From NCBI RefSeq assembly GCF_028198145.1, contig NZ_CP116338.1:2728001-2792000 (forward strand): a stretch of DNA of 64,000 nucleotides, in the 5' to 3' direction. Positions 1-64,000 of this stretch are shown here, in pieces. Below the pieces are notes generated by a model. The model worked only from the letters and a program-made list of their open reading frames with translations, searched no databases and was not told the origin of the DNA. Both the position numbers and the translations under genes were made by a program. Source of the DNA: Microbacterium sp. nov. GSS16. GTDB taxonomy: Bacteria; Actinomycetota; Actinomycetes; Actinomycetales; Microbacteriaceae. Each line of letters starts with the position of its first letter. Positions within the stretch are counted from its first letter, which is position 1.

Positions 1-1
1 G

Positions 2-478
2 GCCATCAACACGATCCCGCAGATCATCGTCGTCATCGTGATCGCGTTGTTCTTCGGGTGGACGCCGACTCCCATCGGCGTGGCCGCCCTCCTCCTGGGC
101 CTAACAATCATCGCGCTCCTCGCCACCGGTCTCGGCATGCTCTTCGGTGCGATCAACGTGACGTTCCGCGACGCGCAGAGCTTCGTCGAAATCATCGTCA
201 TGATCTCTGTCTGGGCGTCGCCCGTGATGTACCAATGGCAGATGGTCGCCTCCAAGGTGCCGGACTGGCTGTTCCAGCTCTACGCGCTAAACCCGATCAC
301 CGTCGCTGTGGAGCTGTTCCACTACGGGATCTGGCACGCGCTGAGCCCTGCCGATGCCGGGGCCCTCCCCGCTATGTGGGTCCACGCCTTGATCGCCGTC
401 GTCGTCTCCATCCTCGTCCTCGTCATCGGCGAGGCCGTCTTCCGTCGCCTGGAGGGTCGTTTTGCCCAGGACCTCTGA
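2..478 (+). CDS. Polysaccharide ABC exporter, permease subunit (5' end outside window)
   Basis: The frame is open from base 2, so the 5' end lies outside the window; about 158 codons remain and the ATG at 38 is internal. The visible part has hydrophobic stretches near codons 7-20, 25-50, 65-80 and 130-150, as in the C-terminal half of an ABC-2 permease of the Wzm/TagG type, which moves an undecaprenyl-linked glycopolymer across the membrane. The next gene, its ATPase, starts inside its last codons, so the two are probably translationally coupled. Subunit type is inferred from hydropathy and the partner gene; the transported polymer cannot be told from the sequence. Confidence 0.8.
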   Translation, partial: AINTIPQIIVVIVIALFFGWTPTPIGVAALLLGLTIIALLATGLGMLFGAINVTFRDAQSFVEIIVMISVWASPVMYQWQMVASKVPDWLFQLYALNPITVAVELFHYGIWHALSPADAGALPAMWVHALIAVVVSILVLVIGEAVFRRLEGRFAQDL

Positions 479-1202
479 ACCGTCGACACCGCGCATCGTC
501 GTCGACGATGTCCACAAGCACTTCAAACTGCGCCATACCCATTCGATCAAGGAGACTTTCGTCGCCGCCATGCGACGCAAGGCTCTCTCCTCGGAGTTCC
601 AAGCGCTCGACGGCGTGTCCTTTGAGATCGGCGAGGGCGAGTCCGTCGCCCTGCTCGGCTTCAACGGCTCCGGCAAGTCGACGATGCTCAAGATGATCTC
701 CGGCGTCCTCCGCCCCGACCAGGGCAAGGTCATGACCCGTGGACGCGTGGCTGGGCTGATCGAGGTCGGTGCGGGATTCCACCCCGACCTCTCCGGGCGC
801 GAGAACGTTTACCTCAATGCGGCCATCCTCGGGATGTCGAAGCAGGAGACTCAGGCGCAGTTCGACTCCATCGTGGAGTTCAGTGAGATCGAGAAGTTCA
901 TCGATACCGAGGTCAAGCACTACTCCTCCGGCATGTTCCTCCGCCTCGCCTTCTCAGTCGCGATTCATACGCAAGTCGACATCCTCCTGATCGACGAGAT
1001 CCTCTCAGTCGGTGACGAGCCTTTCCAGAAGAAGTGCTTGGCGCGGATCCGGGAGTTGCACTCGAAAGGCAAGACCCTCGTGGTCGTGAGCCACGACCTC
1101 GACATGGTGTCAACCCTCTGCGAGCGTGGGATCCTGCTACGAGACGGCAAAGTGGGCTTCGACGGCCCCAGCAAGGAGGCGGTGGAGGTCATGCGGGCGT
1201 GA
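462..1202 (+). CDS. Polysaccharide/teichoic-acid ABC exporter, ATP-binding subunit (Wzt/TagH type)
   Basis: This 246-residue ABC ATPase is complete: Walker A GFNGSGKST at about residues 66-74, signature SSGM at 155-158, Walker B ILLIDE at 174-179 and the H-loop histidine at 211. The N-terminal form and the ENVYLNAAILGM stretch are typical of ATPases that drive export of O-antigen, teichoic acid or similar polymers. It ends shortly after the ATPase core, so it lacks the C-terminal carbohydrate-binding domain of some Wzt proteins. The TTG start at 462 overlaps the permease gene by 17 nt; a later start is possible. It energises the permease upstream. Confidence 0.9.
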   Translation: MPRTSEPSTPRIVVDDVHKHFKLRHTHSIKETFVAAMRRKALSSEFQALDGVSFEIGEGESVALLGFNGSGKSTMLKMISGVLRPDQGKVMTRGRVAGLIEVGAGFHPDLSGRENVYLNAAILGMSKQETQAQFDSIVEFSEIEKFIDTEVKHYSSGMFLRLAFSVAIHTQVDILLIDEILSVGDEPFQKKCLARIRELHSKGKTLVVVSHDLDMVSTLCERGILLRDGKVGFDGPSKEAVEVMRA

Positions 1203-1239
1203 CCTCCAGCTTTCGCAGCCCACGCCTTCAGAAGCCATA

Positions 1240-2664
1240 ATGCGAGATATGCCGAATCTCAATCCGTTGACTGCGGTTCAACGTGCCGTTGCGTGGATGC
1301 GACGCGTGAATGCCTCGCTTGAGCAGCTGGGTGAACAGCAGGCGGGACTGCGAACACAGCTCGAGTCGATGGCAGGGGACCTCTCCTCTCTCACCGCGCT
1401 CACACGCGCCACTTCGGAGACTGTCGACGAATCTCGGCGCGCCAGTATGATCGCGGTCAGACGTCTGGGCTCCATCCGAGCCCGTATCCGGGTCGTCTTC
1501 CTAGTGCACAACGCCACGGCGTGGGGCTCCATCGCCGAACTGATCGACCTCATGCAGCGCGACGCGGAGTTCGATCCCGTGGTTGTCACCATCCCCCGGC
1601 ATTACTCCGGTGTTGGTCCTGCGAAGGGTGAAGGGCGCACTCATCGGTTCCTGCGCACGGCTGATGTCCCCCATCTGCGGCTCCAGAGGGACCGACTCCA
1701 CGAAGCGACACAGCTGCTTAGCGCCTTGGACCCGGACATCGTCGTGCGCCAGAGCCAATGGGACGACGACATCGACCGCGCCTTCAGCGCGGAGGCTCTG
1801 ACCTGGGCACGTCTCATACTGATCCCGTACGAGACGATGAATACCACCGAGAACGTGCCGGTCGGCGATCCCCCGATCAATTCCGCCGTCGACACAGTCA
1901 TGCACCGCCACGCCTGGCTGGTCTTCCTCGCCAATGAGGAGGCGCTCAAGATCGCACGCGCGGATTCCCTCACCGGTGGACTGCAGTTCCGCGCGGTCGG
2001 ACACCCGAAGCTCGACTACGTTCGAGCCACCGAGACGCACTGGCCGATCGAGGGCGTCGAACTACCTGCCCGCCGTGTCGTGTGGTCTGCTCATCACTCG
2101 ATTCTCACCGGCTGGAACGACTTCGGAATGTTCCCTCACGTGCGCCGGGACATGCTCGAATGGGCGAAGGGGTCTCCGGATACGGAGTTCGTCTTCACAC
2201 ACCATCCCCTCCTTCCTGGCACGATCGAGCGCGAGGGCGGTCCGATCTCACCAGCCGAGTACGAAGCGTGGCTGGACGAGTGGAAGAGCCTGCCCAACAC
2301 CGCCGTCTGGCGCGGCGACTATTCGGCCGTGATGTCCGCGGCCGACTATCTCGTCACGGACGGCCCCAGCATGATGATCGAGGGACAGCTGCTGGACGTC
2401 CCGACCATCTTCGTAGAGCGACCGGATCACATTCCTTTCAACGAGATCGGACGCGAGATCGCGCGGGGTGTGCACCGTGTCCGCTCCGTCGAGGAAGCAC
2501 AGAAAGCGATCCGAGACATCGAAGCTCACGGAAGCGACCCCCTCGCCGAGCGTCAGGCAGCGAACGTGAGCCGCTTCTTCGGAGAGCCGGGGGCCGCAGG
2601 GCGCATCCTCGAGGTCATTCGCGCAGAGATAGCTGCGGATCGGATCGTCGCCAGCCGAACCTGA
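1240..2664 (+). CDS. CDP-glycerol glycerophosphotransferase-like protein
   Basis: The protein has about 474 residues. I chose the ATG at 1240 because the longer frame back to 1126 would overlap the ATPase gene and adds implausible sequence; ATG 1249 is an alternative. Residues about 15-70 are charged and heptad-like, probably a short coiled coil. The body carries motifs of the TagB/TagF-like (GT-B fold) family: an AHHSI stretch, a THHPLLPG stretch and a C-terminal VTDGPSMMIEG loop, where such enzymes bind CDP-polyol donors. It directly follows the exporter genes in the same direction, so it probably builds or modifies the exported polymer. Donor and acceptor are unknown. Confidence 0.65.
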   Translation: MRDMPNLNPLTAVQRAVAWMRRVNASLEQLGEQQAGLRTQLESMAGDLSSLTALTRATSETVDESRRASMIAVRRLGSIRARIRVVFLVHNATAWGSIAELIDLMQRDAEFDPVVVTIPRHYSGVGPAKGEGRTHRFLRTADVPHLRLQRDRLHEATQLLSALDPDIVVRQSQWDDDIDRAFSAEALTWARLILIPYETMNTTENVPVGDPPINSAVDTVMHRHAWLVFLANEEALKIARADSLTGGLQFRAVGHPKLDYVRATETHWPIEGVELPARRVVWSAHHSILTGWNDFGMFPHVRRDMLEWAKGSPDTEFVFTHHPLLPGTIEREGGPISPAEYEAWLDEWKSLPNTAVWRGDYSAVMSAADYLVTDGPSMMIEGQLLDVPTIFVERPDHIPFNEIGREIARGVHRVRSVEEAQKAIRDIEAHGSDPLAERQAANVSRFFGEPGAAGRILEVIRAEIAADRIVASRT

Positions 2665-2691
2665 TGATGAGGGTCAGTTTGAGGTCGACTC

Positions 2692-3759
2692 TCAGAGTTC
2701 CGCGTGCAGTGCCCACACGCGCTCGGCTGAGCTCGCCCACGAGAACGCACGTGCCCGATCGGCGCCGAGTACACGCAGCCTCTCGCGCCCCGAACCCAGC
2801 GCATCGATGAGCGCGTCGTCGAGCTGACCGGCGGGCACCACAGCTCCCCCGTCCGCGATCACGTCGCGGTGCACCCCGGAGTACACGGCGACGATCGGCA
2901 CGCCGAGCTCCATCGCCTCGACGAGCCGCCACGACCAGGCCGATGCGGTCGAGGTCGCCACGACTGCGCCGGCTCCCGCGAGCAGCGCGGCTCGTGAGGA
3001 GTCATCGAGCTCATCGGTGATGTGCGTCCGACGCTCAGGATGGCCCACCGACGCAGCCAGATCGATCAGTTCAGTGGCCGCACCTTCTCGGACGTCCACC
3101 ACCACCGCATCCACCTCTGCACGCGCAGCAGCGCGGAAGCCGTCCGCGAACGACTCACCGTCGCCCGTGATCACGATGTAGCGCTCCGGCAGCTGCAGGT
3201 CCGCCCGCAGCAGTGCGGCATCCCCCGGCTCACGGAAACCCATCGGCGCAGCACCCGCGATCACGCGCACGCGGTCACCGAGCGGAGCGATCTCAGCAAC
3301 CCGCTCTGCCATCGCATGCGACGGCACGACCACCGCATCCGCGTGTTTGACCGCTCTCTTCAGCATGGCGCGCTGCCACACGACACTCGTCTTCGGCAGC
3401 GTCTCCGGAGCCTCCCACGCGCACAGATCCCAGAGCGTGACAGTCGTCTGGTCGTTGTCGTGCACCCGATCGTGACGCACCAGGGGTGCGAGCAGGGTCG
3501 GCGAGTGGATCAGCCCGCCCCCGACCCCGGCGGCGATGCCCATCTGCCAGGCGGCGGCCAGCTCACGCCGCGCGAGCGGCAGGGTGCGCACGTCGTGGAG
3601 ACCGGCGACTGACGACTCGGCGCCGTTCGGCACGATTCCCGAGACGACGCAGCCGCGAGGCGCGGTGCGGATGAGTCCCTCGGTCAGACCGAGCGCAGCA
3701 CGCGCCAGATCGGCGTCGACACCGACTTGGTCGACAACCACACGCAACTGCACAGTCAT
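2692..3759 (-). CDS. Glycosyltransferase family 4-like protein
   Basis: A 355-residue GT-B fold protein starting at the ATG at 3759 (MTVQLRVVVDQ); the open frame runs further upstream to 4023 but would overlap recQ. The middle part has the VVPSHAMAERV stretch typical of GT4 enzymes (the point where the donor domain begins), and the C-terminal donor domain has VEAMELGVPIVA followed by GGAVVPAG, matching the usual E(x7)E-type sugar-nucleotide binding region. It converges with the CDP-glycerol-type gene, with only 27 bp between them. Likely transfers a sugar to a surface glycopolymer; the specific sugar cannot be inferred. Confidence 0.75.
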   Translation of the reverse strand: MTVQLRVVVDQVGVDADLARAALGLTEGLIRTAPRGCVVSGIVPNGAESSVAGLHDVRTLPLARRELAAAWQMGIAAGVGGGLIHSPTLLAPLVRHDRVHDNDQTTVTLWDLCAWEAPETLPKTSVVWQRAMLKRAVKHADAVVVPSHAMAERVAEIAPLGDRVRVIAGAAPMGFREPGDAALLRADLQLPERYIVITGDGESFADGFRAAARAEVDAVVVDVREGAATELIDLAASVGHPERRTHITDELDDSSRAALLAGAGAVVATSTASAWSWRLVEAMELGVPIVAVYSGVHRDVIADGGAVVPAGQLDDALIDALGSGRERLRVLGADRARAFSWASSAERVWALHAEL

Positions 3760-3887
3760 GGTCTCAGCGTAGCCGCGACGCCCAGGGCGATCGGATGCCG
3801 CTCCGGCCCGCAGCCGACCCTTAGGGCTACTCACAGTTCGAGCTAGCGCGATTGCCAGCCTCAACCACCCCGCGGTTTCGGCGCGCT

Positions 3888-5519
3888 TCAGCCGGCCGAG
3901 CTCACGCGCTCGAGCAGGTCCTTCTCTTCGATGAGCTCGAGCGACAGCACCCGATACCCCTCGGCTTCGAAGAACACCGTCATCCGGTCGTCCTCCACAG
4001 ACATCACGGTGCCGGCGCCCCACTCGCGGTGACGGACCCGGTCGTCCACCTGGAACCCGGAATCCGTCTCACCGCTGAGCTCCTCCCCGTCGTCGACGAC
4101 TCCCGCATCGCACGTGTCGCAGTTGCCGCACGGGTCGTCGAGCTCGTCACCGAAGTATCCGAGCAGCACCTGTCGGCGGCACCGGCGCGTCTCGGCGTAC
4201 GAGCGCATCATCTCGATCCGTGACTGATCGATGCGCTCGCGCTCCTCGACCCGCTCGAGCGCATCCGAGACGGCTGCCGCCGCGTCGAGGCTGAGCAGCG
4301 TGGCCCCGCTTCGGCCGATGCGCACGTGCCCGGTGTCGGACAGCAGAGCGAGCAGCGCGGTCACGCGTCGAGCCGAGAGACCGGATGCCTCCGCCAGCTC
4401 GGCGCGCCTGCGGGAGCCACCCTTGAGGGCGCGCAGCAGCCGGCGGATCTCACCGCCGGCTGGCTTGCGTCCCGCGAAGTACTTCCGCAGCGCGAGATCC
4501 TCGGGGCGGAAGTGCAGGGTTGCCTGTGCGGGTTCGCCGTCCCGGCCGGCGCGGCCCACCTCCTGGTAGTACGCGTCGACCGACTCCGGCGCGTCGGCGT
4601 GCACCACGAACCGCACGTTGGGCTTGTCGATGCCCATCCCGAAAGCCGACGTCGCGACCACGACATCCAGCCGATCGTCGAGCAGATCCTCGTGCACCTG
4701 GGCCCGCGACTTCGCCGGCATACCCGCGTGATAGGCGGCCGCACGCAGACCGCGCTCCTGCAGCTGCTGCGCGTACTGCTCGGTGTCACGTCGCGTCGCG
4801 GTGTACACCAGACCTGGCTTCGGCAGGCCGACGACCTCGTCTTCGACCGCGGCTCGCTTGGCGGCGTCGTCGGTGTGCCGTCGCACGCTCAGCGCGATCT
4901 CGGGCCGGTCGAGCTCGCCGATGCACTCGAACGGATCGCGCATGCCGAGCCGCCGCGAGATCTCAGCCCGCACCGGTGTGGATGCTGTCGCCGTCAGCGC
5001 CATGATGGGCGGGCGCCCGAGACGCTCGGCGACCGCACCGAGCATCAGGTAGTCCGGCCGGAAGTCGTGGCCCCACGAGGCGATGCAGTGGGCCTCGTCG
5101 ACGACGAGCAGCGAGACGTCCAGCGCGGCGAGGGCGGTTATCACCTCCTCCTTCGCCAACTGCTCGGGTGCGAGCAGCACGAACTCGGCCTGGCCGGAGC
5201 GCAGCATCCGCCACGCCTCACGCTTTCTGCGCACGCCGCCGGCGGAGTTCAGCGTGACGGCGGCCGGCGCGCCGGGCGCGCTCTCGATGCCGACCAGCTG
5301 ATCCTCCTGCAGCGCGATCAGCGGTGACACGACCACCGTCACGCCCTCGCGCAGAGTCGCGGCGATCTGGTACATCACCGATTTTCCGTAACCGGTCGCC
5401 AGCACCCCCAGCACGTCCCGGCCGCTCACCGCCGCCTCGATCGCATCCCGCTGGGCGGGCTTGAGCTGGTCTATGCCGAAAGACTCGCGGGCGACGCGGT
5501 CGATGTCATCTGGGATCAC
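3888..5519 (-). CDS. recQ: RecQ-family ATP-dependent DNA helicase
   Basis: A 543-residue 3'-5' DNA helicase. Walker A (ATGYGKS) lies near residues 41-47, DEAH at 141-144 followed by CIASWGHDFRPDY, and motif VI QEVGRAGRDG near 330. A RecQ zinc-binding cluster is visible (CRRQVLLGYFGD then CGNCDTC, about 455-480). The C-terminus differs from E. coli RecQ: there is no HRDC domain, and the last 60 residues (VDDRVRHREWGAGTVMSVED) resemble the Tudor-like domain at the end of PcrA/UvrD helicases, which binds RNA polymerase. Start is GTG. It stands in line with but 98 bp from the LCP gene below it. Confidence 0.93.
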   Translation of the reverse strand: MIPDDIDRVARESFGIDQLKPAQRDAIEAAVSGRDVLGVLATGYGKSVMYQIAATLREGVTVVVSPLIALQEDQLVGIESAPGAPAAVTLNSAGGVRRKREAWRMLRSGQAEFVLLAPEQLAKEEVITALAALDVSLLVVDEAHCIASWGHDFRPDYLMLGAVAERLGRPPIMALTATASTPVRAEISRRLGMRDPFECIGELDRPEIALSVRRHTDDAAKRAAVEDEVVGLPKPGLVYTATRRDTEQYAQQLQERGLRAAAYHAGMPAKSRAQVHEDLLDDRLDVVVATSAFGMGIDKPNVRFVVHADAPESVDAYYQEVGRAGRDGEPAQATLHFRPEDLALRKYFAGRKPAGGEIRRLLRALKGGSRRRAELAEASGLSARRVTALLALLSDTGHVRIGRSGATLLSLDAAAAVSDALERVEERERIDQSRIEMMRSYAETRRCRRQVLLGYFGDELDDPCGNCDTCDAGVVDDGEELSGETDSGFQVDDRVRHREWGAGTVMSVEDDRMTVFFEAEGYRVLSLELIEEKDLLERVSSAG

Positions 5520-5617
5520 CCGACCATTCGATCGCAGGTCGCCGGTCGACGCGACAGGGTTGCGTGGCGAGGCGGTGCGGCATAGGCCGTTCGCCAGGCC
5601 CAGGGGCCCAGGAGGCG

Positions 5618-7090
5618 TCAGGGGCTGGGGGTCGGCGTGGGAATCGGCGGGTGCAGCGCGGCGTCGACCATCTCGCGGATCAGCGCGTAATCCGGCTCGG
5701 CCTCCTCGATGCCGTTGTCGGGCGTCAGCTCGATCTGCGCGACCGGCTGATCCTTGGCCTTCTTGACGAGATCGAAGAACTCGGGCAGCTTGCTCGTGGG
5801 CAGATCGGTCTGAACGAGCTCTGTGCCGGCCGCGGCGATCTCGTTGAATCGCATCAGAACGGTCTGCGGGGTGAATTGCTGCAGGATCGCCACCTGCAGC
5901 TCACGCTGCCGCCTCATCCGATCGAAATCGCTCGTCGTGTACCGCGACCGGGCGTACCACTGCGCGGTGTCACCGTCCATGTGCTGGGGTCCCGGCTCGA
6001 TCCATCCGGTTGCCCACTCCGCGGCCGGCTGCCCCGGGTAGGCCGGCCCACCGCCCTCGGGCAGGCGCTCCACGACCGTCACGTCCACCCCGCCGAGCGC
6101 GTCGATGAGCGCGGCGAACGCGTGCATGTCGACGAAGACGTAGTACGGGATCTCGATCCCGAGGATCCCCTCGGCGGCGTCCTTCGTCGCCTCGATCGCC
6201 GGCGTCGAATCGCGGGCCGCGGCGTCGGGGTAGATCGAGTCACCGCGATCTTTCCGGCATTCCTCCACCGCATTGGTGAGCTGGTTGATGCCGGCTCCCC
6301 AGCCGCACTGGCGGTCGTCGTGACCCTCGAAGTAGTTGCGGTAGTCGTAGCCGACGAGCTCGGGATCGCGCATCGGGCTGTCGTCCGCGAACGGGAACTC
6401 CCTCATGTCGCGGGGAATGCCCGTGATCGTCACCGCGCCGGTCGAGGCGTTCACCGACACGACGGAGATGCTGTCGAACCGCATCGAATCGCGCCCGTCA
6501 CCGCTGTCGGCGCCGAGCAGCAGGATGTTGTAGTACCCGTCGCTGGGCGGCAGGCTCGGACCGCTCTGCCCGAAGATGCTGCCGATCGCTCCGCGGCTGG
6601 ATGCCGCCACGGTCGACCCGTAGATCGCAGACGAAGCGGCGAGCGCGAGCACCAGCACGGATGCCACCGCCATCGTCCATCGTGAGATGACCGGCACACG
6701 CACCAGACGCACCAGACGCAGGGTGTCGATGGTCAGCACGACCCACAGGATCGCGTATCCGATCAGCAGCACCTGCACGAGCGTGAGCAGGAACCAGGAC
6801 AGCGGCCCGGTGACGAACCACACCAGCGCGTCTTGCGCGAACAGTCCCATTCCCGCGCCGACGATGAGCAGGAACCACCCCACCATGGTCGCCCCGAGCC
6901 CGAAGCGCCCCAGACGCCGGTTGCCGGCGAGCACCTGCGCGGAGCCCGGCACGAGCACGTTCAGCACGACGAGCCACCATCCCCGGCGGCTCATGACCGC
7001 CCGGTCCGACACGTCGGGGTGCCGCAGCGGACGGGTCTCGATGAGCGGCCGCCCGCCTCGCGCCGGGGCGTGCGGTGCGGCCAGGGTCAC
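5618..7090 (-). CDS. LCP (LytR-CpsA-Psr) family glycopolymer ligase with four N-terminal membrane segments
   Basis: A 490-residue membrane protein. After a basic, proline-containing N-terminus come several hydrophobic segments (about residues 38-58, 65-90, 95-118 and 138-155), more than the single anchor of classical LCP proteins. The outside domain, about 170-440, carries LCP features: NILLLGADSG, SISVVSVNASTGAVTITGIPRDM, and GDTAQWYARSRYTTSDFDRMRRQ with the conserved arginines that bind the polyprenyl pyrophosphate. LCP enzymes attach teichoic acid or similar polymers to peptidoglycan, which fits the surrounding polymer genes. The GTG start overlaps the purE stop (GTGA). The tail is Pro-Thr rich. 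Confidence 0.9.
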   Translation of the reverse strand: MTLAAPHAPARGGRPLIETRPLRHPDVSDRAVMSRRGWWLVVLNVLVPGSAQVLAGNRRLGRFGLGATMVGWFLLIVGAGMGLFAQDALVWFVTGPLSWFLLTLVQVLLIGYAILWVVLTIDTLRLVRLVRVPVISRWTMAVASVLVLALAASSAIYGSTVAASSRGAIGSIFGQSGPSLPPSDGYYNILLLGADSGDGRDSMRFDSISVVSVNASTGAVTITGIPRDMREFPFADDSPMRDPELVGYDYRNYFEGHDDRQCGWGAGINQLTNAVEECRKDRGDSIYPDAAARDSTPAIEATKDAAEGILGIEIPYYVFVDMHAFAALIDALGGVDVTVVERLPEGGGPAYPGQPAAEWATGWIEPGPQHMDGDTAQWYARSRYTTSDFDRMRRQRELQVAILQQFTPQTVLMRFNEIAAAGTELVQTDLPTSKLPEFFDLVKKAKDQPVAQIELTPDNGIEEAEPDYALIREMVDAALHPPIPTPTPSP

Positions 7091-7605
7091 AGCGAGTCCT
7101 TCAGCCGCTGGTTCTTCTGCTCGACCTGCTGCTCGAGGTCGCGCGCGTAGGCCTCGACGCGATCGGCGAGATCGGCGTCGGAGGTGCCGAGGATGCGGGC
7201 GGCGAGGATGCCGGCGTTGCGGGCTCCGCCGATCGACACGGTCGCCACCGGGATGCCGGCGGGCATCTGCACGATCGACAGCAGCGAGTCCATGCCGTCG
7301 AGGTAGGCGAGCGGCACGGGGACGCCGACGACGGGCACGGCGGTGACCGAGGCGAGCATGCCGGGCAGGTGCGCTGCTCCCCCGGCGCCGGCGATGATCG
7401 CCCGGATGCCGCGGCTGCGCGCCTCGCGCCCGTAGCTCATCAGCTTGTCGGGCGTGCGGTGCGCCGAGACGACCTCGACCTCGTGCGGGATGCCGAAGTC
7501 GGTGAGGGCCTGGGAGGCGTCGCTCATCACTCGCCAGTCGGAGTCGGATCCCATGACGACCCCGACCAGGGGCGTGCTCGAGGAGTGCAGTGGCTCAGTC
7601 ACCAT
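7087..7605 (-). CDS. purE: N5-carboxyaminoimidazole ribonucleotide mutase
   Basis: A 172-residue class I PurE, which converts N5-CAIR to CAIR in purine synthesis. The GSDSDW motif is at residues 19-24 and SAHRTP, holding the catalytic histidine, at 47-52; GAGGAAHLPGM follows. It lies 50 bp downstream of purK, the preceding pathway step, and overlaps the LCP gene start by 4 nt. The start is ATG-GTG at 7605 with no clear Shine-Dalgarno sequence, so the second codon could be used instead. The last 20 residues are a charged, probably helical extension. Confidence 0.96.
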   Translation of the reverse strand: MVTEPLHSSSTPLVGVVMGSDSDWRVMSDASQALTDFGIPHEVEVVSAHRTPDKLMSYGREARSRGIRAIIAGAGGAAHLPGMLASVTAVPVVGVPVPLAYLDGMDSLLSIVQMPAGIPVATVSIGGARNAGILAARILGTSDADLADRVEAYARDLEQQVEQKNQRLKDSL

Positions 7606-7655
7606 GACAGGCTACGGTGCACCGCTGGGAGAACGTCGCAGCGGCACGCACGTGC

Positions 7656-8777
7656 TCAGACGAACAGGGCGGCAGCGGCGCGTGCGGTGTAGACGACCTC
7701 GTCGAGGTCGTCGCCCGAGACGTTCACATGCCCCACCTTGCGGCCCGGTCGGGGCGCCTTGCCGTAGGTGTGGATCTTCGCCTCGGGGTACTCCTCCATC
7801 GCGGGTGCGAAACGGTCGGCGAGCGAGCCCTCGGCGGGTCCGCCGAGGATGTTGATCATCACCGTCCACGGCTCGCGCGGCTCGGTGCGGCCGAGCGGCA
7901 GGTCGGCGACCGCGCGCAGGTGCTGCTCGAACTGCCCGGTGATCGCTCCGTCCTGGCTCCAGTGCCCGCTGTTGTGCGGACGCATCGCGAGCTCGTTCAC
8001 GAGGATGCGATCGTCGTCGGTCTCGAACAGCTCGACGGCGAGTATGCCCGTCACGCCGATCCCCTCGGCGATCCGGCGCCCGATCTGCTCGGCGAGATCG
8101 ACGACGCGCTCGGTGGTGCCCGGCGCGGGCGCGATGACCTCGGCGCACACGCCGTCGCGCTGCACGGTCTCGACGACCGGGTACGCTGCCATCTCGCCGC
8201 CGGGGCGGCGGGCGATCTGCTGGGCGAGCTCGCGGCGGAACGCGACCAGCTCCTCTGCGAGCAAGGCCTCGCCGTCGGCGGAGGCGAACCAGTCGTCTGC
8301 CTCGGAGCCCGAGCGCACGACGCGCACGCCCTTCCCGTCGTAGCCGCCGCGGGGCGTCTTCACGACCGCTCCCCCGCCGTGCTCGTCGATGAACCGCTGC
8401 AGCTCGTCGGCGTCGTGCACCGGCGCCCAGTCGGGCTGAGGCACGTCGAGCTCGGCGAGACGAGCGCGCATGACGAGTTTGTCCTGCGCGAACTGCAGAG
8501 CATCCGGCCCCGGGTGCACCTGCGTTCCGTCGGCGACGAGCGCGCGCAGCACCTCCTGCGGGACGTGCTCGTGATCGAAGGTGATGACGTCGACGTCGCG
8601 GGCGAACGCGCGCACCGTCTCGAGGTCGCGGTAGTCGCCGACGGCGGTCGCGGCCAGCTGCGCCGACATCCCCTCGTCCTCGGCGAGCACCCGGATGTCG
8701 AGTCCGATCTCGACCGCCGGAGCGATCATCATCCGAGCCAGCTGTCCTCCGCCGATCACACCCACGCGCACGGTCAT
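7656..8777 (-). CDS. purK: N5-carboxyaminoimidazole ribonucleotide synthase
   Basis: A 373-residue ATP-grasp enzyme that carboxylates AIR with bicarbonate and ATP, supplying PurE. The N-terminus VGVIGGGQLARMM is the conserved PurK nucleotide-binding start; the ATP-grasp core shows VVKTPRGGYDGKGV and the metal-binding FETDDDRILVNELAMRPHNSGH segment. The start ATG at 8777 has a good AAAGGGG ribosome site 6-7 nt upstream. It is co-directional with the PH-domain gene upstream and purE downstream, so all are probably one transcript. Confidence 0.96.
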   Translation of the reverse strand: MTVRVGVIGGGQLARMMIAPAVEIGLDIRVLAEDEGMSAQLAATAVGDYRDLETVRAFARDVDVITFDHEHVPQEVLRALVADGTQVHPGPDALQFAQDKLVMRARLAELDVPQPDWAPVHDADELQRFIDEHGGGAVVKTPRGGYDGKGVRVVRSGSEADDWFASADGEALLAEELVAFRRELAQQIARRPGGEMAAYPVVETVQRDGVCAEVIAPAPGTTERVVDLAEQIGRRIAEGIGVTGILAVELFETDDDRILVNELAMRPHNSGHWSQDGAITGQFEQHLRAVADLPLGRTEPREPWTVMINILGGPAEGSLADRFAPAMEEYPEAKIHTYGKAPRPGRKVGHVNVSGDDLDEVVYTARAAAALFV

Positions 8778-8840
8778 GCAGCGCCCCTTTCGTCGCCTCC
8801 ATTCTCGCGCACTCCGTCGCGGGCGGAAGACGATCGGCGC

Positions 8841-9386
8841 TCAGTACCCCCGGCTCGCGGTCTGCGCGTCGCGGTGAGCGAGGATCTGATTGACCTCGAC
8901 CTGATCGGCGAGCACCTCGTGCACGAGGCTGGCCATGGGCACGTTCACCAGCCGCACCGGCTCGTCGGAGCCGTTGCTCAGCGTGATCGTCCCCGCTCCC
9001 CACATCCGCTGCAGCGGCCCCCGACGGATGCTGATCGAATAGCCGCGCATGTGCGACAGCTCCCGGCGGCGCCGTGAGCCGAGCCCGTCGCGCACGATGA
9101 CCCGCCGGGTGGTGATCGTGAAGGTGCGCGAGATCCAGAACAGGAACGGCATCACCACGAGCAGCAGCACGACGATGCCCACCGCGGCGAGCAGCATCCA
9201 GTTCTCGTACGGATCGGGCAGGTTGTCGTAGAAGTAGGCGGTGGCACCGGCGGTGGCGATCAGCAGCGCCGCCGACCAGAAGAGCCGGCGGGCATGGCTG
9301 CGCAGACGCGCGACGAGCAGCTCTTCGGCGGGCGCGCCCGGCGGCGGCATGTTCGGCCGGCCGCCGAGGGTCACGGGCTGGGTCAC
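8841..9386 (-). CDS. Membrane protein with bacterial PH domain
   Basis: A 181-residue protein with two adjacent membrane segments (about residues 35-53 and 63-87) and then a bacterial PH (bPH_2/YdbT-like) domain: TFTITTRRVIVRDGL, then LSHMRGYSISIRRGPLQRMWGAGTITL. The N-terminal 30 residues are proline-rich and probably cytoplasmic. The biochemical role of these proteins is not established. In Microbacteriaceae, as I remember, such a gene commonly sits between birA and purK, as here. Confidence 0.8.
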   Translation of the reverse strand: MTQPVTLGGRPNMPPPGAPAEELLVARLRSHARRLFWSAALLIATAGATAYFYDNLPDPYENWMLLAAVGIVVLLLVVMPFLFWISRTFTITTRRVIVRDGLGSRRRRELSHMRGYSISIRRGPLQRMWGAGTITLSNGSDEPVRLVNVPMASLVHEVLADQVEVNQILAHRDAQTASRGY

Positions 9387-9443
9387 CCCTCCATTGTGCC
9401 TGCGGCGGCCGCGGGGTGCGGAAGGCCCGCCGGGCGCGTCGGC

Positions 9444-10202
9444 TCAGGCGAGCCGGGCGTGCACGACATCACCGGATGCCACGGCGCGCTCGGCGCCGTC
9501 GGCTTCGACCACCAGGCATGCGTCGTCGTGCAGACGCACGGCGCGGCCGTGCAGCGTCTCGCCGTGCGGCATCGTCACCTCGACGTCGCGGCCGAGGCTG
9601 AGACAGCGCCTCTCGGCCGCGGCGTGCAGCCCGGACGCGACAGGCCCGACGCGGGTCAGCTCGGCGACCAGGTCGCGAAGGCCGGTGAGGTAGTCCGAAA
9701 GCAGGCGATCGATGTCGGCAGACGCGCCCAGCGCCGCGAACGACGTGGCCGTGGGCACCGGCAGCTCATCGGCCGTCATCGCGGTGTTCACCCCGCTGCC
9801 CATGATCACGCCGTCCGGCGTGACCTCGGCGAGTATTCCGCAGATCTTGCGGCCGCCGACGAGCACGTCGTTGGGCCACTTGAACCCCACATCGTGCGCG
9901 GACAGCTGCGCGGCCACGGCATCCGTCATCGCGACTCCCGCAGCGAGCGGAAGCCAGCCCCACGCGTCGACGTCGGCGGGCAGATCGCGCAGCAGCACCG
10001 AGACGGCGAGCGCGGAGCCCGCAGGTGTGGTCCACGTGCGATCCAGCCGGCCCCGGCCGGCGGTCTGCGAGTCGGTCACGAGCGCCGCGAGATGTCCGAG
10101 CCGCTCGCCGGCGAGCCGCTCGCGCAGCTCGGCGTTGGTCGAGCCGCACGAGTCGAGCACGATGAGCGGGTCGGCGACGGCTCGGCTGTGCGCAAGCCGC
10201 AT
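9444..10202 (-). CDS. birA: Biotin--[acetyl-CoA-carboxylase] ligase, class I (no DNA-binding domain)
   Basis: A 252-residue biotin protein ligase that activates biotin as biotinyl-AMP and attaches it to carboxylase lysines. GRGRLDR, the adenylate-binding loop, is at residues 49-55; KWPNDVLVGGRKICG at 108-122 has the catalytic lysine region. The C-terminal SH3-like domain (LSLGRDVEVTMPHGETLHG) is present. There is no N-terminal winged helix, so it is not a biotin-operon repressor. The ATG at 10202 overlaps the stop of the gene upstream (TGATG), which ties it to the glycerophosphotransferase-like gene. Confidence 0.93.
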   Translation of the reverse strand: MRLAHSRAVADPLIVLDSCGSTNAELRERLAGERLGHLAALVTDSQTAGRGRLDRTWTTPAGSALAVSVLLRDLPADVDAWGWLPLAAGVAMTDAVAAQLSAHDVGFKWPNDVLVGGRKICGILAEVTPDGVIMGSGVNTAMTADELPVPTATSFAALGASADIDRLLSDYLTGLRDLVAELTRVGPVASGLHAAAERRCLSLGRDVEVTMPHGETLHGRAVRLHDDACLVVEADGAERAVASGDVVHARLA

Positions 10203-11482
10203 CAGTCGTCGTCCTCGTCGGCTCCGTCGCCGCCGTCCTGGTCGGATGCCCGGGCTCCGGCATCCCTGGCATGCCACTCGTCCCACTTGTGCATGAGCTG
10301 CTCGATCGCGCCGTGGAACTTCGCGGTGGCAGCTCCGGGGGCGGTGTCGCCGAAGTAGTGCTGCACCCAGGTGCGCAGCCGCGCGACCGCCTCGTCGTCG
10401 GCGGCGACCCGCTCGACCTCCGCCACGATGCGCGTAGCGCCATCGACGGTGAGCCACTCGCAGGCCGACAGGTATCCGGTCGTGTCGATGGATGCCCGCT
10501 CGTCGGACGGACGCGTGATCAGCAGCGGCTTGCCGGCGGCGAGCCGGTCATAGACCATCGCGGATATGTCGACGACGGCGACGTCGGCCGCGGCCAGCTG
10601 CCAGCCGAGCTCGGGGCCGTCGTCGTAGACGTGCTGAGCGCGGGGGTCGGCGGCGTTGGCCTGGTCGATCGCTGTGAGGATGCGGCGGTGCGCCGCGCCG
10701 TACTCGTCGTTCACGACGCCGCTGCGCGGATGCGGACGGTAGATCACCCGGTGGCGTCCGGTGGCGAGCAGCGCGCTGACCAGGGTCTCGCCGTGCGATG
10801 CGATCGAGCCGTAGTGCGCCGACGGACGATCGCCCTCCCAGGTCGGGGCGTAGAGCACGACCATGCGCTCGTCGGGGGTGTACGGCAGAGTGCCCGAGTA
10901 GTGGTCGGCCTGGGGCCGGCCGATCTCGATCGTGCGCGTGTCGAGGTCGTAGTCCCACAGCGTGCGACTGAGCCGATCGCGAGCGGCCTGACCCGCGATC
11001 AGCGCGTAGTCGTACGCCTTGTACTGATTGGTGGTCATGTACATCTTGTCGGACTCGCCGTGGTTGATGAACACGTGCCAGCGGCGGCCGTAGCGGAACA
11101 TCTGGAAGTTGCGGGTGTTCTGGTTGACGTAGAGCACGATGCGGATGTCCTGCTCGGCGATGAACCGCTCGAGATCACGTACGGTCGGCACGAAGGCGAC
11201 CGGAGGGGCGTCCTCCTCGATCAGCCGCTCCGCGCCGGTGGCGCTGCGGGACAGCACGACGACGGGCCACCGCTTCGCCAGCTCGGCGAGCGGCCGGTAC
11301 CACTGGCGCATCTGATACATGTTGACGGCGCCGTCGGCGAAGTACACCGCGATGCGGTAGTGCCCCTGCGGGTGCGGGCCCTGCGCGGCGAGGCGGCGTC
11401 GCACCCGCTGCACGGCCGCGCGCGAGACGAGCGCCTTCTTAAGCAGTCGATACGCCTTCTTCCCATCTGAGACCACACCCAT
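10202..11482 (-). CDS. CDP-glycerol glycerophosphotransferase-like protein, copy A of a tandem pair
   Basis: About 426 residues from the ATG at 11482, which has a strong CTGGAGGG ribosome site; the longer open frame to 11713 would overlap the paralogue. Family features: IVLYVNQNTRNFQMFRYG, VFINHGESDK, VLYAPTWEGDRP, VIYRPHPRSGV and DISAMVYDRLAAGKPLL, the pattern of TagB/TagF donor domains (a YAPTW loop and a late Asp-Ser-containing loop). It is strikingly similar to the next gene over most of its length. The C-terminal 20 residues are acidic. It probably transfers polyol-phosphate, or phosphate-linked sugar, units to a wall polymer in the cytoplasm; the exact substrate is unknown. Confidence 0.75.
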   Translation of the reverse strand: MGVVSDGKKAYRLLKKALVSRAAVQRVRRRLAAQGPHPQGHYRIAVYFADGAVNMYQMRQWYRPLAELAKRWPVVVLSRSATGAERLIEEDAPPVAFVPTVRDLERFIAEQDIRIVLYVNQNTRNFQMFRYGRRWHVFINHGESDKMYMTTNQYKAYDYALIAGQAARDRLSRTLWDYDLDTRTIEIGRPQADHYSGTLPYTPDERMVVLYAPTWEGDRPSAHYGSIASHGETLVSALLATGRHRVIYRPHPRSGVVNDEYGAAHRRILTAIDQANAADPRAQHVYDDGPELGWQLAAADVAVVDISAMVYDRLAAGKPLLITRPSDERASIDTTGYLSACEWLTVDGATRIVAEVERVAADDEAVARLRTWVQHYFGDTAPGAATAKFHGAIEQLMHKWDEWHARDAGARASDQDGGDGADEDDD

Positions 11483-11514
11483 CCCTCCAGGATACCGAGC
11501 GGTCGTGATCGCCC

Positions 11515-12738
11515 TCAGGCGTCGGGATGCCCGGCGGCGGCCTCCCAGAGCCGCTCGATCGCGGCCTCGAAGCGCGCGGTCGCCGCACCCGGCGAGGTGT
11601 CGCCGAAATAGCGCGTCGCCCACCGGCCCAGACGCTCGATGGCCGCCGAGTCCGCGCGCACGCGATCGATCTCGGCCACCGCATCGCCGCGGGCGGCGGT
11701 GGCGGTGAGCCACTCGCAGGCCGAGAGATAGCCGCTCTCGTCGATCTCAGCCTCCTCGCTCGCCGGGCGGGTCACGAGCAGCGGACGCCCGGTGGCGAGC
11801 CGGTCGTAGACCATCGCCGAGACGTCGAGCACCGCGACATCCGCCGCAGTCAGCTGCCAGCCGATGTCCGGACCGTCGTCGTGCACGTGGTGCGCGGCGG
11901 GATCGGCGGCGTTCGCCTCGGACAGCATCGCGATGATCCGCTCGTTCGCGGCGCGGTACTCGGCATCCATCACCCCGGTGCGCGGGTGAGGACGGTAGAC
12001 GACCCGATGACGCCCGGTGGCGAGCAGGGCTGCGACGAGCGCGACGCCGTGCGTGCGCACCGACCCGTACGCCATCGACGCCCGATCCCCCTCCCAGGTC
12101 GGCGCATAGAGCACGACCGTGCGCTCATCGGGCGTGAACGGCACGTCACCGGCGAAGTGATCGGCCTGCGGCCGGCCGATCATGCTCGTGCGCTCGTCGA
12201 CGTCGTACTCCCACAGCGCATCGGCCAGCCGCTCACGCGCCGCCTGCCCGGCGATGAAGGCGTGATCGTAGGCCTTGTACTGATTGCTGCTCATGTAGAC
12301 CTTGTCGGACTCGCCGTGGTTGATGAACACGTGCATGCGCCGGCCGTACCGGAACATCTGGAAGTTGCGGGTGTTCTGATTCACGTACAGCACGATGCAG
12401 ATGTCCTGCTCGGCGAGGAATGCCTCGAGCTCGGCGACCTCGGGGACGAACGCGACAGGCAGGGCGTCGTCGCGCAGCAGTGCCTGCGCCCCGCGCGGCG
12501 AGCGCGAGAGCACGACGACGGGGTGCCGGTCGGCGAGGCGCTGCAGCGGGAGGTACCACTGCCGGATCTGGTACATGTTCACCTCGGTGTCGGCGAAGTA
12601 CACCGCGATGTGGAACCGCCCGGCGGGCAGGGCCGGCCTGACGGCGAGCATCTCCCGCACGCTGCGCCGCGCCTCCCTCAGCCGCATTGCGCGCCGCATC
12701 AGCCCGACGGCCTTCCTCGCGTCTCGCAGAACGTCCAT
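11515..12738 (-). CDS. CDP-glycerol glycerophosphotransferase-like protein, copy B of a tandem pair
   Basis: About 407 residues from the ATG at 12738; the frame open to 13776 is antisense to the GT2 gene and not credible. It shares whole blocks with copy A: AVYFADTEVNMYQIRQWY, NQNTRNFQMFRYGRR, VFINHGESDK, GRPQADHF, VVLYAPTWEGDRAS and VSAMVYDRLATGRPLL. It differs mainly at both ends and around residues 60-100. The two lie 32 bp apart in the same direction, a recent-looking tandem duplication. It is divergent from the GT2 gene, with 72 bp between for promoters. Substrate unknown. Confidence 0.75.
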   Translation of the reverse strand: MDVLRDARKAVGLMRRAMRLREARRSVREMLAVRPALPAGRFHIAVYFADTEVNMYQIRQWYLPLQRLADRHPVVVLSRSPRGAQALLRDDALPVAFVPEVAELEAFLAEQDICIVLYVNQNTRNFQMFRYGRRMHVFINHGESDKVYMSSNQYKAYDHAFIAGQAARERLADALWEYDVDERTSMIGRPQADHFAGDVPFTPDERTVVLYAPTWEGDRASMAYGSVRTHGVALVAALLATGRHRVVYRPHPRTGVMDAEYRAANERIIAMLSEANAADPAAHHVHDDGPDIGWQLTAADVAVLDVSAMVYDRLATGRPLLVTRPASEEAEIDESGYLSACEWLTATAARGDAVAEIDRVRADSAAIERLGRWATRYFGDTSPGAATARFEAAIERLWEAAAGHPDA

Positions 12739-12810
12739 CCCCGGACGGTATCGAGGCAACCTCCGAATCGCCCGTGCCGGCGGGCTGGGGGCGCATGACA
12801 TGATCGACAC

Positions 12811-13875
12811 GTGCAGGATGACGACAGCTCCACCTCCGCCGGCGTCTCGTTCGTGATGCCGGTTCTGAACGAGCGCGACTACCTTGAGCACGCCGTGCGC
12901 TCGGTGCTGGAGCAGGACATCGACGGCCCCGTCGAGCTCGTGCTCGCGCTGGGTCCGTCCAGCGACGGCACCACCGAGCTGGCCGGACGCCTCGCGGCTG
13001 AGGACCCCCGCATCATCCTGGTCGACAACCCCGCCGCGCACATCCCGGTGGGACTGAACGCCGCGATCCGGGCCAGCCGGCACCCCACGATCATCCGCGT
13101 CGACGCGCACTCCGAGCTCTCCCCCGGGTACGCCCGCCGCGCGCTCGAGACGCTGCGGCGCACGGGAGCGGCGAACGTCGGCGGGATCATGCGCGCCGAC
13201 GGCCGCACCCCCTTTCAGCGCGCCGTGGCGCGACTGTACAACTCGCCCGTGGGGCTCGGCGGCGGCGCCTACCACGGCAGCGAGCACGAGGGCGAAGCCG
13301 AGTCGGCGTATCTCGGCGTGATGCGCCGCGACGTCGTCGAGCAGGTGGGTCTGTTCGACGAGACCATCCGACGCGGCGAGGACTGGGAGCTGAATCTGCG
13401 AATCCGGCAGGCCGGTCACCTCGTGTGGTTCGACCCGGCGCTCTCGGTCACGTACTGGCCGCGCGAGAGCTGGTCGCGTCTGGCGCGCCAGTTCCGTGCC
13501 ACGGGTGCGTGGCGGGGCGAGCTGGTGCGCCGGTTCGGTCGTCGCAACGGGCTGCGCTTCTTCGCGCCGCCCGCCCTGGTGGTGGTGACGGCGGTCGCTC
13601 TGCTGGTCGCCATCCTGCAGCTCGTCGGCGTGCTGCGCGGCATCGCCGCCCTGATCGCCTCGGTGATCTATCTGCCCCTCATCGCCTACGCTCTGCTGGT
13701 CATCGGAGTGGGCGTGGTGAGCCCGGGCCCGGTGCGGCAGCGTCTGTGGACGATGGCCGTGCTGCCGACCATGCACTTGTCATGGGGTCTCGGCTTCATC
13801 GGCGGCGCGCTGCGCGGCGCCGGCGACACGGTGGATGCGTCGCGACTCGGGTCGCGCAATACGCCGCTGCCCTGA
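12811..13875 (+). CDS. Membrane-bound family 2 glycosyltransferase (ExoA-like)
   Basis: A 354-residue GT-A enzyme. The N-terminal domain has VSFVMPVLNERDYLEHAV, the metal-binding region around DAHSELSPGYA (about 91-101), and GLFDETIRRGEDWELNLR (about 178-195) with the catalytic ED. Three hydrophobic segments follow between about 250 and 335, so the active site faces the cytoplasm and works on a lipid-linked acceptor. The domain order resembles ExoA-type enzymes of exopolysaccharide synthesis. GTG start at 12811. Likely adds a sugar to the polymer or its lipid-linked precursor. Confidence 0.85.
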   Translation: MQDDDSSTSAGVSFVMPVLNERDYLEHAVRSVLEQDIDGPVELVLALGPSSDGTTELAGRLAAEDPRIILVDNPAAHIPVGLNAAIRASRHPTIIRVDAHSELSPGYARRALETLRRTGAANVGGIMRADGRTPFQRAVARLYNSPVGLGGGAYHGSEHEGEAESAYLGVMRRDVVEQVGLFDETIRRGEDWELNLRIRQAGHLVWFDPALSVTYWPRESWSRLARQFRATGAWRGELVRRFGRRNGLRFFAPPALVVVTAVALLVAILQLVGVLRGIAALIASVIYLPLIAYALLVIGVGVVSPGPVRQRLWTMAVLPTMHLSWGLGFIGGALRGAGDTVDASRLGSRNTPLP

Positions 13876-13905
13876 GTCGTCGATGGGTCGGCCCGTCGAC
13901 GACTC
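13874..13905. terminator. Hairpin terminator between convergent genes
   Basis: A perfect 10-bp inverted repeat (GAGTCGTCGA / TCGACGACTC), with a smaller GGG/CCC pairing in the loop, begins at the stop codon of the GT2 gene and fills most of the 52-bp gap to the convergent gene. There is no long T run on either side. It could serve both directions. Confidence 0.7.
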
Positions 13906-13927
13906 AAGAACCCGGACAGGCTGGTGC

Positions 13928-15364
13928 TCAGGCGGTCAGCCATCCCTGATCGAGGATGCGCGAGACGACGCGATTCGCGGCCTGCCCGTCATCGCGCCGG
14001 TTGAACTGCGCGCGCCACGCGGCGTACCGCTCGCGGTAGGCCTCAGGCACCTCGGGCTCGTCTAGCGCTCGCACCAGTTCCTCCTGGCTGTGCACGAGCG
14101 GCCCCGGCGCGCGCTCGGCGAGGTCGAAGTAGAACCCGCGCAGCTCTCCGCGGTAGTGCTCGAGATCGGGCACGAGGAAGAACATCGGCCGTCCCGTGAC
14201 GCTGAAGTCGAACATCACCGAGGAGTAGTCGGTGACGAGCACATCGGCGATGAGCAGCAGCCGAGCGGTCTCGGGGTACCCGGTGACGTCGATGACCCTG
14301 GCCCCGGCATGATCGCGCCCCGGCCGGATGGTGCGCGAGTGACCGCGCACCAGCACGACCGAGTCGGTCTGCTCGGCCAGCAGCTGCGGGTCGACGAAGT
14401 CGACCATCTCGGAGCGGTCGTCGCGCCAGGTGGGCGCGTAGAGGATGACCCGCTCGTCGGCGCGGATGCCCAGAGCCTCGCGGACGGGCGCCGGATCGCC
14501 GTTCACGAGCACGTCGTTGCGGGGGTAGCCCTCGACCCAGATCGGCTTGCCGAAGAACGCGTACGCCTTCTTCAGGATGCGGGCGGCGTACGGGTTCTGC
14601 GCGAGCAGCACATCCCACCGACGGGACTCCTTGAAGACCGCCGCCATCCGGCGCGGGTCGAATCCGGGCCGGTGCAGGGCGAGCCGCTTCAGCGGCGTGC
14701 CGTGCCAGGTCTGCAGCACGATCTGGCCGGGTTTGCGCACGAAGCGACGTCTGAGCCAGTCGTTGACGATGAGGATGCGCGATTCCGCACGTGCCCGCCA
14801 CCAGTCCGGTCCGCCCTCGACGACCGGCACCGCGCCTTCTGGCACCTCCACCGACAGGTCGGTGACGCTCCAGTACCTGGTCACCGACGGGGCACGCTCG
14901 GCGAGCACGCGGTCGATCGCCCGCGGATTGCATCCGGCGGTCTGGCCGTAGAAGCTCTCGAAGAAGACCGCGTTCTCACCGGCGCCGATCTGCGAGGCGT
15001 ATCGCTGCTCGAGCGTGCGCTGCCCCTCCGGCGTCTCGTAGATGGGCGCGATGGGCGGGGCGATGACGACATCCGCGCCGCGCACCTCGATCCGCAGACC
15101 TGCCAGCAGCGTCGGCTCGATCTCGACGTCGCCGAGCTCGACGCCCTCCACCGTCAGCTCGTATGCGCCCGCGGGCAGCGGCAGCGCTGCTCCTCCCCAG
15201 CGCGAGGTCTGCAGCGGCAGCGTCGCCTTCCACGTCTTCCCGCCGCCGGTGAGGCGGGCGCTGACGCGGGCGCGCGGCCCGACGAGGGCGGCGGATGCCG
15301 GACGGGCGCCTGTGCCCGAGACGATCAGCGTCTGAGTCTGCTCATCGATGCGAGCCGTGGTCAT
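13928..15364 (-). CDS. CDP-glycerol glycerophosphotransferase (TagF/TagB family)
   Basis: A 478-residue classical family member: VLQTWHGTPLKRL, LLAQNPYAARIL, VILYAPTWRDDRSE and VTDYSSVMFDFS, the last holding donor-binding residues. The first 120 residues form a beta-rich extra domain not needed for catalysis. Such enzymes move polyol-phosphate from CDP-polyol to the growing teichoic acid at the inner membrane face. Its ATG overlaps the stop of the next-upstream gene (ATGA), so the two are translationally coupled. Whether it primes (TagB-like) or polymerises (TagF-like) cannot be decided from sequence. Confidence 0.88.
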   Translation of the reverse strand: MTTARIDEQTQTLIVSGTGARPASAALVGPRARVSARLTGGGKTWKATLPLQTSRWGGAALPLPAGAYELTVEGVELGDVEIEPTLLAGLRIEVRGADVVIAPPIAPIYETPEGQRTLEQRYASQIGAGENAVFFESFYGQTAGCNPRAIDRVLAERAPSVTRYWSVTDLSVEVPEGAVPVVEGGPDWWRARAESRILIVNDWLRRRFVRKPGQIVLQTWHGTPLKRLALHRPGFDPRRMAAVFKESRRWDVLLAQNPYAARILKKAYAFFGKPIWVEGYPRNDVLVNGDPAPVREALGIRADERVILYAPTWRDDRSEMVDFVDPQLLAEQTDSVVLVRGHSRTIRPGRDHAGARVIDVTGYPETARLLLIADVLVTDYSSVMFDFSVTGRPMFFLVPDLEHYRGELRGFYFDLAERAPGPLVHSQEELVRALDEPEVPEAYRERYAAWRAQFNRRDDGQAANRVVSRILDQGWLTA

Positions 15365-16614
15365 CGTGCTCCCTTCGGCGCGGGGATGCCGCGCGCGCGG
15401 ATGGCCTGGTACACGCGGCGGGCGTTCTGCCCGTCGCGATGCGCGTGCATGTGCGCGCTGAGTTCGGCTGAGCGCGCCGAGCGCTCGGCCCTGACCGCGT
15501 CGTCGGCGAGCACGGCGTCGAGCTGCTCGAGCGCTCCCGCCCAGTCGGTCGCGTGATCGTCACCCGCGACATCGGAATACGGTCCGTAGAAGCCGCGCTC
15601 GCGGGCGTACTGCTCGGCATCCGGTGCCAGGTACACGACCGGCATGGCCAGCAGGCCCACGTCGTACGCCATCGAGGAGTAGTCGGTGATGAGCACGTCG
15701 ACGCGGGGCAGCGCCGGGGTGACATCGGCGAGCAGGTCGGAGTTCAGCATCCGCACCCGGCCGCTCGACCACGGCGGCGCGTACGCGCCGGCGCCGAGCG
15801 GATGCGATCGGATGAACAGGATGGCGTCGTGCCTCTCGAGAAGCCGCACGATGTCGACCCACTGTGCGGCTGAGGGCACCGCCGGATCGGGGGCGCCGTC
15901 GCGCCAGGTGGGGGCGTACAGCAGCACCCGCTGAGAGGTGAGCACCGGGCCGGTGCGGGTGAGCAGCTGCGTCGCGGTCGCGCGGCGCTGAGCGTCGGAG
16001 CCCTGCGAGAGCACGTCGACGCGGGGCTCGCCCGTGACGACCACCCGGTCGTCGCCGAGACCGAAAGCCGACTCGAGCCGGCCGCGCGAGCGGTGCGAGG
16101 CGGCGGGCAGCACCTGGATGCGCTGGGCGGCGCCGCGGTACATCGCCGTCAGCAGCCGACGCAGCAGCCCGGCCCCAGGGATCCCCGCCGGCACCTCTGC
16201 GGTGATCGGCGAATCCAGTCCGATGCGCTTGAGCGGGATGCCGTGCCAGAGCTGCACGACGAACGCGTCACTGCTGCCGTATCTGTTCACATCCCCCAGC
16301 CCGTGCGTGACGACGAGGACACCCGCACGGATCGTCGCCCACCAGCCGCGGACGCCGTCGCGCGGGACGGTGCGGATGCCCAGGGCCCTGGCGTCGTCGG
16401 CATCCCGCGGCGAGCGCGCGAGCCACAGCACGCGATGTCCGACGTCGGCCGCCACGCGGTACAGCGCGAGGGCGCCGTCGCCGACGCCGGCCCCGCAGCC
16501 GAAGACCCAGCGGTCGCCGCGCGGGATCAGCAGCGCCGCGATGCGTCCTGCGGCATACAGCGGCATCCGGAGCAGCTTCGCCGCGTTGCCGGAGCCGAAT
16601 GAGAAGGACGCCAC
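15361..16614 (-). CDS. CDP-glycerol glycerophosphotransferase (TagF/TagB family)
   Basis: A 417-residue enzyme with the family motifs VVQLWHGIPLKRIG, LLYAPTWRDGAPD, FIRSHPLGAGA and ITDYSSMAYDVG. It partners the overlapping downstream gene (ATGA overlap at 15361-15364), a two-gene set that could act in sequence on one teichoic-acid chain. The GTG start at 16614 has no convincing ribosome site and lies within the 3' arm of a 15-bp hairpin (16601-16647); the in-frame ATG at 16566 is a real alternative. The N-terminus (LYAAGRIAALLIP) may be amphipathic. Confidence 0.87.
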   Translation of the reverse strand: MASFSFGSGNAAKLLRMPLYAAGRIAALLIPRGDRWVFGCGAGVGDGALALYRVAADVGHRVLWLARSPRDADDARALGIRTVPRDGVRGWWATIRAGVLVVTHGLGDVNRYGSSDAFVVQLWHGIPLKRIGLDSPITAEVPAGIPGAGLLRRLLTAMYRGAAQRIQVLPAASHRSRGRLESAFGLGDDRVVVTGEPRVDVLSQGSDAQRRATATQLLTRTGPVLTSQRVLLYAPTWRDGAPDPAVPSAAQWVDIVRLLERHDAILFIRSHPLGAGAYAPPWSSGRVRMLNSDLLADVTPALPRVDVLITDYSSMAYDVGLLAMPVVYLAPDAEQYARERGFYGPYSDVAGDDHATDWAGALEQLDAVLADDAVRAERSARSAELSAHMHAHRDGQNARRVYQAIRARGIPAPKGAR

Positions 16615-16647
16615 CTCGCGAGCCTATCGCGGGGTGGCGTCCTTCTC
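16601..16647 (-). terminator. 15-bp hairpin overlapping a start codon
   Basis: Arms 16601-16615 and 16633-16647 are perfectly complementary over 15 bp with a 17-nt loop. On the minus strand the hairpin lies upstream of the HtrA stop? No: it lies between the HtrA stop at 16668 (transcribed towards it) and the glycerophosphotransferase start at 16614. As a transcript element it looks like the HtrA terminator, but its 3' arm contains the GTG start and the first codons of the next gene, so read-through RNA would hide that start. Confidence 0.65.
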
Positions 16648-16667
16648 GGGGAGTCGGCCGGCAGGGC

Positions 16668-18305
16668 TCAGAGCTTGAGCTCTCCCAGCGTCACCTTCGC
16701 CTCATAGGTCCTGCCGGAGCGGACGTAGCTCAGCGTGGCCTCGCTGCCGGCCGCCGCCGCGCGAACCTGCGCGGTGAGGTCGCTGGCGCCGGTGATCGGC
16801 ACGCCGTTGAACTGGGTGACGATGTCTCCGGACTTCAGGCCCGCTTCGTCGGCCGCGCCGCCGGGGGTCGGGGTGTCGATCGCGGCGCCCGCGACCGACA
16901 CGCCCTTCACGCTCGACGCGTCGCGCACGGTGGCGCCGAGCAGGCCGTGGGTCGCAGCACCGTCGGCGATGATCTCGTCGGCGACGCGCTGGGCGATGTT
17001 CGACGGGATTGCGAAGCCGAGGCCGATCGACCCTGCCTCGCTCGACGACGAGCCGCCGGCGGTCGCGATCGCGACGTTGATGCCGATCAGGCTTCCCTTG
17101 CTGTCGACGAGTGCGCCACCGGAGTTTCCGGGGTTGATGGCCGCGTCGGTCTGGATGACGGCGATCGAGATCGACTGCTTCGCCTGCTGCTGGCCCATGC
17201 CGGGGATGTCGAATTGGAACGGATTGCCGCTGCCGCCCTGGTCGCCTTCGCTGTCGGGCTGCGCCGAGCTGTCGGGAAGCGCAGACGAGGCGACCTCGAT
17301 GCTGCGGTTCAGCGCGCTGACGATTCCCGTGGTGACGGAGTTCGACAGGCCGAGCGGTGCGCCCACCGCGACGGCGGTGTCGCCGACGTTGAGCTTGCTC
17401 GAATCGGCCATCTCGATCGGGGTGAGATCCTTCGCTCCCTCGAGCTTGATCACGGCGAGGTCGTACACCGGGTCGGTGCCCACGACGCTGGCCTGGAAGA
17501 TCCGGCCGTCGGACGTGGTCACGCGGATGGCCGGGTCGGCCACGGCGCCGCCGAGGGTGACCACGTGCGTGTTGGTCAGGACGTGCCCCTCCTTGTCGAG
17601 GATGACACCGGAGCCGCTGCCCGACTCGCTCGAGCCCGCGACCTCGATGGTGACCACCGACGGCAGCACCTCGCTGGCGATGGCAGTGGTCTCGTTGACC
17701 GAGCCCGGGTTGTTGACCGTGACGCTCTGCGGACCGGTGGCCGACTGGGATGCCGGACGGTCGAACACGGCCGTGCCGATGGCGCTGCCGCCGAATCCGG
17801 CCACACCGCCGACGAGCGCCGCGGCGAGGATGAGACCGGCGACCTTGACCGGTCCGCCGCTCCGCTTCTCGGTGCTGTGCGGGCCCTGCGCGGCGGCCCC
17901 GGTCTGCGGCGTCGATCCGGTCGGGGCGGCGACCAGCGTCGGGTCGAGGCTGAGGGTGGGCTGCTCGGACGAGGGCGATCCCGTCGGATGCTGCGGCTGG
18001 GGCATCCCGTGCTGGGGGGCGCCGTACGGCGCACCGCCGGGGTGGGCGCCGGGCTGGGGGGCGCCGGGCTGGGGGGCGCCGGGCTGGGGAGCGCCGGGCT
18101 GGGACTGGGCCGCGTGACCGAAGCTTCCGCCGGGCTGCGGCGGGGTGCCGTATGACGCGCCCGGCTGAGGTGCCGCGGGGGCCTGCCACCGCGCCTGGTC
18201 GGAGCCGAAGTGCGAGGGCGCGTGCTGCCCGGGCGCCGACGACGGCGGGGTCTGAGCCGAGGCCTCGGGGTTCGAGGGCTGGTCGGGGGTGCTGTTGTCG
18301 TTCAT
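16668..18305 (-). CDS. Membrane-anchored HtrA/DegP-type serine protease with PDZ domain
   Basis: A 545-residue envelope protease. A long Pro/Gln/Gly-rich cytoplasmic part (1-150) includes a four-fold 15-bp DNA repeat (18046-18105) giving QPGAP units. One membrane segment follows at about 155-181. The trypsin-like domain has the full triad: His247 in TNTHVV, Asp282 in YDLAVIK, Ser395 in GNSGGALVD. A single PDZ domain covers about 450-540. Such proteases handle misfolded envelope proteins. The ATG at 18305 has an AAGGAG site. It is divergent from the aminotransferase gene with 97 bp between them. Confidence 0.93.
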   Translation of the reverse strand: MNDNSTPDQPSNPEASAQTPPSSAPGQHAPSHFGSDQARWQAPAAPQPGASYGTPPQPGGSFGHAAQSQPGAPQPGAPQPGAPQPGAHPGGAPYGAPQHGMPQPQHPTGSPSSEQPTLSLDPTLVAAPTGSTPQTGAAAQGPHSTEKRSGGPVKVAGLILAAALVGGVAGFGGSAIGTAVFDRPASQSATGPQSVTVNNPGSVNETTAIASEVLPSVVTIEVAGSSESGSGSGVILDKEGHVLTNTHVVTLGGAVADPAIRVTTSDGRIFQASVVGTDPVYDLAVIKLEGAKDLTPIEMADSSKLNVGDTAVAVGAPLGLSNSVTTGIVSALNRSIEVASSALPDSSAQPDSEGDQGGSGNPFQFDIPGMGQQQAKQSISIAVIQTDAAINPGNSGGALVDSKGSLIGINVAIATAGGSSSSEAGSIGLGFAIPSNIAQRVADEIIADGAATHGLLGATVRDASSVKGVSVAGAAIDTPTPGGAADEAGLKSGDIVTQFNGVPITGASDLTAQVRAAAAGSEATLSYVRSGRTYEAKVTLGELKL

Positions 18306-18402
18306 CTTCTGCTCCTTCTCAATGCCCTATCAGAGTGACAACCGAGTCTGTGCGTTTCGTATGCCGCCGATGACATTCGCCTATGGTCTTAGCCTGTTCT
18401 GC

Positions 18403-19602
18403 ATGGATGTCATACCAGGAGCCTGGCGCCGTACCGCCGCAGGGGCGGGTCTGCTCTCCGCGGACGGCCCGGTCGCCCCCACCATCTTCGCCGAGATGTC
18501 GGCCGCCGCGGTGCGAACCAGGGCGGTGAATCTCGGGCAGGGCTTCCCGGACGAGGACGGTCCGGCCGCGGTGCTGGAGGCGGCGAGGGATGCCATCGCG
18601 CACGGCGCGAACCAGTATCCGCCCGGCCGGGGCATCCCCGATCTGCTCGCGGCGATCAGCGAGCACCAGCACCGCTTCTATGGACTCGAGGTCGATCCGG
18701 GCACGGAGATCCTGGTGACGGCGGGGGCGACTGAGGCGCTGACCGCCACCCTGCTCGCACTCATCGACGGCCCCGACGACGAGGTCGTCGTCTTCGAGCC
18801 GTACTACGACTCGTATGCCGCGGCCGTCGCGCTCGCGGGTGCCCGGCTGCGCACCGTGCCGCTGCGGCGACCCGACTTCCAGCCGGATCTCGACGAACTC
18901 GCCGCCGCGGTGAACGACCGCACCCGCGTGATCCTCGTCAACGACCCGCACAATCCCACAGGCGCCGTGTTCGCACCCGAGGTGCAGGCGGAGATCGTGC
19001 GGGTGGCCGCGCAGCACGACGCGGTGATCGTGACCGACGAGGTGTATGAGCACCTGTCCTTCCACGCGCCGCACGTGCCGATCGCCACGCTGCCCGGCGC
19101 CGCCGAGCGCACTCTCACGATCTCGTCGGCCGGGAAGACGTTCTCGACCACGGGGTGGAAGATCGGCTGGGTGCACGGACCGGCCGCCCTGATCACGGCG
19201 GTGCTGACCGTCAAGCAGTTCCTCACCTACGTGAACGGATCGGCCTTCCAGCCCGCGATCGCGGTCGGTCTGCGTCTGCCCGACTCCTACTTCGACGACG
19301 CCGCGGCCACCATGCTGCGCAAGCACGAGCTGCTCGGCGCCGCACTGCGCACCGCGGGATTCGAGGTGTTCACCCCGCAGGGCGGGTACTTCACCGTGGC
19401 CGACGCCACGGCGCTCGGCGGTGCCGACGCCGCAGCGTTCTGCCGCGCGCTGCCGGAGCGGGCGGGTGTCGCGGCGATCCCGATCAGCGCGTTCGTCACA
19501 CCCGAGAACCAGGGGCGGTACGCCGGCCTGGTGCGCTTCGCCGCCTGCAAGCGCGTCGACGTGATCGAGGAGGCCGGCCGCCGCCTCTCCGGCCTGCGCT
19601 GA
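18403..19602 (+). CDS. Class I/II pyridoxal-phosphate aminotransferase
   Basis: About 399 residues from the ATG at 18403; the open frame begins at 18289, but its extra N-terminus reads through the divergent promoter gap and looks spurious. Fold type I features: NLGQGFPDEDGP near 43-54, DPHNPTG at 181-187, TDEVYEHL near 211-218, and the PLP lysine at 245 in SSAGKTFSTTGWKIGW. The sequence style is close to methionine/kynurenine aminotransferases (YbdL type) and to some DapC-annotated enzymes. A better DapC candidate exists at 61229-62341, so a lysine-pathway role is not assumed. Confidence 0.88.
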   Translation: MDVIPGAWRRTAAGAGLLSADGPVAPTIFAEMSAAAVRTRAVNLGQGFPDEDGPAAVLEAARDAIAHGANQYPPGRGIPDLLAAISEHQHRFYGLEVDPGTEILVTAGATEALTATLLALIDGPDDEVVVFEPYYDSYAAAVALAGARLRTVPLRRPDFQPDLDELAAAVNDRTRVILVNDPHNPTGAVFAPEVQAEIVRVAAQHDAVIVTDEVYEHLSFHAPHVPIATLPGAAERTLTISSAGKTFSTTGWKIGWVHGPAALITAVLTVKQFLTYVNGSAFQPAIAVGLRLPDSYFDDAAATMLRKHELLGAALRTAGFEVFTPQGGYFTVADATALGGADAAAFCRALPERAGVAAIPISAFVTPENQGRYAGLVRFAACKRVDVIEEAGRRLSGLR

Positions 19603-19753
19603 CGCGCCCGGGGCACCGTGGTCGGGCGGCGCGGGCACGTTGGCCGGGTGGTGGGCGCGGGCGTCGCGGGTGCGGCGGGGCGGCGGGGCGGGCACGGGGC
19701 GCAGCGCCGCCGGCACGCGGCACGGGACGGCGTAGGTTCGCGGCGTTCCGGGG

Positions 19754-19968
19754 CCGACACGTTCCGGGGGCCGACACGTTCCGGGGGCCGACACGTTCCG
19801 GGGGCCGACACGTTCCGGGGGCGATACGTTCCGGGGACAATACGTTCCGGGGGCCGACACGTTCCGGGGGCGATACGTTCCGGGGACAATACGTTCCGGG
19901 GGCCGACACGTTCCGGGGGCGATACGTTCCGGGGGCCGACACGTTCCGGGGGCGATACGTTCCGGGGG
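19754..19968. repeat. Tandem array of 13 units of 16/17 bp
   Basis: Exactly 215 bp made of three related units: A, CCGACACGTTCCGGGGG (17 bp, seven copies); B, CGATACGTTCCGGGG plus A or G (16 bp, four copies); C, CAATACGTTCCGGGGG (16 bp, two copies). The order is A A A A B C A B C A B A B. All share ACGTTCCGGGG. A degenerate partial unit precedes it at 19744 and a partial A unit (CCGACACG) begins the inverted repeat that follows. Confidence 0.95.
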
Positions 19969-20025
19969 CCGACACGCCAGATGTCGGACGCTTCACGCGG
20001 ATCGGTCCGACATTTGGAGTGTCGG
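19969..20025. repeat. 21-bp imperfect inverted repeat
   Basis: Left arm 19969-19989 and right arm 20005-20025 match as reverse complements at 19 of 21 positions, with a 15-nt spacer. Each arm also contains its own smaller palindrome (CCGACA ... TGTCGG). The left arm continues directly from the tandem array, and the right arm ends in the GTCGGCCCCC sequence that also introduces the next repeats. Confidence 0.85.
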
Positions 20026-20032
20026 CCCCCGG

Positions 20033-20131
20033 TTCGTAACCGGTGGAGGTGTCGGCCCCCGATTCGTAACCGGCCGCGGAGCGGGCCGTGATTCGTAACC
20101 GGCCGCGGAGCGGGCCGTGATTCGTAACCGG
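20033..20131. repeat. Four spaced TTCGTAACCGG repeats
   Basis: TTCGTAACCGG occurs at 20033, 20063, 20092 and 20121, so the period is 30, 29 and 29 bp. The middle copies are joined by an identical GC-rich linker (CCGCGGAGCGGGCCGTGA). The first copy forms a CCGGTT/AACCGG hairpin. Each of the first two copies is preceded by GTCGGCCCCC, linking this set to the neighbouring array. Confidence 0.9.
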
Positions 20132-20173
20132 TTGCGGAGCAGGCCCCCGCGGGGTCCGCGACGGGCGAGGGGC

Positions 20174-20977
20174 TCAGCGGGGTACGACGCGGTAGCGGCG
20201 CAGCCGCAGCGACGGGTTCGTCTCACGCGTGCGGGCGACCAGGTCGGGGTCGAGGGATGCCACGGCCACGCCCTCCCCCGCGCTGACGCCCGCGACGACC
20301 ACGCCCTGCGGGTCGATGATCTGCGAGAAGCCGACGCCGACGGGAGCCGGATGGTCGGACGCGATCACATAGGTCGTGTTCTCGATGGCGCGCGCGGTGA
20401 GCAGCGTGTTCCAGTGGTGCTCCTTCAGGGGTCCGCGCACCCATTCCGCCGGGACGATCAGGGCGTCAGCCCCGGCGTCCACCAGCGTTCTCGCCACCTC
20501 CGGGAAGCGCAGGTCGTAGCAGGTCATCAGCCCAAACCGCAGGCCGAGCGCGTCGAAGACCGCCGCCTCGCCGAGCGCGCCCGGCTCGATCCAGTCCGAC
20601 TCCCGCTGGCCGAACGCGTCGTAGAGGTGCTGCTTGCGATAGATCGCCTGCACCCCGGCATCCGACACGGCGACGACGGTGTTGTGCACCCGCCCCGTCT
20701 CGGCGGTCTCGACCATCCCGGCGACGACGATGAGGCTGTGCTCGGCGGCGAGCGCGCGCAGCGCCGCGACGAACGCACCGTCGAGGCCCTCGGCGTTGCG
20801 TGCGAGGGCGTCGTCCATCTCCGGCGTGAAGTAGTTCGAGTACTCCGGGAGCACGACCACATCCGCACCACGCTCCGCGGCCGCGGCGACGAGCTCGCCG
20901 ATCCGCTCCCGGTTGCGCTCGGGTGCGGCATCCGGAGCGAACTGGCACACGGCGACGAGAGGAGCTGCTGCGGTCAT
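20174..20977 (-). CDS. Nitrilase-superfamily carbon-nitrogen hydrolase
   Basis: A 267-residue hydrolase starting at the ATG at 20977; the open frame continues upstream to 21295 but only through the remnant described next. The catalytic triad is complete: Glu45 in VLPEYSN, Lys115 in YRKQHLYDAF, Cys153 in LMTCYDLRFPE. This branch, with YDAFGQRESDWIEPG, resembles Nit2/omega-amidase or deaminated-glutathione amidase proteins, which hydrolyse amides of dicarboxylic acids. Cytoplasmic. Exact substrate uncertain. Confidence 0.87.
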   Translation of the reverse strand: MTAAAPLVAVCQFAPDAAPERNRERIGELVAAAAERGADVVVLPEYSNYFTPEMDDALARNAEGLDGAFVAALRALAAEHSLIVVAGMVETAETGRVHNTVVAVSDAGVQAIYRKQHLYDAFGQRESDWIEPGALGEAAVFDALGLRFGLMTCYDLRFPEVARTLVDAGADALIVPAEWVRGPLKEHHWNTLLTARAIENTTYVIASDHPAPVGVGFSQIIDPQGVVVAGVSAGEGVAVASLDPDLVARTRETNPSLRLRRYRVVPR

Positions 20978-20991
20978 GCTGCCATCCTCTC

Positions 20992-21230
20992 TCACTCGCG
21001 CGGCGCGAGCACTCTGTCTTCGGCTGCGGTGAACGCCGTGCGGGCCCCGCGGCGCTCGCGCGAGAACGCGCTGAGCTCGGCCTCGCGCGGCGCGTGTACG
21101 GCAGGAAGAGCAGGGCGACGGCGCCGGCCAGGGCGAAGAGGTTCGGCACCGCCGCCGTGGCGATCCGGATGCCCAGCTGCCCACCCTCCATGTCGCTCCG
21201 GCGGACCCCGTCGTCCGCATGCTCATGGCG
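20992..21230 (-). pseudogene. Decayed C-terminal remnant of a membrane transporter (MFS/GPH-like)
   Basis: On the minus strand one frame reads ADDGVRRSDMEGGQLGIRI and then a hydrophobic helix (TAAVPNLFALAGAVALLFLPY). At about 21085-21095 the sense jumps frame and continues as REAELSAFSRERRG to a TGA at 20992-20994. This looks like the last helix and cytoplasmic tail of an MFS transporter of the glycoside-pentoside-hexuronide type, with a frameshift. No start or upstream part is visible; a tRNA lies just beyond. Family assignment is tentative. Confidence 0.5.
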
Positions 21231-21300
21231 GGACTGGGACGCATGTCCCCGTCTTCGGAGGGTAGCCTGTCCGCGACACGGAGACGAGGGCGCACATGCA

Positions 21301-21330
21301 GAAGGCCCGGTCCTTGCGGACCGGGCCTTC
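21301..21330 (-). terminator. 13-bp perfect hairpin behind the initiator tRNA
   Basis: GAAGGCCCGGTCC and GGACCGGGCCTTC flank a TTGC/GCAA loop. It lies 6 bp beyond the 3' end of the tRNA on the minus strand, the position of an intrinsic terminator. The U-rich tail is better on the plus strand (TTCTTCTTGTT), so it may act in both directions. Confidence 0.75.
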
Positions 21331-21336
21331 TTCTTG

Positions 21337-21410
21337 TTGCGGGGACAGGATTTGAACCTGCGACCTCCGGGTTATGAGCCCGGCGAGCTACCGAACTGCT
21401 CCACCCCGCG
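21337..21410 (-). tRNA. Initiator tRNA-fMet (anticodon CAT)
   Basis: A 74-nt cloverleaf read on the minus strand from 21410. It begins CGCGGGG and ends CCCCGCAA, so position 1 is C facing A72, the unpaired end that marks bacterial initiator tRNA. The anticodon stem ends in three G-C pairs (GGGCTCATAACCC), the second initiator hallmark, and the T-loop GGTTCAAATCC is normal. The CCA end is not encoded. A hairpin terminator follows immediately. Confidence 0.96.
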
Positions 21411-21421
21411 GCACGTCTTAA

Positions 21422-21427
21422 AGCCTA
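21422..21427 (-). promoter_or_regulatory. Possible -10 element of the initiator tRNA
   Basis: Read on the minus strand, TAGGCT lies about 12 bp before the tRNA 5' end, fitting a TAnnnT -10 box. No convincing -35 box is visible at the usual distance. Confidence 0.35.
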
Positions 21428-21473
21428 ACACGGCTTCGGAGACAGGGCGAATCGGGCTCGGATGCCGGGAGTG

Positions 21474-21677
21474 TCACGGCGCGTCGGGCTCGGGGTGCGC
21501 GTGCTCGAGCTCGCAGTCGGGGCCGGGGAAGAGCAGTGATTCGCTGCCGTCGTCGAAACGCACCAGGTACGGCGGACCGCCGTCCTCTCCCCGTGTCTCG
21601 ACCACCTCACCACGGTGTTCGGCACTGTCGACGTGTGCGCCGTGGATGACGATCCTCGAACCGGCTGCCGCTCGCAT
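21474..21677 (-). CDS. DUF1918 domain protein
   Basis: A 67-residue small protein matching the DUF1918 pattern throughout: GSRIVIHGAHVDSAEHRGEV, EDGGPPYLVRFDDG and FPGPDCELEHA. I chose the ATG at 21677 because a GAGGAG site lies 10 nt upstream; the ATG at 21686 is only one base from that site. Function is unknown; the family is widespread in actinobacteria and looks like a compact SH3-like barrel. It is followed by the tRNA gene in the same direction. Confidence 0.85.
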   Translation of the reverse strand: MRAAAGSRIVIHGAHVDSAEHRGEVVETRGEDGGPPYLVRFDDGSESLLFPGPDCELEHAHPEPDAP

Positions 21678-21756
21678 CGTGATCATTCTCCTCGAAGAGA
21701 GACCGATGCTCCCATTGTGCGCTCGCGTCTGTCGTCGCGCCAGAAGCGTGTGAACG

Positions 21757-21792
21757 CAGAAGGAGGGCACCCCGCAGGATGCCCTCCTTCTG
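21757..21792 (-). terminator. 13-bp hairpin terminator of the UPF0182 gene
   Basis: CAGAAGGAGGGCA at 21757-21769 pairs perfectly with TGCCCTCCTTCTG at 21780-21792. It begins 12 bp past the stop of the UPF0182 gene on the minus strand and so should end that transcript. Confidence 0.8.
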
Positions 21793-21804
21793 ATGACGCC
21801 GGTT

Positions 21805-24720
21805 CTAGCCGTTCGCGGCTTCCTCTTCGAGGGCGAGCAGCTTCTCGATGGCGGCCGTCAGCTTCTTGTCCTCGGCGGCGAACCGCTCGAGGTCACCCGA
21901 CTTCAGCGCGGCCTCTCGAGCCGACAGCGCCGCACGCGCCTCTTCGAGCGCCGTCAGCGTCTCGCCGGCCGGAGGGGTGCTGCCCTGATCCGGCTCGGTC
22001 GGGGCATCCGGATCGGCCGGGGTGCCGGGGTCGGTCGGCTCCACGTCGTCGTCACCGCCCGCAGCTCCCGCGTCGCCGCCGAAGAGCACGTCGAGCGCCT
22101 CGGTGAGCGTGTCCTCGAACGCGACACGATCACCGAATGCAACCAGCACCTTGCGGAGGTTCGGCAGCTTGGTGCCCTCCGACGACTGCACGAACACCGG
22201 CTGCACGTACAGCAGGCCGCCGCCGACCGGCAGGGTCAGCAGGTTGCCGTACCTCACGTCGGATTTGCCGAGGGTCAGCACGTTCAGCTTGTTGGCGATC
22301 TCGGTGTCGGAGTCGAAGGTGTTCTGCACCTGTCCGGGGCCGGGAACCGTGGTGTTCGTATCGATCTCCAGCAGGCGCAGCTTGCCGTAGCCCTCCGACT
22401 TCTCGCCCTTCTTGCTGCCGGCGTCGGAGTCCACGGCGAGGTAGCCCATCAGCACCTCGCGGCTCTCACCCTGCGCGGAGGCGGGGATGAAGGTCGAGAA
22501 CATCGAGAAGCGCGGCTCGTCCTGACCCGGCATCTTCATCGACAGGTAGTACGGCGGCTGCAGACGGTCCTTGGCGCGCGGGTCGTCGGGCGTCTGCCAG
22601 CGGTTGTCCTCCTGGGCGAACGAGCGCGCGTCGTCGATGTGGTAGACGCCCAGCACGTCGCGCTGCACCTTGAACAGGTCGGTCGGGTAGCGCACGTGGC
22701 TCATCAGGTCGCCCGACATCTCGCTGATCGGCTCGACCGTCGTCGGGTAGACCTTCTGCCAGGCCTTGAGGATCGGGTCCTCGTCGTCCCACGCGTACAG
22801 CTTCACCGAGCCGTCGTACGCGTCGACCGTCGCCTTGACCGAGTTGCGGATGTAGTTGATGTTGTCGAACGAGACGACCGATGCCGGGGTGCGGGAATCG
22901 GCGATGGCGTCGCGCAGGCTCACCGTCTTCGAGTACGGGTAAGTGGCACTCGTGGTGAAGCCGTCGACGATCCAGACGATCCGACCGTCGACGACGCTCG
23001 GGTACGGGTCGTTGTCGAGGGTCAGATAGGGCGCGACCTTCTGCACGCGGGTCTTCGGGTCGCGGTCGTAGAGGATCTGCGACTCGGAGTTGACCAGGTT
23101 CGAGAAGAGGATCTGCTCGGACTGGAACTTCATCGCGTACAGCAGCTTGACGAAGGTGTTGCCGATGCGGGGACCGCCGTCGCCGTCGAACGTCGTCTTG
23201 GTGTCGCTCGCGCCGTCCTCACCGCGCGGGTAGTCGATCTCGACCGGGTCTGTGCCCTCCGGGGCGCCGACGATCGAGTACTCCGGCGACGACTCGCCGA
23301 AGTACACGCGGGGCTGGAACTTCTCGGTCTCGGTGAGGAAGCCCGAGGTGGGGATGCCCTGCTCGAGGAACACCGGCTCGCCGTCGCTCGTGCGCTGGTT
23401 TCCGGCGAGCGCGACGAGACCGTAGCCGTGGGTGTACACCGCGGCGCGGTTGTTCCAGCTGTCGCCGCCACCGAGCTTGGTCAGGTCGAGGTCGCGCACC
23501 GAGACGACGGTGTCCTGCGACTTGCCGTCGATCTCGTAGCGGTCGACGTCGAGCTCGGGAGCGAACTGGTAGTACGAGCGGTACTGCTGCAGCTGGCGCA
23601 CGGTCGGGCTGATGATCGCGGGATCCATGATTCGCACGGATGCCGTGGTCTCGGCGTCTTCACGCAGCTGACCGGGCTCGGTGTCGGTCGCCGCGGCGAA
23701 CGGGGTGACCTCCATGTCGGCGACGCCGTACGCCTCCTTCGTGCTCTCGATGCTGCGCTCGTAGAACTCCGCTTGATAGGCGTTCTCGTTCGGCTTCACC
23801 TGGAAGGTGGTCACGACCCACGGGTAGCCGATGCCCACGACGAGCGACGCGACGACGAACAGCGCCGTGGCCGCCAGCGGGAAGCGCCACCGGCCGATCA
23901 CGGCGGTCACGAGGAAGAGCACGGCGACGACCGCGGCGATGATCGACAGGATCGCGAGCCCGGGGATGGTCGCGTTGGCGCCCGTGTAGGCGGCACCGGT
24001 GATGCGGCCCTCGGGCTGCACGAGGGTGAGGTAGCGGTCGAGCCACAGGCTCACGGCCTGGACTGCGAGGTAGAGGCCCGCGAGCACCGCGAGCTGGATG
24101 CGCGCCGGCTTCGAGATGCGCAGCTCGCGCTGGCCGATGCGCACCGAGCCGTACAGGTACGACACGAGAGCGGTGATCACGAGGCAGAGCAGCAGCACGG
24201 CCGACGCGAACGCGAGCAGTGCAGAGTAGAACGGCATCGCGAAGAGGTAGAAGCCGGTGTCGACGCCGAACTGCGGGTCGAGGGTGTCGGTGGTCACGCC
24301 GTTAGCCCAGAGCCACACGGTCTTCCAGTTGCCCGCGGCCGCGAAGCCGGCGAACACGCCGAAGAACACGGGCATCCCCCACATGGCGAGGCGGCGGAGC
24401 GGCTCGATGACCTCCTGGTAGCGGTCGAGCTGCGAGCTCAGCCGCACGTAGACCGGACGCAGCCGGTAGGCCAGCTGGATGCACAGGAAGATCGGCAGCG
24501 CCATGCCGAGGAAGCCCACCACGAACATGGTCGCGGTGGCGATCCACTGCGTGGTCAGCACGGAGGCGAAGTCGAGCTGGTCGAACCAGAGGAATTCGGT
24601 GTAGAGCGAGGAGAACACGAAGAACGCCGCGATGATGGCAGCGATGATCGCCACCGAGATCGCGAGTATCCGTCGTGATGTGCTGGGCGTGGCCGGCTGC
24701 GGCGCTGAGGTCGAGGTCAC
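21805..24720 (-). CDS. UPF0182 family large membrane protein
   Basis: A 971-residue protein. The first 320 residues contain about seven membrane segments (near 20-45, 60-85, 110-130, 155-190, 205-225, 255-280 and 285-310). A long extracytoplasmic domain follows, with family stretches such as GYPWVVTTFQVKPNE, GGDSWNNRAAVYTHGYG and LMSHVRYPTDLFKVQRDVL. The end (about 880-971) is Pro/Asp/Thr-rich and then charged and helical. GTG start with a GGATGG site. The family is conserved in actinobacteria but lacks a known function. It lies beside the PDZ/Lon-like protease, as I remember for Rv3193c and Rv3194c. Confidence 0.93.
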   Translation of the reverse strand: MTSTSAPQPATPSTSRRILAISVAIIAAIIAAFFVFSSLYTEFLWFDQLDFASVLTTQWIATATMFVVGFLGMALPIFLCIQLAYRLRPVYVRLSSQLDRYQEVIEPLRRLAMWGMPVFFGVFAGFAAAGNWKTVWLWANGVTTDTLDPQFGVDTGFYLFAMPFYSALLAFASAVLLLCLVITALVSYLYGSVRIGQRELRISKPARIQLAVLAGLYLAVQAVSLWLDRYLTLVQPEGRITGAAYTGANATIPGLAILSIIAAVVAVLFLVTAVIGRWRFPLAATALFVVASLVVGIGYPWVVTTFQVKPNENAYQAEFYERSIESTKEAYGVADMEVTPFAAATDTEPGQLREDAETTASVRIMDPAIISPTVRQLQQYRSYYQFAPELDVDRYEIDGKSQDTVVSVRDLDLTKLGGGDSWNNRAAVYTHGYGLVALAGNQRTSDGEPVFLEQGIPTSGFLTETEKFQPRVYFGESSPEYSIVGAPEGTDPVEIDYPRGEDGASDTKTTFDGDGGPRIGNTFVKLLYAMKFQSEQILFSNLVNSESQILYDRDPKTRVQKVAPYLTLDNDPYPSVVDGRIVWIVDGFTTSATYPYSKTVSLRDAIADSRTPASVVSFDNINYIRNSVKATVDAYDGSVKLYAWDDEDPILKAWQKVYPTTVEPISEMSGDLMSHVRYPTDLFKVQRDVLGVYHIDDARSFAQEDNRWQTPDDPRAKDRLQPPYYLSMKMPGQDEPRFSMFSTFIPASAQGESREVLMGYLAVDSDAGSKKGEKSEGYGKLRLLEIDTNTTVPGPGQVQNTFDSDTEIANKLNVLTLGKSDVRYGNLLTLPVGGGLLYVQPVFVQSSEGTKLPNLRKVLVAFGDRVAFEDTLTEALDVLFGGDAGAAGGDDDVEPTDPGTPADPDAPTEPDQGSTPPAGETLTALEEARAALSAREAALKSGDLERFAAEDKKLTAAIEKLLALEEEAANG

Positions 24721-24777
24721 CGTTCCATCCTAGGCAGGCCACCTATGACGCGGCCCCGGATCGGCGTCCTTCGACGA

Positions 24778-24818
24778 GCTCAGGAACCCATCCGCGGGGC
24801 TCAGGAATTCATCCGCGG
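24778..24818. repeat. Two-copy 21-bp direct repeat
   Basis: GCTCAGGAACCCATCCGCGG (24778-24797) is repeated with two changes at 24799-24818. The first copy is preceded by CCTTCGACGA, so the start reads like the dispersed CTTCGACRAGCTCAGG element found in many bacterial genomes. A short CCGGG/CCCGG hairpin follows at 24820-24834. Confidence 0.7.
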
Positions 24819-24838
24819 CCCGGGAACAGCCCGGCAGC

Positions 24839-25930
24839 TCAGCGCTTCGCGGTGCAGACGGGAAGCGCTGATGCGTCGCCGCCCTCGGCGACGACCTCGA
24901 GGATGTCGAGCGATTCCTGCAGCGTGCCCGTGCGGAACACCTTCAGCCCGTCGGGCACGTGGCCCACGACCTCGTCGCAGTTGCCCTCCGGTGCGAGGAA
25001 GACGGTCGCGCCCGCGTCGCGCGCGCCGTACAGCTTCTGCCGGATGCCCCCGATCGGCCCCACGGTGCCCGCAGCGTCGATCGTGCCGGTGCCGGCCACA
25101 TCCTCGCCGCCGTTGAGCTCGCCAGGTGTGAGCGTGTCGATGATGCCGAGCGCGAACATCATCCCGGCGCTCGGGCCGCCCACGTTGTCGAGCTGCAGCC
25201 GCACGTCGATCGGGAAGTCGTAGTCGGTGGTGAGGGCGATGCCGATCAGCCACACCTCGTCGCCTGCGGCGTCGGTGGACTTCTCGGGCGTCACCGAGAC
25301 GGTCTTCTCCTGCCCGGCTCGCTCGATCGTGAGCGTCACCTCGGCCCCATCGGCCTGCTGGATGGCATCGCGCAGCGCGGTCGCCGAGTCGATCGCCTCG
25401 CCGTCGATGGCGAGGACCAGGTCGTCGGCGCGCAGCTCGCCGTCGGCGGGGCTGTCGGCCACCGTCTCGACCACCCGCACGGTCGCGCCGACGTCGTAGC
25501 CGAGCTCGGTGAGCGCCGCCGCGGTGGCCTCGTGCTGCGAGTCGACCATCAGAGCGGCATTGCGCTCATCGCGCTCGTCGGAGCTCAGACCCTGCGGGAA
25601 GACCGTGTCGATCGGCACGACCGCACGCGTCGGATCGGTCCACGCCACGGCCAGTTCGAACCAGGTGGGGGTGCGCTCGCGGTTGCCGATGACCTGCACG
25701 GTCGTCAGATCGAGCGTGCCGCCGGTCGGATACGTCTCGGCGCCCTCGATCTCGATCAGCGGCACCTTTACGCCGTCGGCGCTGCGGGCGGTGCCGAGGG
25801 TGTCGTACACCGGCCCCGGGCGCTGGATGACGTACGGCGTCGGCACGAAGGTCAGCGCGACCAGCGCGACCAGCGCGACGCTGAGCGCCACGATGCCGGT
25901 GACCGTGCCATTGCTGCGGCGTGATGACAC
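24839..25930 (-). CDS. PDZ domain, Lon-like serine protease (YlbL family)
   Basis: A 363-residue envelope protease. I chose the GTG at 25930 because GGAGG precedes it by a few bases; an ATG at 25990 would be longer but has no such site. One membrane segment (about residues 11-30) leads to an outside domain, a PDZ domain near 150-215 (SPADGELRADDLVLAIDGEAI), and a Lon-type S16 proteolytic domain with Ser254 in GGPSAGMMFALG and Lys299 in GGIRQKLYG, the catalytic dyad. The end holds two cysteines (NCDEVVGHVP, LPVCTAKR). Probably processes envelope proteins. Confidence 0.92.
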   Translation of the reverse strand: MSSRRSNGTVTGIVALSVALVALVALTFVPTPYVIQRPGPVYDTLGTARSADGVKVPLIEIEGAETYPTGGTLDLTTVQVIGNRERTPTWFELAVAWTDPTRAVVPIDTVFPQGLSSDERDERNAALMVDSQHEATAAALTELGYDVGATVRVVETVADSPADGELRADDLVLAIDGEAIDSATALRDAIQQADGAEVTLTIERAGQEKTVSVTPEKSTDAAGDEVWLIGIALTTDYDFPIDVRLQLDNVGGPSAGMMFALGIIDTLTPGELNGGEDVAGTGTIDAAGTVGPIGGIRQKLYGARDAGATVFLAPEGNCDEVVGHVPDGLKVFRTGTLQESLDILEVVAEGGDASALPVCTAKR

Positions 25931-26048
25931 GGAACCTCCGGGGCGTTCGCGAGCGGCGTACAGGGATCCGCGCGCATCGGGGGCGAGCACAGGATCGTGT
26001 GACTAGCGTAGAGCGCACACGCTACGGGCATGCTGAGAGGGCAATCGC

Positions 26049-27464
26049 ATGGCAGATGACGATCGGGATCCGTCCGACTTCGAGGAGATGCTCCGGCGCA
26101 TGATGTCGGGTGGGCAGATCGACCCGGAGGCGCTGCGCGACGCCCTGTCGGGAATGGGCGGGATGTCGATGGACCCGGCGCAGATGTCGGGGCTCATGGC
26201 GCAGCTGCAGGGCATGTTCGGCGGCGATCCGTGGCAGAGCGCGAAGCAGCGCGCGCTGCACATCGCCAATCGCGACGGTCTGGGCATCGCCGACGGTTCC
26301 CGCGCATCGCTCGCGGATGCCTTCGCTCTGGCGAACCTCTGGCTCGGTGAGGCGACCACGATCTCGGAGCTCGCCGCGCCGCCCCAGGCGATGACGCGCG
26401 GCGAATGGGTCGAGAAGACCCTGCCGGTCTGGAAGGAGATCGCCGACCCGGTATCTACGTCGATCGCGGATGCCCTGACCGGCGCGCTCGAGACGCAGGT
26501 GCCGCCCGAGATGCAGAGCATGGTGCAGGGTGCGGGCCAGCTGATGCGGGGCCTCGGTGGCTCGCTCTTCGCCGCGCAGTTCGGTCAGGTGCTCGGCCGG
26601 CTCTCGCTCGAGGTGGTCTCGGGCGGTGACGTCGGCATTCCCGTGCTCCCGCCGGGCACCGCCGCAGTGATCCCGCAGAACATCGCCGACTTCGGTGAGG
26701 GACTCGAGATCCCCGAAGACCAGATCGCGCTGTACCTCGCCGTGCGCGAACTCGCGTACGCCCGGCTGTACCGGCACGCGAAGTGGCTGCACCTGCACGT
26801 GCTCTCTCAGATCACCGACTTCGCACGCGGGGTGACGGTCGACGTCGAGGTGCTCGACGACCTGGCGTCCCGCCTCGATCCCACCAACCCGGAAGAGCTG
26901 CGCGCGGCGATCGAGGGCGGCGCCCTGCTGCCGGCGCAGACCGACGCGCAGCGCGAGGCACTGTCGCGCCTTGAGAACCTGATCGCCACGATCGACGGAT
27001 GGGTGGACGTGGTCACCGAGGAGGCGACCTCGCGTCTGCCCGACGGTGCACGCCTGGCGGAGGCCGCCCGCCGCCGTCGCGCGGTCGGCGGGCCGGCCGA
27101 AGACGCCCTGGGTGCGCTCGTCGGACTCAAGCTCCGGCCCCGGCGCCTGCGCGAGGCATCGGCGATGTGGCGCGCGGTGACGGATGCCGTCGGCGTCGCC
27201 GCGCGGGATGCGCTCTGGGACTACCCCGACATCATGCCGCTCGCCTCGGACATCGACGACCCCTCGGCGCTCATCGCACGCCTCGAGGCTCTGCAGCGCG
27301 GCGAGACGCCCGTGGCGGACGAGCTCGACGAGGCGCTCGCACGCCTGCTCGACGGAGAGGAGTTCGGGAAGGACACCCCCGAGGGCGACGCCCCCAACAG
27401 CACCTCCCCTGACGACGCCGTGGACGATGAGCCAGACCGCCCCGAAGGAGACCGTCCCGTCTGA
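26049..27464 (+). CDS. Zincin-like metalloprotease-family protein (Zincin_2/TIGR03624 type)
   Basis: A 471-residue soluble protein beginning with an acidic, Met/Gly-rich region (1-70) and continuing with the actinobacterial family pattern: ANLWLGEATTISE, GEWVEKTLPVWKE, PVLPPGTAAVIPQNIADF and DQIALYLAVRELAYARLYRHAKWL. In relatives as I recall them, that last helix reads E-x-x-H and supports a zinc site; here tyrosine stands in the histidine place (ELAY), so catalytic activity is doubtful. The C-terminal 40 residues are acidic and disordered. It is divergent from the PDZ protease gene with a GAGAGGG ribosome site. Confidence 0.75.
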   Translation: MADDDRDPSDFEEMLRRMMSGGQIDPEALRDALSGMGGMSMDPAQMSGLMAQLQGMFGGDPWQSAKQRALHIANRDGLGIADGSRASLADAFALANLWLGEATTISELAAPPQAMTRGEWVEKTLPVWKEIADPVSTSIADALTGALETQVPPEMQSMVQGAGQLMRGLGGSLFAAQFGQVLGRLSLEVVSGGDVGIPVLPPGTAAVIPQNIADFGEGLEIPEDQIALYLAVRELAYARLYRHAKWLHLHVLSQITDFARGVTVDVEVLDDLASRLDPTNPEELRAAIEGGALLPAQTDAQREALSRLENLIATIDGWVDVVTEEATSRLPDGARLAEAARRRRAVGGPAEDALGALVGLKLRPRRLREASAMWRAVTDAVGVAARDALWDYPDIMPLASDIDDPSALIARLEALQRGETPVADELDEALARLLDGEEFGKDTPEGDAPNSTSPDDAVDDEPDRPEGDRPV

Positions 27465-27611
27465 CGCCGACGCTGTCCGCCATCTCCGTCCGGCGGCGCG
27501 CCGGTCGGCAGTTGCGGGAACTGATCCTGCACATCGCGGTGAAAGGACGATCAGTCCACAGATGGCCGTTCTCCGCCCCGCGGGCGGGGCGCGGCGGGAC
27601 ACAATCGGGTC

Positions 27612-28478
27612 ATGAGCCCGATGACGCCCACGACACTGACCCGTCTGGACCCGCGTTATCCGCTGCTCTGGCGCGATGCCGACACCGTGCAGTTCGGGCT
27701 CGAGAACGTCGTGCGCCTCGAGGTCTCGGGCGCCTGGGTCGAGCCGCTGCTGAACCGGCTGCGCGCGGGCATCCGGCTCAGCTCGTTCGACGTCGTCGCG
27801 CACGGCGTCGGCGCGCCGCGCGGTGAGGCGAGGCGGATGCTGACGATCCTGCGTCCGCTGCTCGTCGAGGATGCGCTGCCGGCGCCGCCGTTCTGGACCG
27901 ATGCCGTCAACGTCGCAGACGGCCGGGGACAGGAACGGCTGCGACAGTCGCTGGTCGACGAGGGTCTCGACGAAGCCGATCCGCGCTCACCCGGTGCGGT
28001 GGCGGTGGTGATGGTCGGCGGGGCCGCGGCCGCATTGCAGCTCGCCCGCTTCCTGCGCGATGATCTGCCGCATCTGCCCATCGGGTTCGAGCAGGACGCC
28101 GCGGTCGTGGGCCCACTTGTCGTTCCAGGGCGCACGCCCTGCCTGTCGTGTCGCGATGCGCACGAGCGCGACCGCGACCCCGCCTGGCCGCGCCTGCATG
28201 CCCAGCTCGTCGGCACCACCACTCAGGTGACCTCGGCGCGCATCGCGCACGCCGCATCGCTGGTGGCCCGCATCCTCCGTACTCCCACACCTTCGGCGGG
28301 GCTGATGGTGCGGGTCAGCCCTGACGGACGGCACGCCTGGAGGTCGGTGCGACATCACGCAGAATGCCCGTGCCTCGAGCTGTCGTTCCGATCTCCGCCA
28401 GGAAGCGCGACGGAGACCGCTCCCCTCGTCCCGCTGACCGCGCCCACGACACCGCCAGCGTTCGCGCGGCCCGCGTGA
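27612..28478 (+). CDS. Stand-alone E1/ThiF-fold protein resembling TOMM cyclodehydratase partners
   Basis: A 288-residue protein. The middle part has VAVVMVGGAAAALQLARFL (about 130-147), reminiscent of a Rossmann-like nucleotide site, then TPCLSCRDAHERDRDPAWPR (176-194), the signature I know from E1-like partners of YcaO cyclodehydratases in thiazole/oxazole peptide pathways. CxxC at 177/180 and CxC at 252/254 could bind one zinc. The N-terminal 90 residues resemble the leader-peptide-binding winged helix region. No YcaO gene or precursor peptide is visible nearby, so a different role is likely. Its 3' end overlaps the helicase gene by 164 nt. Confidence 0.65.
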   Translation: MSPMTPTTLTRLDPRYPLLWRDADTVQFGLENVVRLEVSGAWVEPLLNRLRAGIRLSSFDVVAHGVGAPRGEARRMLTILRPLLVEDALPAPPFWTDAVNVADGRGQERLRQSLVDEGLDEADPRSPGAVAVVMVGGAAAALQLARFLRDDLPHLPIGFEQDAAVVGPLVVPGRTPCLSCRDAHERDRDPAWPRLHAQLVGTTTQVTSARIAHAASLVARILRTPTPSAGLMVRVSPDGRHAWRSVRHHAECPCLELSFRSPPGSATETAPLVPLTAPTTPPAFARPA

Positions 28479-30039
28479 TGCCGACGTAGGCGAGACGTCG
28501 CTCTTCGTCGATGTTCTCGAACGTCGTCGCGTACGAGATCGGCAGCGAGCCCTCGGCCCACCCGGCCAGCAGCACGTGCGGCCATTCGAGGCCCTTCGCC
28601 GCGTGCAGCGTCGAGAGGGTGACGGTCTGCAGCGTCGGCTCGTGCTGATCCTTCGCGCGCGCCATCAGCTCGTCGGCGAAGACGCGCAGCGTCGTGCCGG
28701 GCGGCGCTTCCTCTGCCAGCCGCAGGATCGCCCGGCGCGCCTCCCACCCGTCCCGCTGCGCACCGCCGGCCTGCGGCGGCTCGTCGGTGAGGCCGAGCCC
28801 GCGCAGCACGTCGCGCACGGTCGGCAGGAATCCCGCATCGGTCGGCGCCACCGCGGCGCCGCGCAGTGCGAGCACCGCCTGCCGGACCTCGGGCATGTCG
28901 AAGAAACGCGTGCCGCCGAGAACGCTCGTCGCGACACCTCGCGCGGCGAGCGCCTGCTGCAGCACGGCCGACTGCGCGTGCGCGCGATAGAGCACGGCGA
29001 TGTCGGAGGGTACCGCGCCCCCGGCGATGCGCCTCACGATGCTGTCGGCGATGCCCGCAGCCTCGTCGGTCTCGCTGTCGTACGCGGTGACGGTCGGCTG
29101 CTCGTCGTCGCCGGCCGGCGCACCGGCGGGCGTCAGGGCCAGCGCCCCTGGCCGCCCCTTCATCAGCGCGTTCGCGGCGGTGAGGATCGGCTCACGGGAG
29201 CGATAGTTCGTCTCGAGCCGCACGACCGTGGCATCGCCGAACCGGCGCTCGAACTCGAGCAGGTAGCGCTGCTGCGCCCCGGCGAAGGAGTAGATGGTCT
29301 GGCTGGCGTCGCCCACGACGCAGATGTCGCGTCGATCGCCGAGCCACAGCTCGAGCAGGCGATTCTGCAGAGGCGATACGTCCTGGAACTCGTCGACGGT
29401 GAAGTGCCGGTACTGCTCGTGCACGGCCGCCGCGACGCGGGGCTCGGCTTCGAGCATCCCGGCACAGGCCAGCAGCACGTCCTCGAAGTCGAGCTGGCGT
29501 CGTTCGTCTTTGAGCGCCTCGTAGGCGGTCTGCAGCTCGATGAGCTGTTCGGGGCGGATGCCGCTGATCGGGCGCTGCAGCTCGGCGTACTGCTCGATGG
29601 ACAGCATCGAGACCTTCCGCCACTCGATCTCGGCTGCGATATCGCGCAGAGTCGCCGTGCTGGGACGCAGACGCATCGCGTCGGCAGCCTGCCCCAGCAT
29701 CCGGACTTTGTTGTCGATGAGCGACGGAGCGGAGTCGCCCGCGACCGTCGGCCAGAAGAAGTTCAGCTGCTTGAGCGCCGCGGCGTGGAAGGTGCGCGCG
29801 GCAACCCCGCCGACGCCGAGTGCGCGCAGGCGCCCGCGCAGCTCTCCCGCGGCCTTCGCGGTGAAGGTGACGGCCATCACGCGCTGCGGCGAGTAGGCGC
29901 CGGTGTCGACCCCGTGCGCGATGCGGTGCGTGATGACCCGCGTCTTGCCCGTGCCGGCTCCCGCGAGCACGGCCACGGGTCCGCGCAGCACCGAGGCGGC
30001 CTCCCGCTGGCGCTCGTCGAGTGCGTCCAGTGCGCTCAC
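28315..30039 (-). CDS. UvrD2-like superfamily 1 DNA helicase, short form
   Basis: A 574-residue SF1 helicase with Walker A GAGTGKT at 27-33, motif II FTVDEFQDVS, motif III VGDASQTIYSFAGA, motif IV ETNYRS, motif V LSTLHAAKGLEWPHV and motif VI YVGITRAART. It matches UvrD2 in order and length of the motor, but ends soon after motif VI: the HRDC and tetracysteine domains of the mycobacterial protein are absent. The GTG start overlaps the nudC stop (GTGA). Its last 53 codons lie antisense to the E1-like gene. Likely a 3'-5' helicase or ssDNA translocase for repair. Confidence 0.88.
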   Translation of the reverse strand: MSALDALDERQREAASVLRGPVAVLAGAGTGKTRVITHRIAHGVDTGAYSPQRVMAVTFTAKAAGELRGRLRALGVGGVAARTFHAAALKQLNFFWPTVAGDSAPSLIDNKVRMLGQAADAMRLRPSTATLRDIAAEIEWRKVSMLSIEQYAELQRPISGIRPEQLIELQTAYEALKDERRQLDFEDVLLACAGMLEAEPRVAAAVHEQYRHFTVDEFQDVSPLQNRLLELWLGDRRDICVVGDASQTIYSFAGAQQRYLLEFERRFGDATVVRLETNYRSREPILTAANALMKGRPGALALTPAGAPAGDDEQPTVTAYDSETDEAAGIADSIVRRIAGGAVPSDIAVLYRAHAQSAVLQQALAARGVATSVLGGTRFFDMPEVRQAVLALRGAAVAPTDAGFLPTVRDVLRGLGLTDEPPQAGGAQRDGWEARRAILRLAEEAPPGTTLRVFADELMARAKDQHEPTLQTVTLSTLHAAKGLEWPHVLLAGWAEGSLPISYATTFENIDEERRLAYVGITRAARTLAVSWARSAGRGERSPSRFLAEIGTTARGTGILRDVAPTSRRAVRQG

Positions 30040-31016
30040 TTCGACTCGCTACGCTCGCTCAGCGCACCGCACTTCGCCCCGTCGTCTCGGTGCGCTCGCT
30101 CAGCGCACCGCTCGCTGCGCTCGCTCAGCGCACCGCGCTTCTCGCCAGCCCGGTACCAGTCCTCGATGAGCCTGCGCGCGATCGACGATCGGCTCGGCAG
30201 GCCGACGGGCCCTTCGCCGTCGAGCGAGCTCCCGATCTCGGCACGCGTCAGCCAGCGCACGTCGATGATCTCCTCACCGTCGGCTCTCACGTTCTCATCG
30301 GCGGCGACGGCGCGGAATCCGACCATCAGCGAGCGCGGGTACGGCCAGGGCTGCGACGAGATGTAGCGCAGCTCGCGCAGACGAACCCCGGCTTCCTCCG
30401 CGAGCTCGCGGTGCACGGTCGTCTCCATCGACTCCCCCGCCTCCACGAATCCGGCGAAGCACGAGTACATCGTGCCGCGCCACGCGGCGTTGGCACCCAG
30501 CAGCAGCCGCTCACCGTCGGCGCTCTCGACCGCCACGATCACGGCGGGGTCGGTGCGCGGGAAGTGCTGTGCGTCGCATCCGGGGCAGTGCCGCGACCAT
30601 CCGGCGCTGCGGAGTTCGAGCTCGGTTCCGCAGCGGCTGCAGTGACGCACGTCGACCAGCCACGCGGCGACCGCGACGGCGGTCACGAAGATCTCCGCTT
30701 CGAACGGACCGAGCAGACCGCCGACCTCGCGCAGCCCCAGCCACGTCTCCTCGGGTGCCGCATCGATGCTCTCGGTCTGCGGCGGGACGGATGCCAGGAG
30801 CAGGGGCGCGCCATCGGCATCCCGTCCCAGCAGAGCCCAATCGGCCTCGCCGACCTGACCCGCGTCGACCCGCACGACGGCCCGGTCCGCGACGCGCAGA
30901 CGACGGTCGCGCACGACGACCACCCTGGTTCCCTCCACGGCGCGCAGCCGCTCGATCACGCCGGGTTCAGCGCGCAGATCAGCCGCCCTGTCGAGGATGT
31001 CGGACCTGGTGCTCAT
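30036..31016 (-). CDS. nudC: NAD+ diphosphatase / NAD-RNA decapping Nudix hydrolase
   Basis: A 326-residue NudC. The zinc ribbon HCSRCGTEL ... HCPGCD, the Nudix box GFVEAGE ... RELAEEAGV and the NAD-specific SQPWPYPRSLM are all present. NudC splits NAD(H) and removes NAD caps from RNA. ATG at 31016 has an AGGAGG site. The last 40 or so residues (ALSERSE units) are encoded by a three-copy dispersed repeat (30052-30136) and probably add nothing to function. Its stop overlaps the helicase start, so the two are coupled. Confidence 0.93.
   Translation of the reverse strand: MSTRSDILDRAADLRAEPGVIERLRAVEGTRVVVVRDRRLRVADRAVVRVDAGQVGEADWALLGRDADGAPLLLASVPPQTESIDAAPEETWLGLREVGGLLGPFEAEIFVTAVAVAAWLVDVRHCSRCGTELELRSAGWSRHCPGCDAQHFPRTDPAVIVAVESADGERLLLGANAAWRGTMYSCFAGFVEAGESMETTVHRELAEEAGVRLRELRYISSQPWPYPRSLMVGFRAVAADENVRADGEEIIDVRWLTRAEIGSSLDGEGPVGLPSRSSIARRLIEDWYRAGEKRGALSERSERCAERAHRDDGAKCGALSERSESK
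30052..30136. repeat. Three-copy palindromic repeat inside the 3' end of nudC
   Basis: CGCTCGCTCAGCGCACCGC occurs at 30052-30070, 30093-30111 and 30118-30136. The middle copy sits in GGTGCGCT/AGCGCACC, an 8-bp palindrome, so the unit is REP-like. It is translated as ALSERSE-type peptides at the end of NudC. Confidence 0.85.
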
Positions 31017-31118
31017 GAGTCCTCCTGCTCTCGTGCGGCCCTCCCGGAAGCGATGTTTGCCGCGGCACTCGCGTGGCGTGGACGCCAAGGGCGCGGGGGC
31101 AGACCTACGCTGGGGAGC

Positions 31119-32501
31119 ATGGCACGCTCTCCTTTCACTCTAGTGGCGGCGGTCACGGCCGCTGTGCCCGGGGCGGAGGTCACCGGCGCTCGCGCTCTGA
31201 CCGCGGATGGCGACGGGAGGTTCGACTCGGCCATCGCCACGCTCGCCGACGGCAGCGAACTCGTCATCCGGGTCGCCGCCGATGACGCGGCCGCCGTCGA
31301 GCTGGCGGAGGAGGCGCTCGCGCTGCGCGCGCTGACGGCCGGAGCCAGGGAGATCCTGCCCTTCCGCGTGCCCACCGCGATGGGAGAGACACGGGTCGGC
31401 GAGGCGCGCGCGCTCGTCACCGATCTCATGCCCGGCTTCCAGGTCGAGGCCGCGCACCTTCCCGCCGGGCGGGGCGCGGCCGTGTCGGTCGGACAGGCGA
31501 TCGCCGCGGTGCACGCCCTGCCGCCGTCGGTCGTGCGTGCCGCCGGGCTGAGTGTGCGTGACGCAGCCGCCGTGCGCGCCGAGACCGAGCAGCTGGTCGA
31601 CCGCGCGTCGGCGACCGGACGGGTGCCGGCACGTCTCAGCGCACGATGGCGAGGGGCCGTCGCCGACGACGCCCTGTGGCGCTTCGAGAGCGCCGTGACG
31701 CTGGGCGGCATCCAGGCCCTCTCGTTCCTGTTCGAGGACGACCCCCATGACGGTCCGCAGGTGGTGGCGGTGCTCGGCTGGCGCGGGCTCGCCGTCGGCG
31801 ACCCCGCAGAAGATCTGGGATGGCTCTCCGGTGCTCCTGATGCTGCGGCCGATGTTCTCGCCGCCTACACGGCTGCGTCGCAGCGCGCGGCCGATGACGC
31901 GCTGCAGGCGCGCGCCCGCCTGCACGCCGAGCTCGAGTTCGCGCGCTGGCTGGTGCACGGCGACGAGCTGCGCCGGCCCGACATCGTCGATGACGCCGCC
32001 GCCCTGCTGGACTCGCTCAGCTCGGGTCTGCGCGCCGACGACCTGCGCGCGGCCGCGACGTACACGGGCGGTGTGGATTCGGCTCTCGACGTGCTCGACC
32101 GCGTGCCCGCCACCGCCTCGAGCGACATCGACACCTCGATGCAGACCGACGCCTACCGCCCCGAGGATCTCTGGCACGACGCCGAGGCGGACGAGCCGGG
32201 CGACGACCGCGAGCACGCGGACCCGAAGACCGCCACCGGATCACTCCGCGCGGACGGCCACGAGCACCCAGAGTCACCGACCGCTTCGGGTCATGCATCG
32301 TGGGATGAGCCCACGCAGGATCTCACGGACGTCGCCGGCGTGCGCGGGCCGACCCACGACGGGCACGACGGCACGTCGGCACGGGATGCCGAAGGCGCTG
32401 CGGGCAGCGATCAGCCGGCATCCGCCGAGACGGACTCGGACGAGGCTCAGCGGGCCGCCCGCGCGGCGCTCCAGCGCTGGACCAGGTCCGACTCTGAGTA
32501 G
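31119..32501 (+). CDS. APH/kinase-fold protein, probably a pseudokinase
   Basis: About 460 residues from the ATG at 31119 (GGGGAGC ribosome site); the open frame reaches back to 30021 over nudC and is not credible. Residues 1-300 align by eye with aminoglycoside phosphotransferase-like kinases, ending in VGDPAEDLGWL (226-236). The catalytic HGDxxxxN motif is replaced by TLGGIQALSF (194-203), and the metal-binding DW by LGW (219-221), so both key aspartates are missing. The final 120 residues are acidic and low-complexity. It is convergent with adnB and overlaps it by 55 nt. Possibly a binding or scaffold protein. Confidence 0.75.
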   Translation: MARSPFTLVAAVTAAVPGAEVTGARALTADGDGRFDSAIATLADGSELVIRVAADDAAAVELAEEALALRALTAGAREILPFRVPTAMGETRVGEARALVTDLMPGFQVEAAHLPAGRGAAVSVGQAIAAVHALPPSVVRAAGLSVRDAAAVRAETEQLVDRASATGRVPARLSARWRGAVADDALWRFESAVTLGGIQALSFLFEDDPHDGPQVVAVLGWRGLAVGDPAEDLGWLSGAPDAAADVLAAYTAASQRAADDALQARARLHAELEFARWLVHGDELRRPDIVDDAAALLDSLSSGLRADDLRAAATYTGGVDSALDVLDRVPATASSDIDTSMQTDAYRPEDLWHDAEADEPGDDREHADPKTATGSLRADGHEHPESPTASGHASWDEPTQDLTDVAGVRGPTHDGHDGTSARDAEGAAGSDQPASAETDSDEAQRAARAALQRWTRSDSE

Positions 32502-35500
32502 ATCCGGTCGTCGCGGATGACCAGGTCGTCGGCGACGTAGAACAGCGCCACGTCGATCTCCTCCAGCGGCACGCCGAACCGCCGGTGGTACGCGAGCCGG
32601 TACAGCGCCAGCTGCAGCATCCGCTCCTCGCGCTCGGCGGCCGTGCGCGGTGCGCGGCCGGTCTTCCAGTCGACGATCTCGATGCGTCCGCCGCGGTCCT
32701 CACGGCGGTAGACGGCGTCGAGCTTGCAGATCACGATGTGTCCGCCACCCTCGGCCGCGTCCTGGGCTCCGCTGAACGCGAAGTCGATCTCGATCTCCAC
32801 TGCGATCGGCTGCAGCGGAGCCCATTCGCTGCGCTCGAACACCGCCCGCAGCTCGTCGAGGGCGCGCTTGTCGTCACTGCCGACGTGAGTCGCAGGCGCC
32901 GCGTCGGCACCTTCGTCATCGAGCTCCCAGAGCGCGCTCTCGACGGTGGAGCTCGCACCCACGAGACCCGAGCGATGCTCGACCCACGCGTGGAACAGCG
33001 TGCCGATGCGGGTCTGCGTGTAGGGCCGCTCGGGCATCGGACGTCCGAGGTCGCGCAGCGTGCCGCGGTAGTCGGTGACCCAGTCCTTGAACCGCGACGC
33101 GGGAACGCGCGTCGGCACCTCGGCGGCGGCGCCCTGCAGCCGCTCGGCCCGCTCGGCGAGCAGCCGTTTGAGCTGGTCGGTGGGCTCCGGCCGCTCTGCA
33201 CGGGCAAGGGCTGCGCGCGCCTCCTGCTCGGCGGCGGCGACCCGCGGCCGGCGGTCGCCCAGCGGGTCCATCGGCCACGAGCGCGTCATCCCGGGACCGT
33301 CGTACGGGTTGTCGTCGGGGTCGACGCCCTCGATCGGGTCGAGACCGAGCACGTCGAGCGCGTCGAGCAGATAGGGGCTGGCCTGGCGCGGCTTCACCTG
33401 ACCGGCCCAGTGCGCCCCGGAGAGCAGCAGATCGCTGCGCGCGCGGGTGAACGCCACGTAGGCGAGTCTGCGCTCCTCCTGCTGCTGGTAGTCGCGGTAC
33501 TCGTTCTTGAACCGGCGCAGCGCGCCGCCGTTCGGGTACGCCTTCGTCACGCCCGCGGCGAGCGCGTCCAGGGCGGCCTTGTGCCGCTTCGCGGGGACGT
33601 CGCCCGCGGCATCCATCTCGGCCTGCGGATCCCAGCGGAACACGGGCAGCGCGTCGCGGTCGCCGCGCAGCGCGAACGGCACCACCCCGAATCCGAACCA
33701 CCCGGCCGTGTCCTGCGGACGCCCGGGCAGCTCTCCGTCGACGAGCCGGACGACGGCCACAGCGTCCCATTCGAGCCCCTTGGACCCGTGGATCGTCAGC
33801 AGCTGCACCACGCCGGGCTCGGGAGGTTCGGGCCGCGGCATGAGCTCATCGGTGCTCTCGGCCTTATCGAGCCACGCGAGCAGACTTCCGATCGTTCCGC
33901 GGTCGTCGGCGCTGAGGAACGCGCGCACCTCGTCGGCGAAGGCGCGCAGCTGGGTCGCGGCGACCCGCGCGGGTCCGCGCGATTCGTTCGCCGCGAGCTC
34001 GATGTCGAGTCGCAGCTCGAGCTCGATCAGGCGGATCAGCTCGGGGATGGGCAGGCCGGCCGAGCGCCTGAGCCGTTCGAGGATCTCCCCCGCCGCCCGC
34101 ATCCGTCGACGGCCCTCCGGGCTGATCGCCGCGATCAGACGGTAGTCGTCGGGAGCGGCGCGCAGGAAGTCGACGGCGTCGACGATCGACACGGCCTCGT
34201 CGGCGCCGCGCGACGCACGCAGCCGCTGCTGCACCTCGTCGGAGAGGGGCGAGAGATCGGCGTCGCGCCCGGCGAGCGCGGTCGCGAGATCGTAGAGCGC
34301 CGCCATGTCGGCGACGCCGATCGCGAAGCGGGGCCCGACGAGCAGACGGATGAGAGCGGAACCCGCCGTCGGGTCGTGGATCACCCGCAGCATCGAGACG
34401 ACGTCGACCACCTCCGGCGTCGACAGCAGCCCGCCGAGCCCGAGGATCCGGTGCGGGATGCCCTGACGCGCCAACGCGGCGGCGAAGGTCTGCATGTGTC
34501 GCTTCGACCGGAACAGGATCGCACCGGTGTGAGCGTGATCCGGATCCGACTGCTCGTGCTCGCGGCGTCGCGATGCGAACCACTCGGCGACCTGCTCGGC
34601 CTCATCGTCGACGGTGTGCGGGAAGAGCACCTCGACGCGGCCCTGCCCTGCGGCCGGGCGCGGTTCGAGAGCCGGCACGTCGAGCCCCGCGCGTGCGAGG
34701 GGCTCGAGCACGCGGTTGGCGACATCGAGGATGCGCGTGTCGTTGCGCCAGCTGGTCATCAGGCTGTACGTCGTCGCGGCGTGGTCGTGGGCGAACGCGC
34801 GGCTGAAGGCATAGAGGTTGTCGGCGCTCGCACCACGCCAGCCGTAGATCGACTGGTGCGGGTCTCCGACCGCCATCACCGCGCTGTCGCGGAACAGCGC
34901 GGCGAGAAACCGGGTCTGGATGACAGAGGTGTCCTGATACTCGTCGAGCAGCACCACCCGATGCTGCTCGCGCAGGTCGGCGCGCACGTCGGGCGCGCTC
35001 TCGACGATGTCGAAGGCGCCGCCGACCTGGTCGGCGAAGTCGAGCACGCCGCGGCGCTGCTTCTCGGCCATGTAGTCGCGCACGAGGCGGGCGAGCACGG
35101 GAATGCTGCGCAGGTTCAGCGCCGCAGTGTCGACGTCGCGATTCGTGCGGTACGGCTCGAACGCCGCCGCCTGCTCGGCTGCGATGCGCTCGACCGCATC
35201 GAGGTCGGCACGGTGATCGAGCACTTCGGCGGCGAGCCTCTGCACCGCGTCGATGACTCCGCCGAGAGACCGGTCGATCTCCTCGAGATCGGGGATGTCG
35301 GCACGCAGCACGACGGCACGGGCGATGAGCCAGGAAGCCGACTGGCTGAGCATGGCCGCCTCCGGATCGCGTCCGATGCGCGCGGCGTGCTCGCGCACGA
35401 TGCCGTCGGCGAAGGCGTTGTAGGTCGATACTCGGGGGCGGATGAGGAGATCCTCCGCCGCGCGCGGCGTGCGGGGGTCCCACCCCGTGCCGTAGTGCTC

Positions 35501-35929
35501 GGCGAGCTCGTCGAGCACCTGCACGCGCACCGCGTCGCGCTGCGGGCCGGCGACGGCGACGTGCACGCGCCGCAGCGCGTCGTCGGCGACGATCTCGGGG
35601 AGGTGCGGCAGAAGCCCGCGTCGGGCGAAGTGGTCGATCATCTCGAGCCGCCGGCCGATGCGCTCGGCCAGTTCCCCCGCCGCCTTACGCGTGAAGGTCA
35701 GACCCAGCACCTCGTCGGGGCGCACTCTGCCGTTCGCGACGAGCCAGACCACGCGCCCGGACATCGTCTCGGTCTTGCCGCTGCCCGCCCCCGCGACGAC
35801 GAGCGCGGGCGTCGGCCGCGCCTCGATCACGCGCTGCTGAGCCTCGGTGGGCACGGGAAGGCCGAGCGCGAGGGCGATGGTCTCGGCAGAGATCGTGGCC
35901 GTGCCGGCGAGGGTGCCGCTCATGGTCAT
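32447..35929 (-). CDS. adnB: AdnB-like helicase-nuclease subunit
   Basis: A 1160-residue UvrD-type motor with a C-terminal RecB-like nuclease. Walker A GAGSGKT is at 47-53; motifs VVLLDEYQDTS, MAVGDPHQSIYGWRGA, TSWRND, IHGSKGLEWDAV and YVAFTRARSDLL are intact. The nuclease region has CKLDAVYR and IEIVDWKTGRAP, the catalytic D and DxK. AdnAB resects double-strand breaks in actinobacteria, and AdnB supplies the main motor. Its ATG overlaps the adnA stop (ATGA), as expected for two subunits of one complex. The longer frame to 36664 is spurious. Confidence 0.92.
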   Translation of the reverse strand: MTMSGTLAGTATISAETIALALGLPVPTEAQQRVIEARPTPALVVAGAGSGKTETMSGRVVWLVANGRVRPDEVLGLTFTRKAAGELAERIGRRLEMIDHFARRGLLPHLPEIVADDALRRVHVAVAGPQRDAVRVQVLDELAEHYGTGWDPRTPRAAEDLLIRPRVSTYNAFADGIVREHAARIGRDPEAAMLSQSASWLIARAVVLRADIPDLEEIDRSLGGVIDAVQRLAAEVLDHRADLDAVERIAAEQAAAFEPYRTNRDVDTAALNLRSIPVLARLVRDYMAEKQRRGVLDFADQVGGAFDIVESAPDVRADLREQHRVVLLDEYQDTSVIQTRFLAALFRDSAVMAVGDPHQSIYGWRGASADNLYAFSRAFAHDHAATTYSLMTSWRNDTRILDVANRVLEPLARAGLDVPALEPRPAAGQGRVEVLFPHTVDDEAEQVAEWFASRRREHEQSDPDHAHTGAILFRSKRHMQTFAAALARQGIPHRILGLGGLLSTPEVVDVVSMLRVIHDPTAGSALIRLLVGPRFAIGVADMAALYDLATALAGRDADLSPLSDEVQQRLRASRGADEAVSIVDAVDFLRAAPDDYRLIAAISPEGRRRMRAAGEILERLRRSAGLPIPELIRLIELELRLDIELAANESRGPARVAATQLRAFADEVRAFLSADDRGTIGSLLAWLDKAESTDELMPRPEPPEPGVVQLLTIHGSKGLEWDAVAVVRLVDGELPGRPQDTAGWFGFGVVPFALRGDRDALPVFRWDPQAEMDAAGDVPAKRHKAALDALAAGVTKAYPNGGALRRFKNEYRDYQQQEERRLAYVAFTRARSDLLLSGAHWAGQVKPRQASPYLLDALDVLGLDPIEGVDPDDNPYDGPGMTRSWPMDPLGDRRPRVAAAEQEARAALARAERPEPTDQLKRLLAERAERLQGAAAEVPTRVPASRFKDWVTDYRGTLRDLGRPMPERPYTQTRIGTLFHAWVEHRSGLVGASSTVESALWELDDEGADAAPATHVGSDDKRALDELRAVFERSEWAPLQPIAVEIEIDFAFSGAQDAAEGGGHIVICKLDAVYRREDRGGRIEIVDWKTGRAPRTAAEREERMLQLALYRLAYHRRFGVPLEEIDVALFYVADDLVIRDDRIYSESDLVQRWSAARAAR

Positions 35930-38900
35930 GCGCTCACCGCCGGGACGGTGTGGATGTGGCAGGGCGAGACCCGCACCTGGGTGTCGGCGCAGTGCGCCTC
36001 GACCTGTGCGGTGAAGCTGCTGGCGGCCATTCCGCGGCCCGCGGCGACGACCCGCTGCAGGAACGCGGTGCGCGCCTCGTCGCCGAGCGTGTGCTGATGC
36101 GCGACGCGGTACTGCGCCTTGCCGACAGTCTTCGAGACGACCACCAGCCGGGCGCCGCTGAGCGATTCCGCCGGTGCTCCTTCGATCAGCCCCTGCTGCA
36201 CCGCGATCTGGTAGGCGGCGAGCTGCGCGTGCTCGCGCACGTTCGCCTCGGTGTCGGGCTCGTACTTCCCGGTCTTCAGATCCACCACGACGACTCGCTC
36301 GCCCTCTCCGCTCATCCGCTCCCACTTCTGCCCGCGGGCCGCGTCGTGCTCGCCCGCCCCGGCGGGGTACACCTCGACCCGGTCGATGACACCGCTCACC
36401 AGCGCCAGCGGCGTCGACTGTCGGGGGCCCGCACTCGTGTCCGCGACGTGGGCGGGTGCGCTCACCGCGGCGCCGGCGGCGCCGGCGCCGGCGGCGCCGG
36501 TGTCGGCGGCGCCGAGTACGGCGCCGGTCTCCAGATCGACCGAGAACCGGAACGGCGCCTCCGCGCCGACCACCCGACCGCCGTCCCTCGACACCTCGCC
36601 CAGATACGAGCGCAGCCGCTCGACGTACAGATCGGCGCGGCGGCGCTCCTTCCGACCGATCCACGCCGTCTCGAAATCCAACTCCGGCCAGTGCTCGTCG
36701 ATGATGGCCCGCATCGCCTCAGGGTCGCCGTCGGGCACCTTCTCCATCACCTCGTGCACGATCGTGCCGATCCCCGCCGAGGGAGGCATGACGCTGTCAC
36801 CGCCGAGCGATGACACCACCCAGTTCAGCCCGCACTCCTCGAAGGCCTCCAGGCGCGAGGGCGACACCCGCACGGGGGCCGCCTGCAGATCGCGCAGCGG
36901 CGCCGCGCTCGAGGTCTCGGTGACCCCGTACCAGTCGTCGACGTGCGCGCCGGGCACGCCCTCTTCGGCGAGGATCCGCAGCTGTCCGGCCGCGAAGGCA
37001 CGCTCGGCCGAATCGGTCGAGGTCGTCAGGGTGCGCCGGTGCCGCGCGACGAGCCCGCGCAGCGTCAGCGGGTGCGCGAAGCGCACCTCGTCCTCCTCAG
37101 CGGGCGGCGGGGACGGCAGGAACGAGAAGAAGGGGCTCGGCGACATGTCGTCGTCGTCCACCGCCGTCACGACGAGCCGAGTGCGGGCACGCGAGACGGC
37201 ACGCACGAACAGCCGCAGCTCGTCGTGCAGCGCCGCTCTGCGGCGATCGAGCACGCCGGGCACGGTCTCAGACTCACCGGATCGCGCGGCGGAGACGGCC
37301 TCGTCCAGCCGCCAGGTCTCGAGCATTCCGCCGCGCAGGCGGACGTTCGGCCAGATGCCGTCCTGCACGCCGGCGACCACGACCGCCTCGAATTCCGCGC
37401 CGAGCGCGGTCGCCGGTGTCAGCAGGGTCACGAGGCCGGGCCGGTCGGGGGTGGAGAGGGTGTCTTCGGGCACCTCGCTGTCGAGGATGTCGCGGATGAA
37501 CAGCGCCGGCTTCTCCTGCGGCGAGCGCTCGACGAACCGCTTCGCGGCGTCGAAGAGCGCCACCAGGCTGTCGAGCGAGCGGGAGATCTCCGCGCCTCCC
37601 GCCTGATCCGCCGCCGCGCGCCACGCGGCCTGCAGCGAGCCGCCGCCGATCGAGCGCGCACGGTCCCACACGAGCCACAGCAGCTCGTGGATCGTGCGAC
37701 CCGCCGTGCCCTCGTCGTGCAGCATCCGCAGCGTCTCGGCGAATCGCTGCGCGATCCTCGCCTCCGGCGCGTCGACCCGGTCGAAGAGATGCGGGAACTG
37801 CATCGCCTCCCTGAGCAGCTCACGCGCCGGTGTCGACCCGCCCTGCTCGAGCTCGACGTGGCGCAGGCGCGCTCGCAGCCGGCGCAGGCCGACGGCGTCG
37901 AGGCCTCCGAACGGCGAGGTGAGCGTCTCGGCGAGCACGTCCGAGGCCCGCTCCTGCGGCGGCAGCAGTCCGAGCCGTACGATCTCGACGATCTCGCGCA
38001 CGATCGCCTCGCTGCCCAGCGGACGCGGCACGCCTGCCGCTCTGGTCGGCACCTCGCGGGCGGCCAGCTCGGCCTCGAGCATGACGATCTGGCGCGTGTC
38101 GTGCGCGATGACGGCGAGGCGGCTCCACGGGATCCCGTCGCTGAGATGCCAGTCGCGCAGTACGCCCGCGATGCGGTCGACCTCCTCGTGCGGTGACGGC
38201 GCGATCAGCGTGCGCACACCCGCGCCGTCGGTCTCGTCGGGCGGGCGGCGGTGGTCGACCCGACCGGCGACGCCGATGGCCTGCGTGACGGTGCGGGTCA
38301 GCGCGGTCAGTGCCGGGCTCTGCCGGTGCGCGGTGTCGAGCACGTGCACGTCGCCGAGCACGCGTGCGAGCTCGGCGAACAGCTGCGGGCTGGCCCCGCG
38401 GAAGGCACCCGAGGAGATGTCGGGATCGCCGAAGGCGAGCACCGCCACGCCGCGCGAGCGCAGCGCCCTCACCAGTCGCACTCCCCCGCGCGTGAGCTCC
38501 TGCGCGTCGTCGATCAGCACGACGCGCAGCCGGGCCAGCGGTCCGAGCGCCACGGGCTCAGCGGTGCGCAGAATGGCGGTGGCCTCGGCGAGCAGCTCGG
38601 GCACATCCCGGTGAGCGACGCGCATGCCGCCCATCACGTCGCGGTACTCGGCGAGGAAGTCGTCGGCGGCGCGCCAGACCTCGCGCCCGGAGCCGGCGAG
38701 CTCACCGGGCCGGATGCCCAGCTCGGTGCACTCGGCGAGGAAGGCGCGCAGCTCGGAGCGGAATCCCTTCGAGGCGCGCACGGCCGGGCTCAGCGCGTCG
38801 GGCCAGCGACGCACGCCGTCTTCCGCGTCGCCGGCGAGCAGGTCGGCGAGGATGCGGTCCTGATCGGCGCCGGTGAGCAGCGCGGGCGGCTCGTGTCCGG

Positions 38901-39192
38901 CGTGCACCATGGCACCGCGGACGAGCTGGAAGGCGAACGACCCGAGCGAGCGCGCCAGCGGGCCGGGCGTCGCCTGGTCGATGAGCACGCCGATCCGGTC
39001 GCGCAGCGCCGTGGCCGCCTGACGGCTGGGGGTGAGCACGAGCACCTCATCGGCGGACATGCCCGTCGCGAGCAGATGCACGACACGGTCGATCAGCGCG
39101 GTCGTCTTGCCCGTGCCGGGGGCGCCGATGATGACGCCGGATGCGGTGGCATCCCCCTTCACGACGGCGAGCTGAGCGGCATCCGGGATCAT
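35926..39192 (-). CDS. adnA: AdnA-like helicase-nuclease subunit
   Basis: A 1088-residue partner of AdnB. Walker A GAPGTGKT is at 23-30, but Walker B reads VVLIDDAQEL rather than DExQD, in keeping with the weak motor known for AdnA. The C-terminal nuclease has VSGVIDRVEVYPAG and VVVVDLKTGKY. A Gly/Ala repeat (from GC-rich DNA at 36464-36513) interrupts it. Cysteines that could hold an Fe-S cluster are visible at EECGLNW and near the end (HCADTQVRVSPC), where one position of the usual C-x2-C is Thr. It is transcribed first in the adnA-adnB pair. Confidence 0.88.
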   Translation of the reverse strand: MIPDAAQLAVVKGDATASGVIIGAPGTGKTTALIDRVVHLLATGMSADEVLVLTPSRQAATALRDRIGVLIDQATPGPLARSLGSFAFQLVRGAMVHAGHEPPALLTGADQDRILADLLAGDAEDGVRRWPDALSPAVRASKGFRSELRAFLAECTELGIRPGELAGSGREVWRAADDFLAEYRDVMGGMRVAHRDVPELLAEATAILRTAEPVALGPLARLRVVLIDDAQELTRGGVRLVRALRSRGVAVLAFGDPDISSGAFRGASPQLFAELARVLGDVHVLDTAHRQSPALTALTRTVTQAIGVAGRVDHRRPPDETDGAGVRTLIAPSPHEEVDRIAGVLRDWHLSDGIPWSRLAVIAHDTRQIVMLEAELAAREVPTRAAGVPRPLGSEAIVREIVEIVRLGLLPPQERASDVLAETLTSPFGGLDAVGLRRLRARLRHVELEQGGSTPARELLREAMQFPHLFDRVDAPEARIAQRFAETLRMLHDEGTAGRTIHELLWLVWDRARSIGGGSLQAAWRAAADQAGGAEISRSLDSLVALFDAAKRFVERSPQEKPALFIRDILDSEVPEDTLSTPDRPGLVTLLTPATALGAEFEAVVVAGVQDGIWPNVRLRGGMLETWRLDEAVSAARSGESETVPGVLDRRRAALHDELRLFVRAVSRARTRLVVTAVDDDDMSPSPFFSFLPSPPPAEEDEVRFAHPLTLRGLVARHRRTLTTSTDSAERAFAAGQLRILAEEGVPGAHVDDWYGVTETSSAAPLRDLQAAPVRVSPSRLEAFEECGLNWVVSSLGGDSVMPPSAGIGTIVHEVMEKVPDGDPEAMRAIIDEHWPELDFETAWIGRKERRRADLYVERLRSYLGEVSRDGGRVVGAEAPFRFSVDLETGAVLGAADTGAAGAGAAGAAVSAPAHVADTSAGPRQSTPLALVSGVIDRVEVYPAGAGEHDAARGQKWERMSGEGERVVVVDLKTGKYEPDTEANVREHAQLAAYQIAVQQGLIEGAPAESLSGARLVVVSKTVGKAQYRVAHQHTLGDEARTAFLQRVVAAGRGMAASSFTAQVEAHCADTQVRVSPCHIHTVPAVSA

Positions 39193-39342
39193 GCTTCCAC
39201 GCTATAGCGGCCCGCCGACACCGAGCGCTGCGGCCGGGCCCTGGCACGGCTGTGCGCCCAGGGCGAAATCGACGCCGACCACCGGCCCGGCGTCGGACCA
39301 GCCGGTAGAGTTGCCCGTGTTCGCCCAACCTGAGGAGATCGC

Positions 39343-39567
39343 GTGGAAATCCGCATCGGCATCATCAACACCGGTCGTGAGCTGAGCTTCGACACCTCCA
39401 GCACCGCTGACGAGGTGCGCGCGCAGGTGGTCTCGGCTCTCGAGCAGAACGCCAGCCACATCAGCCTCACGGATGCCAAGGGAAGCTCGTACATCGTGCC
39501 GACCGCGAACCTCGCCTACATCGAGCTGGGCACGGAGGAGTCGCGCCGCGTCGGCTTCTTCGCCTGA
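39343..39567 (+). CDS. DUF3107 protein
   Basis: A 74-residue acidic protein matching the actinobacterial DUF3107 family along its length (MEIRIGIINTGRELSFDTSS, IVPTANLAYIELG, RRVGFFA). GTG start with a GAGGAG site. Divergent from adnA with 150 bp between them. It has no known function. The neighbours (small membrane protein, ferritin-like protein, rhlE) repeat the order I recall for Rv3208A-Rv3211. Confidence 0.88.
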   Translation: MEIRIGIINTGRELSFDTSSTADEVRAQVVSALEQNASHISLTDAKGSSYIVPTANLAYIELGTEESRRVGFFA

Positions 39568-39568
39568 C

Positions 39569-39856
39569 ATGTACATCCTGCTCGCCCTGATCGCGGCGTG
39601 CTCGCTGGGCGTGGCCCTGCACTTCGTGCTGCCGCGGCGGGAGCTGCGCGGCGTCGCCGTGACGCCGGCGATCGCGACCGCCACGACCGCCGCCGCCTAC
39701 ACGATCATGCAGTGGGCGGGTGTCGGCGAGGGCGACGTCTGGCTCTGGGTCGTGAGCATCGCAGCCGGCATCGCGGTGGCGACGGCATCCACGCTCGTCC
39801 TGACGTCGCAGCGCACGCGCCGCGACGCCGTCGAGAAGCAGGCACTCGGCATCTGA
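39569..39856 (+). CDS. Small three-helix membrane protein
   Basis: A 95-residue hydrophobic protein from the ATG at 39569, one base after the DUF3107 stop (TGAC-ATG), so the two are probably co-translated. Membrane segments lie near residues 3-18, 30-45 and 55-75, followed by a basic tail (SQRTRRDAVEKQ). No enzyme motif is visible. Position matches the small membrane gene next to DUF3107 in other actinobacteria. Confidence 0.75.
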   Translation: MYILLALIAACSLGVALHFVLPRRELRGVAVTPAIATATTAAAYTIMQWAGVGEGDVWLWVVSIAAGIAVATASTLVLTSQRTRRDAVEKQALGI

Positions 39857-39893
39857 GACGATCAGCCGCCGGATGCGGTGACCATTCCGGATG

Positions 39894-40604
39894 CTACGAG
39901 GCGAGCCCCATGGCATCCATCCGCCTGGCGTGCGCACCCATCAGCTCGGTGTACACCGGCTCGATCCGCTGATCGTCTGCGACGAGACGGCCGGGACGCA
40001 ACGCGTCGCGGCACACCAGCAGGGTGTCGCCGACGAGGCGGCGCCCCCACATCGACAGCAGCGATCGCCATTCATCGTCGCTCTCGATCGTCTGCTGGAT
40101 GATCGAGACGATCTCACCGCCACGGTCGTCCTCGCGCAGGATCGCCGCGACGCGCTCGCCGGTCTCGCCGTAGCTGCCGGCCAGCGCGAGGTAGAAGTCG
40201 TCGAGCATGCCGGCGGTGAGATACACCGCGAGCAGGGTCTCCTCCTGCCGCTCGCCGATGGTCTTGCGGCGGAACTCGTCGAGATTCTCACGGAAGGGCA
40301 GCATGACCTGCGTCGGGTCGTCGCCGAGCTCGGAGATCACCTGAACGATCCCGCGGTGCTTGTCGAGAGCGGCGCCGGCGGCGCGCGACAGCGCCTCTTT
40401 GCGCGCCAGTTCCTGGGTTCCGCGGATGCCGCGGCTGAGCGTCTCGAAGTACCCCAGCTGCAGGTAGGCCGCCTGCCCGAGGAAGCGGTTCAGCTCGGGG
40501 GCGAGCTCGGCGAAGTCGACACGGGTCGTGCCACTCGCCTCGCCGCGACTGCGCAGCTTCAGAGTGCGCCGCTGAGGCCTGCGCTTCCAGAACCAGTTGA
40601 CCAC
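39894..40604 (-). CDS. Ferritin-like fold protein
   Basis: A 236-residue, mainly helical protein typical of the actinobacterial ferritin-like (MiaE-like) group between DUF3107 and rhlE. Features: FLGQAAYLQLGYFETLSR, then LAVYLTAGMLDDFYLALAG and IIQQTIESDDEWRSLLSMWGRR, the kind of Glu-containing helices that form a four-helix bundle. Several expected metal ligands are not obvious, so iron binding is uncertain. GTG start at 40604. Convergent with the small membrane gene, only 37 bp apart. Confidence 0.7.
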   Translation of the reverse strand: MVNWFWKRRPQRRTLKLRSRGEASGTTRVDFAELAPELNRFLGQAAYLQLGYFETLSRGIRGTQELARKEALSRAAGAALDKHRGIVQVISELGDDPTQVMLPFRENLDEFRRKTIGERQEETLLAVYLTAGMLDDFYLALAGSYGETGERVAAILREDDRGGEIVSIIQQTIESDDEWRSLLSMWGRRLVGDTLLVCRDALRPGRLVADDQRIEPVYTELMGAHARRMDAMGLAS

Positions 40605-40767
40605 GAGCCCAGACTACTGGGCGCGGGGCAGTACTCCGGTAGGCTTGTCCCGTCCTGCCATCGGAGCAGGGCCCCGCGCCTGTGGCATGCACTGAGACGG
40701 CGTGGATCCGTTACGAGGCGCCCGCGTGGCACACTCCGCGCTCGCGCCGGACAGGCAAGAGAACACT
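40605..40767 (+). promoter_or_regulatory. Promoter and leader region of the DEAD-box helicase gene
   Basis: The 163-bp gap between divergent genes holds no open frame worth calling. It must contain the promoters of both neighbours. Long 5' leaders on DEAD-box helicase genes are often cold-responsive elsewhere, but nothing in this sequence proves that. No strong -10/-35 pair stands out. Confidence 0.35.
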
Positions 40768-42288
40768 GTGACTTCATTCGCTGATCTGGGAATCGATCAG
40801 GACATCGTCGACGCGCTCGCCGCGAAGGGGATCGTCGACGCCTTCCCCATCCAGGAGCAGACCATCCCCCTGGGCCTTCCCGGCCAGGACATCATCGGTC
40901 AGGCCAAGACCGGCACCGGCAAGACGTTCGGCTTCGGCATCCCCGTGGTGCAGCGCCTCGGACAGAACCCCGAGCACGGCGTCAAGGCGCTCATCGTGGT
41001 TCCGACCCGCGAGCTGGCGGTGCAGGTGTACGAGGACATCGACCTGCTCACGTCCAACCGCTCCACCAGCGTGGTCGCCATCTACGGCGGCAAGGCCTAC
41101 GAGGGTCAGATCGACCAGCTGAAGGCCGGCGCGCAGATCGTGGTCGGCACCCCCGGCCGCCTCATCGACCTGGCCAACCAGCGCCTGCTCGACCTCTCGA
41201 ACGCGACCGAGGTCGTGCTCGACGAGGCCGACAAGATGCTCGACCTCGGCTTCCTCGCCGACATCGAGAAGATCTTCTCGAAGGTGCCGCCGGTGCGCCA
41301 CACCCAGCTGTTCTCGGCCACCATGCCCGGCCCGATCGTCGCGCTCGCGCGTCGGTTCATGTCGAACCCCATCCACATCCGCGCCAACGATCCCGACGAG
41401 GGGCTCACCCAGGCGAACATCAAGCACATCGTCTACCGGGCGCACTCGCTCGACAAGGACGAGATCATCGCCCGCATCCTGCAGGCCGAGGGCCGCGGCA
41501 AGACGGTCATCTTCACGCGCACCAAGCGCGCCGCGCAGAAGCTCGTCGACGAGCTCGGCGACCGCGGCTTCAACGTCGGCGGCGTGCACGGAGACATGGG
41601 CCAGGAGCAGCGCGAGCGCTCGATGGCCGCGTTCAAGGCCGGAAAGAGGGACGTGCTGGTCGCGACCGACGTCGCCGCGCGCGGCATCGACGTCGACGAC
41701 GTCACGCACGTCATCAACCACACCATTCCCGACGAGGAGAAGACCTACCTGCACCGCGCCGGCCGCACCGGCCGCGCCGCCAAGACGGGCATCGCGGTCA
41801 CGTTCGTCGACTGGGAGGACCTGCACAAGTGGGCCCTGATCAACCGTGCGCTCGAGTTCGGTCAGCCCGAACCCGTCGAGACGTACTCGTCGAGCCCGCA
41901 CCTGTTCACCGACCTCGACATCCCCGAGGGCACCAAGGGACGTCTGGTCACGGCCCCGAAGGCCGAGAAGCCGGCATCCGAGCGTCGCCAGCGTCAGCCG
42001 CAGAAGGCGGCGGATGCCGCAGCCGAGGGCACCGATGACGGCACGACCAAGCGGCGCCGGCGCCGTCGTCGCGGTTCCGGCGGCGACAAGGTGGGGTCGA
42101 CCTTCGCCGAGGGCGTCGAGGGCGCCGAGCAGCACGCATCCGGTTCGTCCTCCGCCGCAGAACGCGAAGCCGACGGCGCGGGCACGCACGACGGCGACGC
42201 CACCACCGAGCACCGTGACGGCAAGCCCGCCCCGCAGCGCCGGCGCCGTCGCCGCCGCAGCGGCGGAGCGGCTCCCAGCGGCGCCTGA
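40768..42288 (+). CDS. DEAD-box RNA helicase (RhlE-like)
   Basis: A 506-residue helicase from the GTG at 40768; the open frame begins at 40702 with an unconvincing N-terminus. The Q motif (FPIQEQTIPLGL), AKTGTGKT, PTRELA, TPGR, DEAD in VVLDEADKML, SAT, VIFTRTKRAAQ, ATDVAARGIDV and HRAGRTGRA are all present. The last 110 residues are disordered and rich in Arg runs (KRRRRRRRGSGG and a second RRRRRRR block), likely RNA-binding tails. It probably acts in RNA structure remodelling. Equivalent in place to the gene called rhlE in M. tuberculosis (Rv3211). Confidence 0.93.
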   Translation: MTSFADLGIDQDIVDALAAKGIVDAFPIQEQTIPLGLPGQDIIGQAKTGTGKTFGFGIPVVQRLGQNPEHGVKALIVVPTRELAVQVYEDIDLLTSNRSTSVVAIYGGKAYEGQIDQLKAGAQIVVGTPGRLIDLANQRLLDLSNATEVVLDEADKMLDLGFLADIEKIFSKVPPVRHTQLFSATMPGPIVALARRFMSNPIHIRANDPDEGLTQANIKHIVYRAHSLDKDEIIARILQAEGRGKTVIFTRTKRAAQKLVDELGDRGFNVGGVHGDMGQEQRERSMAAFKAGKRDVLVATDVAARGIDVDDVTHVINHTIPDEEKTYLHRAGRTGRAAKTGIAVTFVDWEDLHKWALINRALEFGQPEPVETYSSSPHLFTDLDIPEGTKGRLVTAPKAEKPASERRQRQPQKAADAAAEGTDDGTTKRRRRRRRGSGGDKVGSTFAEGVEGAEQHASGSSSAAEREADGAGTHDGDATTEHRDGKPAPQRRRRRRRSGGAAPSGA

Positions 42289-42300
42289 CGCATCAGCTCA

Positions 42301-42335
42301 TCGAGGCCTCTCCTGCTCGGCAGGAGGGGCCTCGA
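42301..42335. terminator. Long hairpin between convergent genes
   Basis: TCGAGGCC and GGCCTCGA enclose CTCCTGC-TCG-GCAGGAG, giving an almost perfect 16-bp stem with one T/G mismatch. It lies 12 bp past the helicase stop and about 65 bp past the convergent PHP gene end, so it can stop both transcripts. No T run follows. Confidence 0.8.
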
Positions 42336-42401
42336 CCACGTTCCGGCGGGATGCGCCTGCTCCGGATGCCCGCGACGGGCGCTTCTCGGGAGCCTGCGGC
42401 A

Positions 42402-43277
42402 TCAGGGTGTGCGTGGCGCGGTGCCGGTGGCCCGCTCGACGATGCGCGCGACCATCTCGTCGGCCGTGGTGTTCTCTCCGGGGCGATTGGGCTTCCCGCC
42501 GCCGTGGTAGTCGCTGGATCCTGTGACGATGAGGTCGTGGCGGGCGGCGATGTCGCGCAGCAGCCGCTTGCCGTCTGCGGTGTTCTCCCTGTGGTCGACC
42601 TCGAAGCCGGCGAGCCCCTCGCCGATCAGCCGCTCGATGTACGACAGGGGCATCATGCGGTCGCGCCCCGCGGTCACGGGATGCGCGATCACCGCCACTC
42701 CCCCGGCGCTGGTGATCAGGCGCACCGCCGTCAGCGGGTCCGGAGCGTAGTGCGGCTCGTAGTAGCCCTCGCGCGGATGCAGGATGCCGTCGAACGCCTC
42801 CGTGCGATCGCGGACGATGCCACGGGCCACGAGCGCATCGGCGATATGCGGACGCCCCACCGTGGCATCCGGAGTCGTCTGCGCCAGCACGTCGTCCCAG
42901 CCGAGGTCGTAGTCGCGGCCGATGCTGCGCACGATGCGCTCCGCCCGCCCGACCCGGTCGCTGCGAATGCGGTCGGTCTCGGCCACGAGATCGGGGTCAT
43001 CGGGATCGAAGAGATAGCCGAGCACGTGGACGCTGCGCCACTCGTGCTTGGCCGAGAACTCCATGCCGGGCACAAACGTCATGCCGAGCGAGACGGCGGC
43101 ATCACCCGCCTCCCGCCAGCCGGTCGTGCGGTCGTGGTCGGTGAGGGCGGCGGTGCGGATGCCGTGGGCGTGCGCCTGACGCATCACCTCGGCGGGCGGC
43201 TCGGTGCCGTCGGAGTGGTTGGAGTGCATGTGCAGGTCGCTCGGTCCCCGGAAGCGGGCGGAGGGGCCTGTGGTCAT
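42402..43277 (-). CDS. PHP-domain phosphoesterase
   Basis: A 291-residue metal-dependent phosphoesterase. The first PHP motif DLHMHSNHSDG (14-24), TDHD (47-50), a Glu in GMEFSAKH, AHP and the last SSDYHGGG motif supply the usual three-metal site. The length and the inserted middle region fit the RNase AM / 3',5'-nucleotide phosphatase (YciV) subgroup, which acts on short nucleotides and RNA 5' ends. ATG start. Convergent with the helicase gene and divergent from the EEP gene. Confidence 0.88.
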   Translation of the reverse strand: MTTGPSARFRGPSDLHMHSNHSDGTEPPAEVMRQAHAHGIRTAALTDHDRTTGWREAGDAAVSLGMTFVPGMEFSAKHEWRSVHVLGYLFDPDDPDLVAETDRIRSDRVGRAERIVRSIGRDYDLGWDDVLAQTTPDATVGRPHIADALVARGIVRDRTEAFDGILHPREGYYEPHYAPDPLTAVRLITSAGGVAVIAHPVTAGRDRMMPLSYIERLIGEGLAGFEVDHRENTADGKRLLRDIAARHDLIVTGSSDYHGGGKPNRPGENTTADEMVARIVERATGTAPRTP

Positions 43278-43331
43278 CCTCCGAGGGTACCGCCAGCGGC
43301 GGCTCAGCCGTCTCCTCTAGGCTTTCGGGCG

Positions 43332-44357
43332 ATGCTACGACTCGTCGGAATCCTCCTCACCGTGCTGTTCGCCATCGCGACGGCGATTCTGGTGTGGCCG
43401 CAGTTCTTCCACCTCGAGCTGACCTTCCCGATCACCCAGATCATCGCCTCCAGGGCAGCGCTCGGCGCCGCGTTCCTGGGCGTCGCGCTGGTCTCCGCGC
43501 TGCTGCTCTTCGCGCGGCCGATGCGCGGCTTCGCGGCCTCGATCCTCATCCTGTCGCTGATCGGAGCAGGATCCATCGGCGTGATCGGCGCCATGCGCGG
43601 ATACGGCTCCGACTCCCTGCCGCAGAAGACCGATGAGGCGGTGCGCGTGCTGTCGTGGAACACGGCGGGTGCGGCAGTGTCGGCCGAGACGATCGCGGGG
43701 GTGATCACCGATCGGCAGATCGACTTCGTGGCGCTGCCCGAGACGTCTGAAGAGGTCGGCGAGCAGATCGCCATCATGATGCGCGACGCGGGCCGTCCGA
43801 TGTGGGTGCACCATGTCAACATCCATCCCGACGTGCCCGACGGCCCGCAGGCCTGGCAGACGACGATCCTGATCTCGGCCGATCTCGGGGCGTACTCGGT
43901 GATCGACTCGTCGCGAGACGGCTCGAGCAACACCGGGTCCGTGCCGAGTGCGGTGGCGATGCCGGTCGACGGCACCGGTCCGACCATCGTCGCCGTGCAC
44001 GCCGTGGCCCCCCGAGAAGACGCCATGTCGCAGTGGCGATCGGATCTGGAGTGGATCGCCGACCAGTGCCCGGAGGGCGAGTTCATCCTCGCCGGCGACT
44101 TCAACGCGACCCTCGATCACATGGCGTCGTTCGGCTCGGAGGGCGGCACCATGGGCCGCTGCGTGGATGCCGCGGCCAGCACCGGCAACGGCATGATCGG
44201 CACATGGCCCGCTGACCTCCCGCGCCTGGCCGGCGCTCCGATCGACCACATCATGTCGAGCCCGGAGTGGAAGGCCACCGGAACCCTCGTGCTCGAGGAG
44301 TCGGGCGGCAGCGACCACCGGGCGGTCATCGCACAGCTGGAGCGGGCCGGCCGGTAG
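43332..44357 (+). CDS. Membrane-anchored endonuclease/exonuclease/phosphatase (EEP) domain protein
   Basis: A 341-residue protein from the ATG at 43332; the longer frame to 42351 lies antisense to the PHP gene. Three membrane segments fill the first 95 residues (about 3-25, 38-62 and 68-88). The EEP domain that follows has VLSWNTAG, a Glu in VALPETSEEV, EFILAGDFNATLDH and a final GGSDHRAVIAQL, the standard catalytic set, facing outside the cell. Likely hydrolyses a phosphodiester or phospholipid outside the membrane; substrate unknown. Confidence 0.85.
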   Translation: MLRLVGILLTVLFAIATAILVWPQFFHLELTFPITQIIASRAALGAAFLGVALVSALLLFARPMRGFAASILILSLIGAGSIGVIGAMRGYGSDSLPQKTDEAVRVLSWNTAGAAVSAETIAGVITDRQIDFVALPETSEEVGEQIAIMMRDAGRPMWVHHVNIHPDVPDGPQAWQTTILISADLGAYSVIDSSRDGSSNTGSVPSAVAMPVDGTGPTIVAVHAVAPREDAMSQWRSDLEWIADQCPEGEFILAGDFNATLDHMASFGSEGGTMGRCVDAAASTGNGMIGTWPADLPRLAGAPIDHIMSSPEWKATGTLVLEESGGSDHRAVIAQLERAGR

Positions 44358-44394
44358 CGGGCATCGTGTCCGCGACGGGTGAGAGGATGGATGC

Positions 44395-45813
44395 ATGACC
44401 AGCGCAGACACCGACGCCGCCGTCGAGACCCCCGCCGAGACTGTCGCAGCGGAGAAGAACCCCCGCAAGCAGCCGTTCCCCCGAGGATTCCTCGACACCA
44501 TCTCGACCGGGTGGGCCGATCGCCCCGAGTCCATGCCCGCCGCACGCGCCCAGGCGCCGTACGCCGCCGCTCGCCGCGCCAAGGTGTCGGCGGCCTTCCC
44601 CGGCAAGCGCCTCGTCGTGCCGGCCGGATCGTTCAAGCAGCGCAGCAACGACACCGACTACCCGTTCCGCGCGCACTCGGCCTTCGTGCATCTGACCGGA
44701 TGGGCGAACGAGTCCGAGCCCGATTCGCTGCTCGTCTTCGAGCCGACCGAGAACGGCCACGACATCACCCTCTACTTCCGCGAGCGCGCCGACCGCACCA
44801 CCAGCGAGTTCTACTCGGATGCCACGATCGGCGAGTTCTGGATCGGGCCGCGCCCGTCGCTCGCCGGCGTCGCCGCCGACCTCGACGTCGCGACCGCTCA
44901 CGTCGACTCCTTCGTCGCCGGAGACGATGACCTCGTCGTCGACGCCGACGAGGAGCTCACCCGCTTCGTCTCCGAGCTGCGTCTCGTGAAGGACGAGTTC
45001 GAGGTCGCCGAGATGCGCCACGCGGTGGCCGTCACGGCATCCGGATTCGACGACATCATCCGCGACTTCGACCGCGCCGTGGCCCACCCTCGCGGGGAGC
45101 GGATCGTCGAGGGCGTGTTCCACCAGCGCGCCCGCAGCGACGGGCACTGGGAGGGCTACGACACCATCGCCGCATCGGGCCACCACGCGTGCTACCTGCA
45201 CTGGACGCGCAACGACGGCGCGGTGGTGCCGGGAGACCTGATCCTCATCGACGCCGGCGTCGAGGTCGACAGCCAGTACACCGCCGACATCACCCGCACC
45301 CTGCCGGTGAACGGAACCTTCTCAGAGGTGCAGCGCCGCGTGTACGAGGTCGTGCTCGAGGCCGCGGACGCCGCATTCGCCGCGGCGAAGCCGGGCGTGA
45401 AGTTCCGCAGCGTGCACGAAGCCGCGATGGAGGTCATCGCCACGCGCACCGCCGAATGGGGCGTGCTGCCTGTGTCGGCCGAAGAGGCTCTCGACGCCGA
45501 CAAGGGCGGCCAGCACCGTCGGTACATGGTGCACGGCACCTCGCACCACCTCGGCATCGACGTGCACGACTGCGCACAGGCGCGGCGGGAGATGTACTAC
45601 GACGGCGTGCTCGAAGAGGGCATGGTCTTCACGATCGAGCCGGGCCTGTACTTCCAGATCGACGATCTCACCGTGCCCGAAGAGCTGCGAGGCATCGGTG
45701 TGCGCATCGAGGACGACATCCTGATGACGGCCGACGGTGCCGTGAACCTCTCGGCTGACATCCCCCGCACGACGGACGACGTCGAGGCGTGGATCGCGCG
45801 GCTGAAGGGCTGA
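44395..45813 (+). CDS. pepP: Xaa-Pro aminopeptidase (M24B, aminopeptidase P)
   Basis: A 472-residue creatinase-fold aminopeptidase. The N-terminal domain (about 60-200) resembles the AMP-binding type of PepP. The C-terminal pita-bread domain has the dimetal ligands: Asp in LILIDAGVEVDSQYTADITRT, His in MVHGTSHHLGIDVHD, Glu in FTIEPGLYF and Glu in GVRIEDDILMT. It removes N-terminal residues that precede proline. The first 25 residues are a low-complexity acidic lead. An inverted repeat follows the stop at 45838-45874. Confidence 0.93.
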   Translation: MTSADTDAAVETPAETVAAEKNPRKQPFPRGFLDTISTGWADRPESMPAARAQAPYAAARRAKVSAAFPGKRLVVPAGSFKQRSNDTDYPFRAHSAFVHLTGWANESEPDSLLVFEPTENGHDITLYFRERADRTTSEFYSDATIGEFWIGPRPSLAGVAADLDVATAHVDSFVAGDDDLVVDADEELTRFVSELRLVKDEFEVAEMRHAVAVTASGFDDIIRDFDRAVAHPRGERIVEGVFHQRARSDGHWEGYDTIAASGHHACYLHWTRNDGAVVPGDLILIDAGVEVDSQYTADITRTLPVNGTFSEVQRRVYEVVLEAADAAFAAAKPGVKFRSVHEAAMEVIATRTAEWGVLPVSAEEALDADKGGQHRRYMVHGTSHHLGIDVHDCAQARREMYYDGVLEEGMVFTIEPGLYFQIDDLTVPEELRGIGVRIEDDILMTADGAVNLSADIPRTTDDVEAWIARLKG

Positions 45814-46121
45814 GCGAGGCCATCCGTCGACGACGGCGAGAACTCGCGGACCTCTCGATCAGCCGCGAGTTCTCTCCCGACGCGAGAGTTGCGTCGCGCG
45901 CGTCGAGATTCGACGATCACGGTGCGGGGAGAAGGGCGCCGCAGGTGCGGAGCGCATTCCGCAATGAGTCGTAACCCGCGCAATGGTGCGTGCGGATGTG
46001 GTTATTGAGCCCGTTCGCCACCTCCCACCATCCGCCTTTCGTTACCGTTTAGTGATTTCTCGAGCTGGTTCCCGGCCCGTATTTTTGTTCGAATGTCTGT
46101 GGCCACGCTCACAATGGAGTC
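45814..46121. other. 308-bp intergenic region before the HNH gene
   Basis: Apart from the hairpin at 45838-45874 I see no gene. The right half is clearly lower in GC than the rest of the window (GTTACCGTTTAGTGATTTCT, TATTTTTGTTCGAA), so promoters for the HNH gene are likely here. GTTCGAA near 46085 resembles half of an actinobacterial LexA (SOS) box, but the second half is missing. Confidence 0.6.
45838..45874 (+). terminator. 12-bp hairpin after pepP
   Basis: GAGAACTCGCGG at 45838-45849 pairs perfectly with CCGCGAGTTCTC at 45863-45874 across a 13-nt loop. It begins 24 bp past the aminopeptidase stop, a plausible terminator, with only a short mixed tail (TCCC). Confidence 0.65.
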
Positions 46122-47606
46122 ATGGCCCTCTTCACCGACATCGACGCCCAGGTCGCTGCGCTGCGCGATCTGTTCGGCGACGATGTGACTCCGGAGGACC
46201 TGCCGGTTCGGATGTCGGCCTTCGGGACGACCGAGTTGGTCGACACGGTGACTGCTGTGGCCACACTCGTGCGCGGCGTCGAACGGATCGGCATCGTCGC
46301 GGCCGGTATCGCCGCCAAACGCTCCCGTCGCGACGCCGGTCAGGACGGGCTCGCGCAAGAACTGGGACACCGCACACCGGCCGCCATGCTGCAGGACATC
46401 ACCGGAGTCAGCAGCACCGAGGCGCAACGGCAGGTGCGCCTCGGCCTTTCCGTGCTCGAGGCTGATCCGTCCCAACCCGGTGGAGATGCCGAGCGGGATT
46501 CGTCGACGCAGTCACGAGATCTGACGGATGTCTCGACAACCGAGACACCGCGACTGCCGTGGCACGCGCCGCTGTCGGCCGCTCTGCTGCGCGGCGCCCT
46601 CTCCCCCGCACAGCACGACGCCATTCAGCGCGGGCTGGGCCACCCTGTGGATGAAGAACACGACACTCACGCGGCGTGGAGCGCGGCGGCGGAGCAGCTG
46701 ATCGCCGACGCCACCGCCCGCACCGTGGAGGAGTTGCGTATCCAGTCCAGGGCGATCCGCGACCAGCTCGATCCGGACGGTGCGGAGCGCCGATTCGCCG
46801 AGCGCTATGAGCGCCGCGCATTCCGACTCTGGACCGACGCGGACGGCGTGGAACGGGGTCGCATCGATTTCGAGGACGACGGTGCCGCGTGGGTGCGAGC
46901 TATCCGCGATGCGGCGCTGCGGCCGCGACGCGGAGGGCCCCGATTCATCGACTCCGCAGAGGTGCGCCGAGGACAGGACCTCGTCGACGATCCTCGTACC
47001 AACGATCAGCTCAGCTACGACCTGCTGTTCGATCTGCTGCGCGCCGGGGCGCTCGCCGACGCGACTGCTGTCTTCGGCACCCGGCAGGCGGCCGTTCGCG
47101 TCGTACGGGTGATCGACTCCGCCGGGCAGCCGATCAGCGCCCGCACGGAAGACTTCAACCACTCGCTGCCGCAGTCGGCCGTCGACCACCGCATCTGCGA
47201 GAGCGGAACTGTGCCGGTCGATGTCGACCCGACCGGCGATCCGCTCAACGTCGGGCGAGAGCACCGCCTCTTCACACCGAAGCAGCGCATCGCTCTGGCG
47301 ATCAGAGATGGCGGATGCCGCTGGCGAGGTTGCGATCGCGCGGCTTCGTACGGCGAAGCCCACCACATCGACGAGTGGCACCGCGATGGTGGTCGTACCG
47401 ATATCGACCGCGGAATCCTGCTCTGCAGACACCACCATATGCAGCTGCATCACGGCGGCTGGCGGATCACACGTGACGGCCGGGATGACTTCCTCCTCCA
47501 CCCGCCGGGACGCCGACCAGCCGTGCCGCTTCCTCCTCGCGCAGCGCTGACAGCTGCCTGGGCCGGCATCGACCCGCCCCCGAAGCGGTTCAGACCCGCG
47601 GCCTGA
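46122..47606 (+). CDS. DUF222 / HNH endonuclease domain protein (13E12-type)
   Basis: A 494-residue protein. The N-terminal DUF222 region (about 1-330) is helical with AGQDGLAQELGHRTPAAMLQ. The C-terminal HNH nuclease has GCRWRGCDRAASYGEAHHID, then DRGILLCRHHHMQLHHGGW, with the paired zinc cysteines and the H-N-H residues. ATG at 46122 with a GGAGTC site. These proteins are numerous in actinobacteria, some within 13E12 repeat families, and are often linked to mobile DNA or SOS response. Here it is a single intact copy. Convergent with the alpha/beta hydrolase gene. Confidence 0.88.
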   Translation: MALFTDIDAQVAALRDLFGDDVTPEDLPVRMSAFGTTELVDTVTAVATLVRGVERIGIVAAGIAAKRSRRDAGQDGLAQELGHRTPAAMLQDITGVSSTEAQRQVRLGLSVLEADPSQPGGDAERDSSTQSRDLTDVSTTETPRLPWHAPLSAALLRGALSPAQHDAIQRGLGHPVDEEHDTHAAWSAAAEQLIADATARTVEELRIQSRAIRDQLDPDGAERRFAERYERRAFRLWTDADGVERGRIDFEDDGAAWVRAIRDAALRPRRGGPRFIDSAEVRRGQDLVDDPRTNDQLSYDLLFDLLRAGALADATAVFGTRQAAVRVVRVIDSAGQPISARTEDFNHSLPQSAVDHRICESGTVPVDVDPTGDPLNVGREHRLFTPKQRIALAIRDGGCRWRGCDRAASYGEAHHIDEWHRDGGRTDIDRGILLCRHHHMQLHHGGWRITRDGRDDFLLHPPGRRPAVPLPPRAALTAAWAGIDPPPKRFRPAA

Positions 47607-47769
47607 GGATGCGTCCTCAGCGGTCCATGATCTCCTCCCGGCGGGGGTGGCATCAGTGACGGCTCGGCGCGCGTCCGATGCACTCAGCGCAACCTGGACC
47701 CATCCGGTACCCTCGGCGCACTAAGTGGGACCGCGACGTGCTTAGCGCAAACCCGACCTACTCAAAGCG

Positions 47770-47840
47770 CCTCGACGCACTCGCGCAACCTCGACGCACT
47801 CGCGCAACTTCGACGCACTCGGCTCAACCTCGACGCATCC
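47770..47840. repeat. 19-bp tandem repeat in a convergent gap
   Basis: CCTCGACGCACTCGCGCAA occurs twice exactly (47770-47788 and 47789-47807), then once changed to 20 bp (47808-47827), then as a 13-bp partial. Weaker related pieces (GCACTCAGCGCAACC) lie further left from about 47680. The gap separates convergent genes. Confidence 0.8.
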
Positions 47841-47864
47841 AGCACTGTCCGGCGCGACTACGCG

Positions 47865-48530
47865 TCAGTGGCGCTCGACCTCGTCGATGAACGCCACCAC
47901 CAACGGCGCCAGACCCGCGCCGACGACGTCAGCCGTCCGCTTGACGCCCTTGACCTCGAACGAGTGCCCACCACCGTCGATCCACGTGATCCGGGCATCC
48001 CGACACGACGCCACAGCCCCCTCCAGCTGCGACAGCGGCTGCACGAACGGGTCGTTCGTGCCCTCCACGAACAGCTGGGGCGCATGCACGGCGGGCAGAT
48101 GCTCGACCCTCGGCTTCTCCGGCCTGCCGGGCGGATGCAGCGGGTACCCGAGGTACACGAGCCCATCCACGTCGAGACCGTCCGCGACAGCCATCGACGC
48201 CATCCTGCCGCCGTACGACTTGCCGCACGCCCAGATCCCGGCCTCGGGGCGCTCGGAACGGATCGACGCCACCACGGCTCGCCAGGTGAGCACGGCGTGC
48301 GCGGCGGGGCCGGGCATCCGCCGACCCGCCTCCACGTAGGGGAAGTTGAATCTCAGAGTCGTGAACCCCGCGTCACGCAGCGCCGCGGCGAATCCGACCA
48401 GGAAGGGATGATCCATGCCCGCACCGGCGCCGTGCGCGATCGCGATGACACCGCGCGACTCGCCATCCGGCTCCTCCCACGCCGTCGTCACCGACGCTGC
48501 GCCGGACGGCAGATCCACCGCTACGGACAT
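47865..48530 (-). CDS. Alpha/beta hydrolase (KANL3/Tex30-like)
   Basis: A 221-residue hydrolase of the short KANL3/Tex30-type family. The nucleophile serine lies in GKSYGGRMAS, the acid aspartate in FVEGTNDPFVQP and the histidine in IDGGGHSFEV; an early HGAGAGMDHPF loop forms the oxyanion hole. Cytoplasmic; substrate unknown. Its ATG overlaps the stop of the gene upstream by one base (TGATG), and that gene overlaps the next, so three genes form one translationally coupled unit. Confidence 0.85.
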   Translation of the reverse strand: MSVAVDLPSGAASVTTAWEEPDGESRGVIAIAHGAGAGMDHPFLVGFAAALRDAGFTTLRFNFPYVEAGRRMPGPAAHAVLTWRAVVASIRSERPEAGIWACGKSYGGRMASMAVADGLDVDGLVYLGYPLHPPGRPEKPRVEHLPAVHAPQLFVEGTNDPFVQPLSQLEGAVASCRDARITWIDGGGHSFEVKGVKRTADVVGAGLAPLVVAFIDEVERH

Positions 48531-48937
48531 CAGACGCTCCGCGCGAACGGAAGGCGAACGACCTCACCGCGCCGCGCGCGCCGCAGCGCGAACAGCACGA
48601 CCACGAGGTGCACGACGCACACGAGCACGTACAGCAGCAGCGGGATGGCGTGCGGCAGAAAGCCGGGTGCAGGAGCGCTCGACTGCGTCATCCGCACGAG
48701 CCCCAAGCTCAACTGCACGAGCAGCAGCGCCGTCGACACGATCAGGAAGAGCCGCCCCCACGAGCGCGCGAGAGCCCCGTTCCTCTTCGCCAGCGGACCC
48801 TGTCGCGACAGCGACCCGTAGGCCGCGATCATTCCACCGCCGGCTCCCAGAGATCCGAGGAACGGGACCGGAAGCAACACGAGCAGCCCCAGCGCCCACG
48901 CCGAAGCGCCCGTCGCCTGGCCACTCGAACCCGTCAT
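48530..48937 (-). CDS. Membrane protein of unknown function
   Basis: A 135-residue protein with about three membrane segments (near 14-40, 62-82 and 95-118) and a basic tail (RRARRGEVVRLPF). I do not recognise a family. It overlaps the gene above (ATGA) and the hydrolase gene below (TGATG), which argues it is a real gene and co-translated with both. Confidence 0.65.
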   Translation of the reverse strand: MTGSSGQATGASAWALGLLVLLPVPFLGSLGAGGGMIAAYGSLSRQGPLAKRNGALARSWGRLFLIVSTALLLVQLSLGLVRMTQSSAPAPGFLPHAIPLLLYVLVCVVHLVVVLFALRRARRGEVVRLPFARSV

Positions 48938-49989
48938 CGCGGGTCGGTCGGATTCGACAGGTCGCTGCCGACTCCGGGCTTCGGCGCCGCGGGGATGCCC
49001 GGAGCCGGATCAGCCGGGCTGGCGGGTCCGTCGATGCCGGGCTCCGCCCCAGGGAGGGGCGGCTTCGGAGGAACGACCGGCCCGCCGGTCGAGCCGGGAG
49101 CAGGGTCGGATCCGGGAGCAGGGTCGGATCCGGGAGCAGGGTCGGATCCGGGAGCAGGGTCGGATCCGGGAGCAGGGTCGGATCCGGGAGCAGAGCCCGG
49201 ACCGGGAGCAGAGCCCGGACCAGGAGCGGGGTCGGACCCGGGAACGGGGTCGATGCCCGGAGCAGGAGAAGAACCAGAGGCGGGATCCGAACCCGGCGCA
49301 GGAGACGCACCGGGCGCCGGATCTGAACCAGGGGCGGGATCCGAACCCGGCGCAGGAGACGCACCAGGCGCAGGATCAGCGACGGGAGCAGGATCAGCGA
49401 CAGGCTGCGGCGACGGAGACATCGGTCCACGCGGAGCAGCGGAATCGGTCTGCCCCGTCGGCGGAACGCGCTCGCCGTACCGCGGCGGCTCGCTGAGGTC
49501 GACCGGCGGACGAACCGTCTGCGGCCGCTCGGGTCCCACGACGCCTCGCGCCTTCGTCAGCGACGCCGGCTGCACCCGCACCTCGTAGTGGTCGGCGAGC
49601 ATCTGCATCATGCTCGCGAAGTCGCGACGACGGCGCACGATCGAGTACGTCACCAGGCTCATGATCATGCCCAGCGCCACACCGATGAGCAGAAAGCCGA
49701 GGAAGAGCGAGATCGGGGCATCCGGGGTGCCGAACAGCATCACAGCCGACAGCAGCAGACCGATCAGCACGCCGTTGGTCGCGCCCGACCGCGCGGCGGC
49801 CGCGTATCCGAGCTTGCCGGTCACGCGCTCGACCGTGCGCACACCCTCGCCGACGATGGCGATGTCACGCGCGGGCACCTCGCCCGCGATCAGCTTCGAG
49901 ACGATCTTCTGGGCGGCCTCGTAGTCCTTCGTCGAGGCGATCACCTCGCCGAGATCGGTGCCTTTTCCCGGTCGATTCAGCATGCTCAT
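48934..49989 (-). CDS. General-stress-protein-17M-like membrane protein with Pro/Ala/Gly/Ser/Asp repeat tail
   Basis: A 351-residue protein from the ATG at 49989; ATG 49983 and a longer frame to 50025 are alternatives. Residues about 10-60 form the domain seen in general stress protein 17M (VIASTKDYEAAQKIVSKLI, RDIAIVGEGVRTVERVTG). Two membrane segments follow (about 75-115). From about 145 on it is a proline-rich tail with PAPGSD-type units; five of these come from exact 18-bp DNA repeats at 49097-49186. The tail could span the wall or be cytoplasmic. Stop overlaps the next gene (ATGA). Confidence 0.75.
   Translation of the reverse strand: MSMLNRPGKGTDLGEVIASTKDYEAAQKIVSKLIAGEVPARDIAIVGEGVRTVERVTGKLGYAAAARSGATNGVLIGLLLSAVMLFGTPDAPISLFLGFLLIGVALGMIMSLVTYSIVRRRRDFASMMQMLADHYEVRVQPASLTKARGVVGPERPQTVRPPVDLSEPPRYGERVPPTGQTDSAAPRGPMSPSPQPVADPAPVADPAPGASPAPGSDPAPGSDPAPGASPAPGSDPASGSSPAPGIDPVPGSDPAPGPGSAPGPGSAPGSDPAPGSDPAPGSDPAPGSDPAPGSDPAPGSTGGPVVPPKPPLPGAEPGIDGPASPADPAPGIPAAPKPGVGSDLSNPTDPR
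49097..49186. repeat. Five exact 18-bp coding repeats
   Basis: GGAGCAGGGTCGGATCCG repeats five times without a change, in frame, encoding one PAPGSD hexapeptide each on the minus strand. Further degenerate units lie on both sides. Identity between copies suggests recent expansion by slippage. Confidence 0.9.
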
Positions 49990-50065
49990 CCGGCCATTGT
50001 CCCATCGACCCCTATGCGCCGTCACCCGCCCGGCCCACAGCGGCCCCGCGGACTACGCTTGACGC

Positions 50066-51325
50066 GTGAGCACACAACGGGTCTTCGTCGCACGTCTGGC
50101 AGGATGCGCCGTCTTCGACCCCGTGGGCGATCGACTCGGCAAGGTGCGCGACGTCGTCATCGTGTACCGCAAGACGGCCTCCCCGCGCGTGATCGGGCTC
50201 GTCATCGAGATCCCCGGACGCCGGCACGTGTTCCTCTCGATAGGCCGGGTGACGTCGATCCGAGCGGGTCAGGTCATCAGCACCGGTCTGATCAACGTGC
50301 GCCGCTTCCAGCCGCGCCCCGGCGAGGTGCGCGTCGTCGCCGAGTTCCTCGGCCGCCGGGTCAGCCTCGTCGACGGCGGAACCACGGCCGTCGTAGAGGA
50401 CGTCGCGATCGAGCAGGATCGCCACGGCGAATGGGGCATCACCCAGCTGTTCCTGCGCAAGGCGAAGACGAGCGCATCGCCCTTCGCCAAGGGGCCGACC
50501 ACATTCGCGGCATGGAACGAGGTCGCCGAGCTGCGAGAGCCGGGAGAAGCCCAGTCCGCCGAGCAGCTCGTCGCCACCTACTCCGAGCTGCACGCCGCCG
50601 ACCTCGCCACCACCCTGCTCGACCTCCCGCAGGAGCGCCGCATCGAGGTCGCCGAGGAGCTGCCCGACGAGCGGCTCGCCGACGCGCTCGAGGAGATGCC
50701 CGAAGACGACCAGGTCGGCATCCTCGATCGGCTGGGCGACGAACGCGCCGCCGACGTGCTCGACGAGATGGAGCCCGACGACGCGGCCGACCTGCTCGCC
50801 CAGCTGCCCCCGGAACGACTCGAGCACCTGCTCACCCTGATGGACCCGGAGGAGGCGGAGGACGTCAGGAATCTGCTGCGCTACGGCGCCGACACCGCCG
50901 GCGGTCTGATGACCCCCGAGCCGATCATCCTGTCGGCCGACGCGACCGTCGCCGAGGCGCTGGCGCTCATCCGACGCCACGAGCTGCACCCGGCCTTGGC
51001 CGCGGCCGTGTTCGTCACGCTGCCGCCCTTCGAGACGCCGACGGGGCGGCTGCTCGGCGTCGTGCACTTCCAGAAGATGCTGCGCTATCCCCCGCACGAG
51101 CGGCTCGGGGCGATCCTCGACGAGTCCGTCGAGCCCGTCGCCGTCACCGCCTCGGCGGCCGAGGTCGCGCGCATGCTCGCCAGCTACGACCTCGTCTCGC
51201 TGCCCGTGATCGACAGCGCGCATCGTCTGGTGGGCGCGATCAGCGTCGACGACGTGCTCGACTACCTGCTGCCCGATGACTGGCGAACCCACGACGCCGA
51301 CGAGCCGACGGCGGGCGCCCGATGA
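50066..51325 (+). CDS. MgtE_N/CBS domain protein without a transport domain
   Basis: A 419-residue soluble protein. Residues 1-130 form two PRC-barrel-like beta units (VFDPVGDRLGKVRDVVIV and VEDVAIEQDRHGEWGITQLFL). The MgtE_N superhelix (about 165-280) shows the acidic DLPQERR, EEMPEDDQ, EMEPDDAADLL repeats that bind Mg2+ in MgtE, and a CBS pair follows (about 285-405). The membrane channel of real MgtE is absent, so it is probably a sensor or regulator. GTG start. Its stop overlaps the DUF1003 start (ATGA). Matches Rv1232c in my memory. Confidence 0.87.
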   Translation: MSTQRVFVARLAGCAVFDPVGDRLGKVRDVVIVYRKTASPRVIGLVIEIPGRRHVFLSIGRVTSIRAGQVISTGLINVRRFQPRPGEVRVVAEFLGRRVSLVDGGTTAVVEDVAIEQDRHGEWGITQLFLRKAKTSASPFAKGPTTFAAWNEVAELREPGEAQSAEQLVATYSELHAADLATTLLDLPQERRIEVAEELPDERLADALEEMPEDDQVGILDRLGDERAADVLDEMEPDDAADLLAQLPPERLEHLLTLMDPEEAEDVRNLLRYGADTAGGLMTPEPIILSADATVAEALALIRRHELHPALAAAVFVTLPPFETPTGRLLGVVHFQKMLRYPPHERLGAILDESVEPVAVTASAAEVARMLASYDLVSLPVIDSAHRLVGAISVDDVLDYLLPDDWRTHDADEPTAGAR

Positions 51326-51858
51326 TGGCGCGCACCTCGCGCACCGCGCGCCTCGACACCCCTGGCACCCGCGGGGTCACCCGCACACAGACGCCCTCGC
51401 GCGACCGGTTCGGCCGCTTCACCGAGTGGGTCGCCCGCGCGATGGGCACCCCGACCTTCCTCACGATCCTCACGCTCTTCTGCGCGCTCTGGATCGGATA
51501 CACGATGCTGGCGGAGCAGAACGGGTGGTGGCGTTTCGACTCAGCCGCCCTCGGCTTCACCGCACTCACGCTGATCCTTTCGCTGCAGGCCTCGTACGCC
51601 GCACCGCTCATCCTGCTCGCGCAGAACCGACAGGACGACCGCGACCGCGTGCAGATCGAGCAGGATCGTCAGCGCGCCGAGCGCAACCTCGCCGACACCG
51701 AGTACCTCGCCCGCGAGATCGTCGCCCTGCGCATGGCCCTCGAAGAGCGCTCGAACCAGCAGATCACGCGCGACGTGCTGCGGCAGGACCTGAAGGCGCT
51801 GCTCGCCGACCTGGGCGACGACGAGCGCGCGGTGGAGGGCAGCCATGACGCTCGCTGA
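51322..51858 (+). CDS. DUF1003 membrane protein
   Basis: A 178-residue protein of the DUF1003 family: a basic N-terminus ending in RFGRFTEWVARAMGTPTFL, two membrane segments (about 46-66 and 85-105) with FDSAALGFTALTLILSLQASYAAPLILLAQNRQ, then a charged helical C-terminus (DRDRVQIEQDRQRAERNL). Function unknown. It overlaps the genes before and after (4 and 14 nt), so the MgtE_N protein, this protein and Mrp are co-translated. Confidence 0.87.
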   Translation: MMARTSRTARLDTPGTRGVTRTQTPSRDRFGRFTEWVARAMGTPTFLTILTLFCALWIGYTMLAEQNGWWRFDSAALGFTALTLILSLQASYAAPLILLAQNRQDDRDRVQIEQDRQRAERNLADTEYLAREIVALRMALEERSNQQITRDVLRQDLKALLADLGDDERAVEGSHDAR

Positions 51859-52966
51859 CCGCGTGCGTGCGGCGGTCGCCGCCGTCACCGACCCCGAGCT
51901 GCGACGCCCGATCGGCGACCTCGACATGGTGCGCGACATCGACGTCGACGGAACGACGGCGCGGGTCGGGATCGTGCTCACGATCGTCGGATGCCCGGCC
52001 GCCCAGCGCATCGAGCAGGACGTCAGGGATGCCGCAGCTTCCGTCCCCGGGATCGCCGACGTCACCGTCGAGGTCGGCGTGATGACCCCGGACGAGCGGC
52101 GAGCGCTCACCGAGAAGCTGCGCGACGGTCGTCCTGCCCGGCAGATGCCGTTCGGGCCGGACTCGCTGACGCGGGTGATCCTCGTCTCGAGCGGGAAGGG
52201 CGGCGTCGGCAAGTCCACCGTCACCGCGAACCTCGCCGTCGCACTAGCCCGCCAGGGGCTGCGGGTCGGACTGGTGGATGCCGACGTGCACGGCTTCTCG
52301 ATCCCGGGGCTGCTCGGCATCGCGCCGGGCACTCAGCCCACCCGAATCGACGACCTGATGCTTCCGCCTGTCGCCCACGACGTGAAGACCGTGTCGATCG
52401 GCATGTTCCTGCGCGACGGCGAAGCCGTGGTCGCGTGGCGCGGACCGATGCTGCACCGCACCGTGCAGCAGTTCCTCACCGACGTGTTCTTCGGCGACCT
52501 CGACGTGCTGCTCATCGACATGCCCCCAGGCACCGGAGACATCGCGATCTCGATCGGGCAGATCCTGCCGCACGCCGAGGTGCTGGTCGTCACCACCCCG
52601 CAGCCGGCCGCGGCTGACGTCGCGATCCGCAGCGGCCTCGTAGCCAGGCAGACCGGTCAGCGGGTGATCGGCGTGATCGAGAACATGGCCGCGTTCGCCC
52701 TTCCCGACGGAACCCTGCTCGACCTGTTCGGCGCGGGCGGTGGAGCCGAGGTCGCCCGCGCGCTCAGCGCCGACGGCGATGAGGTTCCGCTGCTGGCATC
52801 CATCCCGCTCAGCCCGGCGCTGCGCCGCGGCGGCGACCAGGGCGTCCCGGTCGTGCTCGGCGAGCCCGACGACATCGCGGCGCGTGCGATCGACGACGTC
52901 GCGCAGCGGATCGCCCACCGGGGGCGAGGCCTCTCGGGCCGATCCCTTCCCCTTCGGCTCAGCTGA
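51845..52966 (+). CDS. mrp: Mrp/NBP35-type P-loop ATPase (Fe-S cluster carrier family)
   Basis: A 373-residue protein. The N-terminal DUF59/MIP18 domain (1-85) is followed by a deviant Walker A, SSGKGGVGKST (about 116-126), LVDADVHGFS and LIDMPPGTGD. The usual C-terminal CxxC that holds a bridging Fe-S cluster is missing: the place reads ENMAAFALPDGT. Actinobacterial Mrp proteins often share that, as I remember. It may move or assemble Fe-S clusters. A tandem 14-bp repeat begins at its stop codon. Convergent with tatB. Confidence 0.9.
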   Translation: MTLADRVRAAVAAVTDPELRRPIGDLDMVRDIDVDGTTARVGIVLTIVGCPAAQRIEQDVRDAAASVPGIADVTVEVGVMTPDERRALTEKLRDGRPARQMPFGPDSLTRVILVSSGKGGVGKSTVTANLAVALARQGLRVGLVDADVHGFSIPGLLGIAPGTQPTRIDDLMLPPVAHDVKTVSIGMFLRDGEAVVAWRGPMLHRTVQQFLTDVFFGDLDVLLIDMPPGTGDIAISIGQILPHAEVLVVTTPQPAAADVAIRSGLVARQTGQRVIGVIENMAAFALPDGTLLDLFGAGGGAEVARALSADGDEVPLLASIPLSPALRRGGDQGVPVVLGEPDDIAARAIDDVAQRIAHRGRGLSGRSLPLRLS

Positions 52967-53062
52967 GCAGCGTCGGATGAGCAGCGTCGGCCGAGCAGAG
53001 TCGGCTGAGCAGCGTCGGCTGAGCAGAGTCGGCCGAGCAGAGTCGGCTGAGCAGCGTCGGAT
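52965..53062. repeat. Seven 14-bp tandem repeats between convergent genes
   Basis: Seven consecutive units GAGCAGNGTCGGNN fill 98 bp exactly; N is C or A at the first variable place and the last two bases are AT, CC or CT. The array begins within the TGA stop codon of mrp and ends 9 bp before the tatB stop. Confidence 0.95.
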
Positions 53063-53071
53063 GAACGAAGG

Positions 53072-53461
53072 TCAGGTGGCCTCGACATCGAACGGCGGCG
53101 GAGTCTGTCGGGAGAAGTACGTCCTCGTCATCCGCGGCCGCACCGGGGCGACCGGGTCGGTCGCGACGGCGGTGGTCGTCGAGACCGGCTTCGCCTCGAA
53201 CTCCGGCTCTTCGAACAGCGCGTCGCGGATGATCCGTCGCGGGTCGTACTGGCGCGGGTCCAGCTTGCGCCAGTCGACCTCGTCGATCTCCGGACCCAGC
53301 TCATCACGCATCCTGCTCTTGGTGTCGCGGAGGTACTCCCCCGCGCGGCGCACGAACTTGGCAAACGACTCCGCGGCCTTCGGCAGACGCTCGGGGCCGA
53401 TGATGATGACAGCGACAAGCCCGATCAGCAGCAGCTTGTCGAAGGTCAACCCCAGTTCCAT
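53072..53461 (-). CDS. tatB: Sec-independent protein translocase subunit TatB
   Basis: A 129-residue TatA/B-family protein. The N-terminus (MELGLTFDKLLLIGLVAVIIIGPERLP) gives a short membrane helix and the conserved G-P-E-R-L hinge, then an amphipathic helix and a long charged tail, which with the Glu at position 2 indicates TatB rather than TatA. It recruits folded twin-arginine proteins to TatC. ATG is immediately preceded by GGGGGG. Position near Mrp matches Rv1224. Confidence 0.9.
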   Translation of the reverse strand: MELGLTFDKLLLIGLVAVIIIGPERLPKAAESFAKFVRRAGEYLRDTKSRMRDELGPEIDEVDWRKLDPRQYDPRRIIRDALFEEPEFEAKPVSTTTAVATDPVAPVRPRMTRTYFSRQTPPPFDVEAT

Positions 53462-53548
53462 CCCCCCAGGCTACCCGCCGCGCCTCACCGCGTGATCCGC
53501 CCCGCCCGCTTACGCTGGTGACCACAAGCTTTTCCGAGGAGAGACCCC

Positions 53549-54181
53549 ATGAGCGAGCACGACGCGAACGCCCGATTCGCGCGAGAGACCATCGTGGAGC
53601 CCGCCGCGATCGCACGCGCGCGCGCCCACGCCCTGGAGCTCGGAGCCGCCCCGATCAGCGCCGCCGTGGGAGCGCAGTGCGCGGTGCTGGCCGCCGCGAG
53701 CGCCGCCCGGTCGGTCCTCGAGATCGGCACCGGCGCCGGAGTCTCCGGCCTGTGGCTGCTGCGCGGAGCACCGCAGGCGGTGCTCACGACCATCGACAAC
53801 GAGCGCGAGCATCTCGCCGCCGCTCGCCAGGCGTTCGCCGACGCCCGGGTGCCCGCCGCCCGCGGTCGCTTCATCACCGGCCGCGCGTCCGACGTGCTGC
53901 CGCGCATGAACGAGGGCGCCTACGACATCGTCTTCATCGACGCCGACCCCGAGAACGTCATCGAGTACGTCGAGCACGGCCTGCGCCTCGTGCGCACCGG
54001 CGGGCTGGTTCTCGTGCCGCGGGTGCTGCAGGGCGGCCGCGTGGCCGACCCCGTGCAGCGCGACGCGGTCACCAGCGCGTACCGTTCGCTGGTGCAGGAG
54101 ACGCAGGAGTCGCAGGCGGTGCTGGCCGCCCTCTCCACCGTCGGCGAGGGGCTGCTGCAGCTCGCCCGCATCGCCGAGTAG
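53549..54181 (+). CDS. SAM-dependent O-methyltransferase (family 3)
   Basis: A 210-residue methyltransferase with VLEIGTGAGVSGLWLL (SAM motif I, about 57-72), TIDNEREHLAAAR (the acidic motif for the SAM ribose) and DIVFIDADPENVIEYVEHGLRLVRTGGLVLV, the catechol-O-methyltransferase-like pattern with metal-binding Asp. GAGGAG site before the ATG. Matches Rv1220c in context. Natural substrate unknown. It converges with the DUF3117 gene and a strong hairpin lies between. Confidence 0.88.
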   Translation: MSEHDANARFARETIVEPAAIARARAHALELGAAPISAAVGAQCAVLAAASAARSVLEIGTGAGVSGLWLLRGAPQAVLTTIDNEREHLAAARQAFADARVPAARGRFITGRASDVLPRMNEGAYDIVFIDADPENVIEYVEHGLRLVRTGGLVLVPRVLQGGRVADPVQRDAVTSAYRSLVQETQESQAVLAALSTVGEGLLQLARIAE

Positions 54182-54230
54182 CACGCGAGCAGATCCCGGA
54201 ACACGGCCCGGACGACTCGGCCCGGACGAC

Positions 54231-54266
54231 AGAGGGGCGGTGGATCCGTAGATCCACCGCCCCTCT
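54231..54266. terminator. 16-bp perfect hairpin between convergent genes
   Basis: AGAGGGGCGGTGGATC (54231-54246) and its exact reverse complement (54251-54266) enclose a CGTA loop. It sits 49 bp past the methyltransferase stop and 10 bp past the DUF3117 stop, so it can end transcription from both sides. Confidence 0.9.
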
Positions 54267-54276
54267 CATCGGGAGG

Positions 54277-54447
54277 TCAGGCGCTCACGACGGCGCCCAG
54301 CACGTCGTGAAGCTCCTTCGCCTCTGCGTCGTTCACGGAGACGACCAGACGGCCGCCGCCCTCGAGCGGCACCCGCACGATGATGAGTCGCCCCTCCTTC
54401 ACGGCCTCCATCGGTCCGTCGCCGGTCCTCGGCTTCATCGCTGCCAT
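54277..54447 (-). CDS. DUF3117 protein
   Basis: A 56-residue protein from the ATG at 54447 with an AAAGGGTG site. It matches the small actinobacterial DUF3117 family end to end (MAAMKPRTGDGPMEA, RLIIVRVPLEGGGRLVVSVN, LHDVLGAVV). Function unknown; extreme conservation in actinobacteria suggests a core role. Between the methyltransferase and dapE as for Rv1211. Confidence 0.9.
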   Translation of the reverse strand: MAAMKPRTGDGPMEAVKEGRLIIVRVPLEGGGRLVVSVNDAEAKELHDVLGAVVSA

Positions 54448-54527
54448 CGTGGCACCCTTTCCCTCGGTGGTATGGGTCAAGTTTATCGGTAGCCTCCGCC
54501 TTCGGTGTTACGCGCGTCACATCCGCG

Positions 54528-55742
54528 TCACGGGATCTGCCAGTACGTCTGCGCCGAGCCGTACATCGCGAGGATCCAGGCCCACTGCAGCAGCAGGCAG
54601 AGCAGCAGCATCCCCCACCGGTACACGCGGGAGCGGGGCACCGCGAGTGCTCCGGCGAGCGGCGTCAGCGGGAAGAGCAGGCGGAAGGTGCTCGACTGCG
54701 GGAAGAACACGGCCAGCAGGTACAGCAGGTAGCTCGCGCTCCACAGCCGGATGTCGAGGCCGAGCCGCCGCACGCTGCGCGCGCGCAGCAGGGCGTACCC
54801 GGCGCCGGTCACCAGAACCGCAAGGATCATCCAGCCCGCCCAGGCGGGCATCCCCCACTGCCCGGCCCAGAACTCGGCACCGCGAACGAAGCCCTCGAAC
54901 GGGACGAAATCCGCAGACGGGTCCGTCAACCAGTTGCGGCGCCACGACAGCTCGGTCTTCAGATACGCGCCCGGGTCGCCGGTGACGAGCCCGGCGATCA
55001 CCTGCCACGCGAAGCCGACCGCCGTCGTGAGCACGCCGAGCGCGACGATGTGCGCGACGTCCTTCGCCGGCAGCGGATGCCGCTCGCGCGACACCCATCG
55101 CGAGATGCCGTGCAGCCCGAGGAACAGGGCGAAAGCCAGCACTCCCGGCCGGGTGAAGCCCATCACCGGGACCACGAGGTACAGCCACCCGTATCGACGA
55201 CGCGAGACCAGATCGAGCGCCACGAGCAGCAGCAGCACGAACAGGCTCTCGGCGTAGCCCACCTGGAACAGGGCGGCGAGCGGCCCGCTCGCGAAGAATG
55301 CCACCGCCCACAGCGCCGCCGCGGCGCCGACCCGGACGCGCAGCAGGCGGAACAGGGCGAGACAGGCCAGATAGCCGGACGTGAACGACACCAGCACGGC
55401 CCCCGCCACCCAGTCGCCGAACCCGGCGACCCGCGCGAGATGGGCGTACACCGGCATGAACGCCCAGGCGTTCTCGAGCACCTGGCCGGCCTCGTTCACC
55501 GGCAGCGCCGTCGGGTAGCCGAAAGTCGCGACCGTCCAGTACCACTGGGCGTCCCAGCCCGCCGCGTAATCACCCAGCGTGGGCGTCGCGCCGAAGCGGG
55601 ATGCCGGGCTCGAGCCGGCCGCGGCGAGCGCAAAGTACCCCGTCGTCACCAGCCGGGACAGCAGGTAGATGACCGCGATGCGAGCCGGAACCGGCGTGCG
55701 CACCCATCCGCGCAGCACGCTGGTCAGCGGGCGGTGAGCCAC
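54528..55742 (-). CDS. Multi-pass membrane mannosyltransferase-like protein (PIG-V type)
   Basis: About 404 residues with roughly ten membrane segments. The first loop carries AGWDAQWYWTVATFGYP, the W-D-x-x-W-Y pattern of PIG-V and related polyprenyl-phosphate sugar-dependent GT-C enzymes, where the Asp is catalytic. It would transfer a mannose-like sugar to a lipid or protein outside the membrane. The start is uncertain: GTG 55742 overlaps the dapE stop by 19 nt, GTG 55718 is just after it. Neither has a clear ribosome site, so translation is probably coupled to dapE. Confidence 0.72.
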   Translation of the reverse strand: MAHRPLTSVLRGWVRTPVPARIAVIYLLSRLVTTGYFALAAAGSSPASRFGATPTLGDYAAGWDAQWYWTVATFGYPTALPVNEAGQVLENAWAFMPVYAHLARVAGFGDWVAGAVLVSFTSGYLACLALFRLLRVRVGAAAALWAVAFFASGPLAALFQVGYAESLFVLLLLVALDLVSRRRYGWLYLVVPVMGFTRPGVLAFALFLGLHGISRWVSRERHPLPAKDVAHIVALGVLTTAVGFAWQVIAGLVTGDPGAYLKTELSWRRNWLTDPSADFVPFEGFVRGAEFWAGQWGMPAWAGWMILAVLVTGAGYALLRARSVRRLGLDIRLWSASYLLYLLAVFFPQSSTFRLLFPLTPLAGALAVPRSRVYRWGMLLLCLLLQWAWILAMYGSAQTYWQIP

Positions 55743-56797
55743 GCGCGCAGTCCGCGTTCGACATCCTCGATCTGCGCGACGGGCACGCGCTCCTCGTCGT
55801 GGTGCGCGAGATGCGGATCGCCCGGACCGTAGTTCACGGCGGGAACCCCCATAGCCGAGAAGCGCGCGACATCGGTCCAGCCGTACTTGGCGTGCGCCTC
55901 TCCCCCGACCGCGGCGAGGAACTGCTGCGCGATCGGCGCGTCCAGTCCCGGACGAGCGCCCCCGGCCGCATCGAGGATCTCGACCTCGAACCCCGCGAAC
56001 ACGGCACGCACGTGAGCCTCGGCGTCGGCGACGCTCTTGCTCGGCGCGAAGCGGTAGTTGACCTCGACCTCGCACAGGTCGGGGATGACGTTACCGGCGA
56101 CGCCGCCGCGGATGCTGACCGCGTTGAGACCCTCGCGGTAGCCCAGCCCCTCGACCGCGATCTCCCGAGCGCGGTATTCCGCCAGCCGCGCGAGGATCGG
56201 AGCCGCCGCGTGGATGGCGTTCTCGCCGATCCACGAGCGTGCGCTGTGCGCACGCACGCCGCGCACGCGCACGACCGCGCGGAGCGTGCCGTTGCAGCCG
56301 CCCTCGACGCGCCCGTCGGAGGGCTCGCCCAGGATGGCGAAGTCGGCGGCGAACAGGTCGGGGCGCGCCTCGGCGAGCAGGTGGAGACCGTTCAGCGAAG
56401 CGTCGACCTCCTCGTTGTCGTACCACATCCATGTGATGTCGACCGAGGGGTCGGTGAGCTCGGCTGCCAGCTTGAGCTGCACCGCCACGCCGGCCTTCAT
56501 GTCGACCGTGCCGCGCCCCCACAGGTACCCCTCGCCGTCGATCTCGACGGCGCGGGTGGGCACGTTGCCGTTGATCGGCACGGTGTCGATGTGTCCGGCG
56601 ATGACCACGCGCTGCGCCCTGCCGAGATCCGTGCGGGCGACCACCGTGTTGCCATGGCGCACCACCTCGAGGTGCGAGTGAGCCCGGATCGCCGTCTCGA
56701 TCTGATCGGCCAGCGGCCGCTCATCGCCGGAGACGCTGGGGATGTCGCAGATCGTGCGAGTGAGATCGAGAGAGGATGCAGTCAGGTCCAGCGCCAT
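55724..56797 (-). CDS. dapE: Succinyl-diaminopimelate desuccinylase
   Basis: A 357-residue M20 metallohydrolase of lysine/DAP synthesis that removes succinate from N-succinyl-LL-DAP. Metal ligands and catalytic residues are in place: VIAGHIDTVPINGN, WGRGTVDMKAGVAVQ and YDNEEVDAS, with ILGEPSDG further on and a final HHDEERVPV. ATG start. Divergent from dapD (65 bp), which makes the succinylated precursor, so both may share a control region. Confidence 0.95.
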   Translation of the reverse strand: MALDLTASSLDLTRTICDIPSVSGDERPLADQIETAIRAHSHLEVVRHGNTVVARTDLGRAQRVVIAGHIDTVPINGNVPTRAVEIDGEGYLWGRGTVDMKAGVAVQLKLAAELTDPSVDITWMWYDNEEVDASLNGLHLLAEARPDLFAADFAILGEPSDGRVEGGCNGTLRAVVRVRGVRAHSARSWIGENAIHAAAPILARLAEYRAREIAVEGLGYREGLNAVSIRGGVAGNVIPDLCEVEVNYRFAPSKSVADAEAHVRAVFAGFEVEILDAAGGARPGLDAPIAQQFLAAVGGEAHAKYGWTDVARFSAMGVPAVNYGPGDPHLAHHDEERVPVAQIEDVERGLRAWLTAR

Positions 56798-56861
56798 GCG
56801 CCCAGCCTAGCCACGCCGACATATCCCGCCGCGAATCGGCATGGCCCCGTACCGTAGAGGG

Positions 56862-57815
56862 ATGAGCACCGCACGCACGGTCTGGGGCATCGGCCTGAGC
56901 ACGATCGCATCCGACGGCACCGTCCTCGACGCCTGGTACCCCGAGCTCGGCCTCGGCGCGCAGGAGCCCGATGACGCCGCAGCCGCGGCATCCACCTGGG
57001 GCGCTTTCGCCGACGACGACGAACGCCGCGGGGTGACGATCGAGGTCGTGCAGCTCACCATCGATCTCGACGCGCCCGTGGCCTCCACGGCCGACGCCTA
57101 CCTGCGTCTGCACGCCCTGTCGCACCTGCTCGTGCGCCCCAACGAGCTCAGCCTCGACGGCATCTTCGGCCACCTGCCCACCGTCGCGTGGACCAACGCC
57201 GGACCGATGCTCCCCGCGGATGCCGCCAGGCTGCGACCGGTGCTGCAGCGGCACGGCATCCAGGTGCAGGGGCTCGACAAGTTCCCCCGGCTCACCGACT
57301 ACGTGCAGCCCGCAGGCGTGCGCATCGCGGACGCGTCGCGGGTTCGCCTCGGCGCCCACCTCTCCCCGGGCACCACGGTCATGCACGAGGGCTTCGTGAA
57401 CTTCAACGCCGGCACCCTCGGCGCGTCGATGGTGGAGGGACGCGTCTCGCAGGGCGTGGTCGTCGGCGACGGCAGCGACATCGGCGGCGGCGCATCCATC
57501 ATGGGCACGCTCTCCGGCGGTGGGCAGCACCGCGTATCGATCGGCGCGCGCACGCTGCTGGGAGCCAACGCGGGAATCGGCATCTCGCTGGGCGACGACT
57601 GCATCGTCGAAGCCGGGCTCTATCTGACGGCAGGCACCAAGGTCGTCATCGTCGATGCGCAGGCCCCGGCAGACGGCCAGCGCACAGCGATCAAGGCCGT
57701 TGAGCTCTCGGGCCGCAGCGGGCTGCTGTTCCGTCGCAACTCGCTGAGCGGCGCCGTGGAGGTCGTGCAGCGCTCGGGTCACGGGGTGACGCTGAACGAG
57801 ATGCTGCACGCCTGA
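56862..57815 (+). CDS. dapD: Tetrahydrodipicolinate N-succinyltransferase
   Basis: A 317-residue enzyme from the ATG at 56862 with a TAGAGGG site; an earlier ATG at 56841 lies in the divergent promoter gap. The C-terminal half is a left-handed beta helix of hexapeptide repeats (VRLGAHLSPGTTVMHEGFVN, GVVVGDGSDIGGGASIMG, IGARTLLGANAGIG), typical of the actinobacterial DapD type. It succinylates tetrahydrodipicolinate using succinyl-CoA, the step before DapC and DapE. Confidence 0.95.
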   Translation: MSTARTVWGIGLSTIASDGTVLDAWYPELGLGAQEPDDAAAAASTWGAFADDDERRGVTIEVVQLTIDLDAPVASTADAYLRLHALSHLLVRPNELSLDGIFGHLPTVAWTNAGPMLPADAARLRPVLQRHGIQVQGLDKFPRLTDYVQPAGVRIADASRVRLGAHLSPGTTVMHEGFVNFNAGTLGASMVEGRVSQGVVVGDGSDIGGGASIMGTLSGGGQHRVSIGARTLLGANAGIGISLGDDCIVEAGLYLTAGTKVVIVDAQAPADGQRTAIKAVELSGRSGLLFRRNSLSGAVEVVQRSGHGVTLNEMLHA

Positions 57816-58057
57816 CGACGGTGCGCGCTGAGGCCCGCGGTCGCGGCTGCTGTCGGGTGCTCACGATGCGCCCTCAGGCTTGCGGTCGCGGCTGCTGTTA
57901 GGCTTGAGTCGACGCCCCTCGCGAAGCGAGACGTCTGCGTCGTCGATACCCCTCCGCACCGGCACCCGGTCGCGGTCACTCGAGCGGCGAAACGATGCGC
58001 GATCCCGCGCCGTCGCCCACTTCCGCAGCCACGCTGCGCCTTCCCGGAGATACTCCT
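57816..58057 (+). promoter_or_regulatory. Leader region of the second DEAD-box gene with a two-copy repeat
   Basis: The 242-bp gap holds no gene. GCGGTCGCGGCTGCTGT occurs at 57837-57853 and again at 57882-57898, 45 bp apart. A CTCGC-GAA-GCGAG hairpin follows near 57923. Such elements could control the helicase gene, but I see no proof. Confidence 0.4.
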
Positions 58058-59560
58058 ATGCCTTCCTTCCTCGATCTCGGCGTGCCCGCCGCGCTGGCTG
58101 ACGTTCTGACCGCCGACGGCAAGACCGAGCCGTTCGCCATCCAGCGCGACACCCTTCCCGATTCCCTCGCGGGCCGCGACCTGCTCGGCCGTGGGCGCAC
58201 CGGCAGCGGCAAGACCATCGCCTTCGCCCTGCCGCTGGTGGCCCGTCTCGCCTCGTCCGGCACGCGCCGCCAGCCCGGCCGCCCCCGCGGTCTCGTGCTC
58301 GCGCCGACCCGCGAGCTCGCCACCCAGATCGCCGCGACCATCAAGCCGCTCGCCGAGGCCGTCGGCATGCGCGTCACCACCGTGTTCGGCGGCGTCTCGC
58401 AGCGCCCGCAGGAGCAGGCGATGCGCAGTGGCGTCGACATCGTCGTCGCCTGCCCCGGCCGCCTCGAAGACCTCATGAAGCAGGGCGTCGTCTCGCTCGG
58501 CGGCGTCGAGGTCGCCGTGCTCGACGAGGCCGACCACATGGCCGACCTCGGCTTCCTGCCCGGCGTCACCCGCATCCTCGCGGCCACCCCGGCCGGCGGG
58601 CAGCGTCTGCTGTTCAGTGCGACCCTCGACCGCGGCATCGACGCACTCGCGAAGCGGTTCCTCAGCAATCCGGTCAGCCACGAGGTCGACGAGGCCAGCG
58701 TGCCCGTCGGCGAGATGACCCACCGCGTGCTCATCGCCTCCGACGCGGATGCCAAGAAGAAGCTCGTAGAGGACCTGGCGTCCGGCCTCGGCCGTCGCAT
58801 CCTCTTCACCCGCACGAAGCACCACGCCAAGAAGCTGGCCAAGCAGCTGACCTCGGCGGGCATCCCGTCGGTCGACCTGCACGGCAACCTCGGTCAGAAC
58901 GCACGCGAGCGCAACCTCGCCGCGTTCGGCGCCGACCCCGCGAACGGCGGCGTGCGTGTGCTCGTCGCGACCGACGTCGCCGCGCGCGGCGTGCACGTCG
59001 ATGACGTCGAGCTGGTCGTGCACGTCGACCCGCCCGTCGAGCACAAGGCGTATCTGCACCGCTCGGGCCGCACCGCCCGGGCCGGCGCTGCGGGCACGGT
59101 CGTCACGCTGATGCTGCCCGAGCAGCGCCGCGACGTGAAGGACATCCTGCGCAAGGCGCAGATCACGGTGGGCCTGGAGGACGTGACTCCCGCGATCGTC
59201 GACGAGCTGGTCGGCGAGCGCGCACCGAAGATCAAGACCGTCCCGGTCACTCAGCAGCAGAACAAGCCGAAGGCGAAGCCTGCGCAGCAGTCGGCCGGCC
59301 AGTCCGGCGCACGCTCCGGCTCCGGCCGTCGTCGCTCCGGTCGCGCCGGCGACACGGCCCAGCGCACGGATGTCGGCCGCGAGCGCGCACGCTCGCACGC
59401 CCAGAGCAGCCAGCCGCGCTACTCCACCCAGACCGGATCACCCGCGGGCCAGCAGCGCCAGGGCGACCACGGCGCCGCTCGCCCCTCGACGGGTCAGCAG
59501 CACGGCGCGGGACGCGCCCACACCGGCTCGCGCCGCGCCAGCCGGCCGCAGGGACGCTGA
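58058..59560 (+). CDS. DEAD-box RNA helicase
   Basis: A 500-residue helicase from the ATG at 58058 with a CCGGAGA site; the open frame starts earlier at 57995. Motifs: PFAIQRDTLPDSLAGRDLL, GRTGSGKT, APTRELATQ, ACPGRLEDL, VLDEADHM, FSAT, ILFTRTKHHAKKL, ATDVAARGVHVDD and HRSGRTARAG. The tail of about 120 residues is disordered and rich in Gln, Arg, Ser and Gly. Separate in family from the RhlE-like gene at 40768. Convergent with gltA. Confidence 0.92.
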   Translation: MPSFLDLGVPAALADVLTADGKTEPFAIQRDTLPDSLAGRDLLGRGRTGSGKTIAFALPLVARLASSGTRRQPGRPRGLVLAPTRELATQIAATIKPLAEAVGMRVTTVFGGVSQRPQEQAMRSGVDIVVACPGRLEDLMKQGVVSLGGVEVAVLDEADHMADLGFLPGVTRILAATPAGGQRLLFSATLDRGIDALAKRFLSNPVSHEVDEASVPVGEMTHRVLIASDADAKKKLVEDLASGLGRRILFTRTKHHAKKLAKQLTSAGIPSVDLHGNLGQNARERNLAAFGADPANGGVRVLVATDVAARGVHVDDVELVVHVDPPVEHKAYLHRSGRTARAGAAGTVVTLMLPEQRRDVKDILRKAQITVGLEDVTPAIVDELVGERAPKIKTVPVTQQQNKPKAKPAQQSAGQSGARSGSGRRRSGRAGDTAQRTDVGRERARSHAQSSQPRYSTQTGSPAGQQRQGDHGAARPSTGQQHGAGRAHTGSRRASRPQGR

Positions 59561-59611
59561 CGTACAGATCCCCGACTGCGTACTCAGAGCGGCCGTCACA
59601 TGAGGCGTTCC

Positions 59612-59660
59612 GCATCCGGCATCCGGCATCCGGCATCCGGCATCCGACATCCGACATCCG
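59612..59660. repeat. Seven tandem 7-bp repeats
   Basis: GCATCCG repeats five times exactly, then twice as ACATCCG, for 49 bp. The reverse complement CGGATGC contains the GGATGC word common across the window. It lies in the convergent gap between the DEAD-box gene and gltA. Confidence 0.95.
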
Positions 59661-59707
59661 GCACAGCCTCGCCACCGTCGAGGCACGGCGCCGATACCAC
59701 CTCGGCA

Positions 59708-59738
59708 CAGCGCTGCCGCCGTTCGCGGCGCAGCGCTG
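59708..59738 (-). terminator. Bulged hairpin past gltA
   Basis: CAGCGCTGCCGC and GCGGCGCAGCGCTG pair with a two-base bulge around a short loop. It begins 41 bp beyond the citrate synthase stop and may be its terminator. Confidence 0.45.
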
Positions 59739-59779
59739 CCACCGTCAGCACCTCTCAGCGCGAAACGAGTCTCCTGGAC

Positions 59780-61069
59780 TCAGCGCGCCGGGAACGAGCG
59801 CTCGGGCGAGCCGACGTAGAGCTGCTGCGGGCGGCCGATCTTGGTCTGCGGGTCGAGGTTCAGCTCACGCCACTGCGCCAGCCAGCCCGGCAGGCGGCCG
59901 ATCGCGAACAGCACCGTGAACATGCGCGTCGGGAAGCCCATCGCCTTGTAGATGACGCCGGTGTAGAAGTCGACGTTCGGGTAGAGCCGGCGCTCCTTGA
60001 AGTAGTCGTCGGCGAGCGCGATCTCCTCGAGCTCCTTGGCGAGGTCGAGCAGCGGATCTGTGACGCCGAGCTCGGAGAGCACCTCGTCGGCGGCCTCCTT
60101 GACGAGCTTCGCGCGCGGATCGTAGTTCTTGTAGACCCGGTGTCCGAAGCCCATCAGCTTCACACCGGCCTCCTTGTTCTTCACGCTCTCGACGAAGCGC
60201 TGCACGCTCTGTCCGGAATCGCGGATCTGACCGAGCATCGTCAGCACCGCCTCGTTCGCCCCGCCGTGCAGCGGGCCCGAGAGCGCCTGGATGCCGGCCG
60301 AGATCGACGCGAACTGGTTCGCGCCCGTCGAGCCGACCAGACGCACGGTAGAGGTCGAGGCGTTCTGCTCGTGATCCTCGTGCAGGATCAGCAGCAGCTC
60401 GAGCGCCTTCGACATCACCGGGTTCACCTCGTACGGCTCGCTGTGCACGCCGAAATTGAGCTTCAGGAAGTTGTCGACGAAGCTCAGCGAGTTGTCGGGG
60501 TAGAGGAAAGCCTGTCCGACGCTCTTCTTGTGCGCGTACGCGGCGATGACCGGCAGCTTGGCGAGCATGCGCACCATGTTCAGCTCGACGTGCTCGGGGT
60601 TGTGCGGGTCGGTCTGGCCCTCGTAGTAGGTCGACAGCGCCGCGACCGCGGATGAGAGCACCGACATCGGGTGTGCGGTGTGCGGCAGAGCCGAGAAGAA
60701 ATGCTTGAGATCCTCGTGCAGCAGGGTGTGCCGGCGGATCTTCTCGTCGAACTCGGCGAGCTCGGTCGCCGTCGGCAGCTCGCCGTAGATCAGCAGCCAG
60801 GCCACCTCGAGGTAGCTGCAGTTCTTCGCGATCTGCTCGATCGGGTATCCGCGGTAGCGCAGGATGCCCTGATCGCCGTCGATGAAGGTGACGGCCGACT
60901 TGGTGGATGCTGTGTTCACGAAGCCGTAGTCGAGACCGGTGTAGCCGGTCTGACGCGTCAGCGTCGAGAAGTCGATGCTGTCGGTGCCGCTGCTTCCGCG
61001 GACGACGGGGAACTCCGCCGTGGTGTCGCCGATCGAAAGAGTCGCCTTCTCGGGCTGAGCTGCGCTCAC
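59780..61069 (-). CDS. gltA: Citrate synthase (type I)
   Basis: A 429-residue enzyme from the GTG at 61069, chosen because AGGAGG lies 5 nt upstream; a longer frame to 61117 exists. The active site is complete: His in GPLHGGANEAV, His in GFGHRVYKNYDPRAK and Asp in PNVDFYTGVIY. It joins oxaloacetate and acetyl-CoA at the entry to the TCA cycle. The N-terminal beta domain typical of hexameric type I forms is present. The C-terminal domain ends normally (RSFPAR). Confidence 0.96.
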   Translation of the reverse strand: MSAAQPEKATLSIGDTTAEFPVVRGSSGTDSIDFSTLTRQTGYTGLDYGFVNTASTKSAVTFIDGDQGILRYRGYPIEQIAKNCSYLEVAWLLIYGELPTATELAEFDEKIRRHTLLHEDLKHFFSALPHTAHPMSVLSSAVAALSTYYEGQTDPHNPEHVELNMVRMLAKLPVIAAYAHKKSVGQAFLYPDNSLSFVDNFLKLNFGVHSEPYEVNPVMSKALELLLILHEDHEQNASTSTVRLVGSTGANQFASISAGIQALSGPLHGGANEAVLTMLGQIRDSGQSVQRFVESVKNKEAGVKLMGFGHRVYKNYDPRAKLVKEAADEVLSELGVTDPLLDLAKELEEIALADDYFKERRLYPNVDFYTGVIYKAMGFPTRMFTVLFAIGRLPGWLAQWRELNLDPQTKIGRPQQLYVGSPERSFPAR

Positions 61070-61228
61070 GCCAACCTCCTGCTGCGTTCGTCTCGTCGTG
61101 GGCGATGAAAGACGCACGCAGCGCCGGTCCAGCAGACCCCATCGCCCCTACAGCCTAGTCGTGACCTCGGCCTACTGTGACATCCGCCAAGAGATGCGGG
61201 TCATCACGGCGTGGTACACACAAAAAAC

Positions 61229-62341
61229 TCAGCGATCGGCCCCGCGCAGGCGCTCCGCGGCCTGCTCGACGCGCTCGAGCGGCGCGGTGAGCGACAGGCG
61301 CACGTGCTGGGCGGAGTGCTCGCCGTAGAAGTGGCCGGGCCCTGCGAGGATGCCGAGGGATGCCAGGCGGTCCATCGACTCCCAGGCATCACGCCCCTCT
61401 GTCGCCCACAGGTACAGGCCCGCCTCGGAGCCGTCGATGCGGAACCCGGCGTCGACGAGCGCCGGCAGCAGCGCGTCGCGGCGCTGACGATAGAGCTGCT
61501 TCTGCGCGGCGACGTGCTCGTCATCACGCAGGGCCACGGCCATCGCGTGCTGCACCGGCGCGGGCGGCATCAGGCCGAGGTGCTTGCGCGCAGCGAGGAT
61601 GTCGCCGATCAGCGTCGAGCAGCCGGCGATGAACGCGGCGCGGTATCCGGCGAGATTGGACTGCTTGCTGAGCGAGTAGACGCTGAGCAGGTTCGCACGG
61701 CTGTCGCCTGTGACACGCGGGTCGAGCACCGACGGGATGGCCTGGCTCCGCCACGGGCCGTCCCAGCCGAGCTCGGCGTAGCACTCGTCGCTCGCCAGCA
61801 CGGCGCCGAGCTCGCGAGCGCGGCGCACCGCGGCGCTCAGCGCCTCGAGGTTCCAGGTGCGCCCGTCGGGGTTGCCGGGGGTGTTGATCCAGATGAGCTT
61901 CGCACCCTCGGGCCATTGAGCCGGGTCATCGGCGGCGACGGTCGTCGCCCCGACGACCGCCGCACCGACGGCGTATGTCGGGTACGCGACGCGAGGATGA
62001 ACGACGACATCGCCCGCACCGAGGCCGAGCAGGAGAGGCAGCAGCGCGACGAGCTCCTTCGAGCCGATCGTCGGCATGACGTTCGCCTCGGTGAGCCCGG
62101 GCACGCCGCGCCGGCGGGCATACCAGTCGACGATCGCGTGGCGAACATCGACCGTGCCGACGGTCTGCGGGTACGCGTGCGCGTCGGTGGCCTCGGCGAG
62201 CGCGCGGCGGATCACCTCGGGCGTGGGGTCGACCGGCGAGCCGATCGACAGGTCGACGAGGCCGTCGGGATGCTGAGCCGCCCGCTCGCGATAGGGGACG
62301 ACGGCGTCCCAGGGGTAGTCCGCGAGATCCCGGACCCCCAC
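61229..62341 (-). CDS. dapC: Succinyldiaminopimelate transaminase
   Basis: A 370-residue PLP aminotransferase that makes N-succinyl-LL-DAP. NTPGNPDG, SDECYAELGW and the PLP lysine in YSLSKQSNLAGYRAAF are in place; YPWDAVVPYRERAAQHP at the start is characteristic of the actinobacterial DapC next to ferredoxin. The GTG start at 62341 follows the fdxA stop with no gap (TGAGTG), so the two are co-translated, as for Rv1178-Rv1177. With dapD and dapE nearby, most of the succinylase branch is present here. Confidence 0.93.
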   Translation of the reverse strand: MGVRDLADYPWDAVVPYRERAAQHPDGLVDLSIGSPVDPTPEVIRRALAEATDAHAYPQTVGTVDVRHAIVDWYARRRGVPGLTEANVMPTIGSKELVALLPLLLGLGAGDVVVHPRVAYPTYAVGAAVVGATTVAADDPAQWPEGAKLIWINTPGNPDGRTWNLEALSAAVRRARELGAVLASDECYAELGWDGPWRSQAIPSVLDPRVTGDSRANLLSVYSLSKQSNLAGYRAAFIAGCSTLIGDILAARKHLGLMPPAPVQHAMAVALRDDEHVAAQKQLYRQRRDALLPALVDAGFRIDGSEAGLYLWATEGRDAWESMDRLASLGILAGPGHFYGEHSAQHVRLSLTAPLERVEQAAERLRGADR

Positions 62342-62662
62342 TCAGTCCCCCTGCGGTGGCAGGACGCTGATCACCGGGTGGTCGAAGTCGTAGACGCCGA
62401 CCTTGGATGCGCCGCCCGGAGAGCCGATCTCGTCGAAGAACTCGACGTTGGCCTTGTAGTAGTCGGCCCATTCCTCGGGCAGGTCGTCTTCGTAGTAGAT
62501 CGCCTCGACGGGGCAGACCGGTTCGCAGGCGCCGCAGTCCACGCACTCGTCGGGGTGGATGTACAGCATCCGCTCGCCTTCGTAGATGCAGTCCACGGGG
62601 CATTCGTCGATGCAGGCGCGATCCTTGACATCGACGCAGGGAAGGGCGATCACGTACGTCAC
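62342..62662 (-). CDS. fdxA: 7Fe ferredoxin
   Basis: A 106-residue ferredoxin with [16 protein letters not shown] and [16 protein letters not shown], the cysteine spacing of one 3Fe-4S and one 4Fe-4S cluster as in actinobacterial FdxA/FdxC. The C-terminal half is an acidic extension typical of this type. GTG start. It supplies electrons to soluble redox enzymes; cotranscription with dapC is a conserved but unexplained arrangement. Confidence 0.95.
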
Positions 62663-62681
62663 GGCTTCAGTCTACGACTCC

Positions 62682-63083
62682 TTAGCGCGCCTCGCCCCGC
62701 GGTGCTGCCGCACTCGCCGACAGATCCCTCAGGCGACGGGTGTCCGGCCAGGCCACGATGAGCATGACGATGCCTGCGGCGACGTACATCCAGATATTGC
62801 CGAGGGCCGTGTTCGGCACCACGATCGATCCCCCCGGTCCGCGCTGGGAGATCACCAGCAGCAGCGCCATCATGCCCAGTCCCGCGGCGAGCGCGGCCCA
62901 GCGATCTCCCGTCAGCGCGCGCAGCGCGATCAGCAGCGCGGCGCAAGCGACGCCGCCGAGGATCATGCCGACGGGGATCGGCCCGATCGTGAAGCTGTGC
63001 GCGATGGTGGCGGCGATGCCGTAGACGGCACCGACCAGGGCCGCGGCCAGCCACGAGAGGCCTCGGGAGAGCATTCTGCGCAC
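62682..63083 (-). CDS. Small membrane protein (DUF6113-like)
   Basis: A 133-residue protein with four hydrophobic segments (about 8-30, 35-55, 62-80 and 95-112) and a conserved-looking GGSIVVPNTALGNIW loop. It resembles the DUF6113 family as I recall it. GTG start at 63083. It lies 19 bp before fdxA in the same direction, so a common transcript is likely. No function can be inferred. Confidence 0.65.
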   Translation of the reverse strand: MRRMLSRGLSWLAAALVGAVYGIAATIAHSFTIGPIPVGMILGGVACAALLIALRALTGDRWAALAAGLGMMALLLVISQRGPGGSIVVPNTALGNIWMYVAAGIVMLIVAWPDTRRLRDLSASAAAPRGEAR

Positions 63084-63131
63084 GGAGTCAGCCTACTGCG
63101 CGCCACTGTCCGTCACCTGACGCAGCCCGTG

Positions 63132-63446
63132 TCACCCGGCGAGCCCGACCAGACGCAGCAGCGCCGCCACAGCCGCAGCGGCGAAGACGACGACGAGGAA
63201 GGACTGGCGCATCCACAGCAGACCGGCGGCGACGAGGACGGCCGGCACCCTGGCATCCACCATCACCGCCTGCCCGGCGCCCAGCGACTGCACCGCGACG
63301 AGCGCGCCCAGCAAGGCGACGGTGAGCAGATCCGAGATCCGTGCCGGCCTTGGCGCCTCCAGCAGGCCGGCCGGCACGAGGTACCCGGCGGCTTTCAGCC
63401 CGACGCAGATGCAGGCCGCGAGCAGCACAGCGCTCCACACCGTCAT
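63132..63446 (-). CDS. azlD: Branched-chain amino acid export subunit AzlD
   Basis: A 104-residue four-helix membrane protein from the ATG at 63446 (MTVWSAVLLAACICVGLKAAGYLVP), matching AzlD in size and in the PARISDLLTVALLGALVAVQ pattern. It forms the exporter with AzlC, whose stop it overlaps (ATGA). The open frame continues to 63671 in another gene's antisense and is not real. Confidence 0.88.
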   Translation of the reverse strand: MTVWSAVLLAACICVGLKAAGYLVPAGLLEAPRPARISDLLTVALLGALVAVQSLGAGQAVMVDARVPAVLVAAGLLWMRQSFLVVVFAAAAVAALLRLVGLAG

Positions 63447-64000
63447 GACGTCGCCTCCGCCGTCGTCTCTGGGCGCCCCAGCCAGTTGAACCAGCCGACG
63501 ACGACCGCGACGAGCGCGGCGACGAGCACCGGGAGACCGGGCAGGAGAAAGGGCGTGAGGCCGGCGGCTACGACCGCGGCGGCCACACCGACGGCGATCG
63601 CCTGCCGTTCCCGGAGCCGCGGCCAGAGCAGCGCGAGGAACGCGGCGGCGGCCGCCGCGTCGAGGCCCCACGTCTTCGGGTCGCCGAGCACGTCTCCCAG
63701 CAGGGCGCCGGCGAGCGTCGTGAGGTTCCAGCCGACGAGCACCCCGAGGCCGGTGAGCCAGAACCCGAGACGACGCAGGTGCGGCGTCTCCTGCGAGATG
63801 GCGACGGCTGTCGACTCGTCGATGGTGACGTGGGCGGCCGCCGCCCGGCGCCAGAAGCCGCCGCCGATGATCGATGACATGCGCATGCCGTAGGCGACGT
63901 TGCGCACGCCGAGCAGCGCGGCCGATGCGATCGCCGAGGGAAGAGCCGCGATGCCGCCGGCACTGAAGACGCCGATGAAGGCGAACTGCGAGCCGCCGGT
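63443..64000 (-). CDS. azlC: Branched-chain amino acid export subunit AzlC (5' end outside window)
   Basis: The frame stays open to the window edge, so the gene is longer than the GTG at 63907; at least 185 codons are visible. Residues at the edge read GGSQFAFIGVFSAGGIAAL, which corresponds to the substrate-site helix of AzlC, followed by VRNVAYGMRMSSI and AAHVTIDESTAVAI, both typical. Later helices follow to the stop at 63443. AzlCD exports branched-chain amino acids and analogues. Confidence 0.9.
   Translation of the reverse strand, partial: TGGSQFAFIGVFSAGGIAALPSAIASAALLGVRNVAYGMRMSSIIGGGFWRRAAAAHVTIDESTAVAISQETPHLRRLGFWLTGLGVLVGWNLTTLAGALLGDVLGDPKTWGLDAAAAAAFLALLWPRLRERQAIAVGVAAAVVAAGLTPFLLPGLPVLVAALVAVVVGWFNWLGRPETTAEATS

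Follow-up and report, generated by a model that had tools for sequence, protein, structure and literature searches.

What is the island of repeats that lies between two convergent genes in this Microbacterium chromosome, and which part of it matters? The window, the whole 64,000-nucleotide stretch analysed here, comes from a 2.9-Mb genome (G000), and the original prediction, made from its letters alone, placed the weight on a regular array of tandem units that might bind protein. The features of the island and its neighbours are as follows:

18289..19602, + strand: aminotransferase-like ORF (named by eye), the upstream neighbour of the island
19744..19973, + strand: tandem array of 14 units of 16/17 bp, in A/B/C variants
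19954..19963, + strand: left end box GATACGTTCC; copies in the same genome approximate GTTACRYTYC (by eye)
19964..20030, + strand: 67-bp palindrome core, made of a 26-bp arm, a 15-bp variable centre and a 26-bp arm
20031..20040, + strand: right end box GGTTCGTAAC, resembling GDTTCGYAAC (by eye)
20031..20145, + strand: four TTCGTAACCGG units at 30/29/29 bp, the reiterated right end box
20174..21295, - strand: nitrilase-like ORF (named by eye; start uncertain), the convergent neighbour of the island

The array and the inverted repeat are real and structured. TRF reports the left array at 19744-19976 with periods of 17, 33 and 49 (scores 347, 350 and 359), and an exact-unit parse with A as ACGTTCCGGGGGCCGAC, B as ACGTTCCGGGGGCGAT and C as ACGTTCCGGGGACAAT yields 13 units in 215 bp (19759-19973). 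This number and length had been predicted; the predicted order, AAAABCABCABAB, fits the array when counted from the truncated first A, the exact-unit order being AAABCABCABABA. TRF also places a 29/30-bp array within 20015-20145, where the four expected repeats are borne out as TTCGTAACCGG starting at 20033, 20063, 20092 and 20121. The inverted repeat, thought to be 21 bp, is larger, with 34-nt arms that are 88% complementary and 15 nt between them, and the predicted RNA fold of the island is a very stable hairpin (z = -6.92). The palindrome core grows to 69 bp, with 27-bp arms, if its outermost pair is included, and its arms are close to GGGGGCCGACACKCCAGATGTCGGAC; the end boxes, delimited by eye from the listed copies, are a weaker outward extension of about 10 bp. 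Each 16/17-bp unit combines the inner portion of the left end box with the outer portion of the left arm. The final A unit coincides with the left end of the inverted repeat, so what the array repeats is an end of the palindrome itself; since the right array is built from the right end box, both arrays are reiterated palindrome ends. The 16/17-bp array and the TTCGTAACCGG repeats look like local overgrowth of those ends. Counted through the rest of the genome, as had been suggested, TTCGTAACCGG has no further exact match and 14 of the 23 copies of CGTTCCGGGG fall in the island, with 9 outside it. At gathering scores Rfam finds a single tRNA in the window and leaves the island unmatched, and neither Rfam nor the open PMC literature turned up an element of this form, in keeping with the earlier view that none had been described. 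Two more long tandem arrays in the window, at 49094-49395 and 52962-53064 (periods 18/54 and 14/42), have no copy of the palindrome nearby in the genome-wide list of arm-pattern matches.

The conserved and dispersed part of the island is the central palindrome. Searched with a 21-base arm pattern at up to 3 mismatches, G000 gives 20 forward and 20 reverse matches (a control pattern gives 0), the reverse partner follows every forward match by exactly 36 bases (20/20), and the resulting 20 copies include that of the window. The centre between the arms is exactly 15 bp in every case, fixed in length and variable in sequence. A covariance model (E 1e-4) matches the palindrome in 49 of 247 genomes of the genus, with copy numbers per genome that are lower bounds, at most the best 20 candidates being scored in each. 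In a collection of one genome per species, the exact pattern recovers 30 stretches, all named Microbacterium, and plasmid and phage collections have no match at E 0.01. A clean pair of sites with and without the palindrome (G065 and G130) has flanks about 94% alike; the end boxes are absent together with the core, and a target-site duplication, as a MITE of a DDE transposon would leave, is not obvious in this one pair. Two copies in G000 lie in frame inside genes, at L024:1692-1758 (PfkB kinase) and L026:1684-1750 (beta-propeller lactonase), where they encode a GADTPDVG...GPTSGVSAP-like insert; each of the two domains is matched in two stretches, and the palindrome precedes the better-scoring one.

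The palindrome is kept while the arrays come and go. The aminotransferase-like ORF has a DNA match in all 28 genomes searched, and its gene pair carries a palindrome copy in G059 and G065 and none at the other 26 of 28 loci. In the sister species M. commune (G059), the palindrome is present at this site, but the 14-unit array and the four TTCGTAACCGG repeats are missing, one partial extra end copy standing in their place. Across 11 orthologous copies in G000 and G059, 20 of 572 arm positions and 25 of 165 centre positions are different, in surrounding DNA that is mostly 85-91% alike (range 75-95%). Orthologous copies in the two species have different arrays alongside, as seen at three sites aligned together with their arrays. 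Arrays beside other copies use different units, and tandem repeats with a TRF score of at least 100 occur at 12 of 40 copy sides vs 12 of 600 control points in non-coding DNA, as masked by a rough codon-composition rule. The emphasis on the tandem units as what matters was therefore misplaced. An array match in G049 proved to be an unrelated 18-bp repeat, coding by eye.

Copies of the palindrome also stand beside a gene, here called X, whose product is an AbiEi-like DNA-binding part fused to a Vsr/EDxHD-like nuclease part. PF13338 scores above its cut-off in four of four X proteins, the winged-helix part gives structure matches to 6y8q, and X has the EDxHD catalytic fold with its conserved acidic and histidine residues, E218 and D220 among them. 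PADLOC matches only the N-terminal AbiEi part, NCBIfam has no match for X, and PHROGs has none below E 0.1. The conserved site of X adjoins fumC, usually before a phoH-like gene, and two palindromes flank X there; the best 30 X matches all adjoin fumC and/or phoH, and, by eye, no AbiEii gene is evident among the neighbours. At 24 loci, a median of about 106 bp separates the upstream palindrome from the first aligned X codon, and a downstream palindrome of at least 19 pairs is present at 20 of 30 loci (median distance, 24 bp). In G000, the X at the fumC site (L023:5149-5983; G000:C1 about 2849748-2850582) has a frame change near L023:5562, and the genome keeps its 20 palindromes although this X is frameshifted.

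In lineages that lack the window palindrome, X is flanked by other palindromes on a common 27-15-27 plan: type 2, with arms TGCACGAC-N11-TGCACGAC, and at least four further flank sequences. At 30 X loci, taken as the best-scoring matches rather than by random draw, 41 of 60 flanks contain at least 20 of 27 pairs around a 15-bp centre, vs 0 of 180 shuffled flanks. X-like loci outside the fumC-phoH setting have palindromes of other sequence at 7 of 18 (dyads of at least 19 pairs on one or both sides) and none at 11; these are what remains of 20 hand-picked loci, two of which (L203 and L205) proved to be fumC-phoH loci. The type found beside X recurs elsewhere in the same genomes. Type-2 arm matches, counted from the full table, number 9-33 in seven genomes with type-2-flanked X, where type 2 occurs beyond the X flanks too, vs 2-11 in six others; among the matches of these six inspected at the listed loci, 2 of 2 in G211 are true palindromes and 0 of 12 in the remaining five genomes. 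By our own count, the model gives at least six rows, too many to come from two flanking copies, in 14 of 15 genomes whose X has window-type palindromes vs 2 of the 15 others. Arm type varies with X itself. At the 26 loci that share this gene setting, distances between arms follow those between X proteins (correlation 0.58, p 2e-4) and not those of fumC (0.14, p 0.11; G150 excluded from the fumC set), and the correlation with X given fumC is 0.57. The correlation with X protein distance vanishes over all 36 loci (0.07, p 0.18), a set in which L203 and L205 count among the other loci and dyad-less loci (3/30 and 11/20) are dropped. At L180 (G034), L191 (G065) and L225/L238 (G211), X has one palindrome type and scattered copies of another persist, as if they were fossils of exchanged cassettes.

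Related proteins suggest how X and the palindrome could work together. In the available parts of the sources, AbiEi is reported to bind a pair of 23-bp inverted repeats separated by 3 bp, and Rv2827c to bind inverted repeat pairs with a 13-bp gap (PMC7319586), vs 27 and 15 bp here; the EDxHD homing endonuclease I-Bth0305I is described as forming a dimer on its target, which is nearly 60 bp long (PMC3943268). By analogy, 27-bp arms around a 15-bp centre might be the expected seat of a dimer of an AbiEi-EDxHD fusion, and these geometries lead us to propose X as a protein that binds the palindrome and probably nicks or cuts it. Binding is likely, cutting is plausible, and spread of the palindrome through cutting is a hypothesis that would follow the homing or REPIN pattern. 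One X molecule would occupy each arm, much as AbiEi and Rv2827c sit on their repeat pairs, and the two nuclease parts would come together at the 15-bp centre; this would account for a centre of fixed length and free sequence. A nick or break at the centre, repaired from another copy, would spread the palindrome, and the same repair route could replace palindrome-X-palindrome cassettes with ones whose specificity is new. Where DNA breaks or replication stalls at the hairpin, adjacent sequence would be duplicated in tandem, giving rise to the 16/17-bp and 29/30-bp arrays; these are best regarded as side products of such breakage or of replication slippage. On balance, we favour the reading in which the island is a single member of a dispersed palindrome family owned by X, with X binding, cutting and spreading the palindrome and the arrays arising from breakage or stalling. 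Of this, the computation establishes the dispersal and geometry of the palindromes, their place on the flanks of X, the change of arm type with X, the constraint on the arms and the predicted fold, and from these we infer the binding, cutting and spreading, the swapping of cassettes and the cause of the arrays.

Several other explanations draw on the same observations. X could be an AbiEi-like self-repressor acting through its upstream palindrome, the dispersed copies being other operators or strays and the nuclease acting elsewhere, in defence or repair. AbiEi and Rv2827c are indeed reported to bind paired 23-bp inverted repeats in their own promoters (PMC3985639, PMC7319586, as far as the available text goes), and the upstream palindrome of X is placed suitably; however, the second palindrome downstream of X, the position of the window copy between convergent gene ends and the two in-frame intragenic copies all make this account unlikely. 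The hairpin's stability and the same convergent position would suit a terminator or an RNA stabiliser at gene ends, but sequence is kept beyond what forms the hairpin (22 of 67 columns invariant across 26 aligned copies), copies occur inside genes, and this very gene end is copy-free at nearly all loci, which leaves such a role improbable, slightly more so than that of the chromosome-organising sites considered below. That the tandem units themselves function as a protein-binding array, as their regular order and spacing might suggest, is harder still to believe, since they are nearly absent from the orthologous M. commune site, and each of the other sites compared has either arrays of its own or no array at all.

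Copies lie closer to dnaA than expected by chance in G000 (p 0.0021), G034 (p 0.00066) and G106 (p 0.0025), and the largest copy-free arc of G000 spans 1.39 Mb (p 0.0009), as might be expected of chromosome-organising sites near the origin resembling parS or Noc sites. Proximity is not significant at 0.05 in G209 (0.17), G211 (0.077) or G204 (0.056), however, and the palindrome is patchy across the genus; moreover, older copies may survive better in stable DNA near the origin, and inherited sites are not independent. The test covered six genomes in which dnaA was located and a single contig carried most copies, omitting G059, G005, G094, G158, G119 and G189 (dnaA known) as well as G180, G203 and G207, and it dropped the unpaired single-arm matches at G204 1407733 and G211 453941. 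We regard an organising role as improbable; copies near the origin may have survived there because the DNA is stable, or may have a use of another kind. Least credible of all is a REPIN driven by a RAYT, despite a size, paired inverted halves and dispersal that recall REPINs as described in the available text of PMC3116915: Y1_Tnp (PF01797) is absent from G000 and 34 genus mates (35 genus genomes searched), and no arm stands alone in G000 with up to 3 mismatches allowed. The same search found PF01797 in 2 of 58 genomes, neither of them from this genus, and in 5 of 14 control genomes.

The association of the palindrome with X, which we read as working like a REPIN/RAYT pair though without the features that define one, shares much with that system. 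REPINs, in the parts of the sources available, are likewise short dispersed hairpin palindromes of two inverted halves, have a partner gene with cognate copies beside it and several sequence types each with its own partner, and form ordered tandem clusters in places (PMC3116915, PMC8266576). The Microbacterium palindrome, too, has two inverted halves forming a hairpin, but its partner is an AbiEi-like and Vsr/EDxHD-like nuclease in place of the HUH tyrosine transposase of RAYTs, and it has a fixed 15-bp centre, 20 copies and no solitary halves found in G000. Among the copies listed together with 12 bp of flank, no GTAG tag is common to their outer ends or to the inner edges of their arms; one copy (L037) has GTAG in its centre. 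By structure comparison X shares the AbiEi-like fold of AbiEi and Rv2827c; unlike them it has a fused nuclease domain and fumC and phoH-like neighbours, and sites of its type flank the gene and are also dispersed around the genome. It shares the catalytic fold of Vsr and the EDxHD homing endonucleases, yet it is flanked by palindromes, with no intron or intein seen around it, and we know of no link of X to methylation or mismatches, in contrast to Vsr. DNA-cutting proteins of this kind are not known to have such repeats of their own.

Dispersed palindromes are common in bacteria, and the Rickettsia palindromic elements include in-frame coding copies. These elements and the CGTC-REPs are likewise palindromes without a RAYT of their own, with intragenic copies, and differ from the Microbacterium palindrome in sequence and architecture. 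In the available text of PMC3733652, CGTC-REPs are described without a dedicated transposase, their spread is unexplained, and the five phyla given do not include Actinobacteria; the family here has a matched candidate enzyme of a different fold. No paper found in the accessible open PMC literature joins DUF559 or AbiEi-nuclease genes to dispersed palindromes, and beneath the overgrowth of arrays there looks to be an undescribed palindrome-nuclease system of Microbacterium. It is possible, though we say so tentatively, that this is a new class of bacterial selfish repeat, in which an AbiEi-EDxHD nuclease of changing specificity binds, cuts and spreads palindromes, with an origin independent of REPIN/RAYT and with arrays as scars of breakage. 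If so, Microbacterium genes annotated as 'AbiEi family antitoxin domain', 'DUF559' or 'endonuclease domain' would gain a meaning, and the palindromes would be a natural model of hairpins seeding tandem repeats. The several natural sequence types make recognition and cutting directly testable by type swaps.

Two further observations bear mention. A second AbiEi-DUF559 homologue in G000, about 55% identical (L194, G000:C1:202223-203047), has a TGTCGGC-type palindrome on its downstream side only. The sequence TCCACGATCCGCAGGATCCTGCACGAC, which occurs five identical times in G004 (L216, L229), is not a palindrome of this family and is perhaps an insertion sequence.
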